Origin: Sorex araneus
Lineage: Eukaryota; Chordata; Mammalia; Eulipotyphla; Soricidae
Direction of reading: 5' to 3'
Length of the DNA: 64,000 nt
NCBI RefSeq assembly: GCF_027595985.1
Contig: NC_073304.1
Location: forward strand, 221,750,500 to 221,814,499
Made by a program: the position numbers and the translations under genes. A model generated the notes under the pieces. That model worked only from the letters and a program-made list of their open reading frames with translations, ran no database searches and was not told the DNA's origin. Shown here piece after piece: positions 1 through 64,000 of this stretch; position 1 is the stretch's first letter, and every line of letters starts with the position of its first letter.

Positions 1-155
1 TTGTAGGGATTGAAGAGCTAGCTCAACAGGCTGGAGCAAGTGCTTTGCATGCCGGAGGCTGGAGTTTGATTTCAATACAGCAGAAGTGACCACCAAGAGC
101 CAAGAGTAGCTCCTGAGTACTGCAGGATATGGGCCAAAAACCAAAAATCAAGGAA
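1..155 (+). mobile_element. SINE family A, old copy, left end cut by window
   Basis: Diverged head (GGCTGGAGCAAGTGCTTTGCATG) and tail (GGGCCAAAAACCAAAAATC) are recognisable. Confidence 0.6.
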
Positions 156-161
156 AGAAAC

Positions 162-335
162 TTTTTTTTTTGCTTTTTTGGGTCACACCTGGTGATGCTC
201 AGGGGTTATTCCTGGCTCTGAACTCAGGAATTACTCTTGGCAGTGTTCGGGGGACCATGTGGGATGCTGGGAATCGAACCCGGGTTCGCCGAGTGCAAAG
301 CAAATGCCTACCCACTGTGCTATTGCTCCAGCCCC
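162..335 (-). mobile_element. SINE family A, reference description
   Basis: Family A, read in sense, begins GGGGCTGGAGCGATAGCACA, has box A- and box B-like blocks, then CATCCCATATGGTCCCC, GAGTAATTCCTGAGTGCAGA, and ends GTGTGACCCAAAAAGC plus A-tail; about 170-180 bp. It is tRNA-derived and non-autonomous, moved by L1 machinery as judged by A-tails and target duplications. This copy lies in a MEIOC intron; a short duplication AGAAAC flanks it. Confidence 0.9.
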
Positions 336-489
336 AGAAACTTATTTTTCTTGTATTTACAAGCGATGTGACTTGCTAACATTATTATACATTTAAACAA
401 CTAAAAGGTCTTCCTACATATCTATGTTTTGTTATATGTTATTTTATAACAATGTCATTTCATAAAGATTATATATAAAAGGCTTTTAT

Positions 490-659
490 GGGTTTTGCTT
501 TTGAGCCACATCTGGAAGTGCTCAGGGCTTACTCCTGGCTCTGTGCTCAGGAATTATTCTTGGGGAGTTCAAAGGACAATATGGGGTGCTAGGGTCAAAT
601 CCATGTTGACCTTGTTCAAGGCAAATGCCGTACCTGTTATATTATCACTCCAGCCCCAG
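490..659 (-). mobile_element. SINE family A, diverged
   Basis: Full-length head to tail. Confidence 0.8.
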
Positions 660-682
660 ATTATATGTAAAAGTTTTTTGTT

Positions 683-843
683 TTAGGGCCCAGGAGTGAT
701 CCCTAAATTGGGATTACTCTCGGCTCTGCACTCAGGGATCACTCCTGGCAGTGCTAGGGGAATCATATGTGGTGTCAAGGGTCAAACCTGTTGGGCTCCG
801 TGTAAGGTAAGTGCCATACCCTACTGTACTAACATTTTGACCC
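683..843 (-). mobile_element. SINE family A, old
   Basis: Body GGATCACTCCTGGCAGTGCT present; head strongly diverged. Confidence 0.65.
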
Positions 844-1002
844 CTATATAAAAGATTTTTGTATAGCTATTAGTATAGATCTAGAACAGTAGTCAAATTA
901 ATATGTCTATATGTTAATATATACCAGTTGATATACATCAGGTATATTGAGAAGCGGAGAGGCTGAATTAAGTATAATGCTACTTGTGGTGTTTTTTTCT
1001 TA

Positions 1003-1154
1003 ATATTTGGGCCATACCCAGGATGCTCAGGGCTTACTCCTGGTTTTGCTACTTCCCTGGTGAAGCTCAGGGAATCATACTGATACGAGGGATGGAACCC
1101 AGATAGGTAGATACAAGGCTAACACTCTACCCGCTGTACTATCACTCTGTCCCT
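1003..1154 (-). mobile_element. SINE family A, old
   Basis: Tail TTTGGGCCATACCCAG and head CTATCACTCTGTCCC visible. Confidence 0.7.
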
Positions 1155-1196
1155 GCTTTCTTTTATATATTCCCATAAAGTATGAATTTTTTGTTT

Positions 1197-1359
1197 GATT
1201 TTGTTTGGGGGCCATACCCAGCAGTGCTCAGACTTACTCCTGACTCTGTGCTCAGGGATAACTCCTGGAAGTGCTGAGGGGACCATATGGGGTGCCAGGG
1301 ATCAAACTGGGGTCAGCCATATGCAAGGCATACCCTCTACTGGCTATCTCTCTAGCCCC
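1197..1359 (-). mobile_element. SINE family A
   Basis: Complete; lies 20 bp from an oppositely oriented copy, forming an inverted pair. Confidence 0.85.
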
Positions 1360-1377
1360 ATTAAAAATTTTTTTCAG

Positions 1378-1550
1378 GGGCTGGAGCGATAGCACAGCAG
1401 GTAGGGTGTTTGCCTTGCACGCGGCTGACCCAGGTTCTAATCCCAGCATCCCATATGGTCCCCTGAGCACCGCCAGGAGTGATTCCTGAGTGAAGAGCCA
1501 GGAGTAACCCCTGTGCATCGCCAGGTATGACCCAAAAACCAAAAAAAAAA
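1378..1550 (+). mobile_element. SINE family A
   Basis: Complete with A-tail; right arm of the inverted pair. Confidence 0.9.
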
Positions 1551-1709
1551 TTTTTTTTCAGTGAACATATAATTTCAATATGTGTTGATATATAGTACAG
1601 GTATAGAGAAGGATTTTCCAGGAGGAAATAGAGCCAGAATTTTAGATTAATTCACTAAGAGTTGACTCTAATGAATTTTTAAAAGTAGTAAGTTAAAAAT
1701 TACCTATAT

Positions 1710-1888
1710 AGGGCCAGAGCAATAGTATAGCAAGGAGGTCTTGCACATGGCCGACCCAAGTTTGATCCCCAGAGGACCATATTGAATCATATGGTCCTCT
1801 GAGCACTGCCAGGAGTGATTCCTGAGTGCAGAGCCAGGAGTAATCCCTGAGTATCACCAGGTGTGACCCAAAAACCAAAAAAAAAAAA
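1710..1888 (+). mobile_element. SINE family A
   Basis: Complete; contains a small local inverted duplication around CATATTGAATCATATGG. Confidence 0.85.
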
Positions 1889-2048
1889 TCCATATATATC
1901 TGCCTATTTTAGGTATTCCTAAAGTTTGACAAACATAAAATTATAATGCCATAATCTTGAAATGATGATATAGGGAAAAGTTACTACAGCTGGGATCCCA
2001 TGTAATAAATATTTAAAACATTTCATTTAGTCTGAGAAATCTATTTTA

Positions 2049-2234
<186 letters not shown>

Positions 2235-2523
2235 TTACCTGTATCAGAGTATTGGTGAAATCAAAAGTTAGAGGAGATAAAACAGGTCTAATAGGAAATC
2301 AAAAATCAAATCTAGACAGACACTCAAACATACTTTACTCTAAGGAGTTTCTCTAATGGGTCAGATAAATATTTTAGGGATTTTTAACTTGAAACTCTTT
2401 CCGACCCTTAGTAGTTCCTTTTTGAAACGTTAGAAATTATGAATCAGGCTAGATAGCTCAATGGGCTTTCTACAAATAAAGTATACTAAAATAAATGTAA
2501 AAGTCTAAAACATTCAATATATT

Positions 2524-2703
2524 GGGGCCGGAGCGATAGCACAGCGGGTAGGGCATTTGCCTTGCACGCGGCTGGCCCGGGTTGATCCCTGGCATCCCAT
2601 ATGGTCCCCCAAGCACTCCCAGGAGTAATTCCTGAGTGCAAAGCCAGGAGTAACCCCTGAGCATCGCTGGGTGTGACCCAAAAAGCAAAAAAAAAACAAA
2701 AAA
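2524..2703 (+). mobile_element. SINE family A, young
   Basis: Close to consensus; target duplication AACATTCAATATA at 2509-2521 and 2703-2715. Confidence 0.95.
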
Positions 2704-2736
2704 ACATTCAATATAATCATAGAAATAGAAGTTTCT

Positions 2737-2907
2737 GGGGCTGGAGCAATAGCACAGCGGGTAGGGTGTTTGCCTTGCACGCGACCCACCCAGGTTCGAT
2801 TCCCAGATCCCATATTGGTTCCCTGAGCACCACCAGGAGTAATTCCTGAGTGCATGAACCAGGAGTAACCCCTGTGCATCGATGGGTGTGACCCCCCCCC
2901 AAAAAAA
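2737..2907 (+). mobile_element. SINE family A
   Basis: Target duplication ATAGAAGTTTCT on both sides. Confidence 0.92.
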
Positions 2908-2926
2908 TAGAAGTTTCTTTTTGACT

Positions 2927-3094
2927 TTTTTTTTTTTTTGATATTTGAGTCACACCTGGCGTTTGACAGGAATTACTCCTGGCTGTGCTGGTGGGGGGAG
3001 GGGGTCGGGGAACCATATGGGATGCTGGGAATTGAACCCTGGTCGGCTGCGGCAAAGGCAAACGCCCTACCCGCTGTGCTCTCGCTCCAGCCCC
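2927..3094 (-). mobile_element. SINE family A
   Basis: Target duplication CTTTTTGACTTTTTT on both sides. Confidence 0.9.
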
Positions 3095-3113
3095 TCTTTT
3101 TGACTTTTTTGAA

Positions 3114-3247
3114 AGGCACACCCACAGTGCTCAAGAGTTGCTCTTGGTGGTGGTCAAGGGGACCCTATATGAGGTGCCAGGGATTGAACCTAGGCGCTCC
3201 TGCATGCAAAGTATGTGCTCAGTCCATCGAGCTATCTCTCCAAGCCC
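3114..3247 (-). mobile_element. SINE family A, old partial
   Basis: Body and head end CTATCTCTCCAAGCCC recognisable. Confidence 0.65.
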
Positions 3248-3267
3248 AAAAAGCAGTCTTATTCTTT

Positions 3268-3440
3268 TTGTTTTGCTTTTGGGGCCACACCCAGCTCTGC
3301 TCAGGGTTTACTCCTGGCTCTGCACTCAGGAAATCACTCCTGGTGGTGATGGGGGACCATATGTGGAGGTAGAGATTGAACCCACCGGAGTTCGATGTGT
3401 GCAAGTCAAGTACCTTGCTAGCTATACTACCTTTCTGGCC
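3268..3440 (-). mobile_element. SINE family A
   Basis: Full length, moderately diverged. Confidence 0.8.
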
Positions 3441-3514
3441 CTTCTTTATAAGGACAAAGTATATAGTCCCGACTGAAAAATAGTTTTTTTTTTCTCAATT
3501 AAAATTTAAAGAGG

Positions 3515-3652
3515 GGGGCTGGGTAGATAGGTCAAGGGGTGGAGCAAATGCTTTGCATGTTAGAGCCCCAGATTTGGTCTCCTGCACTGCACGTGGTCCC
3601 CCTGAGCACTGCAGGGAGTAGCTCCTGAATATGTGGGTATGGATCCCAAAAG
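3515..3652 (+). mobile_element. SINE family A, old
   Basis: Head GGGGGCTGGGTAGATAGGTCAA; body reduced. Confidence 0.6.
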
Positions 3653-4207
3653 TTTTGTATAGCTAATACACACTTAGATTTTAAAAAAAAAACCTTACTA
3701 AGTTTTGTCATAGAAATAACTGAGAACATCCTAAATATCCAACACTGAGTTTATAGCCTCTCAAAAAATATAAAAATGAGTAACTTCACCCATCTTCAAG
3801 AATCTCAACTTACAACGACTAATTACCATGTTGGGGATAACTGAGATACAGACAGGGTTTTGCTAAGAGCCCCCGAGGAAACTCCCAGCTTGTTCCGAGG
3901 GACCCAACCCAGGCTTTCAGTTCACAGCTGGCCTGGGAGCTATCTCTTTCCAGAATCTCCAGAAAACAGTCCCTTCTCCAAAGGGGCATTTTTTTTTCCA
4001 AACTGCTATTTTTACATGTGTTTTTCGTGTTTTTTGCTTTTGTTGCCGGGGGGGGGGGGACGGGGGGGGGTCCACAGCCGGCTGTGCTGGGGGAGGGGCG
4101 GCACACCCGGCGGGGCCCAGGGGTCCCTGTGAGGGGCGGGGCCTGCTGTCCCATCTGCTAGTGCCCCAACTCTATCTTTACAAAGCGTTCCTGGGGCTGC
4201 AGGGCTA

Positions 4208-4495
<288 letters not shown>

Positions 4496-4889
4496 TCACG
4501 CCGCCGCGGCCACCGCGCAAACGGCCGCCCGCCGCCCCCCGCCGCGGCCGCCGCCGCCGCGCCCCGGCCCCGCCGCTCCCGTCTCGGCGCCGTCAGGGTC
4601 CGACGAGGCGGGCGCGGCCGAGGGGACGCGGCGCGCCCCCGCCCGGCCCCCGTCACCTCCCCGCCGCGCCCCTCACCCCCGCCCGGCCCCGGCCCGCCGT
4701 GTCGCCGCGACCCCCGGGTGCGGCCCGGGCGACTCCCGCGGGCGCCTTCCCCGCGACCCCGCCGCCTCAGAGACGGGCGTGTGGGGTCGCGCCGCTCGGC
4801 CGCCGCCCCGACCCGGCCGCGCCCGGCCCCCGGCCCCTCCCTCAGGCGCGGGGGCGCGGCGCACCGCGGCAGGTGTGCCCCGCGCTCAC

Positions 4890-4895
4890 CTCCAT
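4890..4895 (-). CDS. MEIOC: MEIOC exon 1, proposed start codon and donor
   Basis: The minus strand carries CCCCATGGAG followed by GTGAGC, a near-ideal splice donor directly after ATG GAG. Splicing here to exon 2 is in frame and gives a protein starting ME-PKVAF. Without splicing, the ATG reads MEVSAGHTC, which resembles the human start I recall (MEVRRGDTC), but meets TGA after 17 codons. A later stretch reading LREG, like the human exon 1 end, is present one frame over. So either the short exon is used or the exon 1 extension is broken here. The transcription start is not visible; the 5' UTR lies to the right of 4895. Confidence 0.55.
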
Positions 4896-5191
4896 GGGGC
4901 CCCCCAGCCCCTCCTGGACTAGGCACAGTCCTGGGGTACCGGGGTGAGGGGGGCCGTCGAGGCCCGGTGCCCTCAGCCCGCACCCCGCTGCTGCCGCCGC
5001 CGCCGTCGCCGCCCCGGGCGCTGCCAGGAGCCGCTGTGGGGAAGGGGGAGGCCGGAGCGGGGAGGGCGGGGCGGGGAGAGGCCGTTACCGGGCCAGGCCG
5101 GGGCTCGCGACCCTGCACGCGACGGGCACCGGCCTGCCACGCCCCGTCCTACCCCCTCCCGGGAGCCCCGCCTCCCACTTCACACCCCGCC

Positions 5192-5213
5192 ATTGGCCCG
5201 CTGCCCAACCAAT
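5192..5213. promoter_or_regulatory. Paired CCAAT boxes (NF-Y type) in opposite orientation
   Basis: ATTGG at 5192-5196 and CCAAT at 5209-5213 are 12 bases apart in inverted orientation, about 300 bp upstream of the proposed MEIOC start. NF-Y binding is inferred from the core motif. Confidence 0.5.
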
Positions 5214-5346
5214 GGGCAGCCGCCTCCGGGGCCCGTTAACCACCCCCAGCCCCCCACCCCAGACAAGACCGAAGAGGAGCGGTTAGCTGGTTTCTCGCTC
5301 TTGCCGGGCTTCTGAGTCGGTCCCGCTCAAAGTCAAAGTGCTCAGG

Positions 5347-5351
5347 ATTGG
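5347..5351 (-). promoter_or_regulatory. Further CCAAT box
   Basis: ATTGG within TCAGGATTGGTCGG, read as CCAAT on the minus strand, the same strand as MEIOC. Another CCAATCAG core lies at 5713-5720, outside the island. Confidence 0.35.
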
Positions 5352-5445
5352 TCGGGGACGGCCAACACTAGCCCGCTGGTTGGCTAATGAGCAGCGGAGG
5401 GGCGGGGCCTGGGAGGAGGGGCGAGGGCTTGAGCCTACCGGGTGA

Positions 5446-5815
5446 GAGAAGTGTTGGAAGACTTGCTCAGTCCCTAGGCAACTAGCCGATAAGCCTAACC
5501 TCCTGAGCTCCTTTTGCCCTCGTTTCGTTTGTGCTCCTTGGTTTCCTCCCCCTAACTCCCAGAATCCTTTGGAACCAGAGACTATTAGACGTGTGCCAGT
5601 TGACGTCGAGTGAGGATCCCCTTTCTAGATGTTTGGGGAACCCTCTCCTAGGCAGCTGGGGGAAAGCATCTTGGAATTAAAATGACTCGAACAAAGTTCA
5701 CGCTTGCATGGACCAATCAGCCGTTTACTTAGGCGGTCCCGCTTGGGTATATGATGGTCCCAGAGAAAAGCAAGTTTTGTTCCCAAGCATTGGTTTGAAA
5801 GTTTTGTGTGCCCTA
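5446..5815. other. Unique DNA beside the island
   Basis: No repeat or coding exon seen. A possible splice donor (CCGGGTGAGAG) near 5440 on the plus strand would fit a divergent non-coding transcript, but nothing else supports one. Confidence 0.3.
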
Positions 5816-5817
5816 AG

Positions 5818-6182
5818 AGACTGGAGAGAAAGCACAGAGGTAGGGCGCTTGCCTTACACGCCGCCCACCCTGGTTCGGTGCCTGGCACTGCGAAGAGTTC
5901 CCAAGTCCCGACAGTAGTGATCCCTGAGCCCCGCCAGGATCAACTCACCACCAATTTTTGTGTGTATTGAAATATTGAAGAGAACAGAGTAAGCTCGCTT
6001 CTTCAAACAGAAAGCTTCTTTAGACAGATTTTGAGCCTGAGCGGTAGTACAGCGGGTAGGGCACTGACCCGGGTTTCATCCCTGCACCAGGTTTAGTCTC
6101 CCAAACACGGCAAGGAGTGATCCCTGAACATAGATCCAGGTGTGAGCTCTGTGCACCGCCGGTGTGTCCCCCAAAACCAAAA
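5818..6182 (+). mobile_element. Two old SINE family A copies
   Basis: One at 5818-5955 and one at 6031-6182, both diverged, same orientation. Confidence 0.65.
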
Positions 6183-6229
6183 TAAAGTCAGAACTTGTTA
6201 AGTGCTCAGAATAACGCAAGACGTTCTTT

Positions 6230-6378
6230 GTCACTCACGGCAATGCATGGGGGTTATTCCTGGGTCATGCACTCAGGAGTTACTCCGGGCGGGACCATAT
6301 GGGATGCTGGGAATTGAACCCAGGTCTGGCGCGTGCAAGGCAAACGCTCTGCCCGCTGTGCTATCGCTCCAGCCCCCA
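6230..6378 (-). mobile_element. SINE family A lacking its tail end
   Basis: Target duplication AACGCAAGACGTTCTT occurs immediately on both sides, so the copy is a clean insertion, but the GGGTCACACC tail block is missing. Confidence 0.85.
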
Positions 6379-6718
6379 ACGCAAGACGTTCTTGTAAAGG
6401 AGCACACGTGGAAACGCGACAGGGGGCTGCCTTTGGTTGGCCGGGATCGCGCACATAGTTCAGATCTCCGCCTAGGTGTCAGTAGGCTGACCCAAGGATG
6501 CGGCTGCACAAATCGCGCCCGAGTCTTTCCTGTGGAACCCTGGAAGCCCAGCCCCTTGCAGCGAGAGCCGCTTCTCTCTGCCCCTGTAACTCTCGTCCCC
6601 ACCTATTCTCGTCGCGTCTCCCGGTCCGCACCTGCCTCCCTCCAGCCAACGCTTTTCCAAAGTCCCTAAAAGAGTTTCCAATAAGTATGAATCTTCTTGT
6701 AATTTTAAATTTTTGTTT

Positions 6719-6829
6719 ACGGGGGCCACACCCAGCGGTGCTCAGGGCTTACTCCTGGCGGGGCTTGGGGGGCTCTGGGCGGTACCGGGGATCGCCTTTC
6801 CCACTGTACTAACTCTCCAGCCTCCTCGT
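6719..6829 (-). mobile_element. SINE family A, internally deleted
   Basis: Tail GGGGGCCACACCCAGCGGTGCT and head end remain; middle shortened. Confidence 0.65.
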
Positions 6830-7009
6830 GTGTGTTTTTGTGTGTGTGTGATAAGAGCTACATTCACCATGTTTGCCCTTTGCGAGCATGTTTGTATTTG
6901 CATGTGCCATTGAATATATTCGCGGATGAAGCAGTCCAACGACCCCTTTCTAGAAAAATGTCAAGGTCTCACTCACACTGAAGCTCTGTACGCCCCCCCC
7001 CCAAAAAAA

Positions 7010-7205
7010 AACTATTCCTCATCTCACCTCCCTAGCTTCTGCTAACCTGTTTCTACCTTCTTCCTTTCTGAACTTGCCTATTCTGGGTATTTCATACAAG
7101 AGGAATCAAACCATATTTGCTCTTTTCAGTTACCTATTTTACCGAGCAGGTACCAAGATTCATCTGTGTTGTGGAATGTGCCAGAATTTGGTTCCTTGGT
7201 TCCTA
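7010..7205 (-). mobile_element. Ancient L1 3'-region fragment, antisense
   Basis: GCCTATTCTGGGTATTTCATACAAG, then GGAATCAAACCATATTTGC and AAGATTCATCTGTGTTGTGG match the mammalian L1M antisense 3'-end pattern from memory; subfamily not determined. Confidence 0.6.
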
Positions 7206-7490
7206 TATATGGTTATATATATGTGTGTGTATATATATATATATGTGTGTGTGTATATAACATTCATTGGTGTACAAGTCTCTGTTTCCCTTTTCAGTTC
7301 TTTTGGAGATTCACCTAAAAGTTCTAGACCCCATACTTGTCATGGCTGCTTCCTAACACACTAAGCCATTCCCTTGGTCCCATGATTGGATTATATGTGT
7401 TTGTGTGTATACACGTGTGTATATGTATGTATGTATATATAGAGGTGTGTATATATATTCATATACATATACATATATATATCATGCACT
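7199..7490. repeat. TA/TG-rich simple repeats
   Basis: Two tracts (7199-7258 and 7384-7485) of alternating TATATG and TGTG flank a short unique piece. Confidence 0.8.
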
Positions 7491-7640
7491 TGGCAGTGCT
7501 CAGGGCTTACTCCCAGATCTGTGTGGTCAGGGATCACTCCTGGCAGGGCTTGGGGAACCAGCACCCTGAGGTGTCAGTGCTGAGGAAGGAACCCAAGCTG
7601 GCAAGGTAAATGGCTTATCAGCTATACTATCTCTATGTCA
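7488..7640 (-). mobile_element. SINE family A, old
   Basis: GGCAGTGCTCAGGGCTTACTCC then diverged head. Confidence 0.65.
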
Positions 7641-7785
7641 CTGTCACTGTCACTGTCATCCCGTTGCTCATCCAAATCGAGCGGGCACCAGTAACGTCTC
7701 TCATTGAGAGACTTATTGTTACTGTTTTTGGCATAACCAATATGCACGGATAGCTTGCCAGGCTCTGCCGCACTATCTCTATGAT
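7636..7785 (-). mobile_element. SINE family B tail fragment
   Basis: CACTGTCACTGTCACTGTCATC followed by the family B body to GCTTGCCAGGCTCTGCCG; head missing. Confidence 0.8.
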
Positions 7786-7834
7786 AGGATTAAAACGTGT
7801 TTAAGGTGTTGGGGAATAAAAAAATATTTAAGTC

Positions 7835-7945
7835 ACAGGGGAGGAGATAGCACTAAACAGTTCCAGGAATGATCATAAGCCAGGAATAACCTCCCTAAGC
7901 ACCAAGCATTACGGGTTGTGGTCCAAACCAATTCCCACCTCAAAA
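7835..7945 (+). mobile_element. SINE family A, old partial
   Basis: GGGGAGGAGATAGCACTAAAC and later body remain. Confidence 0.5.
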
Positions 7946-7985
7946 AAAAAAAAGAGAACATTATTTTTATAAAACTGGAAACGGG

Positions 7986-8165
7986 GGGGCTGGAGTGATA
8001 GCACAGTGGGTAGGGCGTTTGCCTTGCACGTGGCTGACCCGGGTTCAATTCCCAGCATCCCATATGGTCCCCCAAGCACCACCAGGAGTAACTCCTGAGT
8101 GCAGAGCCAGGAGGAACCCCTGAGCATCGCTGGGTATGACCCAAAATAAAGCAAAAAGAAAACCA
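7986..8165 (+). mobile_element. SINE family A
   Basis: Target duplication AAAACTGGAAAC on both sides. Confidence 0.92.
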
Positions 8166-8202
8166 AAACTGGAAACATTCTCTAGACAAACTTATTCCAT
8201 CC

Positions 8203-8370
8203 TGGGGCTGGAGAGATAGTATAGCAGTAGGGTACTTGCCTTGCACACTGTCAACATAGGTTGGACTTCTGGTACCCCATTTAGTCCCCTGAGCACCACC
8301 AGGAGTGTTTCCTAAATACAGACCCAGAAATAAGCCCAGAGCACTGCTGGATGTGGCTCTAAAATAAAAA
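8203..8370 (+). mobile_element. SINE family A
   Basis: Target duplication ATTCCATCCTGG on both sides. Confidence 0.85.
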
Positions 8371-8569
8371 TCGATTCCATCCTGGACAGTGTAGAATGCA
8401 ATTTTTTTCCTCCAAAATATATTTAAAGACTTGCTTCTTTTAATTTATTTATTTTTTGCCAACTTTGTAGGACAATGTACATTGTGGATGCTTCGTGTAC
8501 TATAATGATGCCTCTTTTTATACTTTTGCAGATACTTAACTGTTCTGTTTTATAGGAAAAATAATTATA

Positions 8570-8706
8570 AGATGGTGGGTAGAGTGCTCACCTTGCAAAG
8601 CAGCTGACCATCCCATAGAGTCCTCTGAGCCTGGTAGGAGTGATCCCTGGGCACAGAGCCAGGAGTAAGCCCTGTGCACAGCCAGTTGGCCCCAAAACAA
8701 AAATAA
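8570..8706 (+). mobile_element. SINE family A, head-truncated
   Basis: Starts at GATGGTGGGTAGAGTGCTC. Confidence 0.7.
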
Positions 8707-8761
8707 ATGATAAAATAACTATTTTCTTCATTGTCGCATGTCAGTGTGCCCCCTATCTCTT

Positions 8762-8922
8762 CCTGGGGGCCACAGCAATGTTCAGGGGTTGCTCCTGGCT
8801 CTGCACTCAGGAATCACTCTTGGTGATGCTCAGGGGACCATATGAGATGCCAGAGATTAAACTTGGGTCAACCTCATGCAAGGCAAGTGCCCTCCCTACC
8901 TGCTGTACTATGGCTCCTGCCC
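8762..8922 (-). mobile_element. SINE family A
   Basis: Complete, moderately diverged. Confidence 0.8.
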
Positions 8923-8939
8923 AGGCCTCTATCTTTTGA

Positions 8940-9395
8940 GTGATAAAATAAATAGAATTTTTATATTCTCCCAAGTAAAACTTTGAGTTCAAATGAAGCA
9001 TTTAATTTTGAAAGCTCACAGTGGATAAGGGGCAAAGCTTAAATGCTAAGGAGAGAACTCTAAATTCATGTGGATAGAAAGCAAGGGTATAATTTCAAGT
9101 CAATACGTAATTAAATTTGCTACAGGACTGTTATAAATATTCTCAAATGTTTTAAACAAATTGTTTTCCAGTGTCCTAATGGACTTGTGGTCCAATCACT
9201 AGGTTGCAAGACTGCTGTGATCCAAACCATGCAATTCTTCACAGGCTTGTCTGACTTGGGGGAATAAATTTCTTTAATTATACATTATGAAATTAACCTG
9301 GCTACCAGATATGCATCTCAACCTCCAATAGAATGTTGGAAGCCTTAAAAAAGTTCCTTATCAGAGTTATTTGAAATTGTGTTTTTCTGGCTCTC
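8940..9395. other. AT-rich unique DNA
   Basis: I see no gene or repeat. Confidence 0.3.
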
Positions 9396-9397
9396 TA

Positions 9398-9595
9398 GGA
9401 TATATATATGTATATATATATACACATACATATATACACATATATATGTATATATATTTGTTTGGGGGCCACACTCAGGGCTCAGGGCTTACTCCTGGCT
9501 CTGAATCCAGGAATCATTCCTGGTGGTGTTCAGGGAGCAAGGAATAGAACCCTGATTGCAAAGCAAATGCCTTGCTTGCTGTATTATCTTTACAG
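9398..9595 (-). mobile_element. TA microsatellite followed by SINE family A
   Basis: TATATATG/CACATA tract at 9398-9458, SINE at 9459-9595. Confidence 0.7.
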
Positions 9596-9799
9596 AACTT
9601 CTGACATTTTTATAGCCTTTTCCTTTGTGCTGTTTCTTTTTTTGCCTTCTGGTTGGATGGGATTCTGGGTCACTCTTTTAATCTGTGTCCAAGGAAACCT
9701 GAGATAAGACCCTGCAAAATTCATGTATAAACCCTTGTTTAATAAATGTTTCTGATAACTGGGTTAATTTATATTAAAGATATATATATGTACATATAT

Positions 9800-9955
9800 A
9801 TTTGCTTTTTGGGTCACACCCAGTGATGCACAGGGGTCACTCCTGGCTCTTCACTTCTGGCGGTGCTCAGGGGACCACATGGGATGCTGGGAATCAAACC
9901 CAAGTCAGCCGAGTGCAAGGCAAACGCCCTACCCACTGTGCTATCACTCCAGCCC
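9800..9955 (-). mobile_element. SINE family A
   Basis: Target duplication ATTAAAGATA on both sides; preceded by a short TATATG run. Confidence 0.9.
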
Positions 9956-9975
9956 CAATTAAAGATAATTTTAAG

Positions 9976-10055
9976 GGGCTGGAGCAACTCTTGGTGCATG
10001 AGCCAGGAGTAACCCCTGTACAATGCCAGGTGTGACCCAAAAAGGGGGAAAAAAA
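9976..10055 (+). mobile_element. SINE family A, large internal deletion
   Basis: Head GGGGCTGGAGCAA joined directly to the tail half. Target duplication AAAGATAATTTAA (one base different) shows it inserted in this short form or was deleted later. Confidence 0.8.
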
Positions 10056-10108
10056 GATAATTTAAAAATATGTCTCCTCTTTCGCTCTCTCTCTCTCTTT
10101 TTCTTTTT

Positions 10109-10250
10109 TGATTTTGGGGCATCACACCCAGCAATACTCAGGGATCATTCCTGATGGTGTTTGGGGGACCATCTGTTAGAGCCATGGTTAGCCACATATA
10201 AGGCAAGTTGCTTTAACCTCTGTTTAACCTCTGTACTATCTCTTTGGCCA
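10109..10250 (-). mobile_element. SINE family A, old
   Basis: Body and head end CTATCTCTTTGGCC. Confidence 0.7.
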
Positions 10251-10321
10251 TTTGAATAGATTTTCATGTCAAATGCTTTATCTTTCATGTCAAAGTATTA
10301 ACTAAACAATGAATTAGAATT

Positions 10322-10492
10322 TTTGTTTTGTTTGGGGACCACAACCATTGATGCTCAGGAGTTACTCCTGACTTTTCACTAAAGAATTACTCCTGGTAGC
10401 ACTCCAGGGAACCATATGGGATGCCAGGGATTGAACCCAGGTTGGCCACATGCAAGGCAAGCATCCTACCCACTGTACTATTGCTCCAGTCT
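10322..10492 (-). mobile_element. SINE family A
   Basis: Complete; its head end CTCCAGTCTC was the target of the next insertion. Confidence 0.85.
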
Positions 10493-10494
10493 CA

Positions 10495-10672
10495 TTTTTT
10501 TTTTGTGGCTTTTTGGGTCACACCCGGTGATGCACAGGGGTTACTCCTGGCTCTGCACTCAGGAATTACTCCTGGCGGTGCTCAGGGGACCATATGGGAT
10601 GCTGGGAATCAAACCCGGGTTGACTGCGTGCAAGGCAAACGCCCTACCTGCTGTGCTATCGCTCCAGCCCCT
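10495..10672 (-). mobile_element. SINE family A, young, nested
   Basis: Near consensus; duplication CTCCAGTCTCATTTTT on both sides shows insertion at the edge of the older copy. Confidence 0.93.
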
Positions 10673-10888
10673 CCAGTCTCATTTTTAAAAGACTGTGAAA
10701 ACTTTGGGTGTTGTGACCATATCGTACTACTGTGAGCAGTCTGCCTTCAAAAAGAAAAACCCACCTGAAAGGGCAGCCTGAAAGACAGGGTTTCTATTGG
10801 GATGGTTCTGTAAATAGGATTGAAAGCCTCTTCCTAAAAATGCATAATCCACGTGATAATCACCATCTGCTAAGGAGGAGTTATTTAA

Positions 10889-11020
10889 GGTGACATCCAG
10901 TGACACATGGGTACTAGCTCTTCCTGGCTTGGTGCTCGGGTCTCCCCTGATGGTGCTCCAGCACCATATGTGGTGCTGGGATTCAAACCCAGGTGAGCTA
11001 TGTTTAAGGCAAGAGCCTTG
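10889..11020 (-). mobile_element. SINE family A, old, interrupted
   Basis: Diverged body; resumes after the nested copy at about 11197-11235. Confidence 0.6.
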
Positions 11021-11197
11021 GGGCCGGAGCCATAGTACAGCGGATACAGCGCTTTCCTTGCACACAGCCAACCGGGTTTGATCCCTGGTGTCCCATATGG
11101 TCCCCCAAGCACTGCCAGGAGTAATTCCTGAGTGCAGAACCAGAAGTAACCCCTGAGCATCACTGGGTGTGGCCCAAAAAGAAAAAAGAAAAAAAGG
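11020..11197 (+). mobile_element. SINE family A, nested
   Basis: Target duplication AGGCAAGAGCCTT on both sides, inside the older antisense copy. Confidence 0.92.
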
Positions 11198-11274
11198 CAA
11201 GAGCCTTAACCCATAGAACTCTCTTTCTAGTATTGGTAATTGCAAGCTTTAAACAACCCACATTTCTGTATTTT

Positions 11275-11762
11275 TTTTAATTTATTTTTTATTATTGAAT
11301 CACCGTGAAACAGTTACAAAGCTTTCAGGTTTAAGTCTCAGTCATACAATGATCAAACACCCATCCCTTCACCAGTGCACATGTTCCACCATCAAGAACC
11401 CCAGTATACCCCCATCCCACCCCCTACCCTCCCTGTGTGACTGATGATTTTCACTTTACTCTCTCTTGACTTTGATGACATTCAATGTTTCAACAGAAAA
11501 CTCACTATTATTATTTGGAATTTCCTCCAAACAATCAGACATGCCGAAAAGGCATCATTTGATAATTTGTTTTCTGTTGCTGATATTAAAGGGCATATGA
11601 GGGTTGTCGCAGCCGCACAGTTTTGGATTTCTGGTATTTTAGTAATTAAGTCCAGAGAAATTTCTGCCAGCAGCCACTGGGTTACGAAATTGGTTCATGT
11701 GCCTCTAGGATCATGGCTGTTCAGGAGCGGAGGAGCCATTCGTTGGCAGCTGCTCGGGGTCT
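11275..11762 (-). mobile_element. Non-autonomous LINE-like retroelement, 488 bp copy
   Basis: In sense (minus strand) it ends with a G-rich region, CTTAAACCTGAAAGCTTTG, TTTCACGGTGATTCAATAAT and an A-tail. An 18-base target duplication (CCCACATTTCTGTATTTT) lies at 11257-11274 and 11763-11780. The middle matches the longer element at 22570-23638 around ATGATGCC, CTGATTG and AATAATAGTGAGTT, so both belong to one family. The CpG-rich 5' units of the longer copy are absent: 5'-truncated or a different subfamily. No ORF of note. Confidence 0.85.
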
Positions 11763-11799
11763 CCCACATTTCTGTATTTTATGTTTCCTTTGTCTTCTT

Positions 11800-11975
11800 T
11801 TCTTTTCAGGATGGGGGAGGGTGTCACAATCAGCAATACTCTGAAGTCACTCCTGATAGGGCTGGAGGCCACTCCTGGCCATGCTCTGAGGACCATACCG
11901 TGTTGAAGAAGGAACTCAGAGTTCCTGCATGCAGAGCGTTGGGCTCTGGCCCTTTGGGCCACATTCCCAGCTCAT
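11800..11975 (-). mobile_element. SINE family A, old
   Basis: GTCACTCCTGATAGGGCTGG and head-side remnants. Confidence 0.5.
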
Positions 11976-12012
11976 TTTCCCATTTGCTCACCCTAAGAAA
12001 ACTGGGAGAGCG

Positions 12013-12200
12013 GGGCTGAAGCGATAGCACAGCGGGTTCGGCGTTTGCCTTGCACGAGGCCGACCCGGGTTCGAATCCCAGCATCCCATATGGTCCCCTG
12101 AGCACCGCCAGGAGTAATTCCTGAGTGTAGAACCAGGAGTAACCCCTGTGCATTACCCCGGGTGTGACCCAAAAAAAGCAAAAAAAAAAAAAAAAAAGAA
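12013..12200 (+). mobile_element. SINE family A, young
   Basis: Long A-tail; duplication AAGAAAACTGGGAGAG on both sides. Confidence 0.95.
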
Positions 12201-12269
12201 AAGAAAACTGGGAGAGGACATAGTTACAGGTCTAATATGAAAGTTGGGTTGTCTTGCAAATTATTGGGC

Positions 12270-12345
12270 TTGATTTTGTTTGGGGATCACACCAGCAGTA
12301 ATCAGAGGTTACACCCAGCTCAGTGCTCAGGCCTCACTCCCAGAG
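12270..12345 (-). mobile_element. SINE family A, fragment
   Basis: Tail third only. Confidence 0.5.
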
Positions 12346-12411
12346 ATACTTGACTGATTTGTACGGTTTTAATTCCAGTTTGTTATAGCTTTGTTTATTA
12401 TACCTTTGAGA

Positions 12412-12665
12412 TGGGGCTGGAGCCCTAGTACAGTGGGTAGGGCATTTGCGTTGCACGAGGCTGACCCGGGTTCGATTCCTCTACCCCTTTCGGGAGTTGC
12501 AAGCTACCAAGAGTATCCTGCCCACGCAGCAGAGCCTGGCAAGCTACCCTTGGCGTATTCGATGTGCCAAAAACAGTAACAACAAGTCTTGCAATGGAGA
12601 TGTTACTGGTGCCCACTCAAGCAAATGGATGAGCGGGGATGACAGTGATACAGTGACAGTGATAG
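12412..12665 (+). mobile_element. SINE family B, reference description
   Basis: Same tRNA-like head as family A through GGTTCGATTCC, then an unrelated body: CCTTTCGGGAGTTGCAAGCT, GCAGAGCCTGGCAAGCTACC, CAAAAACAGTAACAACAAGT, CAATGGAGATGTTACTGGTG, ending in a GATGACAGTGATACAGTGAC-type repeat rather than poly(A). About 250 bp. The shared head and different tail point to a chimeric SINE served by another LINE partner, or to a template switch. Confidence 0.88.
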
Positions 12666-13424
12666 CTTGGAGATACATATTCTATTGCAAATGTTTTAAA
12701 GCCTGCTCAGGTTCTGAGCTAGCCCCCGAATTGGCAGAGTTCTCCAGTCCTGACCTTGCCGAGGGCACCAACAAAACTGAAACATGGGGGGGGTGACACT
12801 TCACTTAGTCAGTTCCTGCTTTGGGAGGCTGTGGGCTAAGGGAAGCTTCCTGAGTTGCCAACCTAGACTTGTTTCAAAGTTTTTACCTCCGATCTGAGTC
12901 CCACCATTTATCTGTCTTGGTAATCTGGTTCTTTCTCTGTCTGTCTCTCTCTCTGAAAGACTTTTAGAGCAGTTTTGGGGGAGCAGTTTTGGAGTTATAG
13001 TAAAATTGAACAGGAGGGACGGACTTCCCATACACTCCTAGTCCTCAAACCTGCTCCGAATCCCTCAAATATCAGCATATGTCCCTTAGAGGTGCCCTAG
13101 TCACAGTCAATGAGCTGGCACTGACTCATCATATTCTATTAAAGTCCATGGTTTCTATGAGGGTCCCTTCTTGGTGTTGTACATGCTATAAATAACATGG
13201 CTTTACTGTCATACAGAAGAGTTCCAGAGCATGAAAATGCTTCTTTGCTCTCCTATCCCTCCCTGCCTCCCTCCATCATTCCTGATAATCACTTATCACC
13301 ATACTTTGGGCTTGCCATGGGTTTGAAGTCCTGGAGTGCGCCAACTTTCAGGTTGGTTTCCTTCATTTAGTAATATGCATCTCACATCCCTTCAGGCTTC
13401 TTTATGGCTTGACAACTCATTTCT

Positions 13425-13607
13425 TTCTTTTTTTTTTTTTTTGCATTTTGGGTCACACCTGGCAATGCACAGGGGTCACTCCTGTCTCTGAACTCAGGAA
13501 TTACCCCTGGCAGTGCTCAGGGGACCATATGGGATGCTGGGGATCGAACCCGGGTCAGCAGCGTGCAAGGCAAATGCCCTACCCGCTGTGCTATCGCTCC
13601 AGCCCCC
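13425..13607 (-). mobile_element. SINE family A nested in the L1 fragment
   Basis: Duplication TTGACAACTCATTTCTT on both sides. Confidence 0.95.
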
Positions 13608-13784
13608 TTGACAACTCATTTCTTACCAGTGCTGGATATAGCATAGTTTATTCATGCATTCACCTACCGTAGGACTTCTTGGTTGTTTCCGTGTTATGGC
13701 AGGTAGGGATAAAGCTGTGATAACCCCCCGCCATTTTGTGTGTAGTGTGGTTTTTTACTCATTTTGTAAAAGGAGCACGGTTGC

Positions 13785-13965
13785 CTGGGCCACAGTGTTA
13801 GTACAGCAGGAACAGCGCTTACATTGCACACAACCAACCCAGATTCAATTCCCCGAGCTCCATATGGTTCCTTGAGCTGGCCTGGAATTCCTGAGCTCAG
13901 AGCCAGGAGTAAACCCTGAGCACCAACAGGTGTGCCCCAAAACAAAACATAAAGGAAAAGAAAAG
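13785..13965 (+). mobile_element. SINE family A nested in the L1 fragment
   Basis: Complete but diverged head GGGCCACAGTGTTAGTACAG. Confidence 0.8.
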
Positions 13966-14353
13966 AAGAAGGTACAAGGTTGCTGGGTTGTAGGGTAAAT
14001 ATGTTTAGTTTTGCCAAACTGTCTTCCAAGTGGCCGTACCCTTTTGTGTTCCCATCAGCAATTCCTGTTGCTTCACCTCTTTGCCAGTATTGGCATCAGC
14101 ATTTTAAAGTTTGGCTCTCCTATTAGATGTATTATGGCATCTCATTATTTAGTGCTCTTTTTTTTTTTTTTTAACAGAACAAGCCTTTTGGTTTTATTCT
14201 TCAAAACAGCGTCATTAGTTTATTTTGCTTTCTGGCTCTGTGCTTTTGCCTTCAACACTTTCACCACAATTCTCTGCTCCTCAGTAAGGAAAGCGCGCTT
14301 GATCCTGTCTCGGCACACTTGGCACACGTGGATCCGCCATAGACCCGGCTGAC

Positions 14354-14540
14354 ATGCTTCTTTTTTTTTTTTTTTGCTTTTGGGGTCACACCCGGAGATG
14401 CACAGGGCTTACTCATGGCTCTGCACTCAGGAATCACCCCTGGCGGTGCTCAGGGGACCATATGGGATGCTGGGAATCGAACCCGGGTCGACCGTGTGCA
14501 AGGCAAACACCCTACCTGCTGTGCTATTGCTCCAGCCCCT
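14354..14540 (-). mobile_element. SINE family A inside the RPL34 retrocopy
   Basis: Duplication CTGACATGCTTCTTT on both sides. Confidence 0.95.
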
Positions 14541-14720
14541 GACATGCTTCTTTGTTTTAGACAGTCGTTTCAGAACTCTAGGCCGCATGGCCTGGACTCC
14601 TCGAAGCCGGCCAGGGCACGCACCACACGAGGACTTTGGCGCCTTCCCAACCTTTTTGGTATACAGGCAAACGATTCTATTTCCAGGGGTTCAAGACAGC
14701 CGGGTTTTGTTGGAGGCGAT

Positions 14721-14780
14721 GTTGTAGGAGAGGGTGTTGTAGGAGAGGGTGTTGTAGGAGAGGGTGTTGTAGGGGAGCCG
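14721..14780 (-). repeat. 15-bp tandem repeat in the RPL34 retrocopy
   Basis: GTTGTAGGAGAGGGT occurs three times exactly, plus one diverged unit. In frame it repeats LSYNT, where L34 has it once. Confidence 0.9.
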
Positions 14781-14864
14781 ACGGCGGTATGTCAAGCGCT
14801 GCACCATTCTGAAGGCCTCGACGACACCGTCCCGGAAAAGGAAGGCTAGTGCTCTTTTTTTTTG

Positions 14865-15140
14865 CTGTTTATTATTACATATTCCTGATTTCTTAAACAG
14901 TCTTGTGGTGGGTGTGGGCTGGAATGATGTATATAGGAAACAATCTTAATGGCATTGTAAATCATGCTACCTCCAAAAATGGGGGGAAATACATGCTTGT
15001 GGCTTCTAGTTGCTCTTCTTACTGCTCCAGCTTTTTAATAAGTGGTTCTCAAAGTATGGTCCCCAGACCAACAGGATGAACCTAACAGCTTATTTGAAAT
15101 GCAAGTTTGGAGAACTTGTCAAACCTATTTAATGAAAAAC
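14865..15140. other. Unique or ancient DNA
   Basis: No gene seen; may be the remainder of the L1 fragment at its left end. Confidence 0.3.
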
Positions 15141-15144
15141 TTTA

Positions 15145-15291
15145 GCGGCCAGAGCAATAGTACAGAGGGTCAGTATTTGCCTTGCAGGTGCCCAACCTGG
15201 GTTGATACGCGGCATCCTATATCCCATATCCCAGGAGTGATTCCTGAGTGAAGAGCTGTGAGTAACCCCTGAGCACCACCAGGTGTGGCCC

Positions 15292-15332
<41 letters not shown>
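15145..15332 (+). mobile_element. SINE family A with GA-rich tail
   Basis: Complete body; the A-tail has become an (AGAG)n microsatellite. Confidence 0.85.
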
Positions 15333-15355
15333 TTTATAGGTGGGACCCTACAATC

Positions 15356-15575
15356 TGTCACTGTCATCCCGTTGCTCATCGATTTGCTCGAGTGGGCACC
15401 AGTAACATCTCCATTGTGAGATTTGTTGTTACTGATTTTGGCATGCTGAATATTCCACGGGGAGCTTGCCAGGCTCTGCCGTGTGGACAGGATACAGTCG
15501 GTAGCTTGCTGGGCTCTCCAAGAGGGGCGGAAGAATCGAAGGTGGAGCCCTACCTGCTGCGCTATTGCTCCAGTC
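15356..15575 (-). mobile_element. SINE family B
   Basis: CTGTCACTGTCATCCCGTTG to head CTATTGCTCCAG; duplication CTACAATCT on both sides. Confidence 0.88.
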
Positions 15576-15764
15576 CTACAATCTATACTTGAATAATCTC
15601 CTAGGTGATTCTAATATAAACTAAACTTTGAAGACACAGTTCTATACTTGAGCTCTCCTGACTGAAAGCCTTCAGCCACGTGTAGTTATTTAAATGTGAT
15701 AGAATGAACAAAGATAACTCTACATGTAAAATACAATTCATATTTTTTATATATTTTACAGTGT

Positions 15765-15960
15765 CAGGGATAGAGCATGGGACCTCAACATGCAAGACAA
15801 GTGCTCGAACTCCATCCCTGACCTTATCTTGGATTTTAAAGTTTAGTATGAAAAAAGAGAAAGTAAAATATTTTATTGGGAGCCAGGGATGGAGCTCAAG
15901 GGTAGGGCACATGCTTTCAGTACATGAGACTCTGGGTTCGATCCCTGGCACACCCACATA
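15765..15960. mobile_element. Two old tRNA-like SINE remnants
   Basis: An antisense remnant at 15765-15835 and a sense one at 15885-15960 with GGGTTCGATCCCTGGCAC; not the family A body. Confidence 0.5.
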
Positions 15961-16235
15961 CAGAAATTACAGAAATATAATTGGTCAGCTTTATATCAAC
16001 AGCATGGAAATGATAACATTTTGAATATATCAGGGTAAATAAAAATATTATTAAAATTAATTTTAACTGCTTCTTTTTCATTTTAATATGAGGTTCCAGA
16101 AATGTTGACATATGTGACTCTTATTATATTTTTATTGGACAGCATTATTTTAGACAAAATTGGCAAATTATGGCCTATCAGTCTAATCCGACTGATTGCC
16201 TATTTTAATATGGCCCATGTTAAGAAGGATTTGAG

Positions 16236-16390
16236 GGGCTGGAGCAATAGTACAGCGGGTAGGGCGTTTGCCTTGCACTCGGCTGACCCGCATTCAATTC
16301 CCAGCATCCCATATGGTCCCCTGAGCACTGCCAGGGGTGATTTCTGAGCGCAGAGCCAGGAGTAACCCCTATGCATCGCCAGGTGTGATG
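16236..16390 (+). mobile_element. SINE family A
   Basis: Complete to GCCAGGTGTGATG, where the next copy inserted. Confidence 0.88.
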
Positions 16391-16406
16391 AAGGGTTTGA
16401 AATCCT

Positions 16407-16590
16407 TTTTTTTTTTTTTTTTTTGCTTTTTGAGTTACACCCGGCGATGTACGGAGGTTACTCCTGGCTCATGCACTCAGGAATTACTCCCAGCCATACT
16501 TGGGGGACCATATGGGATGCTGGGAATCGAACTTGGGTTGGCCGCTTGCAAGGCAAACGCCCTACCCGCTGTGCTATCGCTCCAGCCCCC
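16407..16590 (-). mobile_element. SINE family A
   Basis: Duplication TGAAATCTTTT (one-base difference) on both sides; inverted pair with the previous copy. Confidence 0.9.
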
Positions 16591-16950
16591 TGAAATCTTT
16601 TAAATGGTAAAAAATAAATTTTACAGAAGATTGATTCTCCTGATCCACAAAGTTGATATGAAACTCAAGATTCATTTTCCATGAAGTGTTATCGGCACAC
16701 TCATCGCTTCTTGCTCAGCCTGTGGATGCTCCAGATTGCAACAGCAGGAGGAGCAGCGGGACAAGAACCACAGGACCTGCAAAGCCTCAAACACTGAGTC
16801 AAACACAGAGGCACCAGCCGCCCTGCTTCAAGGGCATCATTTCTCTTTTCCACTTGAGGGGACTCTTGCCTCTCATATTTCCTAAGCGAAACCGCTTGAC
16901 TTCACCAAATCAACCATTTCCTATCTGGTTCTTGACAGAGAAAGTTTGCC
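16590..16950. other. Unique DNA
   Basis: No exon or repeat recognised. Confidence 0.3.
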
Positions 16951-16954
16951 AGAG

Positions 16955-17160
16955 GACGGGAGAGATGATCCCGGGGTTGAGACACATGCCTTGTGTGTGA
17001 CTGACCCCGGTTCCATCTCCAGCACTGAATGGTTCTATCCCCGCATTGTTCAATGCAACCCTAGAGGCCCCAAGCACTGTAGGTGTGGCCCTGCAGGTCC
17101 CTGAGCCCTGCCAGAGTGGCCCTGGGTATCCTGGTCACCACAGGGCCCAGTAACACTGGA
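16955..17160 (+). mobile_element. SINE family A, very old
   Basis: GGGAGAGATGATCCCGGGGTTGA and later GCACTG...GTGTGGCCC blocks. Confidence 0.45.
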
Positions 17161-17464
17161 CCCTCAGTCCCTATCATTGACTGACCTTGACCCTGAGTCT
17201 CAGGGAGGGGCCAGGGCCTAAACACTCCTTTCGAAATCCTCCCCTGGCCCCCTCCTCCCCCAAAGAAAGTTTGCTCACTGCTGTTTCAGACTCTCTTCCA
17301 CGTATTTCCTGGGGATGGATCTTGCTTTGAACCTGCCCCCTTCTTTGCTCCTAGCCTTGGTTTAACTTTTAGGCCTAAGGCCTTGACACACAACAGCCAA
17401 GAGCTCAGTGGTATTTTAGGGCTGTGAGATTTGATCTCTGTATTATTTACACACAGAAATGTTT

Positions 17465-17625
17465 AGGGGCCAGAGGGATACTATAGCAGGTAGGACAGTT
17501 GTCTTGCACATGGCCGACCTGAGTTCAATCCCCAGCTCCCTTCCTTTTGGTCCCCCCACCCTCCAGAAGTGATCCCTGAACCCAGATCCAGATATGACTC
17601 CCCCACCTCCAAAATAAAAAAGAAA
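17465..17625 (+). mobile_element. SINE family A
   Basis: Complete, diverged. Confidence 0.8.
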
Positions 17626-17639
17626 AGAAATGCTCTTAC

Positions 17640-18470
17640 TGCTCAGAACTGCGCAAGGAATTTATGTACATAGCAAAGAAGAGGAGAAGAGGAGATAGAG
17701 AGAAAGATGCAGGGGCTTTTTGGAAGAGGCTCCCTTTTTAGGGAGCCCAGGATTCCCGCCCCCATGATTCTTGGCCAAGCAGGTTGGTCGTTCAAATGAG
17801 CTAGAAGATGGGGTGCTGCCCATGGCCTGGGGTGAAAGGGATTTTCCTAGGCCACCCAGCAGTGCTCAGCAATGAGTACTTACCCCTCTACACTCTCTGG
17901 TCCCTCCATTGGCTTTATATCTTCAAAGGTGGGGTCTTAGCTCCCAAAGGGTTAAAGGACCCAGGACTGATATTGCATCAAACTGAGGAATGATTGGGGG
18001 CTTTGATTTGGGGCTGGCCCATTTTATTGTGGCCTGGTATTCACGACTCAGCAATGCCTCTTGAGTTAAACTCTCCTGCGTGCGGCTTATGCTGCTGACG
18101 CTCGGCCAGTTTAGTTGGCTCCTGCTACGCCTTATCCTGCCAGCTATATTGTGGAAATTTCTGTGATGTGTTTTTCCATTCCAGCGAAGCAGATGTGTAG
18201 ATCCCTTCATGAGCCTGCCGGTCCTTCTTCTCTATCACCCTCACGAAGATGCAACTGAAGACTTGTTGGCTCAGCGAATCTTCATGGTCTCATTGTAAAG
18301 GAGGGGAAACATGACTGTGGCTCACAGGATGTTAATCGATAACAGTTTGGGGGACAGCATTGCTCCTTTTGGCGTTTCCTCCTTAACTAGTTGTTTCCAT
18401 CTACAATAATAACATCATTCCTCATAAATTGGCACAAGTCTTCAAGCTCATATCTCTCTCTTTCACGCAC
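17640..18470. other. Unique DNA of unknown content
   Basis: Over 800 bp without SINEs. Minus-strand reading shows broken peptide-like stretches and an AATAAA-like signal near 18025, but I recognise no parent gene. Confidence 0.35.
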
Positions 18471-18532
18471 ACATATACACACACACAGAGACGCGCGCAC
18501 ACACACACACACACATACACACACACACAGAG
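18470..18532. repeat. (CA)n microsatellite
   Basis: CACACA runs with GCGCG interruption. Confidence 0.9.
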
Positions 18533-18582
18533 GATTCTTTTGCCTTTATTCCACTGTTTATACTTAGGATTAGTTACCTTTC

Positions 18583-18748
18583 TGGAGCTGAGAGATAATA
18601 TGGTGGGTAGGGGGCTTGCTTTGCATGCTAACCTGGGTTCGATCCCTGGCACCCCATATGACTCCTTAAGCCCCATCAGGAGTAGTCCCTGCATGCAGAA
18701 CCAGGAGTAAGCCCCAAGGACCTCTGGATATGCCCCTTCCCCCCAAAA
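18583..18748 (+). mobile_element. SINE family A
   Basis: Near-identical duplication GGATTAGTTACCTTTCT / GGATTATTTACCTTTCT. Confidence 0.88.
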
Positions 18749-18749
18749 T

Positions 18750-19115
18750 AGGATTATTTACCTTTCTAATCTGAGCTAGGTTGTAAGCAAACTATCCAAA
18801 AGTTATGTGGACAGTGAGTAGCTATGATTCTAAAGACTTGCAAAGTGAGGTGCTGCTCCTCATTTCAGCCCATTTCATAACAAAGTTAGGGAGGCTCTGC
18901 ACCTAGATTCATCTGAGAACTCTTTAGACCTCGGTCTGGAGATGGAAAGAGGCAGAAACGCTTTCCCACAGGTGGACCTTAAACAAACTTGTCTTTTCCT
19001 GTTTAGCTCATCTTAAATATTGGGAAATGAGAGGTAAATCTATTGAATGGGGGTGTCTTTTGGAAGAGAAATGGAAGGATGAAGTGACCTAATGTTTTAT
19101 TCTAGCTCTTAGCAA
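18750..19115. other. Unique DNA
   Basis: No feature recognised. Confidence 0.3.
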
Positions 19116-19124
19116 TTTATTTTT

Positions 19125-19284
19125 CTGTTTAGGTCACACCCAGCAATGCACAGTGGTTACTCCTGGCTGTACACTCAGGAATTACTCCTGGCGGTGCTCA
19201 GGGGACCATATGAGATGCTGGGAATAGGACCCGTGTTGGCCACAGCAAGGCAAATGCCCTATTTGCTGTGCTATTACTCCAGTC
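19125..19284 (-). mobile_element. SINE family A
   Basis: Complete. Confidence 0.85.
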
Positions 19285-19311
19285 CTCTACCTCTTAGCAC
19301 TTTATTTATTT

Positions 19312-19480
19312 TATTTTTTTGCTTTTCAGGTCACACCCGGAGATGCACAGGGGTTACTCCTGGCTCTGCACTCAGGAATTTCCCCTGGTGGTGTTCAGGG
19401 GACCATATGGGATTCTGGGATTCAAACCCCGGTTGGCTTCATGCAAGGCAAATGCCCTCCCGCTGTGCTATCGCTCCAAT
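19312..19480 (-). mobile_element. SINE family A
   Basis: Second of two tandem antisense copies. Confidence 0.88.
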
Positions 19481-19519
19481 CATAGTACTTTATCTTTAAA
19501 ATAAGGTCCCTAAGTAGGG

Positions 19520-19860
19520 TGTGGGTGGGGGAATAGTACAGTGTGTATAGGACATTCGCCTTCACACGGCCAACTCAGGTTTGATATCTGGCAACCCACA
19601 TGGTCTCCTGAACCCCGCCAGAAGTGATCCCTGTGTGTTGAGCCAGGGGATGCCCTGAGCACCACTGAGTGTGGCCCCAAAACCAAAATAAATAAAATAT
19701 CTTAGGGCCAGAGAGGTACAAAAGGTTAGTGCTTATCTTGCATGCAGTCCACCTGGGTTTCAACGTATCATCCCCAAATTCCTCCAATAGTGATCCCTGC
19801 AAAAAGGAGTAAGCCCTGAGCACTGCCAGGAGTGACCTTAAATCAAATAAATTAAGATAA
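19520..19860 (+). mobile_element. Two old SINE family A copies
   Basis: About 19525-19692 and 19705-19855, same orientation. Confidence 0.7.
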
Positions 19861-19872
19861 AATAGTATTTTA

Positions 19873-20045
19873 TGGGGCTGGAGCGATAGCACAGCAGGTA
19901 GGGCGTTTGCCTTGCATGGGGCCGACCCGGGTTCAATTCCCAACATCCCATACGGTCCCCTGAGCACTGCCAGGAGTAAGTCCTTAGTGCAAAGCCAGGA
20001 GTAATCCCTGTGCATTGCCAGGTGTGACCCAAAAAGAAAAAAAAT
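19873..20045 (+). mobile_element. SINE family A
   Basis: Near consensus; imperfect duplication around ATTATTTTAT. Confidence 0.92.
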
Positions 20046-20049
20046 TATT

Positions 20050-20150
20050 TTATCAACCTGTGAGGTTGGCGGGGTCAGTGGCAGAGATCTGACCGGCATG
20101 TATGAAGCTTTGGGTTTAGTGACTGGCACAGGGAAACAAGAAAGAGGGGA
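20050..20150 (+). mobile_element. Old tRNA-like remnant
   Basis: GGTCAGTGGCAGAGATCTGAC block and a later GGGTTTAGTGACTGGCAC block. Confidence 0.35.
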
Positions 20151-20183
20151 GGCCTAAATAGTCACACTTTAAAATTCAACATT

Positions 20184-20362
20184 GGGGGGCTGGAGCGATA
20201 GCACAGCGGGTAGGGCGTTTGCCTTGCACGCGGCCGACCCAGGTTCGATCCCCAGCATCCCATATGGTCCCCTGAGCATTGCCAGGAGTAATTCCTGAGT
20301 GCAGAGCCAGGAGTAACCCCTGTGCATCGCCAGGTGTGACCCAAAAAGCAAAAAAAAAAACC
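20184..20362 (+). mobile_element. SINE family A, almost consensus
   Basis: One of the least diverged copies; duplication AAAATTCAACATT on both sides. Confidence 0.96.
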
Positions 20363-20387
20363 AAAACATAAAATTCAACATTATTTT

Positions 20388-20570
20388 AGGGACCAGAGAG
20401 ATAGTCAACGGGGAGAGCATTTGCCTTGCATTTGGCCAACCTGGGCTCTATCCCCCGGCATCCCATATGGTCCCCCAACAACGCCAGGAGTGATTCCTGA
20501 GTGCAGAGTCAGGAGTAACCCTTAAGCATCATCGGGTGTGGCCCCAAATCAAAACCAAAAATTAATTAAA
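20388..20570 (+). mobile_element. SINE family A
   Basis: Complete, diverged; ATAAAATTCAAC recurs on both sides. Confidence 0.85.
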
Positions 20571-20574
20571 ATAA

Positions 20575-21035
20575 AATTCAACTCTCAGCTGCTGTTTCCA
20601 CATCTCCATCTGTAACCTGGAGGCAATAATCTTGATTTTTGTCATTCAAGATTGAGTATAAAATTAATGAACTGCCAGAAACCAAAACTTGCTGGATTCT
20701 TTAGAAGACAGATTGAGTCACTGAACTCTCATTTAATTAGAATAAGCAAGAAATGGAATATTCTGATTTATCCCATATGTTGGTTAAATGGAAGCTGTTA
20801 TATACCATATAGGCATGAACAAATGTTTATGTAATGAGAATGGAAGAAAAGACAGTCGAATTATAACCATAACATAACTTTTTTTTTTCAGTCAAACTTA
20901 TATGTCTAGAATTCTCAACATTCATTGTTCGGCACTGGAGAATATTGGATCAAGTTAAGGATAAATAATTAATATTGCTTCTGGAAAGCTTCTTGAGGGT
21001 TTTATAGTTATTTCTTTCTCAAAGAATTAGAATGT
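20575..21035. other. AT-rich unique DNA
   Basis: No feature recognised. Confidence 0.3.
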
Positions 21036-21036
21036 A

Positions 21037-21285
21037 GGGGCTGGAGTGATAGCATAGCAGGTAGGGTGTTTGCCTTGCATGTGGCCGACCTGGATTCGAT
21101 TCCCAGCATCCCATATGGTCCCCTGAGCACCACCAGGAGTAATTCCTGAGTGCAAAGTCAGGAGTAACCCCTGTGTATTGCCGGGTGTGACCCAAAAAAG
21201 AAAGAAGTCTGAGGGGCCGGAGAGATAGTACAGTGTATAAGGCCTGTCTTACATACGTGTTCAAGTGTGACCCAAAAAGCGGAAA
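21037..21285 (+). mobile_element. Two SINE family A copies, the second internally deleted
   Basis: 21037-21203 complete; 21213-21288 keeps the head and the last 25 bp. GAATGTAG flanks the pair. Confidence 0.82.
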
Positions 21286-21504
21286 AAAAAATTTGAATGT
21301 AGAAAAATTCAAGTTATCAGAATCATAAAACGACTTAATTTGGGATCAAGAGGATCCTTGTGATCACTCGCCTCGGACCAGTAACGTACAGATGAGGAAC
21401 GTGGAGGAGGAGACTGGACTCAGGGCTGGTGACCAAGGATGCTCAGGAGCCCGCAGGGACCGTCTCCTGGAGAAAGACTGTTTATAAGGTCATGGTCAAT
21501 GTTT

Positions 21505-21860
21505 CTTTTTCTTTTTTAGTTTTTGGGCCACCCAGCTATGCTCAAGTTTTACTCCTGGCTCTGTGCTCAGGAACTCTTAATAGGGCTTAAGGAGATCAAA
21601 CCTGGTCAGCTGCATGCAAGGCAAATGCCTTAACCTCTGTATTATCTCTCCTGCTCGTCACCTGTGTGTGTGTGAGTGTGTGTGAGTGTGTCTACGTAGA
21701 GATACACCTAGAGACACTTATAGAGCACCCCTGACTTTGTGCTCAGGGGCCACACAAGAGCAGTGCCGGTGAACCATATGTAGTACCAGGATCTGACGCT
21801 TAGCTGCAGGCTTGTGGCAAGCAAGTGCCTTCACCTCCATAGCCTCTCCCTAGCCATTTT
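21505..21860 (-). mobile_element. Two old SINE family A copies around a TG run
   Basis: About 21505-21655 and 21722-21860. Confidence 0.65.
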
Positions 21861-21969
21861 CTATTTATCTTTCATTCTCACTCCAGAGTAAGGCATTATA
21901 ACCTTTGCCTAATTCGCCATCACATCATCCCCAGCCTGATCATCCATCTGGACATACAGGTGGGAACTG

Positions 21970-22155
21970 CACCTTTTTTTTTTTCACTTTTTTTTGGGGT
22001 CACACCTGGCGATGCACAGGGGTTCCTCCTGGCTCTGCACTCAGGAATCACTCCTGGCGGTGCTCAGGGGACCATATGGGATGCTGGGAATCGAACCCGG
22101 GTCGGCCACGTGCAAGGCAAACGCCCTCCCCGCTGTGCTATTGCTCCAGCCCCCA
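21970..22155 (-). mobile_element. SINE family A, young
   Basis: Duplication ACTGCACCTTTT on both sides. Confidence 0.94.
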
Positions 22156-22177
22156 CTGCACCTTTTGTGAAGTGCAT

Positions 22178-22335
22178 TTGGGTCACACCCAGTGCTTAGG
22201 GTTTTCTCTTGACTCTATGTTCAGGGCTCACTTCTGACAGGGCTTGGACACCTTATGGGGTGCCAGGGATTGAACTTGGATCAGCAGTGTGCCAGGCAAG
22301 TACTCTACCCACCCTACTATTGCTCCAGCCCCTGA
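22178..22335 (-). mobile_element. SINE family A
   Basis: Complete, diverged. Confidence 0.8.
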
Positions 22336-22569
22336 AATGTGTTTTTCATACAGTGATTCCTGGAGCTGATGGCAGTGGGGAGCAACTGCGCTGGGGCTCA
22401 ACGCGGCTCTCCCACTGGAGCTATCTCCTCAGTCCCTCGGATGCCTTTTCAGCAGTTTTCTCTGTCTGAACTTAAGCATTCTCGGCTCCTTAACAAAGAT
22501 GGGATAGCCTTGAGGACACATGAGACTGGGCGGAATCTGGCTGGAGAGATTGATCTAAAGAGGTACCTA

Positions 22570-23638
22570 GGAACCGAGAGCCGCGGCACAAGAAGCAGAG
22601 CCTCCGCGCCTATTGACTGTGATCCTGAGGTCTCCTAACCCATTTTGGCACCAGAGCGGATGCTTGAGCCATGCATTTTGACTGTGAACTGAGCTACAAC
22701 CTCGTGCAGCCCGGGGAGGGATTTTTTTTCCCTCTCCACCCCATTTTTCTGAGCGAAAATGGCGGCAGCGGCAGCAGCCACGCGGTGAGAGCCACCCTCT
22801 AAGACCCCTCCACCAGGAGGTAGGACTTTCTTTAGTGACGTAGCCTGTAGGTGGTCCTGGGAGGGGGGGGCGTTCCCGGCGCGCCTTCCGCCCAGAGATG
22901 AACCGAGAGCCGCGGCACGAGAAGCAGAGCCTCCGCGCCTACTGACTGTGATCCTGAGGTCTCCTAACCCATTTTGGCACCAGAGCGGATTCTTGCAGCC
23001 ATCCATTTTGACTGTGATCTGAGCTAAAATATTAGAAACCCAAAACCGCAGCCGCGCGGACTCAAAGTCTTCACTCTTACCAATGAAGAGAAATTATTAG
23101 ATGATGCCTATTCAGCAGGCCTGATTGTTGGGGAAAATTTCCAATCAATAATAGTGAGTTCTGTATGGAAATATGAAATGTACTCAATATATATAGGGAA
23201 TAATGGGAATATCATTAGCTAATTATATGGGGGTGGGGTGGGAGGGGGGTGTATTGGGGTTCTTGGTGGTGGAACGGGTGCACTGGTGAAGGGATGGTGG
23301 TTTAATCAGTATTTGACTGTGACTTAAACCTGAAAGCTTTGTATTTTTTTTGTTTTCACGGTGGTTCAATAAAATATTTCTTTAAGAAAAAAAAAATAAC
23401 CACAATGCCCAAAGGGAGAGAGGGAACAGAGGGAAATGATCTGCCAATAAGGCAGGGTGGGGAGGGGAATGGGGTGGGAGGTGGTGGGAGGGATGATGGG
23501 GTCAACAGTGGAGAACGGGTACTGGTAGAGGGATAGATACTCAAGCTGTATATGACTAAAACACAAGCATGAGAATATGTAAACCTGTATCTGTACCCCC
23601 AGAGTGATTCATTAATAAAAATTTTAAAAAATAAAAAA
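22570..23638 (+). mobile_element. Complete 1.07-kb non-autonomous retroelement with duplicated 5' unit
   Basis: Flanked by the 13-base duplication AAAGAGGTACCTA (22557-22569 and 23639-23651), so both ends are intact. The 5' part is CpG-rich and starts GAACCGAGAGCCGCGGCAC at 22571; about 125 bp of it recur from 22900, a 329-bp period. Between them lie AAAATGGCGGC (YY1 type, near 22757) and TGACGTAG (CRE-like, near 22836). An AT-rich middle (23040-23215) follows, then a G-rich 3' region ending TTCAATAAAA plus A-run (near 23370-23396), then a second, related 3' unit (23400-23638) with AATAAAAA and an A-tail. No ORF over about 125 codons. The organisation resembles an L1 promoter joined to an L1 3' UTR, with no ORF1 or ORF2. 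L1-driven mobility is inferred from tail and duplication. Confidence 0.85.
22571..22899 (+). promoter_or_regulatory. 5' monomer 1 of the retroelement, promoter-like
   Basis: CpG-rich, with AAAATGGCGGC and TGACGTAG; the first ~125 bp repeat at 22900-23024 with few differences. Confidence 0.6.
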
Positions 23639-23664
23639 AAAGAGGTACCTAAAGACCTAGTGGT

Positions 23665-23838
23665 GGGCCAGAGAGATGGCTCAGTGGGTAGGGAGCTTGC
23701 CTTCTACGTGGCTAACCTGGGTTTGATTCGCCACATCCCATATGACTCCCAGGGCACCGCCAGGAATGATTCCTGAGTGCAGAGCCAAGAGTAAACCCTG
23801 AGCCTGCTGGTGTGACCACAAAAACAAAACAAAAAGAC
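23665..23838 (+). mobile_element. SINE family A
   Basis: Near-duplication AAAGACCTAGTGGT / AAAAGACCTGGTAGTT. Confidence 0.85.
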
Positions 23839-23861
23839 CTGGTAGTTAAGAACACAGGCTC

Positions 23862-24030
23862 CAAGGCCAGAGCAATAGTATAGCAGGTCAGGCCCCCGCC
23901 TTACACACGGCTGACCTGGGTTTAATCCCCAACACCCCACAGGGTTCCCTGTGCTCTGCCAGGAGTGACTCCTGAGCACAGAGCCAGGAATAAGCTCTGA
24001 GCACTGATCCGTGTGACTCCCCCAAACAAA
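23862..24030 (+). mobile_element. SINE family A
   Basis: Complete. Confidence 0.82.
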
Positions 24031-24089
24031 AAATGCAATCTCTCATTTTGTGTGCAGATGTTACTGAAGTTCATCCTTTTTCTTTTTTT

Positions 24090-24255
24090 TCTGTTTTTTT
24101 TTTTGCGGGGACCCACACCTGTACATACTGGGGGCTGCTCCCACCTCAGAGTTTGGGGGCTGTGGTGCTGGGGGTACTATGTGCTGCCAGGGATTAAGCC
24201 TAGGGCTTGTGCATGCAAGAGATGTGTCCCAGCATGCTCTGAGTGTCTCCTGGGC
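24090..24255 (-). mobile_element. SINE family A, old
   Basis: Poly(T), GGGACCCACACCTG and diverged body. Confidence 0.55.
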
Positions 24256-24534
24256 CTCCTAAAGCGCTTTCTCAGTGAGACCTGCCCAGGGTCAGACCTG
24301 ACATTGGTAGTTCTGGAAGGAGGGAGGCCGGATGATGACCAGATCATGTTCCTACTGCTCAAAGGTTCCCCCCACTAAAGTTATGGGTATATCATATAAA
24401 AACACTGGTCTGATTTCAGAAAATAACGAAATGTATTAGACAAAAGGAAACATAAACCCCTGACCTAAAAGTAAAGTCAGTGCAAAGACAGTATTAGGGA
24501 AATAGACCAAGATGCTGGGGTCAAAGTTTCCCAC

Positions 24535-24858
24535 TTTTTTAGTGGGGGACCTTCCCAGGGCTCCAAGGGCTGTCCCTAGAGGTGCCAAGAGGGGCATGTG
24601 GTGCTGGAGATGGAATCGGGGAGTCATGGATACAAGGCACACACTCTTTGTTTGTTTGTTTGTTTTTTGCTTTTTGGGTCACATCCAGTGATGCACAGGG
24701 GTTACTTCTGGCTCTGCACTCAGGAATTACTCCTGACGGTGCTCAGGAGACCATATGGGATGCCGGGGTCAGTCGCGTGCAAAACAAATGCCCTACCTGC
24801 TGTACTGTAGCTCCAGCCCCCAAGGCACCCACTCTTTGGAACTAACTATCTAGCCCAT
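24535..24858 (-). mobile_element. Old SINE family A split by a young one
   Basis: Outer copy 24535-24648 plus 24823-24858; inner copy 24649-24822 with duplication CAAGGCACACACTCTTTG (one base different). Confidence 0.85.
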
Positions 24859-25015
24859 TTTTGGGTGAGGACTACACCCAGTGACGCTCAGGGCTTACTC
24901 CTGGCTCTGCACTCAGGAATCACTCCTGGAAGGTTCAGGGGACCATATAGGGTGCCAGGGATGGAACCTGGGTTGGCCACATGCAAGGCAAATGCCCTCC
25001 CATTCCAGCCTCTCT
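24858..25015 (-). mobile_element. SINE family A
   Basis: Complete to CCATTCCAGCC. Confidence 0.82.
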
Positions 25016-25021
25016 CTCTCC

Positions 25022-25052
<31 letters not shown>

Positions 25053-25079
25053 CCTCTCTCTCTTTCTCTCTCTTTATCT

Positions 25080-25172
<93 letters not shown>
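25011..25172. repeat. (CT)n microsatellite
   Basis: About 160 bp, imperfect at the left, pure from about 25089 to 25153. Confidence 0.97.
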
Positions 25173-25455
25173 GATGTTGACCTCACCTGGCAAGATCAAG
25201 GACTTTTCCTGACTGCACAAGAAACCCTTGGAAGTGCTCAGGAATCCAAGTGGGCTTGGCTGCATGCAAGACCAATAAATGCCTTATTATCCCTCCAGCC
25301 CCTTTTGCTGTTGTTTGGGGCCACCCTTAAAGGTGTTCGGGAGCTACCCCTGAGCACTGCCAGCTACCCCTGAGCAAACGGTGCCAGGAATTGAATTCTG
25401 GCCTTCTATGTCCAAAGATTGCGCTCAGCCCTCTAAGTTCTCTGTCCAGTCTCTT
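25172..25455 (-). mobile_element. Two old SINE family A copies
   Basis: 25172-25303 and 25308-25455. Confidence 0.65.
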
Positions 25456-25759
25456 CCCAGCTCCATGTTGATTCTTTCTCTGGGCCAGAAAATGTTCACC
25501 TTTTAACGGGTGTGTTAATGCTTTATTGACATACCTGAATCAGTTTTGGTCAGTTGAATAATTCTCTGCATGATGGAACTCTGGCAGTGCACAGGTCAAG
25601 GCCTGTCAATAAACAGTAATTGCATGGGCCTTGTGGGGGTGTGACAGGGTTGGTCCGGTCACCTGCGTGGTTGCTGTACTGCAGTCATGGGGGACAAGAG
25701 GTGACTGTCTGATCAGCCCTGGGGGGAAGGCTAAACTGGCTTTATCAGCTTGGTTTGGG

Positions 25760-25912
25760 GTTGGGTTTGGGGGCCACACCCAGAAGTTCTCAGGATGTAC
25801 TCCTGGCTCTGTGCTCAGGGATCCCGGAGGGGCTCAGGGGATCATATGTGATGCCAGGGACCCAATTGGGGTTGGCAAGGCAAGTGCCCTCCCTGCTTTA
25901 CTCTCTCTCGGG
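25760..25912 (-). mobile_element. SINE family A
   Basis: GGTTTGGGGGCCACACCCAG to a diverged head. Confidence 0.75.
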
Positions 25913-26103
25913 GAAACTATTTTTGCATTAGTTGAAGTTGCTAAATACTCTTCAAAGGGCATTAAGGAGATTGTGGTGATATGGTTTCTAGGTCACCCCA
26001 CTAGATAATGAAAGGACATCTTTCCTGGAGGGTTCAGCTGGTTCTAGTTATTCAGGACTCAGCCTCATATGCACACCCCTGCCACCTTCAGTATTTATTT
26101 ATC

Positions 26104-26278
26104 TATTCATTTAGGCTTTTTTGGGGTTGCACCGGTGATGCACAGGGGTTACTCCTGGCTCTGAACTCAGGAATTACTCCTGCCGGTGCTTGGGGGACCG
26201 TATGGGAGCTGGGGATCAAACCCGGGTTGGCCACGTGTAAGGCAAGCACCTTACCCACTGTACTATCACTCCAGCCCT
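26104..26278 (-). mobile_element. SINE family A
   Basis: Duplication TTCAGTATTTATTTATC on both sides. Confidence 0.92.
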
Positions 26279-26631
26279 TTCAGTATTTATTTATCATTTA
26301 ATTTTCCTTGGTCCATCAAGCAATGCCTAGGGGCTCACTTCTGGCAACGCTCTGCCTGCTTTTTGTGGTTCGGTATTAGCCCTTGAAACAGTGCTGCTCA
26401 GGCCCAGGAAAACTAAAGGTCACCAGGCCAACCCCGGAAGGTGTCAGGGACCAGATGGAGAACATGCGCTGGGGACTGGTATAGTCCCCAGTCTCACATG
26501 AAGAATATAAACTCCAATCCTTTAGTCTATCTCTCCAGACCTTTGACTACTTATGATTGTCATCTGAGCTTTTCCTTGTGCCTCTAGGAAAATGTCAAAC
26601 ATTGAAGTCAGGCTGTTGCCTGGGTCGTGAC

Positions 26632-26810
26632 TTTTTTTTTTTTTTTGCTTTTTGTGTCACACCCGGTGATGCACAGGGGTTACTCCCAGCTCATGCACTC
26701 AGGAATTACTCCTGGTGGTGCTCAGGGGACCCTATGGGATGCTGGGAATCGAACCTGGATCGGCTGCGTGCAAGGCAAATGCCCTACCCACTGTGCTATC
26801 GCTACAGCCC
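26632..26810 (-). mobile_element. SINE family A
   Basis: Duplication GCCTGGGTCGTGACTT (one base different) on both sides. Confidence 0.93.
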
Positions 26811-26865
26811 TGCCTGGGTCATGACTTAGATGTATAATTGAACCAATGTACAAACAGAAAACACT

Positions 26866-27045
26866 AGAGCCAGAGCCATAGGACAGAGAGTAAGGTGCTC
26901 ACATTGCACACAGCCAACCCGGGTTCAATTCCCGCATCCCATATGATCCCTAAGCACCAACAGGAATGATCCCTGAGTGCAAAGCCAGGAGTAAGCCCTG
27001 AGCATCCGTCAGATGTGGCCCACAGACAAAAACAAACCCAAAAAA
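26866..27045 (+). mobile_element. SINE family A
   Basis: Duplication AAACAGAAAACACT on both sides. Confidence 0.9.
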
Positions 27046-27104
27046 CAAACAGAAAACACTTTCAGGAATTTCACATGCTGGGAGTCGTGATGTACAAACT
27101 CAAC

Positions 27105-27106
<2 letters not shown>

Positions 27107-27148
<42 letters not shown>
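27107..27148. repeat. (CA)n microsatellite
   Basis: About 21 pure units. Confidence 0.98.
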
Positions 27149-27149
<1 letters not shown>

Positions 27150-27241
27150 CCCTTCATTCTCACTTGCTTCTTAGATTTTTTTTTTTTACTGAAATTGAGT
27201 GACTTGCCTAGAGAGGTCATATAATATAGAATAAGATAAAG

Positions 27242-27470
27242 TGTGAATGCAGAGCCAGGAGTAACCCCTGAGCACCACCCGGTGTAGTCCCCCAAACAAA
27301 AACAAATAAAAAAAGGGGGGCTGGGGAGATAGAAGAGGGTAGGGTGCTTGCTTTGCTTGTGGCCAACCTAGGTTCGTTTCCCAGCACCCCATATGGTCTC
27401 CTGAGCCTGCAAGATTGATTCCAGAGTTCAGAGCCAGGATAAAACAATGAAATACAAAAAACCTGAAACA
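27242..27470 (+). mobile_element. SINE family A tail fragment and old copy
   Basis: Tail half at 27242-27315, then a near-complete diverged copy at 27316-27470. Confidence 0.75.
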
Positions 27471-27750
27471 AAAATAAAGAAAATAAAGAGGAAAATGCTC
27501 ATAGAATCCTGGAATCCCGATCACAGTGAGATTGTCTTCAGCCTCTCTCTGCTATGTGTATGCATACACATGTGTGTCTAATGGAAAGTGCATGTTCTAT
27601 AATTTTCCCCCCCACATTATAAACAGTGACACTGGGGAATCACTTAATGTGGTAATGGCAAATAGCTCCATGAGATGGTGCTCACGGATTATTTTCACTT
27701 CTAATTCCTATGCTGACAATTGTGAAATTACAATTAACAAGTTAAGGAGA

Positions 27751-27932
27751 GGGGCTGGAGCGATAGCACAGCAGGTAGGGCGTTTGCCTTGCACGCGGCC
27801 AATCCAGGTTCGATTCTGAGCATCCCATAGGGTCCCCTGAGCACTGCCAGGAGTAATTCCTGAGTGCAGAGCCAGGTGTAGCCCCTGTGCATCTCCGGGT
27901 GTGACCCAAAAAGCCAAAAAAAAAAAAAGAGA
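27751..27932 (+). mobile_element. SINE family A, young
   Basis: TTAAGGAGAG recurs on both sides. Confidence 0.92.
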
Positions 27933-28067
27933 GATAAAAAAGCAATTTAAGGAGAGTCCATGCACTGGAACATCCATGGACATCTCTGTTTGTGTGGAGG
28001 GCGGAGGGGTGTTATTGTAGTTCATGTGGGATTCTGATTATTGTACTCCTTGTTAAAAAAATGTTTA

Positions 28068-28190
28068 AGATAGCGACCAATCCGGATTCTATCATCCGTC
28101 TCCCATATGGTCCCCTGAGCACCTCCAGGAGTGATTCCTGACTGAAGAGTCAGGTGTGACCTCCCACCCCAAAGAAAAGAAAAGAAAAGT
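28068..28190 (+). mobile_element. SINE family A, head-truncated
   Basis: Starts at GCGACCAATCCGGATTC; tail is an AAAAG repeat. Confidence 0.78.
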
Positions 28191-28244
28191 TATAATACAG
28201 ATGTTGTGGGGGAGGGGAGAGAGAGAGAGAGAGAGAGTACAGCA

Positions 28245-28342
28245 GACAAGGTGCTTGCTGGGGTACTGGGAATCAAATCTGGGTCTGCTACATGCAAGGC
28301 AAATGCCTTACTCATTGCACTATTTCTCTATCTCCTTTACTT
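28245..28342 (-). mobile_element. SINE family A, old fragment
   Basis: Head half only. Confidence 0.6.
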
Positions 28343-28552
28343 TTGATGTAAACAAAAGTATGTACAGTTTTTTTGCTTCTAGTTTCTTTTTTACAAAAAT
28401 GAGGTCACTGCACAGTGTATAATCCTTACTGTTTTCAAACAACAAGATAACATGGCTATATATCAAAGTCTATATTGTTTTGTTAATCACCATACAATAT
28501 TCCAGTGGTACAGACAATCTTCTATTGATAAACATTTTCTTTTTTGGTCTGT

Positions 28553-28697
28553 TTTGTTTTTGCTTGGGGGCCACACCTAGCAATGCTCAGGAGTTACTCC
28601 TGGCTCTTCACTCAGAAATCACTCAGGGATGCTGGGAATAGAGCTCAGGTGGGTCACATGCAAGGCGAGTGCCCTACCAATCTTCTATCTTCCAGCC
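28553..28697 (-). mobile_element. SINE family A
   Basis: Missing the middle GTGGTGCT block. Confidence 0.8.
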
Positions 28698-28946
28698 CTT
28701 TCCACATTGCTTTCCCAATTTTCATTTGTTCGCTATTGCTATTGACCTGTCTACTAACTCCTAATGATAAAAGTATAAAAGTGGACCTTTGAGTTGAAGG
28801 ATAAGCTTGTCTAATATGCCAATACATTAGACGAAACAGCACTCCAGGAAAGTTTCCTTATTTTATGCCTTTATCAGAAGTGCAAAGATAATTTATTGAT
28901 TGGTGTAATAATTTTTTTTATCGAACTGATCCACAATGTCTTTGTT

Positions 28947-29118
28947 ATTGTTTGTTGTTTGAGGCCACACCCAGCTCTGCTCAGGGCTTACTCCTAGTTC
29001 TGCACTCAGGAATCACTCCTGGCAGGGCTTGGGGGACCAATGGGGATGCCAGGATCGAACCCAGGTCTGCCACATGCAAGGCAAGTGCCCTACTTCTGGC
29101 ACTATCACTCTAGGCCCC
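28947..29118 (-). mobile_element. SINE family A
   Basis: Complete. Confidence 0.85.
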
Positions 29119-29139
29119 TGCAAGCAATATATTTTTGAT

Positions 29140-29386
29140 TCACTGTCACTATCACTGTCATCCCGTTGCTCATCGATTTGCTCAAGCGGGCACCAGTAAC
29201 GTCTCCATTGTGAGACTTGTTTGTTACTGTTTTTGGCATGTTGAATACGCCACGGGTAGCTTGCTAGGCTCTGCCGTGCGGGCGAGATACTCTCGGTAGA
29301 TTGCCGGGCTCTCTGAGAGGGGCGGAGGAATCGAACCCGGGTCAGCCGCGTGCAAGGCAAACGCCCTACAACTGTGCTATGAATAG
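29140..29386 (-). mobile_element. SINE family B
   Basis: CACTGTCACTATCACTGTCATC to GCCCTACAACTGTGCTAT; close to the family B consensus. Confidence 0.9.
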
Positions 29387-29546
29387 TTAATATAAAAATA
29401 CTAGCATGTCTATAAACATTCATAGTTTTTAAATAAATTATTCTTATGCTCATTTTTCATAGAAGTGATTTGTTTTCTATTATAACTTTTAAAAATATTT
29501 GTATATTTGAAAGACTAGTTATCATCATAAGAGTTTCAAAATTTCT

Positions 29547-29719
29547 GGGGCTGGAGTGATATAGCACAGCGGGTAGGGCATTTGCCTTGCACACGACCCA
29601 ACCTGGGTTCGATTCCCAGCATCCCATAAGGTCCCCTGAGCACCGCCAGGAGTGATTCCTGAGTGCAGAGCCAGGAGTAACCCCTGTGCATGCCGGGTGT
29701 GACCCAAGAAAAAAAAAAG
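29547..29719 (+). mobile_element. SINE family A, young
   Basis: Duplication AGAGTTTCAAAATTT on both sides. Confidence 0.94.
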
Positions 29720-29744
29720 AGTTTCAAAATTTTTAATTTTCTTT

Positions 29745-29913
29745 TCTTTTCTTTTTGGGTGACACCTGGCGATGCTCAGAAGTTACTTCTAGTTTATGCA
29801 CTTAGGAATCACTCCTGGTGGTGCTTGGGAGACCATATGGGATGCTGGGAATCGAACCCGGGTTGGCCCATGCAAGGTAAATGCCCTACCCGCTGTGCTA
29901 TCGCTCCAGCCCT
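29745..29913 (-). mobile_element. SINE family A
   Basis: Forms an inverted pair with the previous copy. Confidence 0.9.
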
Positions 29914-29997
29914 AAAATTAAAAAAAAAATTTAATTTGTCTTTTAACCTCATTTACAGTAATTTTTGCCAGTTAGATCTTAACAGGGTATAGCATTG

Positions 29998-30232
29998 TCG
30001 AACCATCGTTCATCGATTTGCTCAAGTGGGCACCAGTAACGTCTTTGTGAAACTTGTTACTGTTTCTTTTGTTGTTGTTGTTGTTGTTGTTACTGTTTTT
30101 GGCATACGGAATATGCCACGGGGAGTATGCCAGACTCTGTCGTGCGGATGGGATACTCTCAGTAGCTTGCTGGACTCTTCGAGAGGGATGGAGGAATTGA
30201 ACCCGGGTCAACTGCGTGCAAGGCAAACGTGT
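29998..30232 (-). mobile_element. SINE family B with (GTT)n expansion
   Basis: The GTTACTGTTTTTGGCAT segment contains a TTGTTGTTG run at 30069-30090; head end lost. Confidence 0.85.
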
Positions 30233-30309
30233 GCTAAAATGAATGAATCTTTTCCTGTATGATCTAGAGCTTCATGTCAAACCTACAAAAATCTCGCATC
30301 AGCCCAGGA

Positions 30310-30810
30310 TTATGCAAAGTGCTACGGTATTCAATTCTAGAACTCCCATGGTTTTTCTTCTACACTGAATTCTTTAATCATCCGGAATTTCAGTGTAACT
30401 GTGAGGTATGGGTCTAGCTTTAACTTTCCCCCAGTAAATAGCTGTTCCAACAGCATTAATTGAATAATCCATCTGCCCTCGCTCCTACTCTTAGCTTTCT
30501 TACTTAGCATATACTAATTTCCCAAATATACTCGAATCTACTAAGAGGCTCCATTCTATTATTTTTTTTTTTTGCTTTTTGGGTCACACCCAGCGATGCT
30601 CAGGGGTTACTCCTGGCTTTGCACTCAGGAATTACTCCTGGCGATGTTTGGGGGACCATATGGGATGCCGGGGATCGAACCCGGGTCGGCCGCGTGCAAG
30701 GCAAACGCCCTACCCGCTGTGCTATCGCTCCGGCCCCGAGGCTCCATTCTATTACCTTGATCTGCCATCTATTCCTGTGCCCATAAACACATCATTTTAG
30801 TTTATGTAAC
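30310..30810 (-). mobile_element. Ancient L1 ORF2-region fragment, antisense, split by a SINE
   Basis: TAAATAGCTGTTCCAACAGC, TTAATTGAATAATCCATCTG and TGATCTGCCATCTATTCCTG follow the L1 antisense pattern from memory; interrupted by the SINE at 30563-30737. Confidence 0.6.
30563..30737 (-). mobile_element. SINE family A, almost consensus
   Basis: Duplication GAGGCTCCATTCTATTA on both sides. Confidence 0.96.
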
Positions 30811-30911
30811 TTAATGATAATTTTTAAAATTGAAAAAATACTCATTTTAATTTTTACAATTTAAAAGACTGAGGTAGAATTTATATATCATAAATTTGTT
30901 TATTATTTACT

Positions 30912-31075
30912 TATTTTGGGATTGAGGGCCACGCCTGGCTGTTCTGAAGGCTTCCTCATGGCTCTATGCTAAGGGATCATCACTGGTAGAGTTTGGGGGA
31001 TCATATATCATACAGGGAATTGAACCGTGGTCAGCCATATGTTACCCTAGATGCTGTACTATTTCTCCAGCCCCC
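30912..31075 (-). mobile_element. SINE family A, old
   Basis: Diverged, complete. Confidence 0.75.
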
Positions 31076-31089
31076 AAAGCTAACCCCTT

Positions 31090-31260
31090 TTCTTTTGCTT
31101 TTTGGGTCACACCTGGTGATGCTCAGGGGTTACTCCTGTCTCTGCACTCAAGAATTACTCCTGGCGGTGCTTGGGGGACCATATGGGATGCCGGGGATCA
31201 AACCCGGGTCTTCTGCGTGCAAGGCAAACGCCCTACCCCCTGTACTATCGCTCCGGCCCC
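31090..31260 (-). mobile_element. SINE family A, young
   Basis: Duplication CCCAAAGCTAACCCCTTTT (small difference) on both sides. Confidence 0.93.
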
Positions 31261-31274
31261 AAAGCTAACCCTTT

Positions 31275-31638
31275 TTTGGGGGGATGGGTAGGGCCATACC
31301 CATCGATGCTCAGAGGTTACTCCTTTCTCTGCATTCAGAAATTATTCCTGGCGGGGGCTGGAGCAATAGCACAGGGGGTAGGGCGTTTGCCTTGCACATG
31401 GCCGACCTGGGTTCGATTCCCAGCATCCCATATGGTCCCCTGAGCACCGCCAGGAGTGATTCCTGAGTGCAGAGCCAAGAGTAACCCCTGTGCATCGCCA
31501 GGTGTGACCCAAAAAGCAAAAAAAAAAAAAAAATTACTCCTGGCAGTACTTTGAGGATCGTGGGATGCTGGGAATTAAACCTGGGTTGACAGCGTGCAAG
31601 GCAAGCACCTTACCTGCTGTCTTATGTCTCTGGCTCCT
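31275..31638 (-). mobile_element. Old SINE family A split by an opposite young one
   Basis: Outer antisense copy 31275-31355 plus 31533-31638; inner sense copy 31356-31532 with duplication AAATTATTCCTGGCG (two differences). Confidence 0.88.
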
Positions 31639-31655
31639 CAAAGCTAACCACTTTA

Positions 31656-31795
31656 GGGGCTGAAATGGTAGTAGCGGCCAGCCTGAGTTCGGTCCATATG
31701 GCCCCCCAAAATCCACCAGGGATGATCTCTGAGAGCAGAGCTAGAAATAAGCCCTGAGCACTGCTGGGTGTGCCCCACCCCACCAAAAAATTTCA
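31656..31795 (+). mobile_element. SINE family A, old
   Basis: Head shortened. Confidence 0.7.
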
Positions 31796-32062
31796 AATCC
31801 AAGTTCAGGACCATAGAGAAGTCTTCCCTTAATAAAGCCACATTTACCAATATAGTCCTGCATCCTCCAAAGCCCGCACCTATTTCTACCCTGCTAATCT
31901 GCGGCTGAGTTGCTTTGTGATTTTTCTCAAATATCTGTGACTTGTGTGATATCTCAATCGCCTTATAAATCTGCTACTTTTCTTCCTTTTCTCCATTCCA
32001 TCCCTTGGGGAATAATGGCTCTGGTTTGGCACCATCACCTTCTCATTAAGTTATTTTTGATT

Positions 32063-32228
32063 GTGCTGGAGAGAGAGTACAGCAGGTAAGGTACTTGCAT
32101 GGCACGTAGCCTGCTTGAGTTTGATCCCTGGCAACACATGTGGTTCCCTGAGCCCCACCAGGAGTGATCCTTGAGCACTGAGTAAGCCCTGAGCATCCCC
32201 GGATGTGGCCTCAAGACAAAACAGAACA
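32063..32228 (+). mobile_element. SINE family A, old
   Basis: Complete, diverged. Confidence 0.78.
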
Positions 32229-32299
32229 AATGACTGTTCATTAATTTTGTTTTGTGTGTGTGTGTGTGTGTCTGGGGGGGCCACACCTAGCACTGGCCT

Positions 32300-32717
32300 G
32301 AAATTCCTGGGGTCACTGTGTAACAACCCAACTCAACACCTGCAATGGCCTTCATGTGCGGACATGACACTTAGTGCTAGAAAAGTTTTCCACCCGTTAA
32401 AAAAACATGGCAGTCAAAGGGAAAGCATTTTTCTGACTATTTGTGAAGTTGTGCCCCATGGTTACAGCTTTCAGCAAACTATTACGCCATTATTATCACT
32501 TAGTGGCATAAACAGGGATCTTGGCAAGGTCATTAGTGAGGGCCATGACCAAATGCCTTGCGATGAACCGACCATTTACAAAACACCTTCACCTAAAATA
32601 ACATTGATATTGACCCTCTTAGTGCCACTCATTCTGCTTTTACTCTGGCGCTTCAACAGAAGAAACGGAAACAAGCGAAATGAAGAAGCTAAGTTGAAGC
32701 AGAAAGCAGTTCATTTC
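32300..32717 (+). other. Open reading stretch with a membrane-like segment, unidentified
   Basis: The frame stays open for about 140 codons outside repeats and ends in a hydrophobic run (ITLILTLLVPLILLLLW) followed by a basic tail (RFNRRNGNKRN), like the C-terminus of a type I membrane protein. It then runs into a SINE. No start, promoter or splice sites are clear. It could be a piece of a retrocopy or chance. I do not recognise a family. Confidence 0.25.
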
Positions 32718-32895
32718 GGGCCGGAGTGATAGTACAGCAGGTAGGGTGCTTGCTTTGCACAAACGTGACCCAAAAAAAGGAAACCTCCAACATCCCATAT
32801 GGTTCCCCAGAGCACTGCTAGGAGTGGTTCCTGAGTGCAGAGCCGGGAGTGACCCCAAGCATTGTCAGATGTGGCCCCAAAAAACAAACAAACAA
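32718..32895 (+). mobile_element. SINE family A with internal rearrangement
   Basis: A tail-like AACGTGACCCAAAAAAAGG block lies between head and body. Confidence 0.82.
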
Positions 32896-32899
32896 AAGT

Positions 32900-33345
32900 T
32901 TGCTGTGCACCTGTTTTCCCTCCGGATTTAAGGAATGCAGAGCCAGCGAACTGAGGGGTTGGTGAGTTTGAAAGCGAAGACTTGCTTCCTACAGAACCCT
33001 CACCCACGCGCCCTTCAAGGACTCCAGGGCTCTCATTTGTGGGTGGACATTCTGCAGATCTCATTTTCAGGAATGTAAGTCCTTTGGGTTGGTCGTGTAG
33101 ATCAGCTGGCAGTGAGCTGGAATAGGTCTGGAGGGGTCAGAATCGCCACACTTGTATCTACTCTCTGCCTCCTTCTGGCCGCCCCCTACCCCACCCCTGC
33201 CAGGGGAAATGCCAGCTGGTTCCATTCACAAAAGAATGACCTCAGGAGCGTCTGACTCAGACCAGCGCAGACAGACTCAAGAGGAGTCTGTTCCTCGGGG
33301 TTCTCTTTCACAGCTGCCTCGCCGGGCAATGCACTGGGAGGCCGT
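32900..33345. other. Unique DNA
   Basis: No feature recognised. Confidence 0.3.
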
Positions 33346-33354
33346 GTAGCACTG

Positions 33355-33597
33355 TAGCACTGTCGTTCCATTGTTCTTCCATTTGCCTGAGCAGGCACCA
33401 GTAATGTCTCCATTGTGAGACTTGTTGTTACTGGTTTTGGCATATTGAATACGCCACGGGTAGCTTGCCAGGTTCTGCCGTGTGGGCGGGATACTCTTGG
33501 TAGTTTGCCGGGCTCTCCGAGAGGGATGGAGGAATCGAACCCGGGTTGGCCTCATGCAAGGCAAACGCCCTACCCGCTATGCTATTGCTCCAGTCCT
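33355..33597 (-). mobile_element. SINE family B
   Basis: Duplication ACTGGGAGGCCGTGT (one base different) on both sides; tail here is TAGCACTGTAGCACTGTCG. Confidence 0.92.
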
Positions 33598-33659
33598 TAC
33601 TGGGAGGCCATGTCCAGGCTAATTTTTTTTGGGGGGGGAGGGGGGAGTTGGCCCCAAGG

Positions 33660-33845
33660 CTAGTTTTGTTTTATTTTTTAAAACTTTTTCATTAATTGAA
33701 GTTCTGTGATTTACAACACTGTTAATGATGACTTTCCATGTACATAATTCCATCATCACATCCACCCCCAGTGTACCACTTCCCTCCCCCAAGGACCCCA
33801 ACGCCCTTCCCTTTCAATCCTACCCCCCACCATCAACTCAGGTTT
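33660..33845 (-). mobile_element. L1-type 3' end, antisense (tentative)
   Basis: Starts with a T/A-rich run, then TTCATTAATTGAAGTTCTGT and pyrimidine-rich CCCCCAAGGACCCC blocks, the antisense form of a G-rich LINE 3' UTR. Confidence 0.5.
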
Positions 33846-33854
33846 TTCTGTTTA

Positions 33855-34035
33855 TTTTTGGGGGGGGCGGGTCACACCCAGTAATGTTCAGAGGCTACCC
33901 CTGGCTCTGCACTCAGGAATTACTCCTGGCGGTGCTCGGGGGACCGTAGGGGATGCCAGGGATCGAACCCAGGTCAGCCACGTGACCCAAAAAAAAGGAA
34001 AACATCCTACCTGCCATACTATCGCTCCGATCCCT
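33855..34035 (-). mobile_element. SINE family A, rearranged head
   Basis: ACGTGACCCAAAAAAAAGG is inserted near the head, like the copy at 32718. Confidence 0.82.
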
Positions 34036-34205
34036 CAGCTATTTCTAAAAATCTTGAAATATGCTAAGGGGCAGGGAAGTATCAGTAAAACCACTACTCA
34101 CTTCTAAGAAATCCACATTCAGTCAGAGGTCCGTTGTGAACTGGAACTTGAGAGCCACAGCCTTGTAAAGCTTTCTGCTCCAGTTTTGCTCTGTTTTTGT
34201 TGTTG

Positions 34206-34384
34206 CTGTTTGTCTTTTTTGCTTTTTGGGTCACACCCACCAATGGTCAGAGGCTGTTCCTGGCTCTGCACTCAGGAATCACTCCTGATGGTTCTTGGGG
34301 GACCATATGGGATGTCGGGGATAGAACCTGGGTCAGTTGCATGCAAGGGAAACGCCCTCCCCGCTGTACTATCGCTCCGGGCCG
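34206..34384 (-). mobile_element. SINE family A
   Basis: GATTTTTGCTCTG-type sequence recurs at the edges. Confidence 0.88.
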
Positions 34385-34479
34385 ATTTTTGCTCTGTTGG
34401 GAGTTCTTTATTTTTGATGTTTAGACTTGCCAGGATCTGTGCACGTGGGATACCAGGGATTTGAACTCATGACTATAAC

Positions 34480-34640
34480 TTTGGGGCTGAAGACATAGGA
34501 GGCAAGGCACGTGCCTCACCCACAGCCACGCGACTAGATCCCTGCCATCACATATGGCCCCTGGCCATTGCCGGGGTCACTCCTGAACACAGAGCCAGAA
34601 ATAGTCCCAGAGCACCACCGGTGTGGCTACCCTAAGAGAC
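34480..34640 (+). mobile_element. SINE family A, old
   Basis: Head diverged. Confidence 0.68.
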
Positions 34641-34980
34641 CTGAAGCTTGCAAAGCGGGCTCTCGAAGTCTCTGTGAAGTCCAGAGTCCACTTCTGAGAT
34701 GACTGTGACCTGCTGCCACCTGCACCCTGGCCCCTGCAACCCTGCCCCTTCAGTGTCCCAGAGCCCTTTCAGATCGTGTCACCCAGCACCCGCCTTGCTT
34801 AGAGACCTTCGCGTTTCTCACTGAGCTTGGGGTCAGCGTCATGGTTCTAACTGCACAGGAGTCTGTGGTGTGGCTCGTGCTGCCTTCCCAGCCTCGCCTC
34901 AGTTTTCCCTTCACGTGCTGACCCGCTCTCTACTTTCAATCTCTTTGACCTAAAATGATCCCCTTGCCCAGAACTGTTTC
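34640..34980. other. Unique DNA
   Basis: No feature recognised. Confidence 0.3.
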
Positions 34981-34982
34981 CG

Positions 34983-35170
34983 GGGCCTGGAGAGGTAGTA
35001 CAGCGGGTAGCACTTACTTCCTTGCACACTAGTCTGACCCAGGTTTGATCCCCAACCACTCGCTGGAGTACCCCCGAGTCACGCCAGCCAGGAATGATCC
35101 CTGAACACAGATCCAGGAGTAAGCCCTGAGCCCTGCCAGAGTGGCCCCCAAAATCCAGAGAAAAAAAATT
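34983..35170 (+). mobile_element. SINE family A, old
   Basis: Complete. Confidence 0.75.
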
Positions 35171-35171
35171 T

Positions 35172-35342
35172 TTTTTTCTTTTTTGGGTCACATCTGGAGA
35201 TGCTCAGGGATTAAGTCCTGTCTCTGCACTCAGGAATCACTCCTGGTGGTGCTCGGGGGACAATATGAAATGCCGGAGATCAAACCCAGGTCAGTCACAT
35301 GCAAGGCAAATGCCCTACCCGCTGTACTATCACTCCAGCCCC
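35172..35342 (-). mobile_element. SINE family A
   Basis: Tail-to-tail with the previous copy (inverted pair). Confidence 0.88.
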
Positions 35343-35375
35343 AACCCAGATAAAATTTTAAAAATAATAAAGTTC

Positions 35376-35543
35376 AGGGCTGGAGCGATAGCACAGTGAG
35401 TAGAGTGTTTGCCTTGCACGCGGCTGACCCGGGTTTGATTCCCAGCATCGCATATAGTCTCCTGAGCACCGCCAGGGGTAAATCCTGAGTGCAGAGCCAG
35501 GAGTAACCCCTGTGCATCGCTGGGTGTGACCCAAAAAAGCAAA

Positions 35544-35574
<31 letters not shown>

Positions 35575-35580
35575 AATTAA
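35376..35580 (+). mobile_element. SINE family A with (TAA)n tail
   Basis: A-tail turned into an AATAAT microsatellite at 35546-35575. Confidence 0.9.
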
Positions 35581-35599
35581 AAAAATAAAGTTCTATACC

Positions 35600-35660
35600 A
35601 GAGTGGGGATGTGGCTCAGTTTGAGAACACATGCTTTGCCTGTGTGAGACCATCACAAAA
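35600..35660 (+). mobile_element. Old tRNA-like remnant
   Basis: GGGGATGTGGCTCAGTTTGAG head only. Confidence 0.4.
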
Positions 35661-35804
35661 CTAACAAATATATACAGAGAAAAGGCTTTGGATAAGCTAT
35701 GATAAAAATCGCAGGAAACAAAACCAAATTCTGATAAGACTAAAGGGAAACTGGTGACACTCAAACAATCAGAATCAGGCCTCACAGTTATCAGCTGAAT
35801 CTTC

Positions 35805-35945
35805 TGGGGGCTGGAGAGGGTAGGGCGTTTGCCTGCATATGGCCGACCCAGATTCGATCCCCAGTATCCCATATACCTCCTGGCCACCGCCAGGAATAAT
35901 TCCTGACTGTGCAGTCAGGATTAACACTTGTACAGTCAGGAGCAA
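35805..35945 (+). mobile_element. SINE family A, old
   Basis: Shortened head. Confidence 0.75.
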
Positions 35946-35967
35946 AACAAAATAGGGAATGAATCTT

Positions 35968-36250
35968 CTTTTTTTGCTTGCTTGGTTTTGGGTCACACTT
36001 GGCGATGCTCAGGGGTTACTCCTGGCTCTGCACTCAGGAATTACTCCTGGCGGTGCTCAGGGCACTATGTAGGATGTCAGGGATCGAACCAAAGTCAACT
36101 GCATGCAAGGCAGACTCCCTACACACTGTACTGTTGTTCCGGCCCCCAAGGTGCTTACCTTGCAAACAACCCACCCTGGTTCAGATCTTTGTCACCCCAG
36201 ATGGTCCCCCGGGATCAGAAGTGAGCTCTGAGCCTGGGTGTGACCTCCCC
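35968..36250 (-). mobile_element. SINE family A and an old opposite fragment
   Basis: Antisense copy 35968-36147; sense fragment 36148-36250. Confidence 0.8.
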
Positions 36251-36477
36251 AGGCCCTCCGAAAGAATACGTGCCCTCTGACCTAGATGAGTCTGGGAGGT
36301 GCACAAGGCTTGTTTGAGGGAAAACTGTTCCTACCGGTTAGCTGGGTGACTTCAGCAAGTTCCACCACTGTCCCCGCCTCAGTTTCTTCCCATCTGAAAC
36401 ATGGATACTTGCTCACCTTCGTCAGGCACCCACAAAGGGCACCTACTCGTTGCATATGTTATAACATATGAACAATA

Positions 36478-36662
36478 GGGGCTGGAGTGATAGCACTGCG
36501 GGTAGAGCGTTTGCCTTGCACGCGGCGGCCGACCCGGGTTCGAATCCCAGTATCCCATATGGTGCCCTGAGCACCGCCAGGAGTAATTCCTGAGTGTAGA
36601 ACCAGGAGTGACCTCTGTGCATCGCCAGGTGTGACCCAAAATGCAAAAAAATAAAAACAAAA
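36478..36662 (+). mobile_element. SINE family A, young
   Basis: Duplication CATATGAACAATAG on both sides. Confidence 0.95.
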
Positions 36663-36744
36663 ACCATATGAACAATAGCAGATATTTACAATGTGCTTAG
36701 TGTATGTCAGCCAGTTTATGTCAACTGCTTGACATGCATTTTGT

Positions 36745-37018
36745 TTTTATTTTCAGTCACACCCGGTGATGCTCAGGGGTTGCTCTGGCTCTGCACTCAG
36801 CAATTATTCCTGGTGGTGCTCAGGGGACCATATGGGATGCTGGGGATCAAATCCAGGTGCCTCAATGGTGGTCAAAGCTTACCCTTTGCACTGTACTCAG
36901 GGATCACTCCTGGCAAGACTCAGGGGAGACCATACCGGGTGCAGGGCATCAAACCGAGTGTGCCACGTGGAAGGCAAGCACCCTGCCCTCTGCACTCTCT
37001 CTCTAGTCCCTGCAGGTC
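36745..37018 (-). mobile_element. Two SINE family A pieces
   Basis: 36745-36860 and 36885-37018. Confidence 0.75.
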
Positions 37019-37319
37019 TTTGACACTTACTCCTCATAACAACCCTCTGGAAATGTTATTAAGGCTCTTCACAAGTGGCAAATGTGAGCGTTTCACCCAA
37101 GATCCCTGCCGTAAATGAGCTCGGAGCTGGGACTTGAAGGTCAGGACTGTCCCTGCTGTTTTCTGCCACCCCTTACAGCCCCCTCGTTAAAAGGATCCCC
37201 TTGGCACTCTTATGGCCTCTTTTCCGTCTGAAACAGTGCTCAGACAGCGTGCCCGATCTGAACTTCACAACGACCCTAGGAGCTGCATGAGTAGCCCGCC
37301 TGGTGGGACAAGCATGGAG

Positions 37320-37508
37320 CCTGGGAGCCAAAGCAGTAGTAGAGCGAAGTATAGCACTTGCCCTGCACGCGGCTGACCCGGGTTCGATCCTCGGCATCCC
37401 ATAGCGCATCGCCCCCGGCCCCAGCACCGCCAGGAGTGATTCCTGAGTGGAGAGCCAGGAGCAACCCCTTAGCATCGCCGGGTGTGGCCCCCAAACCAAA
37501 CAAAACAG
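37320..37508 (+). mobile_element. SINE family A
   Basis: Complete, CpG-rich. Confidence 0.85.
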
Positions 37509-37731
37509 AATTGAGACTAAGAGGTGGCATGCCCCAGGGTTTGGAGGGGCAAGGGCCGGTGAGGACTGACGCCCAGTACTCCTCCTTCCCGGAGCCCCTG
37601 TGTTTTCTAAATCTCCTCCAGATCCCACGTGAAACGCGCCTGCGCTTCCCCCCTCTTCCTGCAGGGACCTCCAGATGGAGCAGGTTAAGCTGGAGTCAGC
37701 CGGCGCCCGCTGTGGGCACAGTTGCCCAGGA

Positions 37732-37750
37732 GCAGCAGCAGGGGGCGCTG
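37732..37750 (+). promoter_or_regulatory. Candidate CTCF site
   Basis: GCAGCAGGGGGCGCTG matches the core CTCF motif at nearly every position (first C replaced by G). It lies in SINE-free GC-rich DNA. Confidence 0.5.
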
Positions 37751-37817
37751 CAGGCCCGCGCAGGGAGGCCGGCTGCGAGCCGCCCGGGCTTCCCTGCAGC
37801 TCTTTGTTTGACGGGTT

Positions 37818-37980
37818 GGTTGGTTTGTGGGTGCTCAGGGCTTACTCCTGACTCTGCGCCCAGGGATCACACCTGGCAGGGCTCGGGGACCCCTCCGGGG
37901 TGCCGCCGGGGCGCAAACTCAGGTCGGCTGCGTGCAAGGCGAGCGCCCTCCCCGCTGCACGATTGCTCCAGGCCCAGGAA
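37818..37980 (-). mobile_element. SINE family A, old GC-rich
   Basis: GGGTGCTCAGGGCTTACTCC to CGATTGCTCCAGGCCC. Confidence 0.78.
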
Positions 37981-38021
37981 AAAACGTTTTGCACATAAAC
38001 CAGTTTAAAAAGGAAGCAAGT

Positions 38022-38162
38022 CGGGGCAGGAATGACACTACAGCCCGGAGGGCGCGTGCCTTGCACGCGGCAGACCCGGGTTGGACCCCTGGCATCCCAC
38101 AAGATCATCCCCGAGCCCTGCCAGGAGTGATTCTTGAGAATCACAGTGTGTGGCCCAAACAT
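38022..38162 (+). mobile_element. SINE family A, shortened
   Basis: Head GGGGCAGGAATGACACTACAG and tail present. Confidence 0.75.
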
Positions 38163-38164
38163 AG

Positions 38165-38650
38165 GGAGTTGGAAATCGTGTTTTCTCTATGGCTTCCACG
38201 AAGTATTACGTTTTATTTAAATCAATGTTGGCTGGGGTGGGGGGGTGGGGTCCCTCCCTAGCAGGGTAGGGGCGGCACCGGGCTGCACGGAACTGTACCT
38301 GGGCGGCCGCACCTGCGGGATTCTCCCCAGCCAGCAGTGCTCAGTGGGTCTGCACCCTGCTGCCCGCCTCCCTCTCCTCGCGGAGAACCCAGGGAACTCT
38401 CTGGTGCTTCAGTGTAGCGGTCAGGGCCAGTTGAGGATAGAGGCAAATATTTTCTCCCTACACCCCAGATGCCACACAGAGATACGCACTGCTGTGTTGC
38501 TTCCACAAACGTGCGCCCTGATCTTTCTCGAGGTTTTCCCAGGTCATTTACCTCATGGGTAAATATCCCTGATGTTCTTCATAATATTTAATCGAGTGAT
38601 TAAGCTTAGAATCAATTTTACCAGCCTCCGATGTTTTTCCTATCTTGTTT
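38165..38650. other. Unique DNA
   Basis: No exon recognised. Confidence 0.3.
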
Positions 38651-38654
38651 TTTC

Positions 38655-38750
38655 GTTTGTTTGGGTTTTGGGTTGGGGACCACCCCTGGCTGTGCTCTGG
38701 GCTTCCTCCTGGCTCTGTCACAGGGAGCACTCCTATCGCTCCAGCCTGGC
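38655..38750 (-). mobile_element. SINE family A, fragment
   Basis: Tail half and a TATCGCTCCAGCC head end, middle deleted. Confidence 0.65.
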
Positions 38751-39087
38751 ACCACGTCTTTCTGGCTCCCTCCTGCCCCTCCTCAGCCCAAAGCCGGACC
38801 GTGCACCCGGCACTGAGGTGGCAGCTGGTCCCTGCTGGTGAGCAGGGTACTGTGGCTCCCTGGGGCAGCTTTCTCGGTCCACAAGGGAACTGGGAGTGCC
38901 ACTATTGTCACCCTCCCTCAGGCACTCCTCTGCCAGCTCTGGCAGCTGCTCCGAACCCCTCCCGTGTCCCCCACAAAAGACACAGCACACGGTGTCCCCA
39001 GAATGACAGTGGAGGGTGGACCTATTTCGGGTTTAAAGAAAAGTGTCCTCTTCACCTTTTCCTGAGGGAAGAAACCTTGGTGATGTT

Positions 39088-39300
<213 letters not shown>

Positions 39301-39734
39301 TTTAGGCCACTGGTCAGTGCAGGGGACACTACTCTCAGCTCTGCACTTAAGAGTCGTTCCTGGGTCCTCAGGAAAGCAGGGGTGCTGGGGATCAAACCAG
39401 GGGACCTTGAGTGCTTGGAGGTTACTGACAGCTCCGTGTCCTGCCTGAAAACACCTTAACCCCTGCACTGTCCAAGGGCTGTGTTTCTAGCTAGACCATT
39501 TGTTCGCTTTGAGTTCTGAGAGGAAATGCGGCCGAGGAGGGAAGGGAAGCAGAAAGGCTCCCTTCCTGTCTCCGAGTCCCGGGCCAGGCTTGTCCCTCGG
39601 GCGGGCCTGTTGGCACTATTGGGAGGAGAGGCCAGCCTGGCAAGGCAGCCGGGGCCTTCTCCAGGGATTTCTTTGGGTGTCTTCTGCAGAGGAATGAGTG
39701 GTACCCAAGTTTGAGTCCTTTCATTTGAGGAGGG

Positions 39735-40062
39735 CCTTGGGTCACAGCTAGAGGTACTCAGAGCTTACTCCTGCTGGAGCCTGGGGCCCATATGAGGTTC
39801 CAGAGATGGAACCTGGCTCGACTGATTGTAAAATAATGCCTCACCCACTGCCCTACCTCTCTGTCCCAAGGTGTAGTTATTTTTGTTTATTTATTGTTTG
39901 TTTGGGGAACAAACCTGGCAGTGCTCTGGGCTTACTCCTGACTGTGCTCAGGGATCACTCCTGGAAACAGTCAAGGAACCATATGCAGTACCAGGACTTA
40001 AACGAAGTGAACTGAGTACAAGGCAAGTCCCTCAATTTCTGGATTATCTCTGTGGACCACAA
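39735..40062 (-). mobile_element. Two old SINE family A copies
   Basis: 39735-39875 and 39895-40060. Confidence 0.65.
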
Positions 40063-40067
40063 GTTTG

Positions 40068-40575
<508 letters not shown>

Positions 40576-40589
40576 TCTTTCTGTTTTCT

Positions 40590-40748
40590 TGTTTGGGGCC
40601 ATATCCTGCTGTGTTCAGGGCTTACTCCTAACTCTGTACCTGGGGAATCACTCCTGCCAGCTCAGGAAACCATATAAGGTACTAGGGGTCATACCCAGTT
40701 TGGCTGCATACAAGACAAGTGCCCTGCCCACTGTACTCTCTGGCCCCC
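40590..40748 (-). mobile_element. SINE family A, old
   Basis: TTGTTTGGGGCCATATCCTG to CTCTCTGGCCCC. Confidence 0.75.
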
Positions 40749-40916
40749 TGAGTGAGTTCTTACTCCAGTCGAAAGCCAGATGACCTTGATCAAGTCCCAG
40801 AATCCTCTCGGCCCAAAAATGGGAATAGCTGCAACATCTTTCACGTGGCCGTTCTGAGCACTGAGAGGAAATGTATGAGTGTGTTTAGAAAAGTCTATTT
40901 TAAAACTGTTATTTAG

Positions 40917-41240
40917 GGCTGGAGCGACGGTACAGCAGGGAAGCTCTTGACTTGCACATGACTGATCTGGTTTGATTCCTGGCACCACATGGGGTCCCTT
41001 TAGCCCCACCAGAAGTGATCCCTGAGCACAGAGCCAGGCGTAAGCTCTGAGCACCATCAAGAGTGGCCCCAAACACCCCCCTAAAAAGCTGTTATTTAGG
41101 GGCTAGAGAGACAGTAGGGGAGAAAGCTATGTCTGCTATGAATCCCCATCTCTGTCACCACACAGGGTCCCCGAGCACCATTGGGATCACTTCTGAGCAC
41201 AGAACTCTGAGCACTATTGAATGCGGCCCAAAACCCCAAC
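40917..41240 (+). mobile_element. Two SINE family A copies
   Basis: 40917-41085 complete; 41098-41238 diverged. Confidence 0.75.
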
Positions 41241-41251
41241 TAATGATAATA

Positions 41252-41416
41252 ATTTTTTTTTTCTTTTTGGGTCACACCTGGCGATGCACAGGGGTCACTC
41301 CTGGCTCTGCACTCAGGAATTACCCCTGGCGGTGCTCAGGGGACCCTATGGGATGCTGGGAATCGAACCCGGGTCAGCCGTGTGCAAGGCAAACGCTGTG
41401 CTATTGCTCCAGCCCC
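41252..41416 (-). mobile_element. SINE family A
   Basis: Small deletion at GCCCTACC; otherwise near consensus. Confidence 0.9.
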
Positions 41417-41419
41417 ATA

Positions 41420-42065
41420 AAAATTTTAAAAAATATATAAGTGCCACATTGTGCGGAGCTGTCCCTCCTCAGTAGACTGTCCAGTGGCTAAGCGGGCGTT
41501 CTTCACCAAAAGGTTTTCTCAGAAACCTCACCCTGCTTCCACCTCCTCGGTCCCGCGGGCCTCCTCACTTTCTTTACTCTTCCCCCCAAATTTATTTTTA
41601 TCTCCCTAAGATTCTGGGCTCACATTCCAAGAAGGCCGCTCGCCCCTCCTGACCCATCTCCGGCGGGGCTCCCCTGTCAGAGAGAAGACCCCCAAAGTCA
41701 CGGCTGACGCTTGACGCTGGGGCTGGGGGGAGCCCGGGCAGCCTGCGGGCACGGAGCTGGAGCTGGGCCCTTGGCAGCGGCATTGTCAGACCGTGACTCA
41801 CCGGCTGCTGTCTGGAAAGCTGAACCTCTCAGCTGGGCCTTCAAAGGCGGCGGCTGCAGGGACGGACGGGCTGGACCCCCGAGCCGGCCTGGAGGCCAGG
41901 TCTGGTGAAAAGCGGAATTGTGCTGCTGTGCTCCTTGACCCCAGGTTGAGAATTCCACAAGGGAAAGGCCTAGAGGGAGCCTGGGGGAGGAGGGCGATGT
42001 CTGTGCTTTCCTGGAGAGAGGCATCACCCAGCCCGCGTGCCTAAGGCACCTCCACTGGCTTCCCA
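41420..42065. other. GC-rich unique DNA
   Basis: No SINE and no coding exon recognised; possible regulatory DNA. Confidence 0.3.
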
Positions 42066-42072
42066 TCTTGTG

Positions 42073-42085
42073 GCACGCACGCGCG

Positions 42086-42117
<32 letters not shown>

Positions 42118-42252
42118 TGCACGTACACACACACACATGCGCGTACACACACACATGCACGTACACACACGCACACATGTACACACGCACGCACATGCAA
42201 GCAAACATGCATGCACGCACACACACAAGCACACGCTCATACACACACACTC
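42073..42252. repeat. Degenerate (CA)n with CGCA units
   Basis: Alternating purine-pyrimidine, ACACAC mixed with ATGCACG blocks. Confidence 0.95.
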
Positions 42253-42591
42253 CTGGCCTCAGGCCTCTCCCAGTCATCCTTTCTGCCCCACCCACCCCCC
42301 CTTCACGGACATCTACTTCTCATACTCCTGCTCATCACCCCAGCCCTGGGCAATATCCCCTCCCCCACCCCATCCCGGCTCCGGGGAGGGTGATGGGGCA
42401 CAGGTGTGTTCTCGGGGAGACCCAGCAGGAGACACCAGGTGAAGGTGGCGGGGTTAAGGCGGGCAGTCCCGAGGGCCCCACAGCCTCAGCCCTGCAGGCT
42501 GTCAGAGCTTTGCAGAGACACTGAGGGTGTGGAGACCCCCAGGGCACTTTCTTCATGACTTTCACATCAGGTCACGTCCTTCCTTTTCTTT

Positions 42592-42772
42592 CTTTTTTTT
42601 TTTTTTTGGTTTTTGGGTCACACCCGGCGATGCACAGGGGTTAGTCCTGGCTCTTCACTCAGGAATTATCCCTGGCAGCGCTCAGGGGACCATATGGGAT
42701 GCTGGGATTAGAACCCGGGTCGGCCGCGTGCAAGGCAAACGCCCTACCCGCTGTGCTATCGCTCCAGCCCCA
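42592..42772 (-). mobile_element. SINE family A, young
   Basis: GTCCTTCCTTTTCTT on both sides. Confidence 0.94.
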
Positions 42773-43084
42773 TGTCCTTCCTTTTCTTCCCTTCGGTGTT
42801 TCGATGTTTACTCAGGGTCACACTCTTTGTCTGGACCCTTGGGCAGTGCCAGGGGTAGAACCCATGGCCTCCTGCAGCCTGGGCCCACCCGAGCCGTCCC
42901 CTGGCACGTGGAAGTGCCTTCCAACCACCACAGGTGCTGGTGTGCCTTTCTGACCCTCTGCTAAGCAAGGCCAGATGGGAGAGGCCCCCACCGGATACAA
43001 GGGTTGAAGTAGGGTGATTTGCCCCTGGGCAAGGGGAAGCTTCCGAGGGCGGGCGGGAGCTGGAGGGCGACTGTGTGGGGTTGA

Positions 43085-43212
43085 GAAAGCTGTAGGCAGG
43101 TAGGGAGCTTGCTTTGAGCACAGCCGACCTGGCTCCCATCCCTGGCGCCACACACGGTCCCCGAGCCAGGAGTAACTCCTGAGCATCACAGGTGTGGCCC
43201 TCCCCAAAAAAA
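43085..43212 (+). mobile_element. SINE family A, partial
   Basis: Starts inside the head at GTAGGCAGGTAGGGAGC. Confidence 0.7.
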
Positions 43213-43429
43213 TCAAAACCAAACCCAAGCTGCAGGCTGGGAGTGAGGCTGCTGGAGCAGGGCACCGTGCCCGCATCGCCCCTCTTGAGACGGGCACTTT
43301 CGGACTTCCAGACTGCTCTGCTGGGACTCGGACGGCGCTCTCTCTGCCTTTGAAGAAGTTCCTGTCTCTCCTGAGCGTGGTATCTCTCGCTCCCTCTCGC
43401 TCCTCCCTACCACTGAACTTCCAAATGAA

Positions 43430-43788
43430 GGGGCTAGAGCAATAGTACAGTGGGTAGAGCATTTGCCTTGCACGCAGCTGACTAGACGGTCCCCCCAGCA
43501 CTGCCAGGAGTGAGGGGCCGGAGCGATAGCACAGCAGGTAGGGCGTTTGCCTTGCACGTGGCCGACCCAGGTTTGATCCCCGGCATCCCATATGGTCCCC
43601 CAAGCACCACCAGAAGTAATTCCTGAGTGCAAAGCCAGGAGTAACCCCTGAGCATCGCTGGGTGTGACCCCAAAAAAAGCAAAAAAAAAAACAAAAACAA
43701 AAACAAAAACACTGCCAGGAGTGAGTGATTCCTGAGTGCAGTCAGGAGTAAGCCCTGAGCTTGTCAGGCATGGCCCAAAAACAGAAAG
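43430..43788 (+). mobile_element. Old SINE family A split by a young one
   Basis: Outer 43430-43514 plus 43713-43788; inner 43515-43712 with duplication CACTGCCAGGAGTGAG. Confidence 0.9.
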
Positions 43789-43880
43789 AAAGGAAGGGAG
43801 GGAGGAAGGAAAGAAGGGAGGAAGGGAGGGAGAGAGAGGGAGAGAGAGGGAGAGAAGGAGAGAGAGAGGGAGAGAGAGAT
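43780..43880. repeat. GA-rich simple repeat
   Basis: GGAAGGGAGG then GAGAGAGGGA units, probably grown from the SINE tail. Confidence 0.92.
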
Positions 43881-44619
43881 GAGACTGGCATTTGGGTTCT
43901 CCAGGCCAGAGGGAGGAAAGTGCAGGGCCTGGGGCCTTTCCCCTCAGATGCCCGGAGCAGACCAGGGGAGCACTCCCCGTTCCCAGGAGCCGGGTCCCTC
44001 GCATGCTAAGACACACCCCATAGTGAGGACTGACTCCTGGGACATTCTGCCCAGCCGCACAGGCATGTGGACACACCGCCACCCCACAGTCGAGCACCCC
44101 ATGAGGGGTGCTACAGGCATGACCCCCATACTCTGAGCGAGGTTTCGGGGAGGGAGTCACGAGCCACTGGGTCAGTACAGATTGGGGCCCCTGAGAGCCA
44201 CTCTGGTGGCTGTTTCCTCTGCAGCCTTGTCACCCCCTAAAGTGGGGGTCTTCCTGGATTCCCAAGCCCCCGCTATAAACCCACCCTTGGTCCAGGCAAC
44301 TGCCCTGCTGGGTGTTCAGAGAAGCTGAACAGACTCGTACGTGGCCCCTGGCCCAGGGTTTTGGGGTGGCACAGGCTCGCTTTCCCTCCCTGCCCAGACC
44401 ACACCAGCCCAGCCTCAGCTGCCCAGAGGCAGGGGAAGGAGCAAGGCCTGAGGCTTTTGTTTCCCGTGAGGGGGAAGTGGCTGCACTCCCAGCTTCTCCC
44501 CCGAAGACACAGGCAGCTCTGGATTTCCTGTTGCTCCCAACGCCGGCCAGATAATTGGAGACAGATTTCGGGGCTTGGGCTGGGAGGTGAAGCCTGAAGT
44601 AGTCGTCGGGCCTGGCCTC

Positions 44620-45265
44620 CTGTGAGTGCGTGTGCATGTGTGTGCAGACAGCACCAGTCTGTCTACATGGTGTGCATGTGTGTGGCACCATGTACCTGTG
44701 TACGCGCGCGTGTGTGTGGCACCAGGTGCCCGTATGCACACGTCTGTTGGTGGCATCGTGTGTATGTGCATGTTTGTATGGCACAGTGTGTTCATGTTTG
44801 TGGTACAGTGTACATGTGTGCTCGTGTGATACCATTTGCACATGTATGTGTCCCCATGTGAATGTGTGTGGCCCCATGATCATGTGTTTATTGTGGTGCT
44901 GCGTGCATGTTTTTGTGTGACTGTGTGCATAAGCATTTGTAATATCATGTATGTATGCACATGGCACCATATGTGTGCATGTGCTGCCATGTAAGCCTAT
45001 GTATATGTGTGGTGCCATGTATGTGTGCATTTGTATGGTACCATATGTGTGTATGGTATGCATATGTGTGCACCATGTCTGTGGGTATCTGTGTGGTACT
45101 ATGTACGTGTGCACATATGTGGCATTATATGTTCATGTGTGTATTGTATACATTGTGTGGTACCATGTGTGCATGCATGTGGCAACATGTGCCTGAACCT
45201 CCGTGCACGTGTGCAGGGCTGTGTGTGAGGTGTGTGTGTGTGTCTGGCCTGTGTGTGTCCCCTTG
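44620..45265. repeat. Degenerate TG minisatellite
   Basis: About 640 bp of TGTGTG interspersed with GGCACCATGT and GGTACCATGT, spaced roughly 30-50 bp, on top of a TG background. Confidence 0.9.
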
Positions 45266-45553
45266 TTTAGTTTTGTTCTTTGTGAGTCCAAGTGCCCCTG
45301 ATGCCTCACTAGCACTTTTATGATCTTCCTGCCCAGGACTTAGTGATCAAATTAAAAAGAAAAACAAAATTTTTAAAAAAAGACAGAAGGCAGAGGCCTC
45401 CAGGGAGAGACCATGAGGGGAGAAGCAGCCAGAGGACACTCAGAAGGAAGAACAGGCTTTTGGGGCGGCTAGGGGAAGGGCGGCTGAATCTTGGGGCAGG
45501 AGAGATCAGACCCCGCTCGGCGGAGCGCGGGGCTCTGCTGTACTTCCTCGGCT

Positions 45554-45568
45554 GGCCAGAGGAGGGCG
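45554..45568 (+). promoter_or_regulatory. Second candidate CTCF site
   Basis: GCCAGAGGAGGGCGCTCC, about two mismatches to the core motif. Confidence 0.35.
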
Positions 45569-45647
45569 CTCCTGCCGCCTCCCCACTCCAACTGCCGCCC
45601 TGAAGGAAACGCAATCTCCCGCCCATTCATTTGATTCACTTTATTTT

Positions 45648-46110
45648 AGGGGGCACACCCGGCGGCGCTGAGGGGCTGCTCTTCGCTGGGGTGGGGTGGG
45701 TGTTTGTTCCCGGCGGTGCTCCGGGGCCGGGCCTCCCGCGCGCCGAGCACGTGCCCAGCAGCGCGGCTGCCCCTCGGCCCGGAGCCGCTTTCCTCCAGCC
45801 CGTCGGGGCACACGCACAGATGTCGGTGCTGTCTGCTCCAGATGACAGCCCGACGGCTGGCAAGAGCTGCGATCCCAGAACCCGCGCCCGGGCCCCTTCC
45901 GTGCACGCGTGCGCACGTGCCGGTGCCAGGGCGGGTCCACCCTCTGCTGAGGTCACCTCTTCTCCGAGTCCGCGGGGCCCCGAGAGGCCCGCGGCACACG
46001 AAGGCCACCCCCAGGGACAGGAGTACCCGTGCCCTGAGACGGGGCACCCTTCTCACCCGGAAAGGCTGGTGGGGAGTAGGAGCCCCCGGCTCCACCTGCC
46101 CACGGGGCCC
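45648..46110. other. CpG-rich stretch starting in an old SINE
   Basis: Left part is an antisense family A remnant (GGGGGCACACCCGGCGGCGC). The rest is GC- and CpG-rich with no exon recognised. A long open frame through it is compositional. Confidence 0.4.
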
Positions 46111-46199
46111 TCAGAGCCCAGCCCCTGTGGCAGGGCGGGAGGGGCCCAGGGGAGTGACTCACAGCCTCCCCTCTCCACGCCGACACTGGGGTCCCAGGG

Positions 46200-46400
46200 T
46201 GGCCGAGGCCTCCGCCAGCTCCTGGCAGCCGGACTCAGTTCCCCAATGCAGCCGCCTCAGCACTGCCGCCAGCCTAAATCGCTTCCAGTTTGTTTAGTCA
46301 AAACCCTTGGCCCCACATCAAAGGCCCTTTTGGAGTTTCTGGGGGCTGCTGCTCTCCTGTGGTGTTTATTTCAGAGATGGCTCTGCCGTCACCGCCAGGC
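46200..46400. promoter_or_regulatory. Candidate enhancer with a TCF/LEF motif
   Basis: ACATCAAAGG (46315-46324) fits the TCF/LEF core, near TGTGGT (RUNX-like) and TGTTTATTT (forkhead-like). Function is inference. Confidence 0.3.
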
Positions 46401-46654
46401 GTGGGCGCGGCGGGACAGGAGGATGGTGCCACCTTTGGGATCAGAGCCGTTGGGGGCTGGGGGTTCGCTAAGGTTTCCCTGGGGGCAGCCGGACCCCCCA
46501 CACACATGGTCTGCTCCGGGCTCCCCTCTACCTGTGCAGGGGAGCCCATACTTGCTCCCTCTTGCTGGGGACCCCAGACAAGCCTCCTGGCTCTGACGTT
46601 TCACTCTGGGATTCTGGGGCTCAAGGCAGCACTCTCTGGGGGGCCCTAGGGCCC

Positions 46655-46800
46655 TAGCAACAGGGCAGCGGGGAGGGGGCGCTGGCCTTACACGAAGCGA
46701 CCCGGCATCCCATAGGGTCCCCGAGCACCGCCAGGAGTGATTCCTGAGTGCAAACCCCTGAGCATTGCCGGGGTGACCCCAAACAAAGCACAACAAACAA
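46655..46800 (+). mobile_element. SINE family A, shortened
   Basis: Head remnant and tail GGTGACCCCAAACAAAGC. Confidence 0.7.
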
Positions 46801-47094
46801 AAGACAACACCCTGTCTCCCCTCCCCTCATCTCAGTGCCCAGAGGCTCTCCCGGAGCACACTGCCCCCATCACTGGCCCTCCCGACTCTGGGCTGGACCA
46901 GCCGTCTCGGCCTCCTCGGGAGGAGAGATGGGGCAAGGGGCTGGAATATGTGCATAGTGTGTGGATGTGTGTGGGAGCACTTGGCAGCATGTGGGAGCGT
47001 GTGGGAGCATGTGGGAGAGTGATGTTCCAGCCGAGGAGCCCCATGGAGCTCTAGCACCTCTAGGTGTGGCCTAAACCAAAGCCTTTCCCTTTTC

Positions 47095-47330
47095 TTTCCT
47101 CCTCCTCCCTCTTCCTCCTCCTCCTCCTCTCCCTCCTCCTCCTCCTCTCCCTCCTCCTCCTCCTCTTCTTCCTCTTCTTCCTCCCTTTTCTCCTCTTCCT
47201 CCTCCTCTCCCTCCTCCTTCTCCTCTTCCTCCTTCTCCTTCTCCTTCTCCTCCTTCTCCTCCTCCCCCCTCTTTTCCTTCTTCTCCTCCTCCTTCTCTTC
47301 CTCCTCTTCCTCCTCCTTCTTCTTCTTTGT
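47095..47330. repeat. (CCT)n/(CTT)n polypyrimidine tract
   Basis: About 235 bp almost without purines, followed by a short TGTG run. Confidence 0.97.
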
Positions 47331-47474
47331 GTGTGTGTAACAGGGGAGTTGACTGAAGGACACTCCCAACACAGTGCTCTGAGGCCACTGGAGGTTCTGG
47401 GGATAAAACTCTGACCTCTCAGAGAAAGCATGAGGTCCCAGTCTCCCCCTTTTTTTATTTAATTAAAAAAATTG

Positions 47475-47650
47475 GGGGGGCTGGAGCGATAGCACAGCAG
47501 GTAGGGCGTTTGCCTTGCACGTGGCCAACCTGGGTTCGATTCCCAGCATCCCATATGGTCCCCTGAGCACTGCCAGGGGTAATTCCTGAGTGCAGAGCTA
47601 GGAGTGACCCCTGTGCATTGCCAGGTGTGACCCAAAAAGAAAAAAAAAAC
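47475..47650 (+). mobile_element. SINE family A
   Basis: Complete. Confidence 0.92.
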
Positions 47651-47651
47651 T

Positions 47652-47820
47652 TTGGGGGGAGGCGGTCACACCCGGCGTTGCAGAGGGGTTACTCCTGGCT
47701 TATGCACTCAGGAATTACTCCTGGCGGTGCTCAGAGGACCCTATGGGATGCTGGGAATCGAACCCGGGTCGACTGCGTGCAAGGCAAACGCCCTACCCGC
47801 TGTGCTATCGCTCCAGCCCC
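47652..47820 (-). mobile_element. SINE family A
   Basis: Tail-to-tail with the previous copy; TCCCCCTTTTATTT-like sequence flanks the pair. Confidence 0.9.
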
Positions 47821-47874
47821 TCCCCCTTTTATTTTTATCTGACTGGCCAAAGGTGCTGGAACTTCCATTTGGCC

Positions 47875-48010
47875 ACATGGCAGAGCCTGGCAAGCTCCCC
47901 GTGGCGTATTTGCTATGCCAAACACAGTAACAACAAGTCTCACAATGGAGATGTTACCGGTGACCACTCGAGCAAATCGATGAGCAATGGGACGACAGTG
48001 CTACAGTGCT
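47875..48010 (+). mobile_element. SINE family B, head-truncated
   Basis: GGCAGAGCCTGGCAAGCTCC to GACGACAGTGCTACAGTGC. Confidence 0.88.
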
Positions 48011-48283
48011 AATTCTTAACACCATGTGGCTGGTTCCTCAGAACTTAGTATAGAGAAGAGGGGCACCCTGTCCCGGTGAGGGGCCTGAGTGGGTGTGGGG
48101 CTCCTTCCTGGGAGACCCTCGGGGAAGATCTGCACCAGCTGAGGAAAAGCCAAGTCGAGGCCTCGGCATTCGCTGGGCCAGCAGCCGAGGGTCCAGGGGG
48201 AGAGAGAAGAGAATGAAGCAATGGGAGGCAGGTCATGAGGAGCCAGCAAGCGCACAACTTCAGGGAGGAAGTTTTCAACCACG

Positions 48284-48458
48284 GGGGGCCAGAGAGATAG
48301 TACAGCAGGGAGGATGTTTGCCCTGCATGCTGCTGACCCGGTTCGATCCCCGGCATCCCATATGTTGCCCCAAGCACTGCCAGGAATAATTTCTGAGTGC
48401 AGAGCCAGGAGTGACCACTGAGCATCACCAGGTATGAACCCCACCCCCCCACAAGAAA
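48284..48458 (+). mobile_element. SINE family A
   Basis: Complete. Confidence 0.87.
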
Positions 48459-48609
48459 GGACTTCCAACCAGGGGGTGCTGGAGTGCAAGGAGGCACCTG
48501 CCTTGCTCATGGCCGTGTCCCCCCAGCCTCACCTCAGCACCCTTCCTGCCTTCACAGTCCCCTTACCGCCGCGCTCTACACTTTGATCCCCTGGTGCAGA
48601 ATTGTCTCC

Positions 48610-48775
48610 GGAGCTGGAGCGATAATACAGCGGGTGGTCAGGTGGCATACTTGCCTTGCATGCAGCTGACCCAGGTTCAACCCCTGGCACCCCAGGAGGG
48701 ATCCCTGAGCACAGAGCCAGAAGTCAGTCCCGAGCACCACCAAGTTTGGCCCCAAAACAAAATCAAAATAATAAA
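48610..48775 (+). mobile_element. SINE family A
   Basis: Complete, diverged. Confidence 0.82.
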
Positions 48776-48829
48776 CAGGACAAGAATTTCCAGCTGTGGA
48801 TTGGGCCACCCTGGGCTGGGTCGATGTTC

Positions 48830-48950
48830 CCTTTTTTTTTTTTTGGTGAGGGGTGTGGGGGAGGTGTGGGAAGCCACACCCAGTAATACCCAAGGGTTGC
48901 TCCTGGCTCTCCGCTCAGGGGTCACTCCTGGCGGGGCTGCGTCCACTGGG
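48830..48950 (-). mobile_element. SINE family A, truncated
   Basis: Tail half only; followed by a 25-bp direct repeat (GTCCACYGGGACCCTAGTCG). Confidence 0.7.
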
Positions 48951-49261
48951 ACCCTAGTCGCTGTTGTCCACCGGGACCCTAGTCGCTGTCCCCTGGCCCC
49001 GGCCCAAGGCTATCCCTCTTCCTTCCCTCCTTCACAGACTCCTGCTTCCTCCTCTCCTCCTCTGAGTTTGCCCTCACTGCCTCCCCGCTGCCCTCTGTCC
49101 TGTCAGTGTTTCCCGTGGCCAGTGCCTCCTCTCAGCCCCAGGTCCTAGCTCTCTGCTGAACCGCGAGCGGGGTGCGGCTCTGCTCGAGCCTGCAAACCAA
49201 ACATGTGCCACGCCCTGGCTGGGTCCCCCAGCCCTCCCCCAAGTTAAAAACATTTTGTGTT

Positions 49262-49445
49262 GTGGGGCTGGAGCGGTAGCACAGCAGGGAGGGCGTTTGC
49301 CTTGCAGGCGGCCAACCCAGGTTCGATATCCAGCATCCCATATGGTCCCCCGAGCACTACCAGGAGTAATTCCTGAGTGCACGAGCCAGGAGTAACCCCT
49401 GTGCATCACAGGGTGTGACTCCCCCCACTCCCCCCCAAAAAAAAA
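49262..49445 (+). mobile_element. SINE family A
   Basis: Tail has C/A-rich insertion. Confidence 0.9.
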
Positions 49446-49837
49446 CAACATTTCATGATGGGGCTGAGCTGGGGAGGGGAAAATGCCACTTCCCTGAGCT
49501 ATGCTCGTCCTTCCCAGGGCTCCGGCCCAGCCTTCCCGTCCACCTGCTGAGGGGTCCCTTCTCCCAGCACCACTGGGGTCCCCCATGGTTCTGTGCTGTG
49601 CCAGGACAGAGGCTCTGCCTTCTCAGACAGGTGTCTCTTGGTCAGGGGGCGCAGGTGAAGGAGGGCCCCCAATCCGCACTCACCCTCTACCCCTCTATCA
49701 GCCTACTCCTCAGTCACATGAGTGGGGGTTGCAACGGTGGATTAAAACCATTGGCTCGGCTGAAGGGTTTGCGCATATCCCTGGCATAGTTGCTAACCCC
49801 CTGGAAGTACGTTTTTTGTTTTGGGTTTTTTGGTTTT

Positions 49838-50008
49838 TTTTTTTTCTTTTTGGGTCACACCCGGAGATGCACAGGGGTTACTCCTGGCTCTGCACTCAGG
49901 AATTACTCCTGGCGATGCTCGGGGAACCATATGGGATGCTGGGAATCGAACCCTGGTCGATCACGTGCAAGGCAAACGCCCTACCCCCTGTGCTATCGCT
50001 CCAGCCCC
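49838..50008 (-). mobile_element. SINE family A, young
   Basis: CCCCTGGAAGTAC / CCCCTGGAAATAG on both sides. Confidence 0.93.
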
Positions 50009-50387
50009 TGGAAATAGGTTTTTAACAGTTCCAGGGTCCCAGATCAGGGTGGGTGGCTCTGGGGCGGGGGGTCTCCTGTGCCCGTGGTTTCTCTAAAGCT
50101 GGCCCTCAGGGGTGTGTTGGCGCAGGGGACCCACCAGGGAAGAAGCTAACTGCAGTAGCTGGGGGTGTGGCCTGGGCTGGGCTGCCTGGGGGCTGTGGGG
50201 GCGGGCGCAGGAGGGGCTGTGCCAAGGGTGGGGCTGGTGTGGCAAAATGAAGGGCCCTGAGGCTCAGCACAGGGCAGTGTGAGGACTGAGCCTGGTGTCA
50301 CCCCAGGGAGCCGCCCTGGGCCCCCAGGATGCCCAGGGAGTCAGGAGTCCCCTCTGCTCCCTTTTCTTCTAAAAAAAAAATCATTTA

Positions 50388-50567
50388 GGGGCTGGAGCGA
50401 TAGCACAGCGGAGAGGGCATTTGCCTTGCACATGGCCGACCCGGGTTCAATTCCCGGCATCCCATATGGTCCCCCGAGCACTGCCAGGAGTAATTCCTGA
50501 GTGCAGAGCCAGGAGTAACCCTTGTGCATTGTCAGGTGTGATACAAAAAGCTAAAAAAAAAAAAGAA
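50388..50567 (+). mobile_element. SINE family A
   Basis: Near consensus. Confidence 0.93.
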
Positions 50568-50569
50568 AT

Positions 50570-50780
50570 TTTTTTTTTGCCCTTTATTTAAACACCATTG
50601 CTTACAAAGTTATTCCTGATGCATTTGTTACAGGCAAATGTAAATAATCCAACCCTAATCCCTCCACCAGCGTCACCTCCCCTCTACCATTGTCCCCATT
50701 TCCCTAACCATTCCTCTGCCCCACTAGCAACCTCCAGATGCTGGTCCCTTTCTCGTTAAATGTATGCCATCCCTGTAGTA
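50570..50780 (-). mobile_element. Possible LINE 3' end, antisense
   Basis: CCCTTTATTTAAACACCATT start and pyrimidine-rich body resemble the piece at 33660-33845. Confidence 0.4.
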
Positions 50781-50798
50781 AAATATAGCTCTGATTAT

Positions 50799-51005
50799 TT
50801 GTGTGTGTGTGTGTGTATGTGTGTGTGTGTGTGCGCACACGCTCGAGTGCGTTGGGGGAGGCACACCCTCCAGTGCTCAGGGCTTCCTCCTGGCTCTGTG
50901 CTCAGGGATCATTCCTGGTGGGGCTTAGGAGACCAGACGGGGTTCCAAGGACCAAATCCAGGCAGTCGCGTGCTTGGCTTACGCCTGTACCTATCTCCCT
51001 GGCCT
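50799..51005 (-). mobile_element. (TG)n run and SINE family A
   Basis: TG run 50799-50835, old SINE 50855-51005. Confidence 0.75.
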
Positions 51006-51880
51006 CGCTGTAATTACCCTATCAGCAGTATAATAGCAGGTGCGGGAAGAGTAGGAACTATATTGCTGTGTGTAAGGCATCATCTCTTGGGTGATCGTAA
51101 GTCTATTAATAGGCTCTGTAACAACATCGTCAGCCGTCTGTGTGGGGTCCCACGTGTGTCCCTGACACCCGCTCTACCTGGCCTCACTATCCCGTGTGCT
51201 CTCAGAGGAACCCAAGACCAGAGTGGACCTCACTCAAGGTCCTGTGGCCAGTAGGGCCTCGCCCCACCTGGCTCTCTGGCGAGCCTCCCAGCCTCCTCTC
51301 CCAGCCCAGAGCCGGCACGGATGGGAACGCAGGGCCTGGATGGCAGAGTGGAGGCGCCCGGCAGAGGGCTTGCCTCGGCCGTGGACGCTGCTCTGTCGGC
51401 TGAGGAGCAATTAGAAACTCCCAGAACAGCCGGCCTCAGCCTCGAGCGAGAGGGCCTCTGCAGCCGGGCTCTTGGGAAATTTGCCCCCTCGGGAAATCCG
51501 TCCGCGAGCCTCTGCAACAGGCGGGGAGACTGACGGTTCCACCCTCCGCACCCAGGGGCCCCTTGCTGGGCAGCCTGGCTCTGCCCAGGGCCCGCAGCAG
51601 GGAGCCGGCGGGGGTGGGGGGGACAGGATGGACAGGCTGGAGCCTTTGGGGGCAGAGGTGAGGGGGTGGTAGAGGAGTGGGAGCTCCAGGAAGGGAGAGA
51701 CAGAGGCGAGAGGGTCTCAGAGTTAGGGGAGCAGGGAGGGCGGGAGGAAGGGGGTGGGACTGGAGGGAGCCCCAGAGCTGGCTCAGGGGACCAGGTCAGG
51801 CCAGGAGAGAGCAGGAACGGGCTCAGGGGAGGAGCCAGAGGCTGGAGGGAGGCCCAGGCTCTGTAAGGACTGACACGGGG
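51005..51880. other. SINE-free GC-rich block
   Basis: No exon recognised. Contains twin kappaB-like motifs (GGGAAATTT at 51474, GGGAAATCC at 51491). Confidence 0.35.
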
Positions 51881-51882
51881 GC

Positions 51883-51883
51883 T

Positions 51884-51941
<58 letters not shown>

Positions 51942-52620
51942 TGTGTGCATGTGTGAGAGAGAGTGACAGTGTGTGTGTGAGAGTGAAAGTGTGAGTGTGA
52001 GCATGTATTTAAGTGTGTGACAGTGAGTGTGTGTGAGGGAGTATGTGAGAGAGTGGGATTGGGGGACAGTGAGGGTAAGAGTATGAGGGTGCGAAAGTGT
52101 GAGTGCGTAAGAGTGAGAGTGTGAGTTGTGAAAATGAATGTCTGAGCGGGTGAGAGTGAAGTGGGAGTGAGAGTAGGTGAGCGTGTGTGAGAGTGAGCGT
52201 GTGAGAGCGTGTGACAGTGAGTGTGTGAGTGAGAATTGTGCGCATGTCTGAGAGTGTGGGAGTGAGTAATGAGTGTGGAGTTGTGAAAGTGTGAGAGTGG
52301 CCGTGAGTGCACTCCTGAGAGTGCATGAGTGTGTAGGGGACGTCATGTATGGGTGTGCAGGCTCTACAAAGCGTGACTGGTGAGTATGGAGGGTTTGTAT
52401 GTGTGGTATGTGTATGTATGTGTGTGCATGATGGGTGTATGTGTGCAGTGTGTGAGAGTGGGGGGTGTGACGTGTATATGTGTGTGTGGTGTGTGAGTGT
52501 GTGGTGGTGTGTGATGTATGTGGATATAGTGTGAGTATGGGTGTATGTGAATATGTGTGTGGTGTGGGGGGTATGTGCTGTGTATGTATGTATATATGTG
52601 GTGTGTGACTGTGACAGTGA
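51883..52620. repeat. Degenerate TG/GTGAGAG tract
   Basis: About 740 bp: pure TG to about 51931, then GTGTGAGAGTGAG units, then TGTATGTG units. Confidence 0.95.
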
Positions 52621-52639
52621 GGCGTGCCCACGTGTGTGG

Positions 52640-54180
52640 GTGTTCAGACTGTGTAAGACACTCGTGAGTATGTGTGTGTTGAAGAAGAGGAAGGAGGGGT
52701 CCCCTGGACCAAGAACAGGTCTGCGCCCAAGCAAGTGTCCCACCTGCCACGGGCCTGTACCCCTTCTCTGCAGCCCAGTCCCTCTCTCCCTCCTTGGGGG
52801 CGGCCCCAGGCACTGTGCATGAAGTGTTTCCCTCCTTGGGGCTCCCACAAAGACCGCAGTGTTTGGGCCCCTCCCTCCAGCCCCGCCCCTCTGCTTCCTG
52901 CTTCTGTCTGAGTCTGGGAATGCCTGCTTCTCCCAGGGGTGTCCCAGGGAGGGGTGCGGGTGGTGGAAGCCACCAGGAGCGGAGGGGCTCAAGGGCCTGG
53001 GGTGCTGGCCGGCCACTCTGGCTGCCCGCGGCAAGGGTGGGCTTTGCCTGCCCGCCTGCCTGCCCTGCGCGCCCCTTTCCTTTGCACCAGCCCCGAGGCT
53101 GAGTTTCTGGTTCCCGTCTCCCTGGCCCCCACAGTGTTTCTGGGGGGTATTTCACAGCTGACAACTGGGCCACCCCGTGAACTCGGGCCTGGACAGTCCC
53201 CTGCGCTGGGCCTCCTTGGACTCTAAATGGCGTGAGTTCTCGGCCCCCCAGCTCAGTTTCCACACCTGAAAGAAGTGAGGACAAGTGTGTGAGCCGGGGC
53301 ATGGGGGCCCCATCTCCTGCCCCCCAGCATGGGGCCGCTGGGCGCAGCACTGGGTGGGGGTGGGAGCACAGCAGGGAGCACGGGGCAGGGGGCTGCCATG
53401 GGGGTGCCCTGCCAGCCTCAGACCCTCCCCAGGGGGCGGGTTCTCAGGGCAAAGCTGCCTCCACCCACACCCGGGGTGCCCAGTCTGTGCCAGGGGGCCT
53501 CACACGCTGGACCCGGGACCCCAGGTGTCAGCTCATGCCCAGCCGTCCAGTGGGGTTGGCACTGAGCGAAGCAACACCAGCCTTCAGGCTCAGCGGGGGC
53601 CCAGGGGGGCTGCTCGACCTCTGGTCTGTGAGGTCCTGGGCCGCCCGGGGCCCATGTGTGTGCCAGGTGCCTGGCCATGGCAGTGTCCACGTGTGTGACT
53701 GCGTGTCAGACAAACGCCGGGCACGGGGACGCGGCAGGAAGGGTCAGGGGCAGCCCAGGACGAGTGTCAGGACGGCCAGCTCCCCTTTCAGGAAGTCTGC
53801 CCAAGGAAAATAAACTGGGCCCCGCTCGGTGGGGGGCCCGCGACAGAGGGGCGGGAGGGAAGGGGCTGAAGAGTGGAGGAGGTCGCTGGTCTCACCGGTC
53901 ACATGATACCCGCCGTGGGCCAGGCTGGTCTCTGGTCTCTGCCTCCCCGCTTGTGCCCAGGCAGCCTGGTGCCCCTCCGACCTTCAGCTCCTTCCTCTCC
54001 CTCCTCGCACCTCCTCCCTCCTCCCTCCTCCCCGCTCCTCCTACTGCCCTGCCAGGGCCCAGCCCTGTCTCCCTCACCCTGGAGGACCATGGGTGGGCGC
54101 AGAGATGGTCTCTCCCAAGCAGGTGAGATATTCAGAGAACCTCATAAGCCATGTCCAGCTTCATTCTCATTTTCTGTTTT
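52640..54180. other. SINE-free GC-rich block
   Basis: About 1.5 kb of unique DNA without recognisable exon. Contains TCAGGAAGTCTGCCCAAGG with GGAAAATAAACTGGGCC near 53790-53820. Confidence 0.35.
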
Positions 54181-54387
54181 GTGTTTGTTTGGGGTTGAAG
54201 TCACACACTCACATGCACACCCCAACACAAAGTCAAACGGAAACAAAGCAGGAGGCGTGTGAGGTGTCACGGCCAGCACCCTGCGCCCGAGCTGGACCCC
54301 TGACGTCAACAAGCAACACTACCAGGTGTGTGCCAGCCCCTCAGCCCACTTGCCCCTCCATGACCACCCGACCCCCAAAGGGCACAA

Positions 54388-54403
54388 GAGCGCCACCAAG
54401 CGG
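54388..54403 (-). promoter_or_regulatory. Third candidate CTCF site, minus orientation
   Basis: Read on the minus strand: CCGCTTGGTGGCGCTC, about two mismatches to the core. Confidence 0.35.
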
Positions 54404-54546
54404 CTGACTCCAGTAAACACGGCAGCCAACCCCGCTAAGGGACCCAGTGTAGATGAGTGTGACCCAATCACAGCAGAAAGAAGCACCTGGGGTGGGGGGA
54501 GGCGGGAGGAGAAAGAAAAACCGGGTGTTTACAGAATCACTAACGG

Positions 54547-54720
54547 GGCCTGGAGAGATAGGCCAGTGGGTAGAGCTTTGTCTTGCAGGTGGCTGACCAC
54601 GGTTCAATCCCCAGCATCCCACATGCACCCCCCCAACTCCCAAACCTCCACAAAAGTGATCCTTGCTTGCAGAGCCGGGAAAAAGCCCCGAGCACCACCA
54701 GGTGTGGCCCAAAAGTTTTT
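54547..54720 (+). mobile_element. SINE family A, old
   Basis: Complete, diverged. Confidence 0.8.
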
Positions 54721-54737
54721 TTAAAATTTTATTTATT

Positions 54738-54912
54738 TATTTATTTTTTGCATTTTGGGTCACACCTCGTGATGCTCAGGGGTCACTCCTGGCTCTGTAC
54801 TCAGGAATTACCCCTGGCCGTGCTCAGGGGACCATATGGGATGCTGGGAATTGAACCCGGGTCAGCCGCATGCAAGGCAAATGCCCTACCCACTGTGCTA
54901 TTGCTCCAGCTC
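54738..54912 (-). mobile_element. SINE family A
   Basis: Inverted pair with the previous copy. Confidence 0.9.
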
Positions 54913-55059
54913 CCCCCCCAATTTTTTTTTTAAGTAGACTTGACATCTTTCCACTACAGCAGCATCAAGAACAAGAGTTCCCAGGCCCGGCAGGTGTGAT
55001 ACAGGCGTGTGGTTCCCAGGGACTCTCAGGACACACGGAGTGGAGGAAGAGGGCATGGA

Positions 55060-55238
55060 GAGGGATAGGAGTGAGAGGTCAGCAGGGAGGGCACTTGCCC
55101 TGCACGCGGCAGAGCCGGGTTTACTCCCCGGCATCCCCCGAGATATCCCCCGAGCACCACCAGGAGTAATTCCTGAGAGTAGAGCCCGGAGTAAGCCCTG
55201 AGCATCACGGGGTGTGGTCCAAAACCAAAACAAAAAGA
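55060..55238 (+). mobile_element. SINE family A
   Basis: Diverged head, clear body and tail. Confidence 0.82.
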
Positions 55239-55239
55239 T

Positions 55240-55700
55240 GGGATGGAAAACTGTCCCCGTGTGTGGCCAGGCCCTGGGTCGGAGCCTGGCTGACCTTGAC
55301 TCCGCACCTTCCCGACCTCAGACCCAGCCCTGGCCTTCTGTCACCACCGCCCTGGGTTTAGCCGCTAACAGCTGGGGAGGCCAGTGCTGGGAGGGGCCGG
55401 AGGGGCCGGGAGAGGGACCAGACAGCTGAACGGGGAGGGGAGGAAGGAGGAGAGGGCGACGCGGAGGGTGGTGGGTGGACCTGGAGGGCCCGCAGGCCTC
55501 CTCGGGCACTTGTTGAAAATTTGAAAATTCCAGTAACCAGCCCCACCCCCAGCCCGTGGGCCCCCGTCTCTGAAGGCCGGGCACCTGGAGAACGCAAGGT
55601 GTGCACCGCCCGCCAGCCCTGCTAGGGGCAGAGTCGGTGGGCACAGAGGCCGCCTCCAGGCCTGGGCTTGCAGGGAAGCCTGGCGGGGGTAGAGGAGTAA
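55240..55700. other. GC-rich unique DNA
   Basis: No feature recognised. Confidence 0.3.
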
Positions 55701-55702
55701 AA

Positions 55703-55880
55703 GGCCGGGGCTGAGTGATGGCCCAGCGGGGAGGGCGTTTGTCTTGCACACACTACCTGGGTTCCATCCCGGCACCCCACGTGGTCCCCTGAGCATCTCG
55801 GGGTGTGATTCCTGAGTGCAGAGCCGGGAGTAACCCCTGAGCATTGCTGCCTGTGAGCCCCCCGCAAAAAAACAAAAACA
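55703..55880 (+). mobile_element. SINE family A
   Basis: Complete, GC-rich. Confidence 0.85.
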
Positions 55881-55881
55881 A

Positions 55882-56645
55882 TCAGAGTCAAAGCCAGGTT
55901 TCTCAGGCCCCTTGAGTCCCTTCCCAGCCTGTCTGAGTGGGTGGGAAGGACCCCCGTTCTGGGCCTCGTGTGTGGGATGGGGGGACGTCTCGGGAGGGGT
56001 GTCGGGCCTGGCCTTGCTGCCCCAGATGTCCTTCCCGAGCTGCAGTGCCCACTTCCCCACACCCGCTCGCCCAGGGCTGGTCTCCACGGCCAGCCTTGGG
56101 GAAGTGAGTTCAACCTGCTCTTCCCCACAGCCCCGCCCAGGCCTCCCCCGGGGGGACCCAGACCCACCACAGCCTAAAGCCAGGACATCCCCCAGCTCCC
56201 CTTAGGAGGGGATCGGGAAGAACTGCCAAAAGCCGTGTCTTCACCCCTGTGCCCCCTGCCTGAGCCCCCCACTCAGCTGTCAGCTCCTCGGCTCACAGCC
56301 CACCCCCCAGAGCCCCCCGCCCCCGCCACGCCGTGGGTGGGATCCCTGAGCACAGGCCGAGCAGCTGGCCAGACCACCTGCCTCAGAAAGACCAAATGCA
56401 AGGCCGGGAGGAAGGCAGCGGGGAAGCCAGGCCAGCAGAGGGGCGAGGCCATGGGGGGGCAGGGGGCGGGGGGGGGGTCGAAGATCTGAGGACCCCGGAG
56501 GAGTCATTTTCACCGCAGGGCCTGAGGGAGGCATCTGTGTTCTGAGGGCGGCCTTGCAGCTCCGTGAGCTTCTCCCCACCGTGCCACACATGTTCTCCCA
56601 TTCCAGGTCTCAGTTCATGGCACATTACCTGTTCACCTCATGTTT
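55882..56645. other. GC-rich unique DNA
   Basis: No exon recognised; a short G-run lies near 56470. Confidence 0.3.
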
Positions 56646-56654
56646 GTATTATTT

Positions 56655-56790
56655 TTTTGGTTTGGTTTTTGGGGAGACACACCCAGCGGTGTTCAGGAGG
56701 CCACATATGGTGCTGAGGATGGAACCAGGGTTGGCCGAGTGTAAGGCAAGTGACTTAGCCCCGTGCTAGCTCTCTGGCCTCTAAAGTCAA

Positions 56791-56843
<53 letters not shown>

Positions 56844-57048
56844 CGCGCACTCGCGGGCACACACACACACACACACACAGGCACACCACTGGTCACAACT
56901 GGTGGTGCTCAGGGCTTACCACTGACTGTGCACAGGGATCACCCCTGGCAGGGATCAGGGAAGTAAATGCAGAGCCAGGGATCAAACCCAGTTCAGTCAT
57001 GTGCAAGGCCTTACTCACCCCATTGTACTCTCTCTCTCCAGAACCCCT
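56655..57048 (-). mobile_element. Two old SINE family A copies around a TG/CA repeat
   Basis: SINEs 56655-56780 and 56890-57045; between them (TG)n 56793-56832 turning into GCGCGC and (CA)n to 56880. Confidence 0.78.
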
Positions 57049-57094
57049 ATATAATTTTTGGTCTCTGTGTATATGTGCGTGTGCATGAACACAC

Positions 57095-57160
57095 ATGAGC
57101 ACAGAGCCAGGAGTAAACGCCCTGAGCACCGTTGAGTATGAATTACAACCAACCAAGACT
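57095..57160 (+). mobile_element. SINE family A tail fragment
   Basis: GAGCACAGAGCCAGGAGTAA only. Confidence 0.55.
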
Positions 57161-59600
57161 ATGGATTCTTGCGGGGGAGTTGCCAGCCTCAGTACTGGCT
57201 GCTCAGCAGTCCTGCCCCCCCCAGCCCCACCGGGGACACTGTCTGGGGTTCTGATGAAAACGCCTTATCCCAAGGCGACCCTGGGCCCCGAGGGAGACCC
57301 ACGGGGCAAGAGGGATGGAGCGAGGCCTTTCTTCCTGCCCCGGCCTGCCCTCTGGGACTGGCGGAGCAGCCAGCCGGGCTCCGAAGCACCCGGCCCCGCA
57401 GTGACCTCCCCTCGCCGCCGCCAGCCCTTCTCACGTCGCCCACGCAGGGCTGGGTCTGTGCTTGAGCAGCCTGTGGACGCCAAGCCTCTCTAAGCGATTT
57501 GTCACAGAGTCTTCTTCCCGCCTCCCCACGGGGGCTGCTGGCTGGCGGCCACGGCTCTCACTCGCCCCAGTCCCAGGAGGGCTCGTTCTGGAACTTTCTG
57601 GCAACAACTCCCTGAGTATCTGAAGCCCCCACCCCACCCCCTGTTGGGGAAGTAGCAAGGGGTAGAACCTGGGGACTCCTGTCCGCGTCTCAGATCCTGC
57701 CCCCCCCCCATGAGCTCGGTCACGCTGTGTCCAAGGCACCTCCGTGGGTGTCACGTGAGGACACCTGTGCGGGGCCCACTTTCTCGCCCGCTCTTCACGA
57801 GCCAGGGAGGTGGTCTACACTCGCACCATACCTGTGAGGGTCTCACCCCCACCCCCTACTACTGAGGAGAAGCAGATGGCGAGAAGGCAGGGCACGTGGC
57901 AGGCACTGGACTGCGTGGGCTTGCTGGACACTGGACAGGTGAATGACCCGCGGCTCTACAACCACCCTCTGGGGACCAGGACAAACCCCACTGTGCAGGA
58001 TGGGGGGGGTGGGAGGGGGGGATGGACCGGGAAGTCGGGCTCAGGGAGGTTAATAAAGGTACTGACCACAGCCAGTTCCAGGACTCGGACACCCCACGAG
58101 GCCACGAGGCCAGGTTCGGTTTCCGCTGCCTCCACCCTGGTAGCCTAGCTTGGACCAGCACCCAGGCCCCCACCCAGCCTTGCTCCTCCCCAGAGCACTG
58201 CACGGGAGTGTGCAGTGCTCCCTCACGTTGGGGGTCTCACTAACCGGCATCTCTGAGCGCTGGTAAGGTGGGCTGTGTCCACACTCACCCCTCAGCTCTC
58301 TCTGTCCACAAGAACCGACAAGGGGGAGGGGGGCAACCGCTATGCGCCCCCCTTTTTCCAGCATCCCTGGTGCTGGCCAGCAAGAGCTGGGGAGGGGGCG
58401 CAGGGAGGGGGCTCTCTCCGGGCCCACAGCGCCCCATCCTGCCTGCCCTGGGAAGCGCACCTCTAGCGACCCTCCCCAGGTGCCCTGCCCCCACGGCGCC
58501 CACTCGCACGTGCGACGTGGCAGGGAGGTGCCAGGCCCCAGAGCTCCGAACTCCTGTCGGAGACGCCGCCGAGCAGGGGGCTGAGGGCTGGGCCGGGCCT
58601 CCACTCGTGTGCGGGGCCCCGGCCCCTCCCGGGAAACAAGGCTGGGATTAATAAGCGCCCGCTCCCTCCCCCTAATGGGCTCCAGCTGCACAAACATTCC
58701 CAGAATTCAGAGCCGGCTCTGTCTGGGGCGCCCAGGCCTCAGCCCCAGCGTTCCCGGCCCCTCCCCCCAGCCTGGACAGCTGCTCCGGAACTCAGGCAAC
58801 TGGCTGGGGATCGAGTCCCAACCCGGGCTCGTCCAGGGGCGGGGGCATTGGGAGGGGGTGGGGGGCTGCGGTGGAAGGGGGGAGGGGCGGGAGGTAGGGG
58901 GGCAGACAGCCACAGGGATGCCTCAGTTCCTCCCTCCCCTGCTCCCCGCACACTGCCCACTGTCCCCAATCTGGGAGGTGAGAGAAGAAGGTGCCCACCC
59001 CGCTCCGCGAGGTCAGGGTGGAGTGTGGGGTCTGCCAGGCGCTTCCCTCCAGCGGATTCTAGGAGCCGGGCGATGAGGGGTGCAGGACACAGTGCTAGCA
59101 GGTCCTTCTCTCGCTTGGTCCAGCAGAGAGGGACGTTTCCGGCCTGGGGCTGGAGTCCTCAGTGGACAGAGGCAGAGGATGGCGGCCCTGAGCCCGGCTT
59201 CTCTGTTCCGATGGGTCGTTTCACAGTCATTGCGCAGTGCCCACCAGCAGGCCCTGTTTGTGGAGCAAGGGCTGTGCCTCAGGTCTGCCCTGGGGTCCAC
59301 AGAGACCCCCCCACGCCCCCCATGTGCCTGGGTCAGGGACTCGGTGGTCTAGTCCCCGGTGAGCACATCAGCCCCTGATTCAGAAGGCGAAAGCGTGTCT
59401 GCAGTGGACGTGTCCCCACCAGCAGAGGGGCAGCGTAGAAGGGGGCAGGGCAGGAGAACCTCGAGGCAGCTGCGTGGACAGGGGGGAGCCCACCCACTGC
59501 ATTCGGATTTGGCCCCTCAGCCCTGCAATGCACAGGGGGGTGGGGTGGGGGAGGGACAGGGAGGGGCCCTTTCCCTGCCCGGCGCCTTGATTCTCTAATT
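57160..59600. other. Longest SINE-free block (2.4 kb)
   Basis: GC-rich, no coding exon recognised. A motif-rich patch at 58600-58830 is listed separately. Confidence 0.4.
58600..58830. promoter_or_regulatory. Candidate enhancer in the SINE-free block
   Basis: Dense homeodomain-like cores (GGGATTAATAAG, CCTAATGG), CATTCC (TEAD-like) and E-box-like CAGCTG (near 58785) within 200 bp. Pattern only; function inferred. Confidence 0.25.
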
Positions 59601-59604
59601 TGGT

Positions 59605-59765
59605 TTTTTTTTTTTTTTTTGGCATTTTGGGTCATTACTCCTGGCTCTGCGCTCAGGAATTACTCCCAGTGGTGCTCAGGGGACCATATGAGATGCCAGG
59701 AATCTAACCCGGGCCAGCCGCATGCCAGGCAAATGCCCTCCCCTCCTACTATCACTCCGGCTCCA
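59605..59765 (-). mobile_element. SINE family A, tail-shortened
   Basis: Duplication TTGATTCTCTAAT on both sides; CACACC block missing. Confidence 0.9.
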
Positions 59766-60595
59766 TTGATTCTCTAATCTTGACTAGGAGCAGGTCAGGC
59801 TAGAGCAGAGCTTCCTAAATTTACTTGGGAACTACCCCCTTTTCAGAAAAACAAAAATCACCCCGTGCCTGTCCTCAAAATGGACTTTTTTCCAGCCAAT
59901 GGAACGCACCCCTAGAGGGGTTCCCCCAGCAGGACCCCCCAGTCGCACTGAGGCCACTCCTGCCACCTGGATCATTCCATGGCCTGTCCTGCCCCCCCAC
60001 ACACACACACATACTCACTTGGGGGGTATTGATCACTTTGGGGAGCACTGCTTGCGTCTCCCTGTTTTCTGTCCCACTGTGCCGCCGTGCCCAGGAAGGG
60101 CTTGGGGCACTGGCAAAGGCTCCAGCACACAGTGCTCGGGTGAGACAGGCAGCGGGCACTGTGCTCCGAGGGTGACTCCTGACTCTCTGTGAGGGCAGGG
60201 CGGGCGGCAGAGAATGGTCACAGGCCTGGCCACCCCCTGCTTTGGGGAGGTCAAGTTCCCTAGCCACGGAGAATGATAGGCAGGTAACCGCACGGCAGAG
60301 CTCTTGGAAGCGCAGAAGAGCAGAAAACCAGGGGTCCTCAGCTTCGCCCCTTCCCGGCACCCAGCAGATGCCCGCTCTGCCCTGCAGGAAGCAGGCAGAC
60401 CTCTCCAGGTCTCGGTCCCCGTCCGTCACCTGCCCCATAAGTCGCTGTTACTCTCCAGGCTCCCCACGACTCAACCCCAGCCTTGCGACCAGATCCTGAG
60501 CTGGAGCGGCCATGACGTGACTGACATCCCTAGGGCTCTCCTGGTGTGGGTGGGGATTGTAGGACTCTGGGACAGGAGCCCGGAAAGGGACTCTC
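59765..60595. other. Unique DNA
   Basis: No exon recognised; small CA run near 60000. Confidence 0.3.
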
Positions 60596-60597
60596 CA

Positions 60598-60745
60598 GGG
60601 GCTGGTACTGCAGGGAGGGCATTTGCCTTGCATGCGGCCTACGCAGTTCCACCCCTGGCATCCCATACAGTCCCCCCCAAGCCCGCCAGGAGGGGTCCTT
60701 GAGTGCCGCAGGGTGTGTCCCCAAGACAAAAATCAAAATCAGACC
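60598..60745 (+). mobile_element. SINE family A, shortened
   Basis: Head GGGGCTGGTACTGCAGGGAG and tail. Confidence 0.75.
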
Positions 60746-60849
60746 TAACAACAGACAAAGCCGACCAAGTCACTCACTGTGTCACTCTCCCACTGGAGCC
60801 GCCAGTGGAATTTGCAAAGGTCCTGGCACCCGCTGGAACCGGCCCTGCA

Positions 60850-61085
60850 GCCTTCTCTCCCATTTCCACTCCAGAATCCCAAGCGGAACTTCTTTGAACT
60901 CTCCTGGTCCCTTGAAAGCACCTTCCCCGTCCGCCCGCCCGCAGGGCAGCCTCACTGCTCACAGCGCTTTCTTCACCCTTCAAGTCTTGGCTCAAACGAA
61001 GTTTCCTCCAGAAGCATTGTTTTGTCCTTCTGTGACCCTGGAGTTAAGGGTTTGATATCTTTTCTTTGAATTCCCACAGTCTGCC
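60850..61085. mobile_element. Ancient L2-like 3' region
   Basis: TTCAAGTCTTGGCTCAAACG followed by TTTCCTCCAGAAGCATTG and CTTTGAATTCCCACAG follows the L2 3'-end pattern from memory. Confidence 0.55.
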
Positions 61086-61087
61086 TA

Positions 61088-61235
61088 GGTTTGGGGGCGA
61101 TAGTACAGGAGTGGTTTGCTTGAGAGCCTGATTTGATTCTAGCACCACATGCCCCCCGCAACACACACACACACACTGAATTTTGCTTCATATAAGCCTG
61201 GAAGCCTCTGAGTACCGTTAGGTGTGGCTTTGGTG
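61088..61235 (+). mobile_element. SINE family A, old
   Basis: Carries a CA run in its body. Confidence 0.6.
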
Positions 61236-61429
61236 ACCTGCAGTCACGACTGGGGTGACCCTGGTGGTCCCCAGTCCTGCCGGGTCTGAGCATCACTCAC
61301 CTAGCCTCATTGACCAAGAGTCTGCAGAGCAGTCCCCGGGGGGGAGGAATCCCTGGGCCCTGCTTGGGTGTCTCCCACCCAAATAAAAATGAATGGGAGA
61401 ATGGGGGGTTGTTTGTTGTTATTGTTATT

Positions 61430-61605
61430 GTTTCTTTTTGGGTCACACCCAGCGATGCTCAGGGTTCACTCTTGGCTCTGCACTCAGGAATTACTCCTGG
61501 CGGTGCTGGGGGGACCATATGGGATGCCGGAGATCGAACCCGGATTCAGCCACATGCAAGGCAAACACCCTACCCACTGTACTGTCACTCCGGCCCAAGA
61601 ATGGG
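61430..61605 (-). mobile_element. SINE family A
   Basis: AGAATGGG-type sequence recurs at the edges. Confidence 0.9.
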
Positions 61606-61624
61606 TGCTTTTGGTTTGCTTGCT

Positions 61625-61790
61625 TGGTTTTGGTTCAGGAGCCACTTCCAGAAGTGCTTAGGGTTTCCTCTTGGCTCTGTGCTCAGAGATCACTTCTGGC
61701 AGCGCTCGGGGAACCATACGGGGTGCCGTCAGATTAAATCCTGGCTGGCCACATGCAAGGTAAGTGCCCGGCCACTGTTCTGTCGCTCCC
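61625..61790 (-). mobile_element. SINE family A, old
   Basis: Complete; followed by a short (CCA)n. Confidence 0.78.
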
Positions 61791-61867
61791 CACCACCACC
61801 ACCACATATATGAGGATGAACAGAGGAAGAGAGGTGAGTTGGTTTAGCAGTTCAAAAAGCTAAGGCC

Positions 61868-62052
61868 GGGGGCTGGAGCGATAGCATAGCGGGTAGTGCG
61901 TTTGCCTTGCAGGCGGCCGACCCGGGTTCGATTCCCAGCATCCCATATGGTCCCCTGAGCACGGCCAGGGGTAATTCCTTAGTGCAGAGCCAGGAGTAAC
62001 CCCTGTGCATTGCCAGGTGTGACCCAAAAAAAAGCAAAAAAAAAAAAAAAAG
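61868..62052 (+). mobile_element. SINE family A, young
   Basis: Duplication AAAAAGCTAAGGCC on both sides. Confidence 0.95.
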
Positions 62053-62319
62053 CTAAGGCCATGGACAGGATTTAGCCATGTGGACAGATCACATAGATAT
62101 TAGGACAAAAAAGATGCACTTCTAGAAGGTCTGAAAGAGGGGAAATTGTTACAGAAATGAGAAGTGGTTCCTTCTAGGGCGGTGCCTGCTGGGAAGTGGC
62201 AGGATGGAAACACCTGCTGTGTCCACTGAAGTAGCCACGAGTGTAGACTCATGTGTAAACTCATGAATCTGTTCCGAAAGTTAAAGTGCACTTTATGTTC
62301 TATTTCAAGAAAGTAGAAC

Positions 62320-62475
62320 AGGGCAGAGCAATGGTACAGTGGGGAGGGCATTCGCCTTGCACGCGGCCGACTGAGTTCGACCCCCAGTACCTCATAGAGT
62401 CTCCTGAGCCCACCAGAAATAAGCCCTGAGCACTGCAGGGTGTGACCCAATAAACAAAAAATTAAAAAAAAAAGG
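62320..62475 (+). mobile_element. SINE family A, old
   Basis: Complete, shortened body. Confidence 0.78.
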
Positions 62476-62533
62476 TAGAACTAGAAGGAAGGAAGCAAGA
62501 AAGGAATTATGTGACCCAAAATTCTGGTAAACT

Positions 62534-62635
62534 GTGCTCTCTTCAGCAGCACATATACTACAATCGGAATGATCCAGAGAAGATTAGCATGGCTCCTGCG
62601 CAAGGATGACATGCAAATTTGTGAAGTGTTCCATA
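62534..62635 (+). pseudogene. RNU6 (pseudogene): U6 snRNA retrocopy
   Basis: Begins GTGCTCTCTTCAGCAGCACA and contains AGAGAAGATTAGCATGG, CTGCGCAAGGATGACATGC and GTGAAGTGTTCCATA. This is full-length U6 with scattered substitutions. A-rich sequence follows instead of the T-run terminator, and a perfect 17-base duplication (AAAATTCTGGTAAACTG) lies at 62518-62534 and 62657-62673. It is therefore a LINE-mobilised copy; no U6 promoter elements (PSE, TATA) are seen upstream. Confidence 0.95.
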
Positions 62636-62737
62636 AAAAAATTAATTGAATTAAAAAAAATTCTGGTAAACTGCCTAGTTGGTAATAGTGATAAAATAGA
62701 ATCTATGACTGATGATCTGATTAAAAAATTGGGATCT

Positions 62738-62840
62738 ATATGGTCCCCCAAGCACCGCCAGGAGTGATTCCTGAATGCAGAGCCAGGAGTAACCCCTGAG
62801 CATTGCTGGGTGTGACCCAAAAAGCAAAAAAAAAAAAAAT
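62738..62840 (+). mobile_element. SINE family A, 5'-truncated
   Basis: Starts at ATATGGTCCCCCAAGC; duplication AAAAATTGGGATCT on both sides shows it inserted truncated. Confidence 0.92.
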
Positions 62841-62859
62841 TGGGATCTTTGCAGAAAAA

Positions 62860-63008
62860 GGTGTGTGTGTGTGAATATGAGTGTGTGTCAGTGTGTGTGT
62901 GTGAGTGTGTGTGAGTGTATGTGTGAGTATGAGTGTGTGAGAGTGTGTTTGTGTGAGTGGTATATGTGTGTGTGCACACGTGCATGCGCGGGCGTGCATT
63001 TGTGCATG
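62860..63008. repeat. (TG)n with GAGTG interruptions
   Basis: Alternating TG tract, about 150 bp. Confidence 0.95.
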
Positions 63009-63034
63009 CAGGAGAAAGTGGCAGCTGGCTACCA

Positions 63035-63140
63035 CTGAAAGGGATGGCTCAAAGGGCTGGCATGCAGGCATTGGACCTGGGAGACCTGGGTTCGATCCCC
63101 AGCACCACACACTCCCCAGAATACTGCTGGGTGTGCCTCT
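63035..63140 (+). mobile_element. Old tRNA-like SINE
   Basis: GATGGCTCAAAGGGCTGGC head and GGGTTCGATCCCCAGCACC box B; short body. Confidence 0.6.
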
Positions 63141-63461
63141 CCCCAAACAGAAAGGCAGCAGGAGGAAAGTGATATGAGAACGCTGCAGTCCCCTGCCCAA
63201 AGCCTCTGTGCCCTTGAGAGCCACAGCAGGAAACCCGGGCTGCTCCCCCCAGCCTCTGCACCTTGCCCTCACTGCCTCCATGACCTCCTGCCCTCTGTTC
63301 CCACGTCCACGCATGACTCCTTGCATGTCCTCCTTACTTGGGTGGGTGTACCTGCCACCCCAGAGTTCGGTTACCGTTGTTCTTTGCTGGTGGGACCTAA
63401 ACTCACCTTCAGAGGATTTGCTGCTCTTTTTCTGGGAGGGGGTGGCAGTGGGAAGGAGAGG

Positions 63462-63600
63462 GGGGGCCACACCTGGAGATGCTCAGAGCTTACTCTGCAC
63501 TCAGGGTTCATTCAGGCTGGCTCAGGGGGCCATATTCAGTCCCAGGGCTAGAACTGAGTCCGCTACATGCAGGGTCTTACCTCTGTGCTCTCTCTCTGGA
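63462..63600 (-). mobile_element. SINE family A, old
   Basis: GGGGCCACACCTGGAGATGC to a diverged head. Confidence 0.72.
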
Positions 63601-63607
63601 TCTCCTG

Positions 63608-63795
63608 CTTTTTTTTTTTTTTTTTTTTTTGCTTTTTGGGTCACACCCAATGATGCACAGGGGTTACTCCTGGCTCTGCACTCAGGAATTACTCCTGGCG
63701 GTGCTCAGGGGACCCTTAGGGATGCTGGGAATCGAACTCGGGTCGGCCGCATGCAAGGTAAACACCCTACCCTCTGTGCTATCGCTCCAGTGCCG
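63608..63795 (-). mobile_element. SINE family A, young
   Basis: Long poly(T) and near-consensus body. Confidence 0.94.
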
Positions 63796-63949
63796 TCCTC
63801 CATCTCTCTTTAAGCAGATGGCATACCTCTTGCCTCTTGAATATTACTGAGATCTGTGGATATTTCTGTCCCCATCTGGAAGGGAAGCTCTGTCAAAGGA
63901 AAGGGTATCAGTGCTCAAACTCACAGCTGGAGTTTCAGCTGGTTTTATT

Positions 63950-64000
63950 TTTGTTTGTTTGTTTTGAGATCACACCGCAGTGCTCAGAGCTTACTCCTGA
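63950..64000 (-). mobile_element. SINE family A, cut by window end
   Basis: GTTTTGAGATCACACCGCAGTGCTC only. Confidence 0.75.

Follow-up and report, generated by a model that had tools for sequence, protein, structure and literature searches.

A non-coding shrew repeat family that joins promoter-like tandem monomers to an L1-derived 3' end and probably parasitises L1

HAL1 (half-L1) is a non-autonomous mammalian L1 derivative that keeps ORF1, and the SVA and LAVA elements carry their modules in the order Alu-like, VNTR, and SINE-R or L1. In the description cited, SVA and LAVA are non-autonomous composites of hominoids that contain tandem repeats and are mobilised in trans by L1 (PMC7353768). 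SIDEs are known from R2 and R2/R1 of Drosophila, as given in the excerpt cited (PMC3414825), and from the Persaeus/Zenon CR1 elements of Lepidoptera, in a report whose cited passages also name RIME, call LINE-derived SIDEs rare, and list earlier ones from fruit flies, mosquito and Trypanosoma brucei only (PMC6740152).

The family described here resembles SIDEs, as those passages portray them, in being short and non-coding, in keeping a 5' expression module together with a 3' end homologous to a LINE 3'UTR, in having spread by target-primed reverse transcription (TPRT), and in having recent copies; it differs in that its probable partner is a mammalian L1 and its 5' module is a variable tandem array with no match in the L1 5' regions read. 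With the mouse L1 5'UTR it shares, on the portions of the literature cited, tandem promoter monomers whose number varies between copies, a YY1 motif, and a common 5' start that is taken as the transcription start (PMC6454616, PMC9022269). The mouse monomers, as described in the same portions, stand in front of L1s that carry ORFs, and a tether lies between them and ORF1 (PMC6454616, PMC9022269), whereas the truncated last unit of the shrew arrays runs straight into a 3'UTR, and one shrew array has 48 monomer markers. The shrew element is, like SVA and LAVA, a non-autonomous, tandemly repeated composite, but differs from the modules described for them, since the anatomy read here comprises only the monomer and an L1 3'UTR; like HAL1 it is a non-autonomous L1 derivative, but it has neither ORF. 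Our verdict is that the shrew family would behave as a SIDE whose monomer promoter is in the style of mouse L1.

The window, the whole 64,000-nt stretch of Sorex araneus DNA that was analysed, contains one unit of this family from 22570 to ~23396, made up of one complete monomer, a truncated unit, about 370 bp of L1 3'UTR and a poly(A) (Table 1). The original prediction had described a complete short retroelement with two promoter-like 5' units and two 3' units, and much of its detail held on inspection. The 13-base target duplication at both ends is exact; the 5' repeat comprises 96 bp that recur at a distance of 329 bp with 97% identity, and a further 33 bp at 91%; the YY1 core and the CRE-like motif are present; and two G-rich tracts are each followed by AATAAA (at 23368, and at 23614 and 23630). 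The absence of ORFs was likewise borne out, the longest stop-free stretches in the first 830 bp being 77 codons on the forward and 152 codons on the reverse strand. On the two strands of the 64-kb window together there is a single occurrence of AAAATGGCGGC, a YY1-like motif, and a single one of TGACGTAG, which is CRE-like.

Table 1 Features of the element copy, in positions of the window
Feature	Position	Strand	Evidence or remark
5' target duplication (TSD) AAAGAGGTACCTA	22557-22569	+	13/13 identical to 23639-23651
Lone untemplated G at the 5' junction	22570	+	Read as cap-derived
Complete promoter-like monomer, 329 bp, 59% GC	22571-22899	+	Tandem in other copies, spacing ~325-330 bp
YY1-like motif AAAATGGCGGC	22756-22766	+	Exact in 17/21 copies; 20/21 if CpG changes are allowed
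CRE-like motif TGACGTAG	22836-22843	+	In 20/21 family copies
Monomer-end zone where other copies start; putative transcription start zone	22865-22900	+	5' ends, 20/21 copies
Truncated last unit, the monomer's initial ~127 bp	22900-23026	+	Repeats D1, D3
Monomer/L1 3'UTR join, CTA common to both sides	23024-23026	+	Alignment to L067 and L019 L1 3'UTRs
Part derived from an L1 lineage-B 3'UTR	23024-23386	+	G-rich tract 23229-23252; AATAAA at 23368
Shortened remnant of a GC-rich hairpin (12-bp arms)	23046-23059	+	Comparison across scored copies
Poly(A) of the family unit	23387-23396	+	Main matches of 39 other scored copies stop at query 822-831
Fused 3' end, 5'-truncated, of another L1 related to lineage A	23397-23638	+	This copy
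3' target duplication (TSD) AAAGAGGTACCTA	23639-23651	+	Exact repeat of 22557-22569

The genome (2.4 Gb, 65 contigs) was searched with window positions 22570-23638 as the query, and 40 of 5,562 candidate matches were scored; loci are given below by their handles (L, followed by a number). Among these 40, the window's own copy alone spans query 1-1069. In the 39 others the main match begins at query 1-7, ends at 822-831 and has 95-98% identity; the last 240 bp of the query are reached by none of them. Five weak extra pieces (70-78%) near some copies lie upstream or on the opposite strand and are no continuation of the copy. The earlier reading of 22570-23638 as a single complete unit is thus rejected on the ends of the other copies and on the single occurrence of the junction discussed below.

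Short patterns searched against the genome gave 2,933 matches to the monomer/3'UTR join (28-mer, at most two mismatches), 3,583 to the unit (36-mer, at most one mismatch), 1,918 to the monomer interior (28-mer, at most two mismatches) and 2,122 to the 3' end (29-mer, at most two mismatches), and the reversed pattern, used as a control for each of the four counts, gave 0 matches every time. An exact unit or join lies upstream of 39 of the 48 exact 3' ends in C1:0-77.5 Mb, so about four fifths or more keep 5' units. The genome search for many independent copies, for which a single copy was the adverse outcome, therefore came out in favour of a family, with thousands of join matches and independent target duplications.

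The mean pairwise difference among 21 copies (the window copy and 20 fetched of the 39) is 2.3%, and the non-CpG difference from the majority in the same set is 0.9%; these copies were chosen by closeness to the window, which biases the age and favours copies reaching GAACC, so both figures date only the window's subfamily. Taken by its copies, the family appears to be a genuine young, high-copy, non-coding L1 parasite. No report of it was found in the open-licence literature searched.

Monomer arrays were surveyed in C1:0-77.5 Mb, where 52 groups contain the exact unit 36-mer. One or two exact units, counting the truncated last unit, are present in 48 of the 52 groups; the remaining four have 4, 6, 7 and 9 units, the truncated unit included, repeated every ~327 bp; the group with 9 spans 10 positions. 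The number of complete monomers read per copy ranges from 1 to 9. An exact join follows downstream in 34 groups (30 at 61-69 bp, 4 at 319-581 bp) and a non-coding join in 16 more (1 by L068, 15 by sequence), for a total of 50/52; the last two (L073, L086) run into monomer sequence, and the exact 3'-end marker follows after 668 and 463 bp, respectively. None of the 52 arrays surveyed in this interval by the exact 36-mer leads to L1 ORF1. Copies continuous with L1 ORF1/ORF2, the contrary case named in the original prediction, were thus not encountered, and an autonomous L1, truncated or deleted, whose monomers would be continuous with ORF1/ORF2, was rejected on the same count. Conversely, the nine ORF1 matches in C1:0-77.5 Mb lie 52.7 kb or more from an array, a weak comparison in which 150 of 13,300 candidates were scored.

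Target duplications of 15-18 bp, read at both ends, flank the whole array in all four long arrays, so insertion in one piece extends to arrays as long as ~3.7 kb. In each of the four the truncated unit is the last before the join. Three carry the full 3' part; in L066 it breaks off at query 759, ~70 bp short of its end, and a different A-rich tail follows. The four longer arrays differ from the window copy by 6.5-8.3%. L066, L067, L068 and L070 depart from the window type in common ways, CCAAGAGCC and CCTCCCGCC among them, and form a second subfamily, 91.7-93.5% identical to the window copy.

On the reverse strand of C1 (G000:C1:130635534-130650883), 48 consecutive exact monomer-interior markers recur every 326 bp, over ~15.3 kb from first to last. 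The exact 3'-end marker lies 514 bp past the last of them, the corresponding distance in four ordinary copies being 487-515 bp. Judged by these markers, the monomer has grown there into a satellite-like array.

The 5' ends of the copies were compared in the aligned set. Target duplications of at least 13 bp are present in 17 of 21 copies and of 8-9 bp in three (L016 doubtful), and in L024 a 13-bp duplication was found by eye that the script had missed. The insert starts 0-35 nt upstream of GAACC, within the tail of a would-be preceding monomer, in 20 of the 21 copies, and ~110 nt upstream in L024; since the query ended at GAACC, the scoring favours copies that reach it and sets no penalty on extending further. 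Three of the four long arrays begin in the same zone upstream of GAACC, and L091 begins inside a monomer. Among the four copies with a single exact unit, L092 and L093 start in the start zone of that last unit, and the other two have a further monomer.

A single untemplated G is the expected trace of RNA cap copying. Untemplated bases were checked in 24 copies (the 21 aligned plus L088-L090), of which 22 could be scored (L016 and L024 could not). Exactly one untemplated base is present in 13 of the 22, and it is a G in 13/13, the window copy at 22570 included; the other 9 lack the extra G, among them L012, whose mismatch lies inside templated sequence. These observations are good evidence that the 5' ends reflect full-length copying of a capped Pol II RNA, with a promoter that would lie downstream of the start of that RNA. 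Targets of the L1 endonuclease type carry a TT/AA-like cut; TT, CT or TC directly precedes the cut in only 10 of 19 duplications, some of them trimmed by hand. As in L1-mobilised elements, a poly(A) tail and target duplications are present.

The 3' part, from 23024 to the poly(A), is collinear with the lineage-B L1 3'UTR, at 69-75% identity over 347-370 positions. Its identity to the L1 3'UTRs of L067, L019 and L025 is 72, 71 and 69%, and in L019 and L025 this 3'UTR comes after ORF2. The closest relative among those compared is an older lineage-B L1 3' end at window 11100-11700 on the reverse strand (75%). On these alignments, the 3' part is judged to be derived from the L1 lineage-B 3'UTR. 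L049, an L1-A with a target duplication, has open frames of 351 and 1,286 codons; because of its open frames L1-A is the likely mobilising partner, yet its 3'UTR (L049) is 47% identical to that of the element, over 333 positions.

We consider it very probable that this is a non-autonomous, Pol II-transcribed retroelement family, in which n complete monomers of ~327 bp (n = 1 in the window copy) precede the truncated unit, ~370 bp of L1-B 3'UTR and a poly(A), and that it is inserted by TPRT in trans by L1. The original prediction of a parasite of L1 composed of a promoter and a 3'UTR, with tandem monomers, agrees with the joins, the target duplications, the variable monomer number, the L1-derived 3' end and the lack of an ORF. 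In the proposed cycle, transcription would begin at a monomer's first base or slightly ahead of it, and the RNA would in this way take its own promoter along; this promoter role is suggested by the 5' ends and the motifs. An autonomous L1, probably L1-A, would supply in trans the proteins for target-primed reverse transcription of the capped, polyadenylated, non-coding RNA, and most of the resulting duplications measure 13-18 bp. Arrays would become shorter when transcription begins in one monomer or another, and longer by unequal exchange or slippage.

The window copy carries in addition the fused 242-bp tail at its 3' end. Among 40 matches scored of 3,191 candidates, the tail is 97% identical to L030 and 90-95% identical to 38 other places; it is 70% identical to the L1-A 3' end. 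Of 19 other fetched places, all but L032 were compared for the sequence upstream of the tail: 16 share it, L040 is truncated at about the same point and L045 differs. ORF2 C-terminal sequence lies just upstream of the tail in 14 of the 19. The two 3' units of the original prediction are both there, but a different L1 lineage is the source of the second, which was found joined to the element in the window copy only: the fused-junction 25-mer has 1 match in 2.4 Gb at up to one mismatch. Both parts lie within one target duplication, for which the simplest explanations are either a template jump or a 3' transduction whose source is gone. In the latter, a source copy would have lain upstream of a lineage-A-type L1 3' end, which read-through RNA carried along. 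The single duplication around both parts and the AATAAA in each would suit such an origin, but the junction 25-mer reveals no source locus (which may be lost, diverged or unassembled), the element adjoins none of the 19 other fetched tail places, and we regard transduction as rather unlikely. The favoured account, the template jump, is suggested by the structure of the insertion: most likely the reverse transcriptase began on the 3' end of another L1 and jumped to the poly(A) of the element RNA, which would leave a two-part insertion inside one duplication.

Strict membership among the SIDEs hinges on the 5' origin of the monomer. The monomers had been likened to tandem L1 promoter monomers; they are indeed tandem, but no match to them was found upstream of L1 ORF1 in L049-L063, L065 and L069. 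The 5' regions of L049 and 11 other L1-A copies, of L055 and L061-L063, and the sequence upstream of ORF1 in L019 contain no monomer match, and an origin of the monomer from the young L1-A 5'UTR was rejected for want of a match in the L1-A 5' ends read. A tRNA-type or other known small-RNA head was also rejected: no Rfam family reaches the gathering score in 22400-23800 and no tRNA gene was found in 22557-23651, so these searches give no Pol III promoter from a small RNA gene, the mark of a SINE. Outside the family copies, the window and 299 kb of fetched sequence hold short chance matches to the monomer only (15-40 bp, E ~0.5).

The question whether monomers and 3'UTR share a lineage-B L1 as their origin, with ORF1 and ORF2 removed by an internal deletion at the CTA microhomology, which would make the family a true SIDE with the proposed life cycle and a single L1 parent, seems to us evenly balanced. 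Collinearity of the 3' part with the L1-B 3'UTR sets in shortly past the ORF2 stop, CTA is common to the two sequences that meet at the join, the L1 5'UTR is known to take the form of tandem monomers in mouse, in the section cited (PMC6454616), and three L1-A copies have a tandem 5' repeat at ~143-bp spacing; against this, the monomer is unmatched in the 12 lineage-A 5' ends, in L055 and L061-L063 and upstream of L019 ORF1. The same lack of relatives, with short chance matches alone outside the family and no Rfam match at the gathering score, would fit an SVA-like composite, in which a non-L1 monomer (a host promoter or another repeat) was captured before an L1 3'UTR. No donor locus was found in the small part of the genome searched, and this origin is a serious possibility that we lean against. 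That the window copy is just a singular L1 with an internal deletion, or an artefact of assembly, is vanishingly improbable; nothing was found in favour of either, and the singular deletion was rejected: the 2,933 matches to one fixed join are dispersed, and the target duplications are independent.

As a LINE-derived SIDE on a mammalian L1, the family would be young and numerous and would spread thousands of portable promoter-like blocks. It would provide natural tests of what L1 needs in a template RNA (poly(A) versus 3'UTR), of the gain and loss of promoter monomers, and of the transition from transposon promoter to satellite. More tentatively, and with some doubt on our part, a captured non-L1 promoter monomer might be a selfish unit that multiplies in tandem, jumps as whole arrays of up to ~3.7 kb and seeds long, homogeneous tandem arrays; if so, one family would link a transposon promoter to satellite formation.

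Three further features were noted in the sequences read. Beside the join, the full hairpin is a GC-rich 28-nt structure with 12-bp arms that is predicted to fold stably. Among 40 scored copies (42 looked at), 14 have the whole hairpin or differ from its length by no more than 1 nt, and 26 have it shortened or altered, mostly individually, so that it appears as an indel hot spot. Its loops occur in both orientations (TATT/AATA and TATC/GATA), as might arise if the template was skipped or inverted inside the hairpin. In the young L1-A copies L057, L059 and L065, ~58-118 bp of the 5'UTR are present as a second tandem copy at a spacing of ~143 bp, and L1-A may have short monomers of its own. In L060 (reverse complement 629-768), a 3'UTR-like piece, 74% identical to element positions 691-829, stands directly before a lineage-A L1 5' end; either an L1 was inserted at an old poly(A) or this is another two-part insertion.
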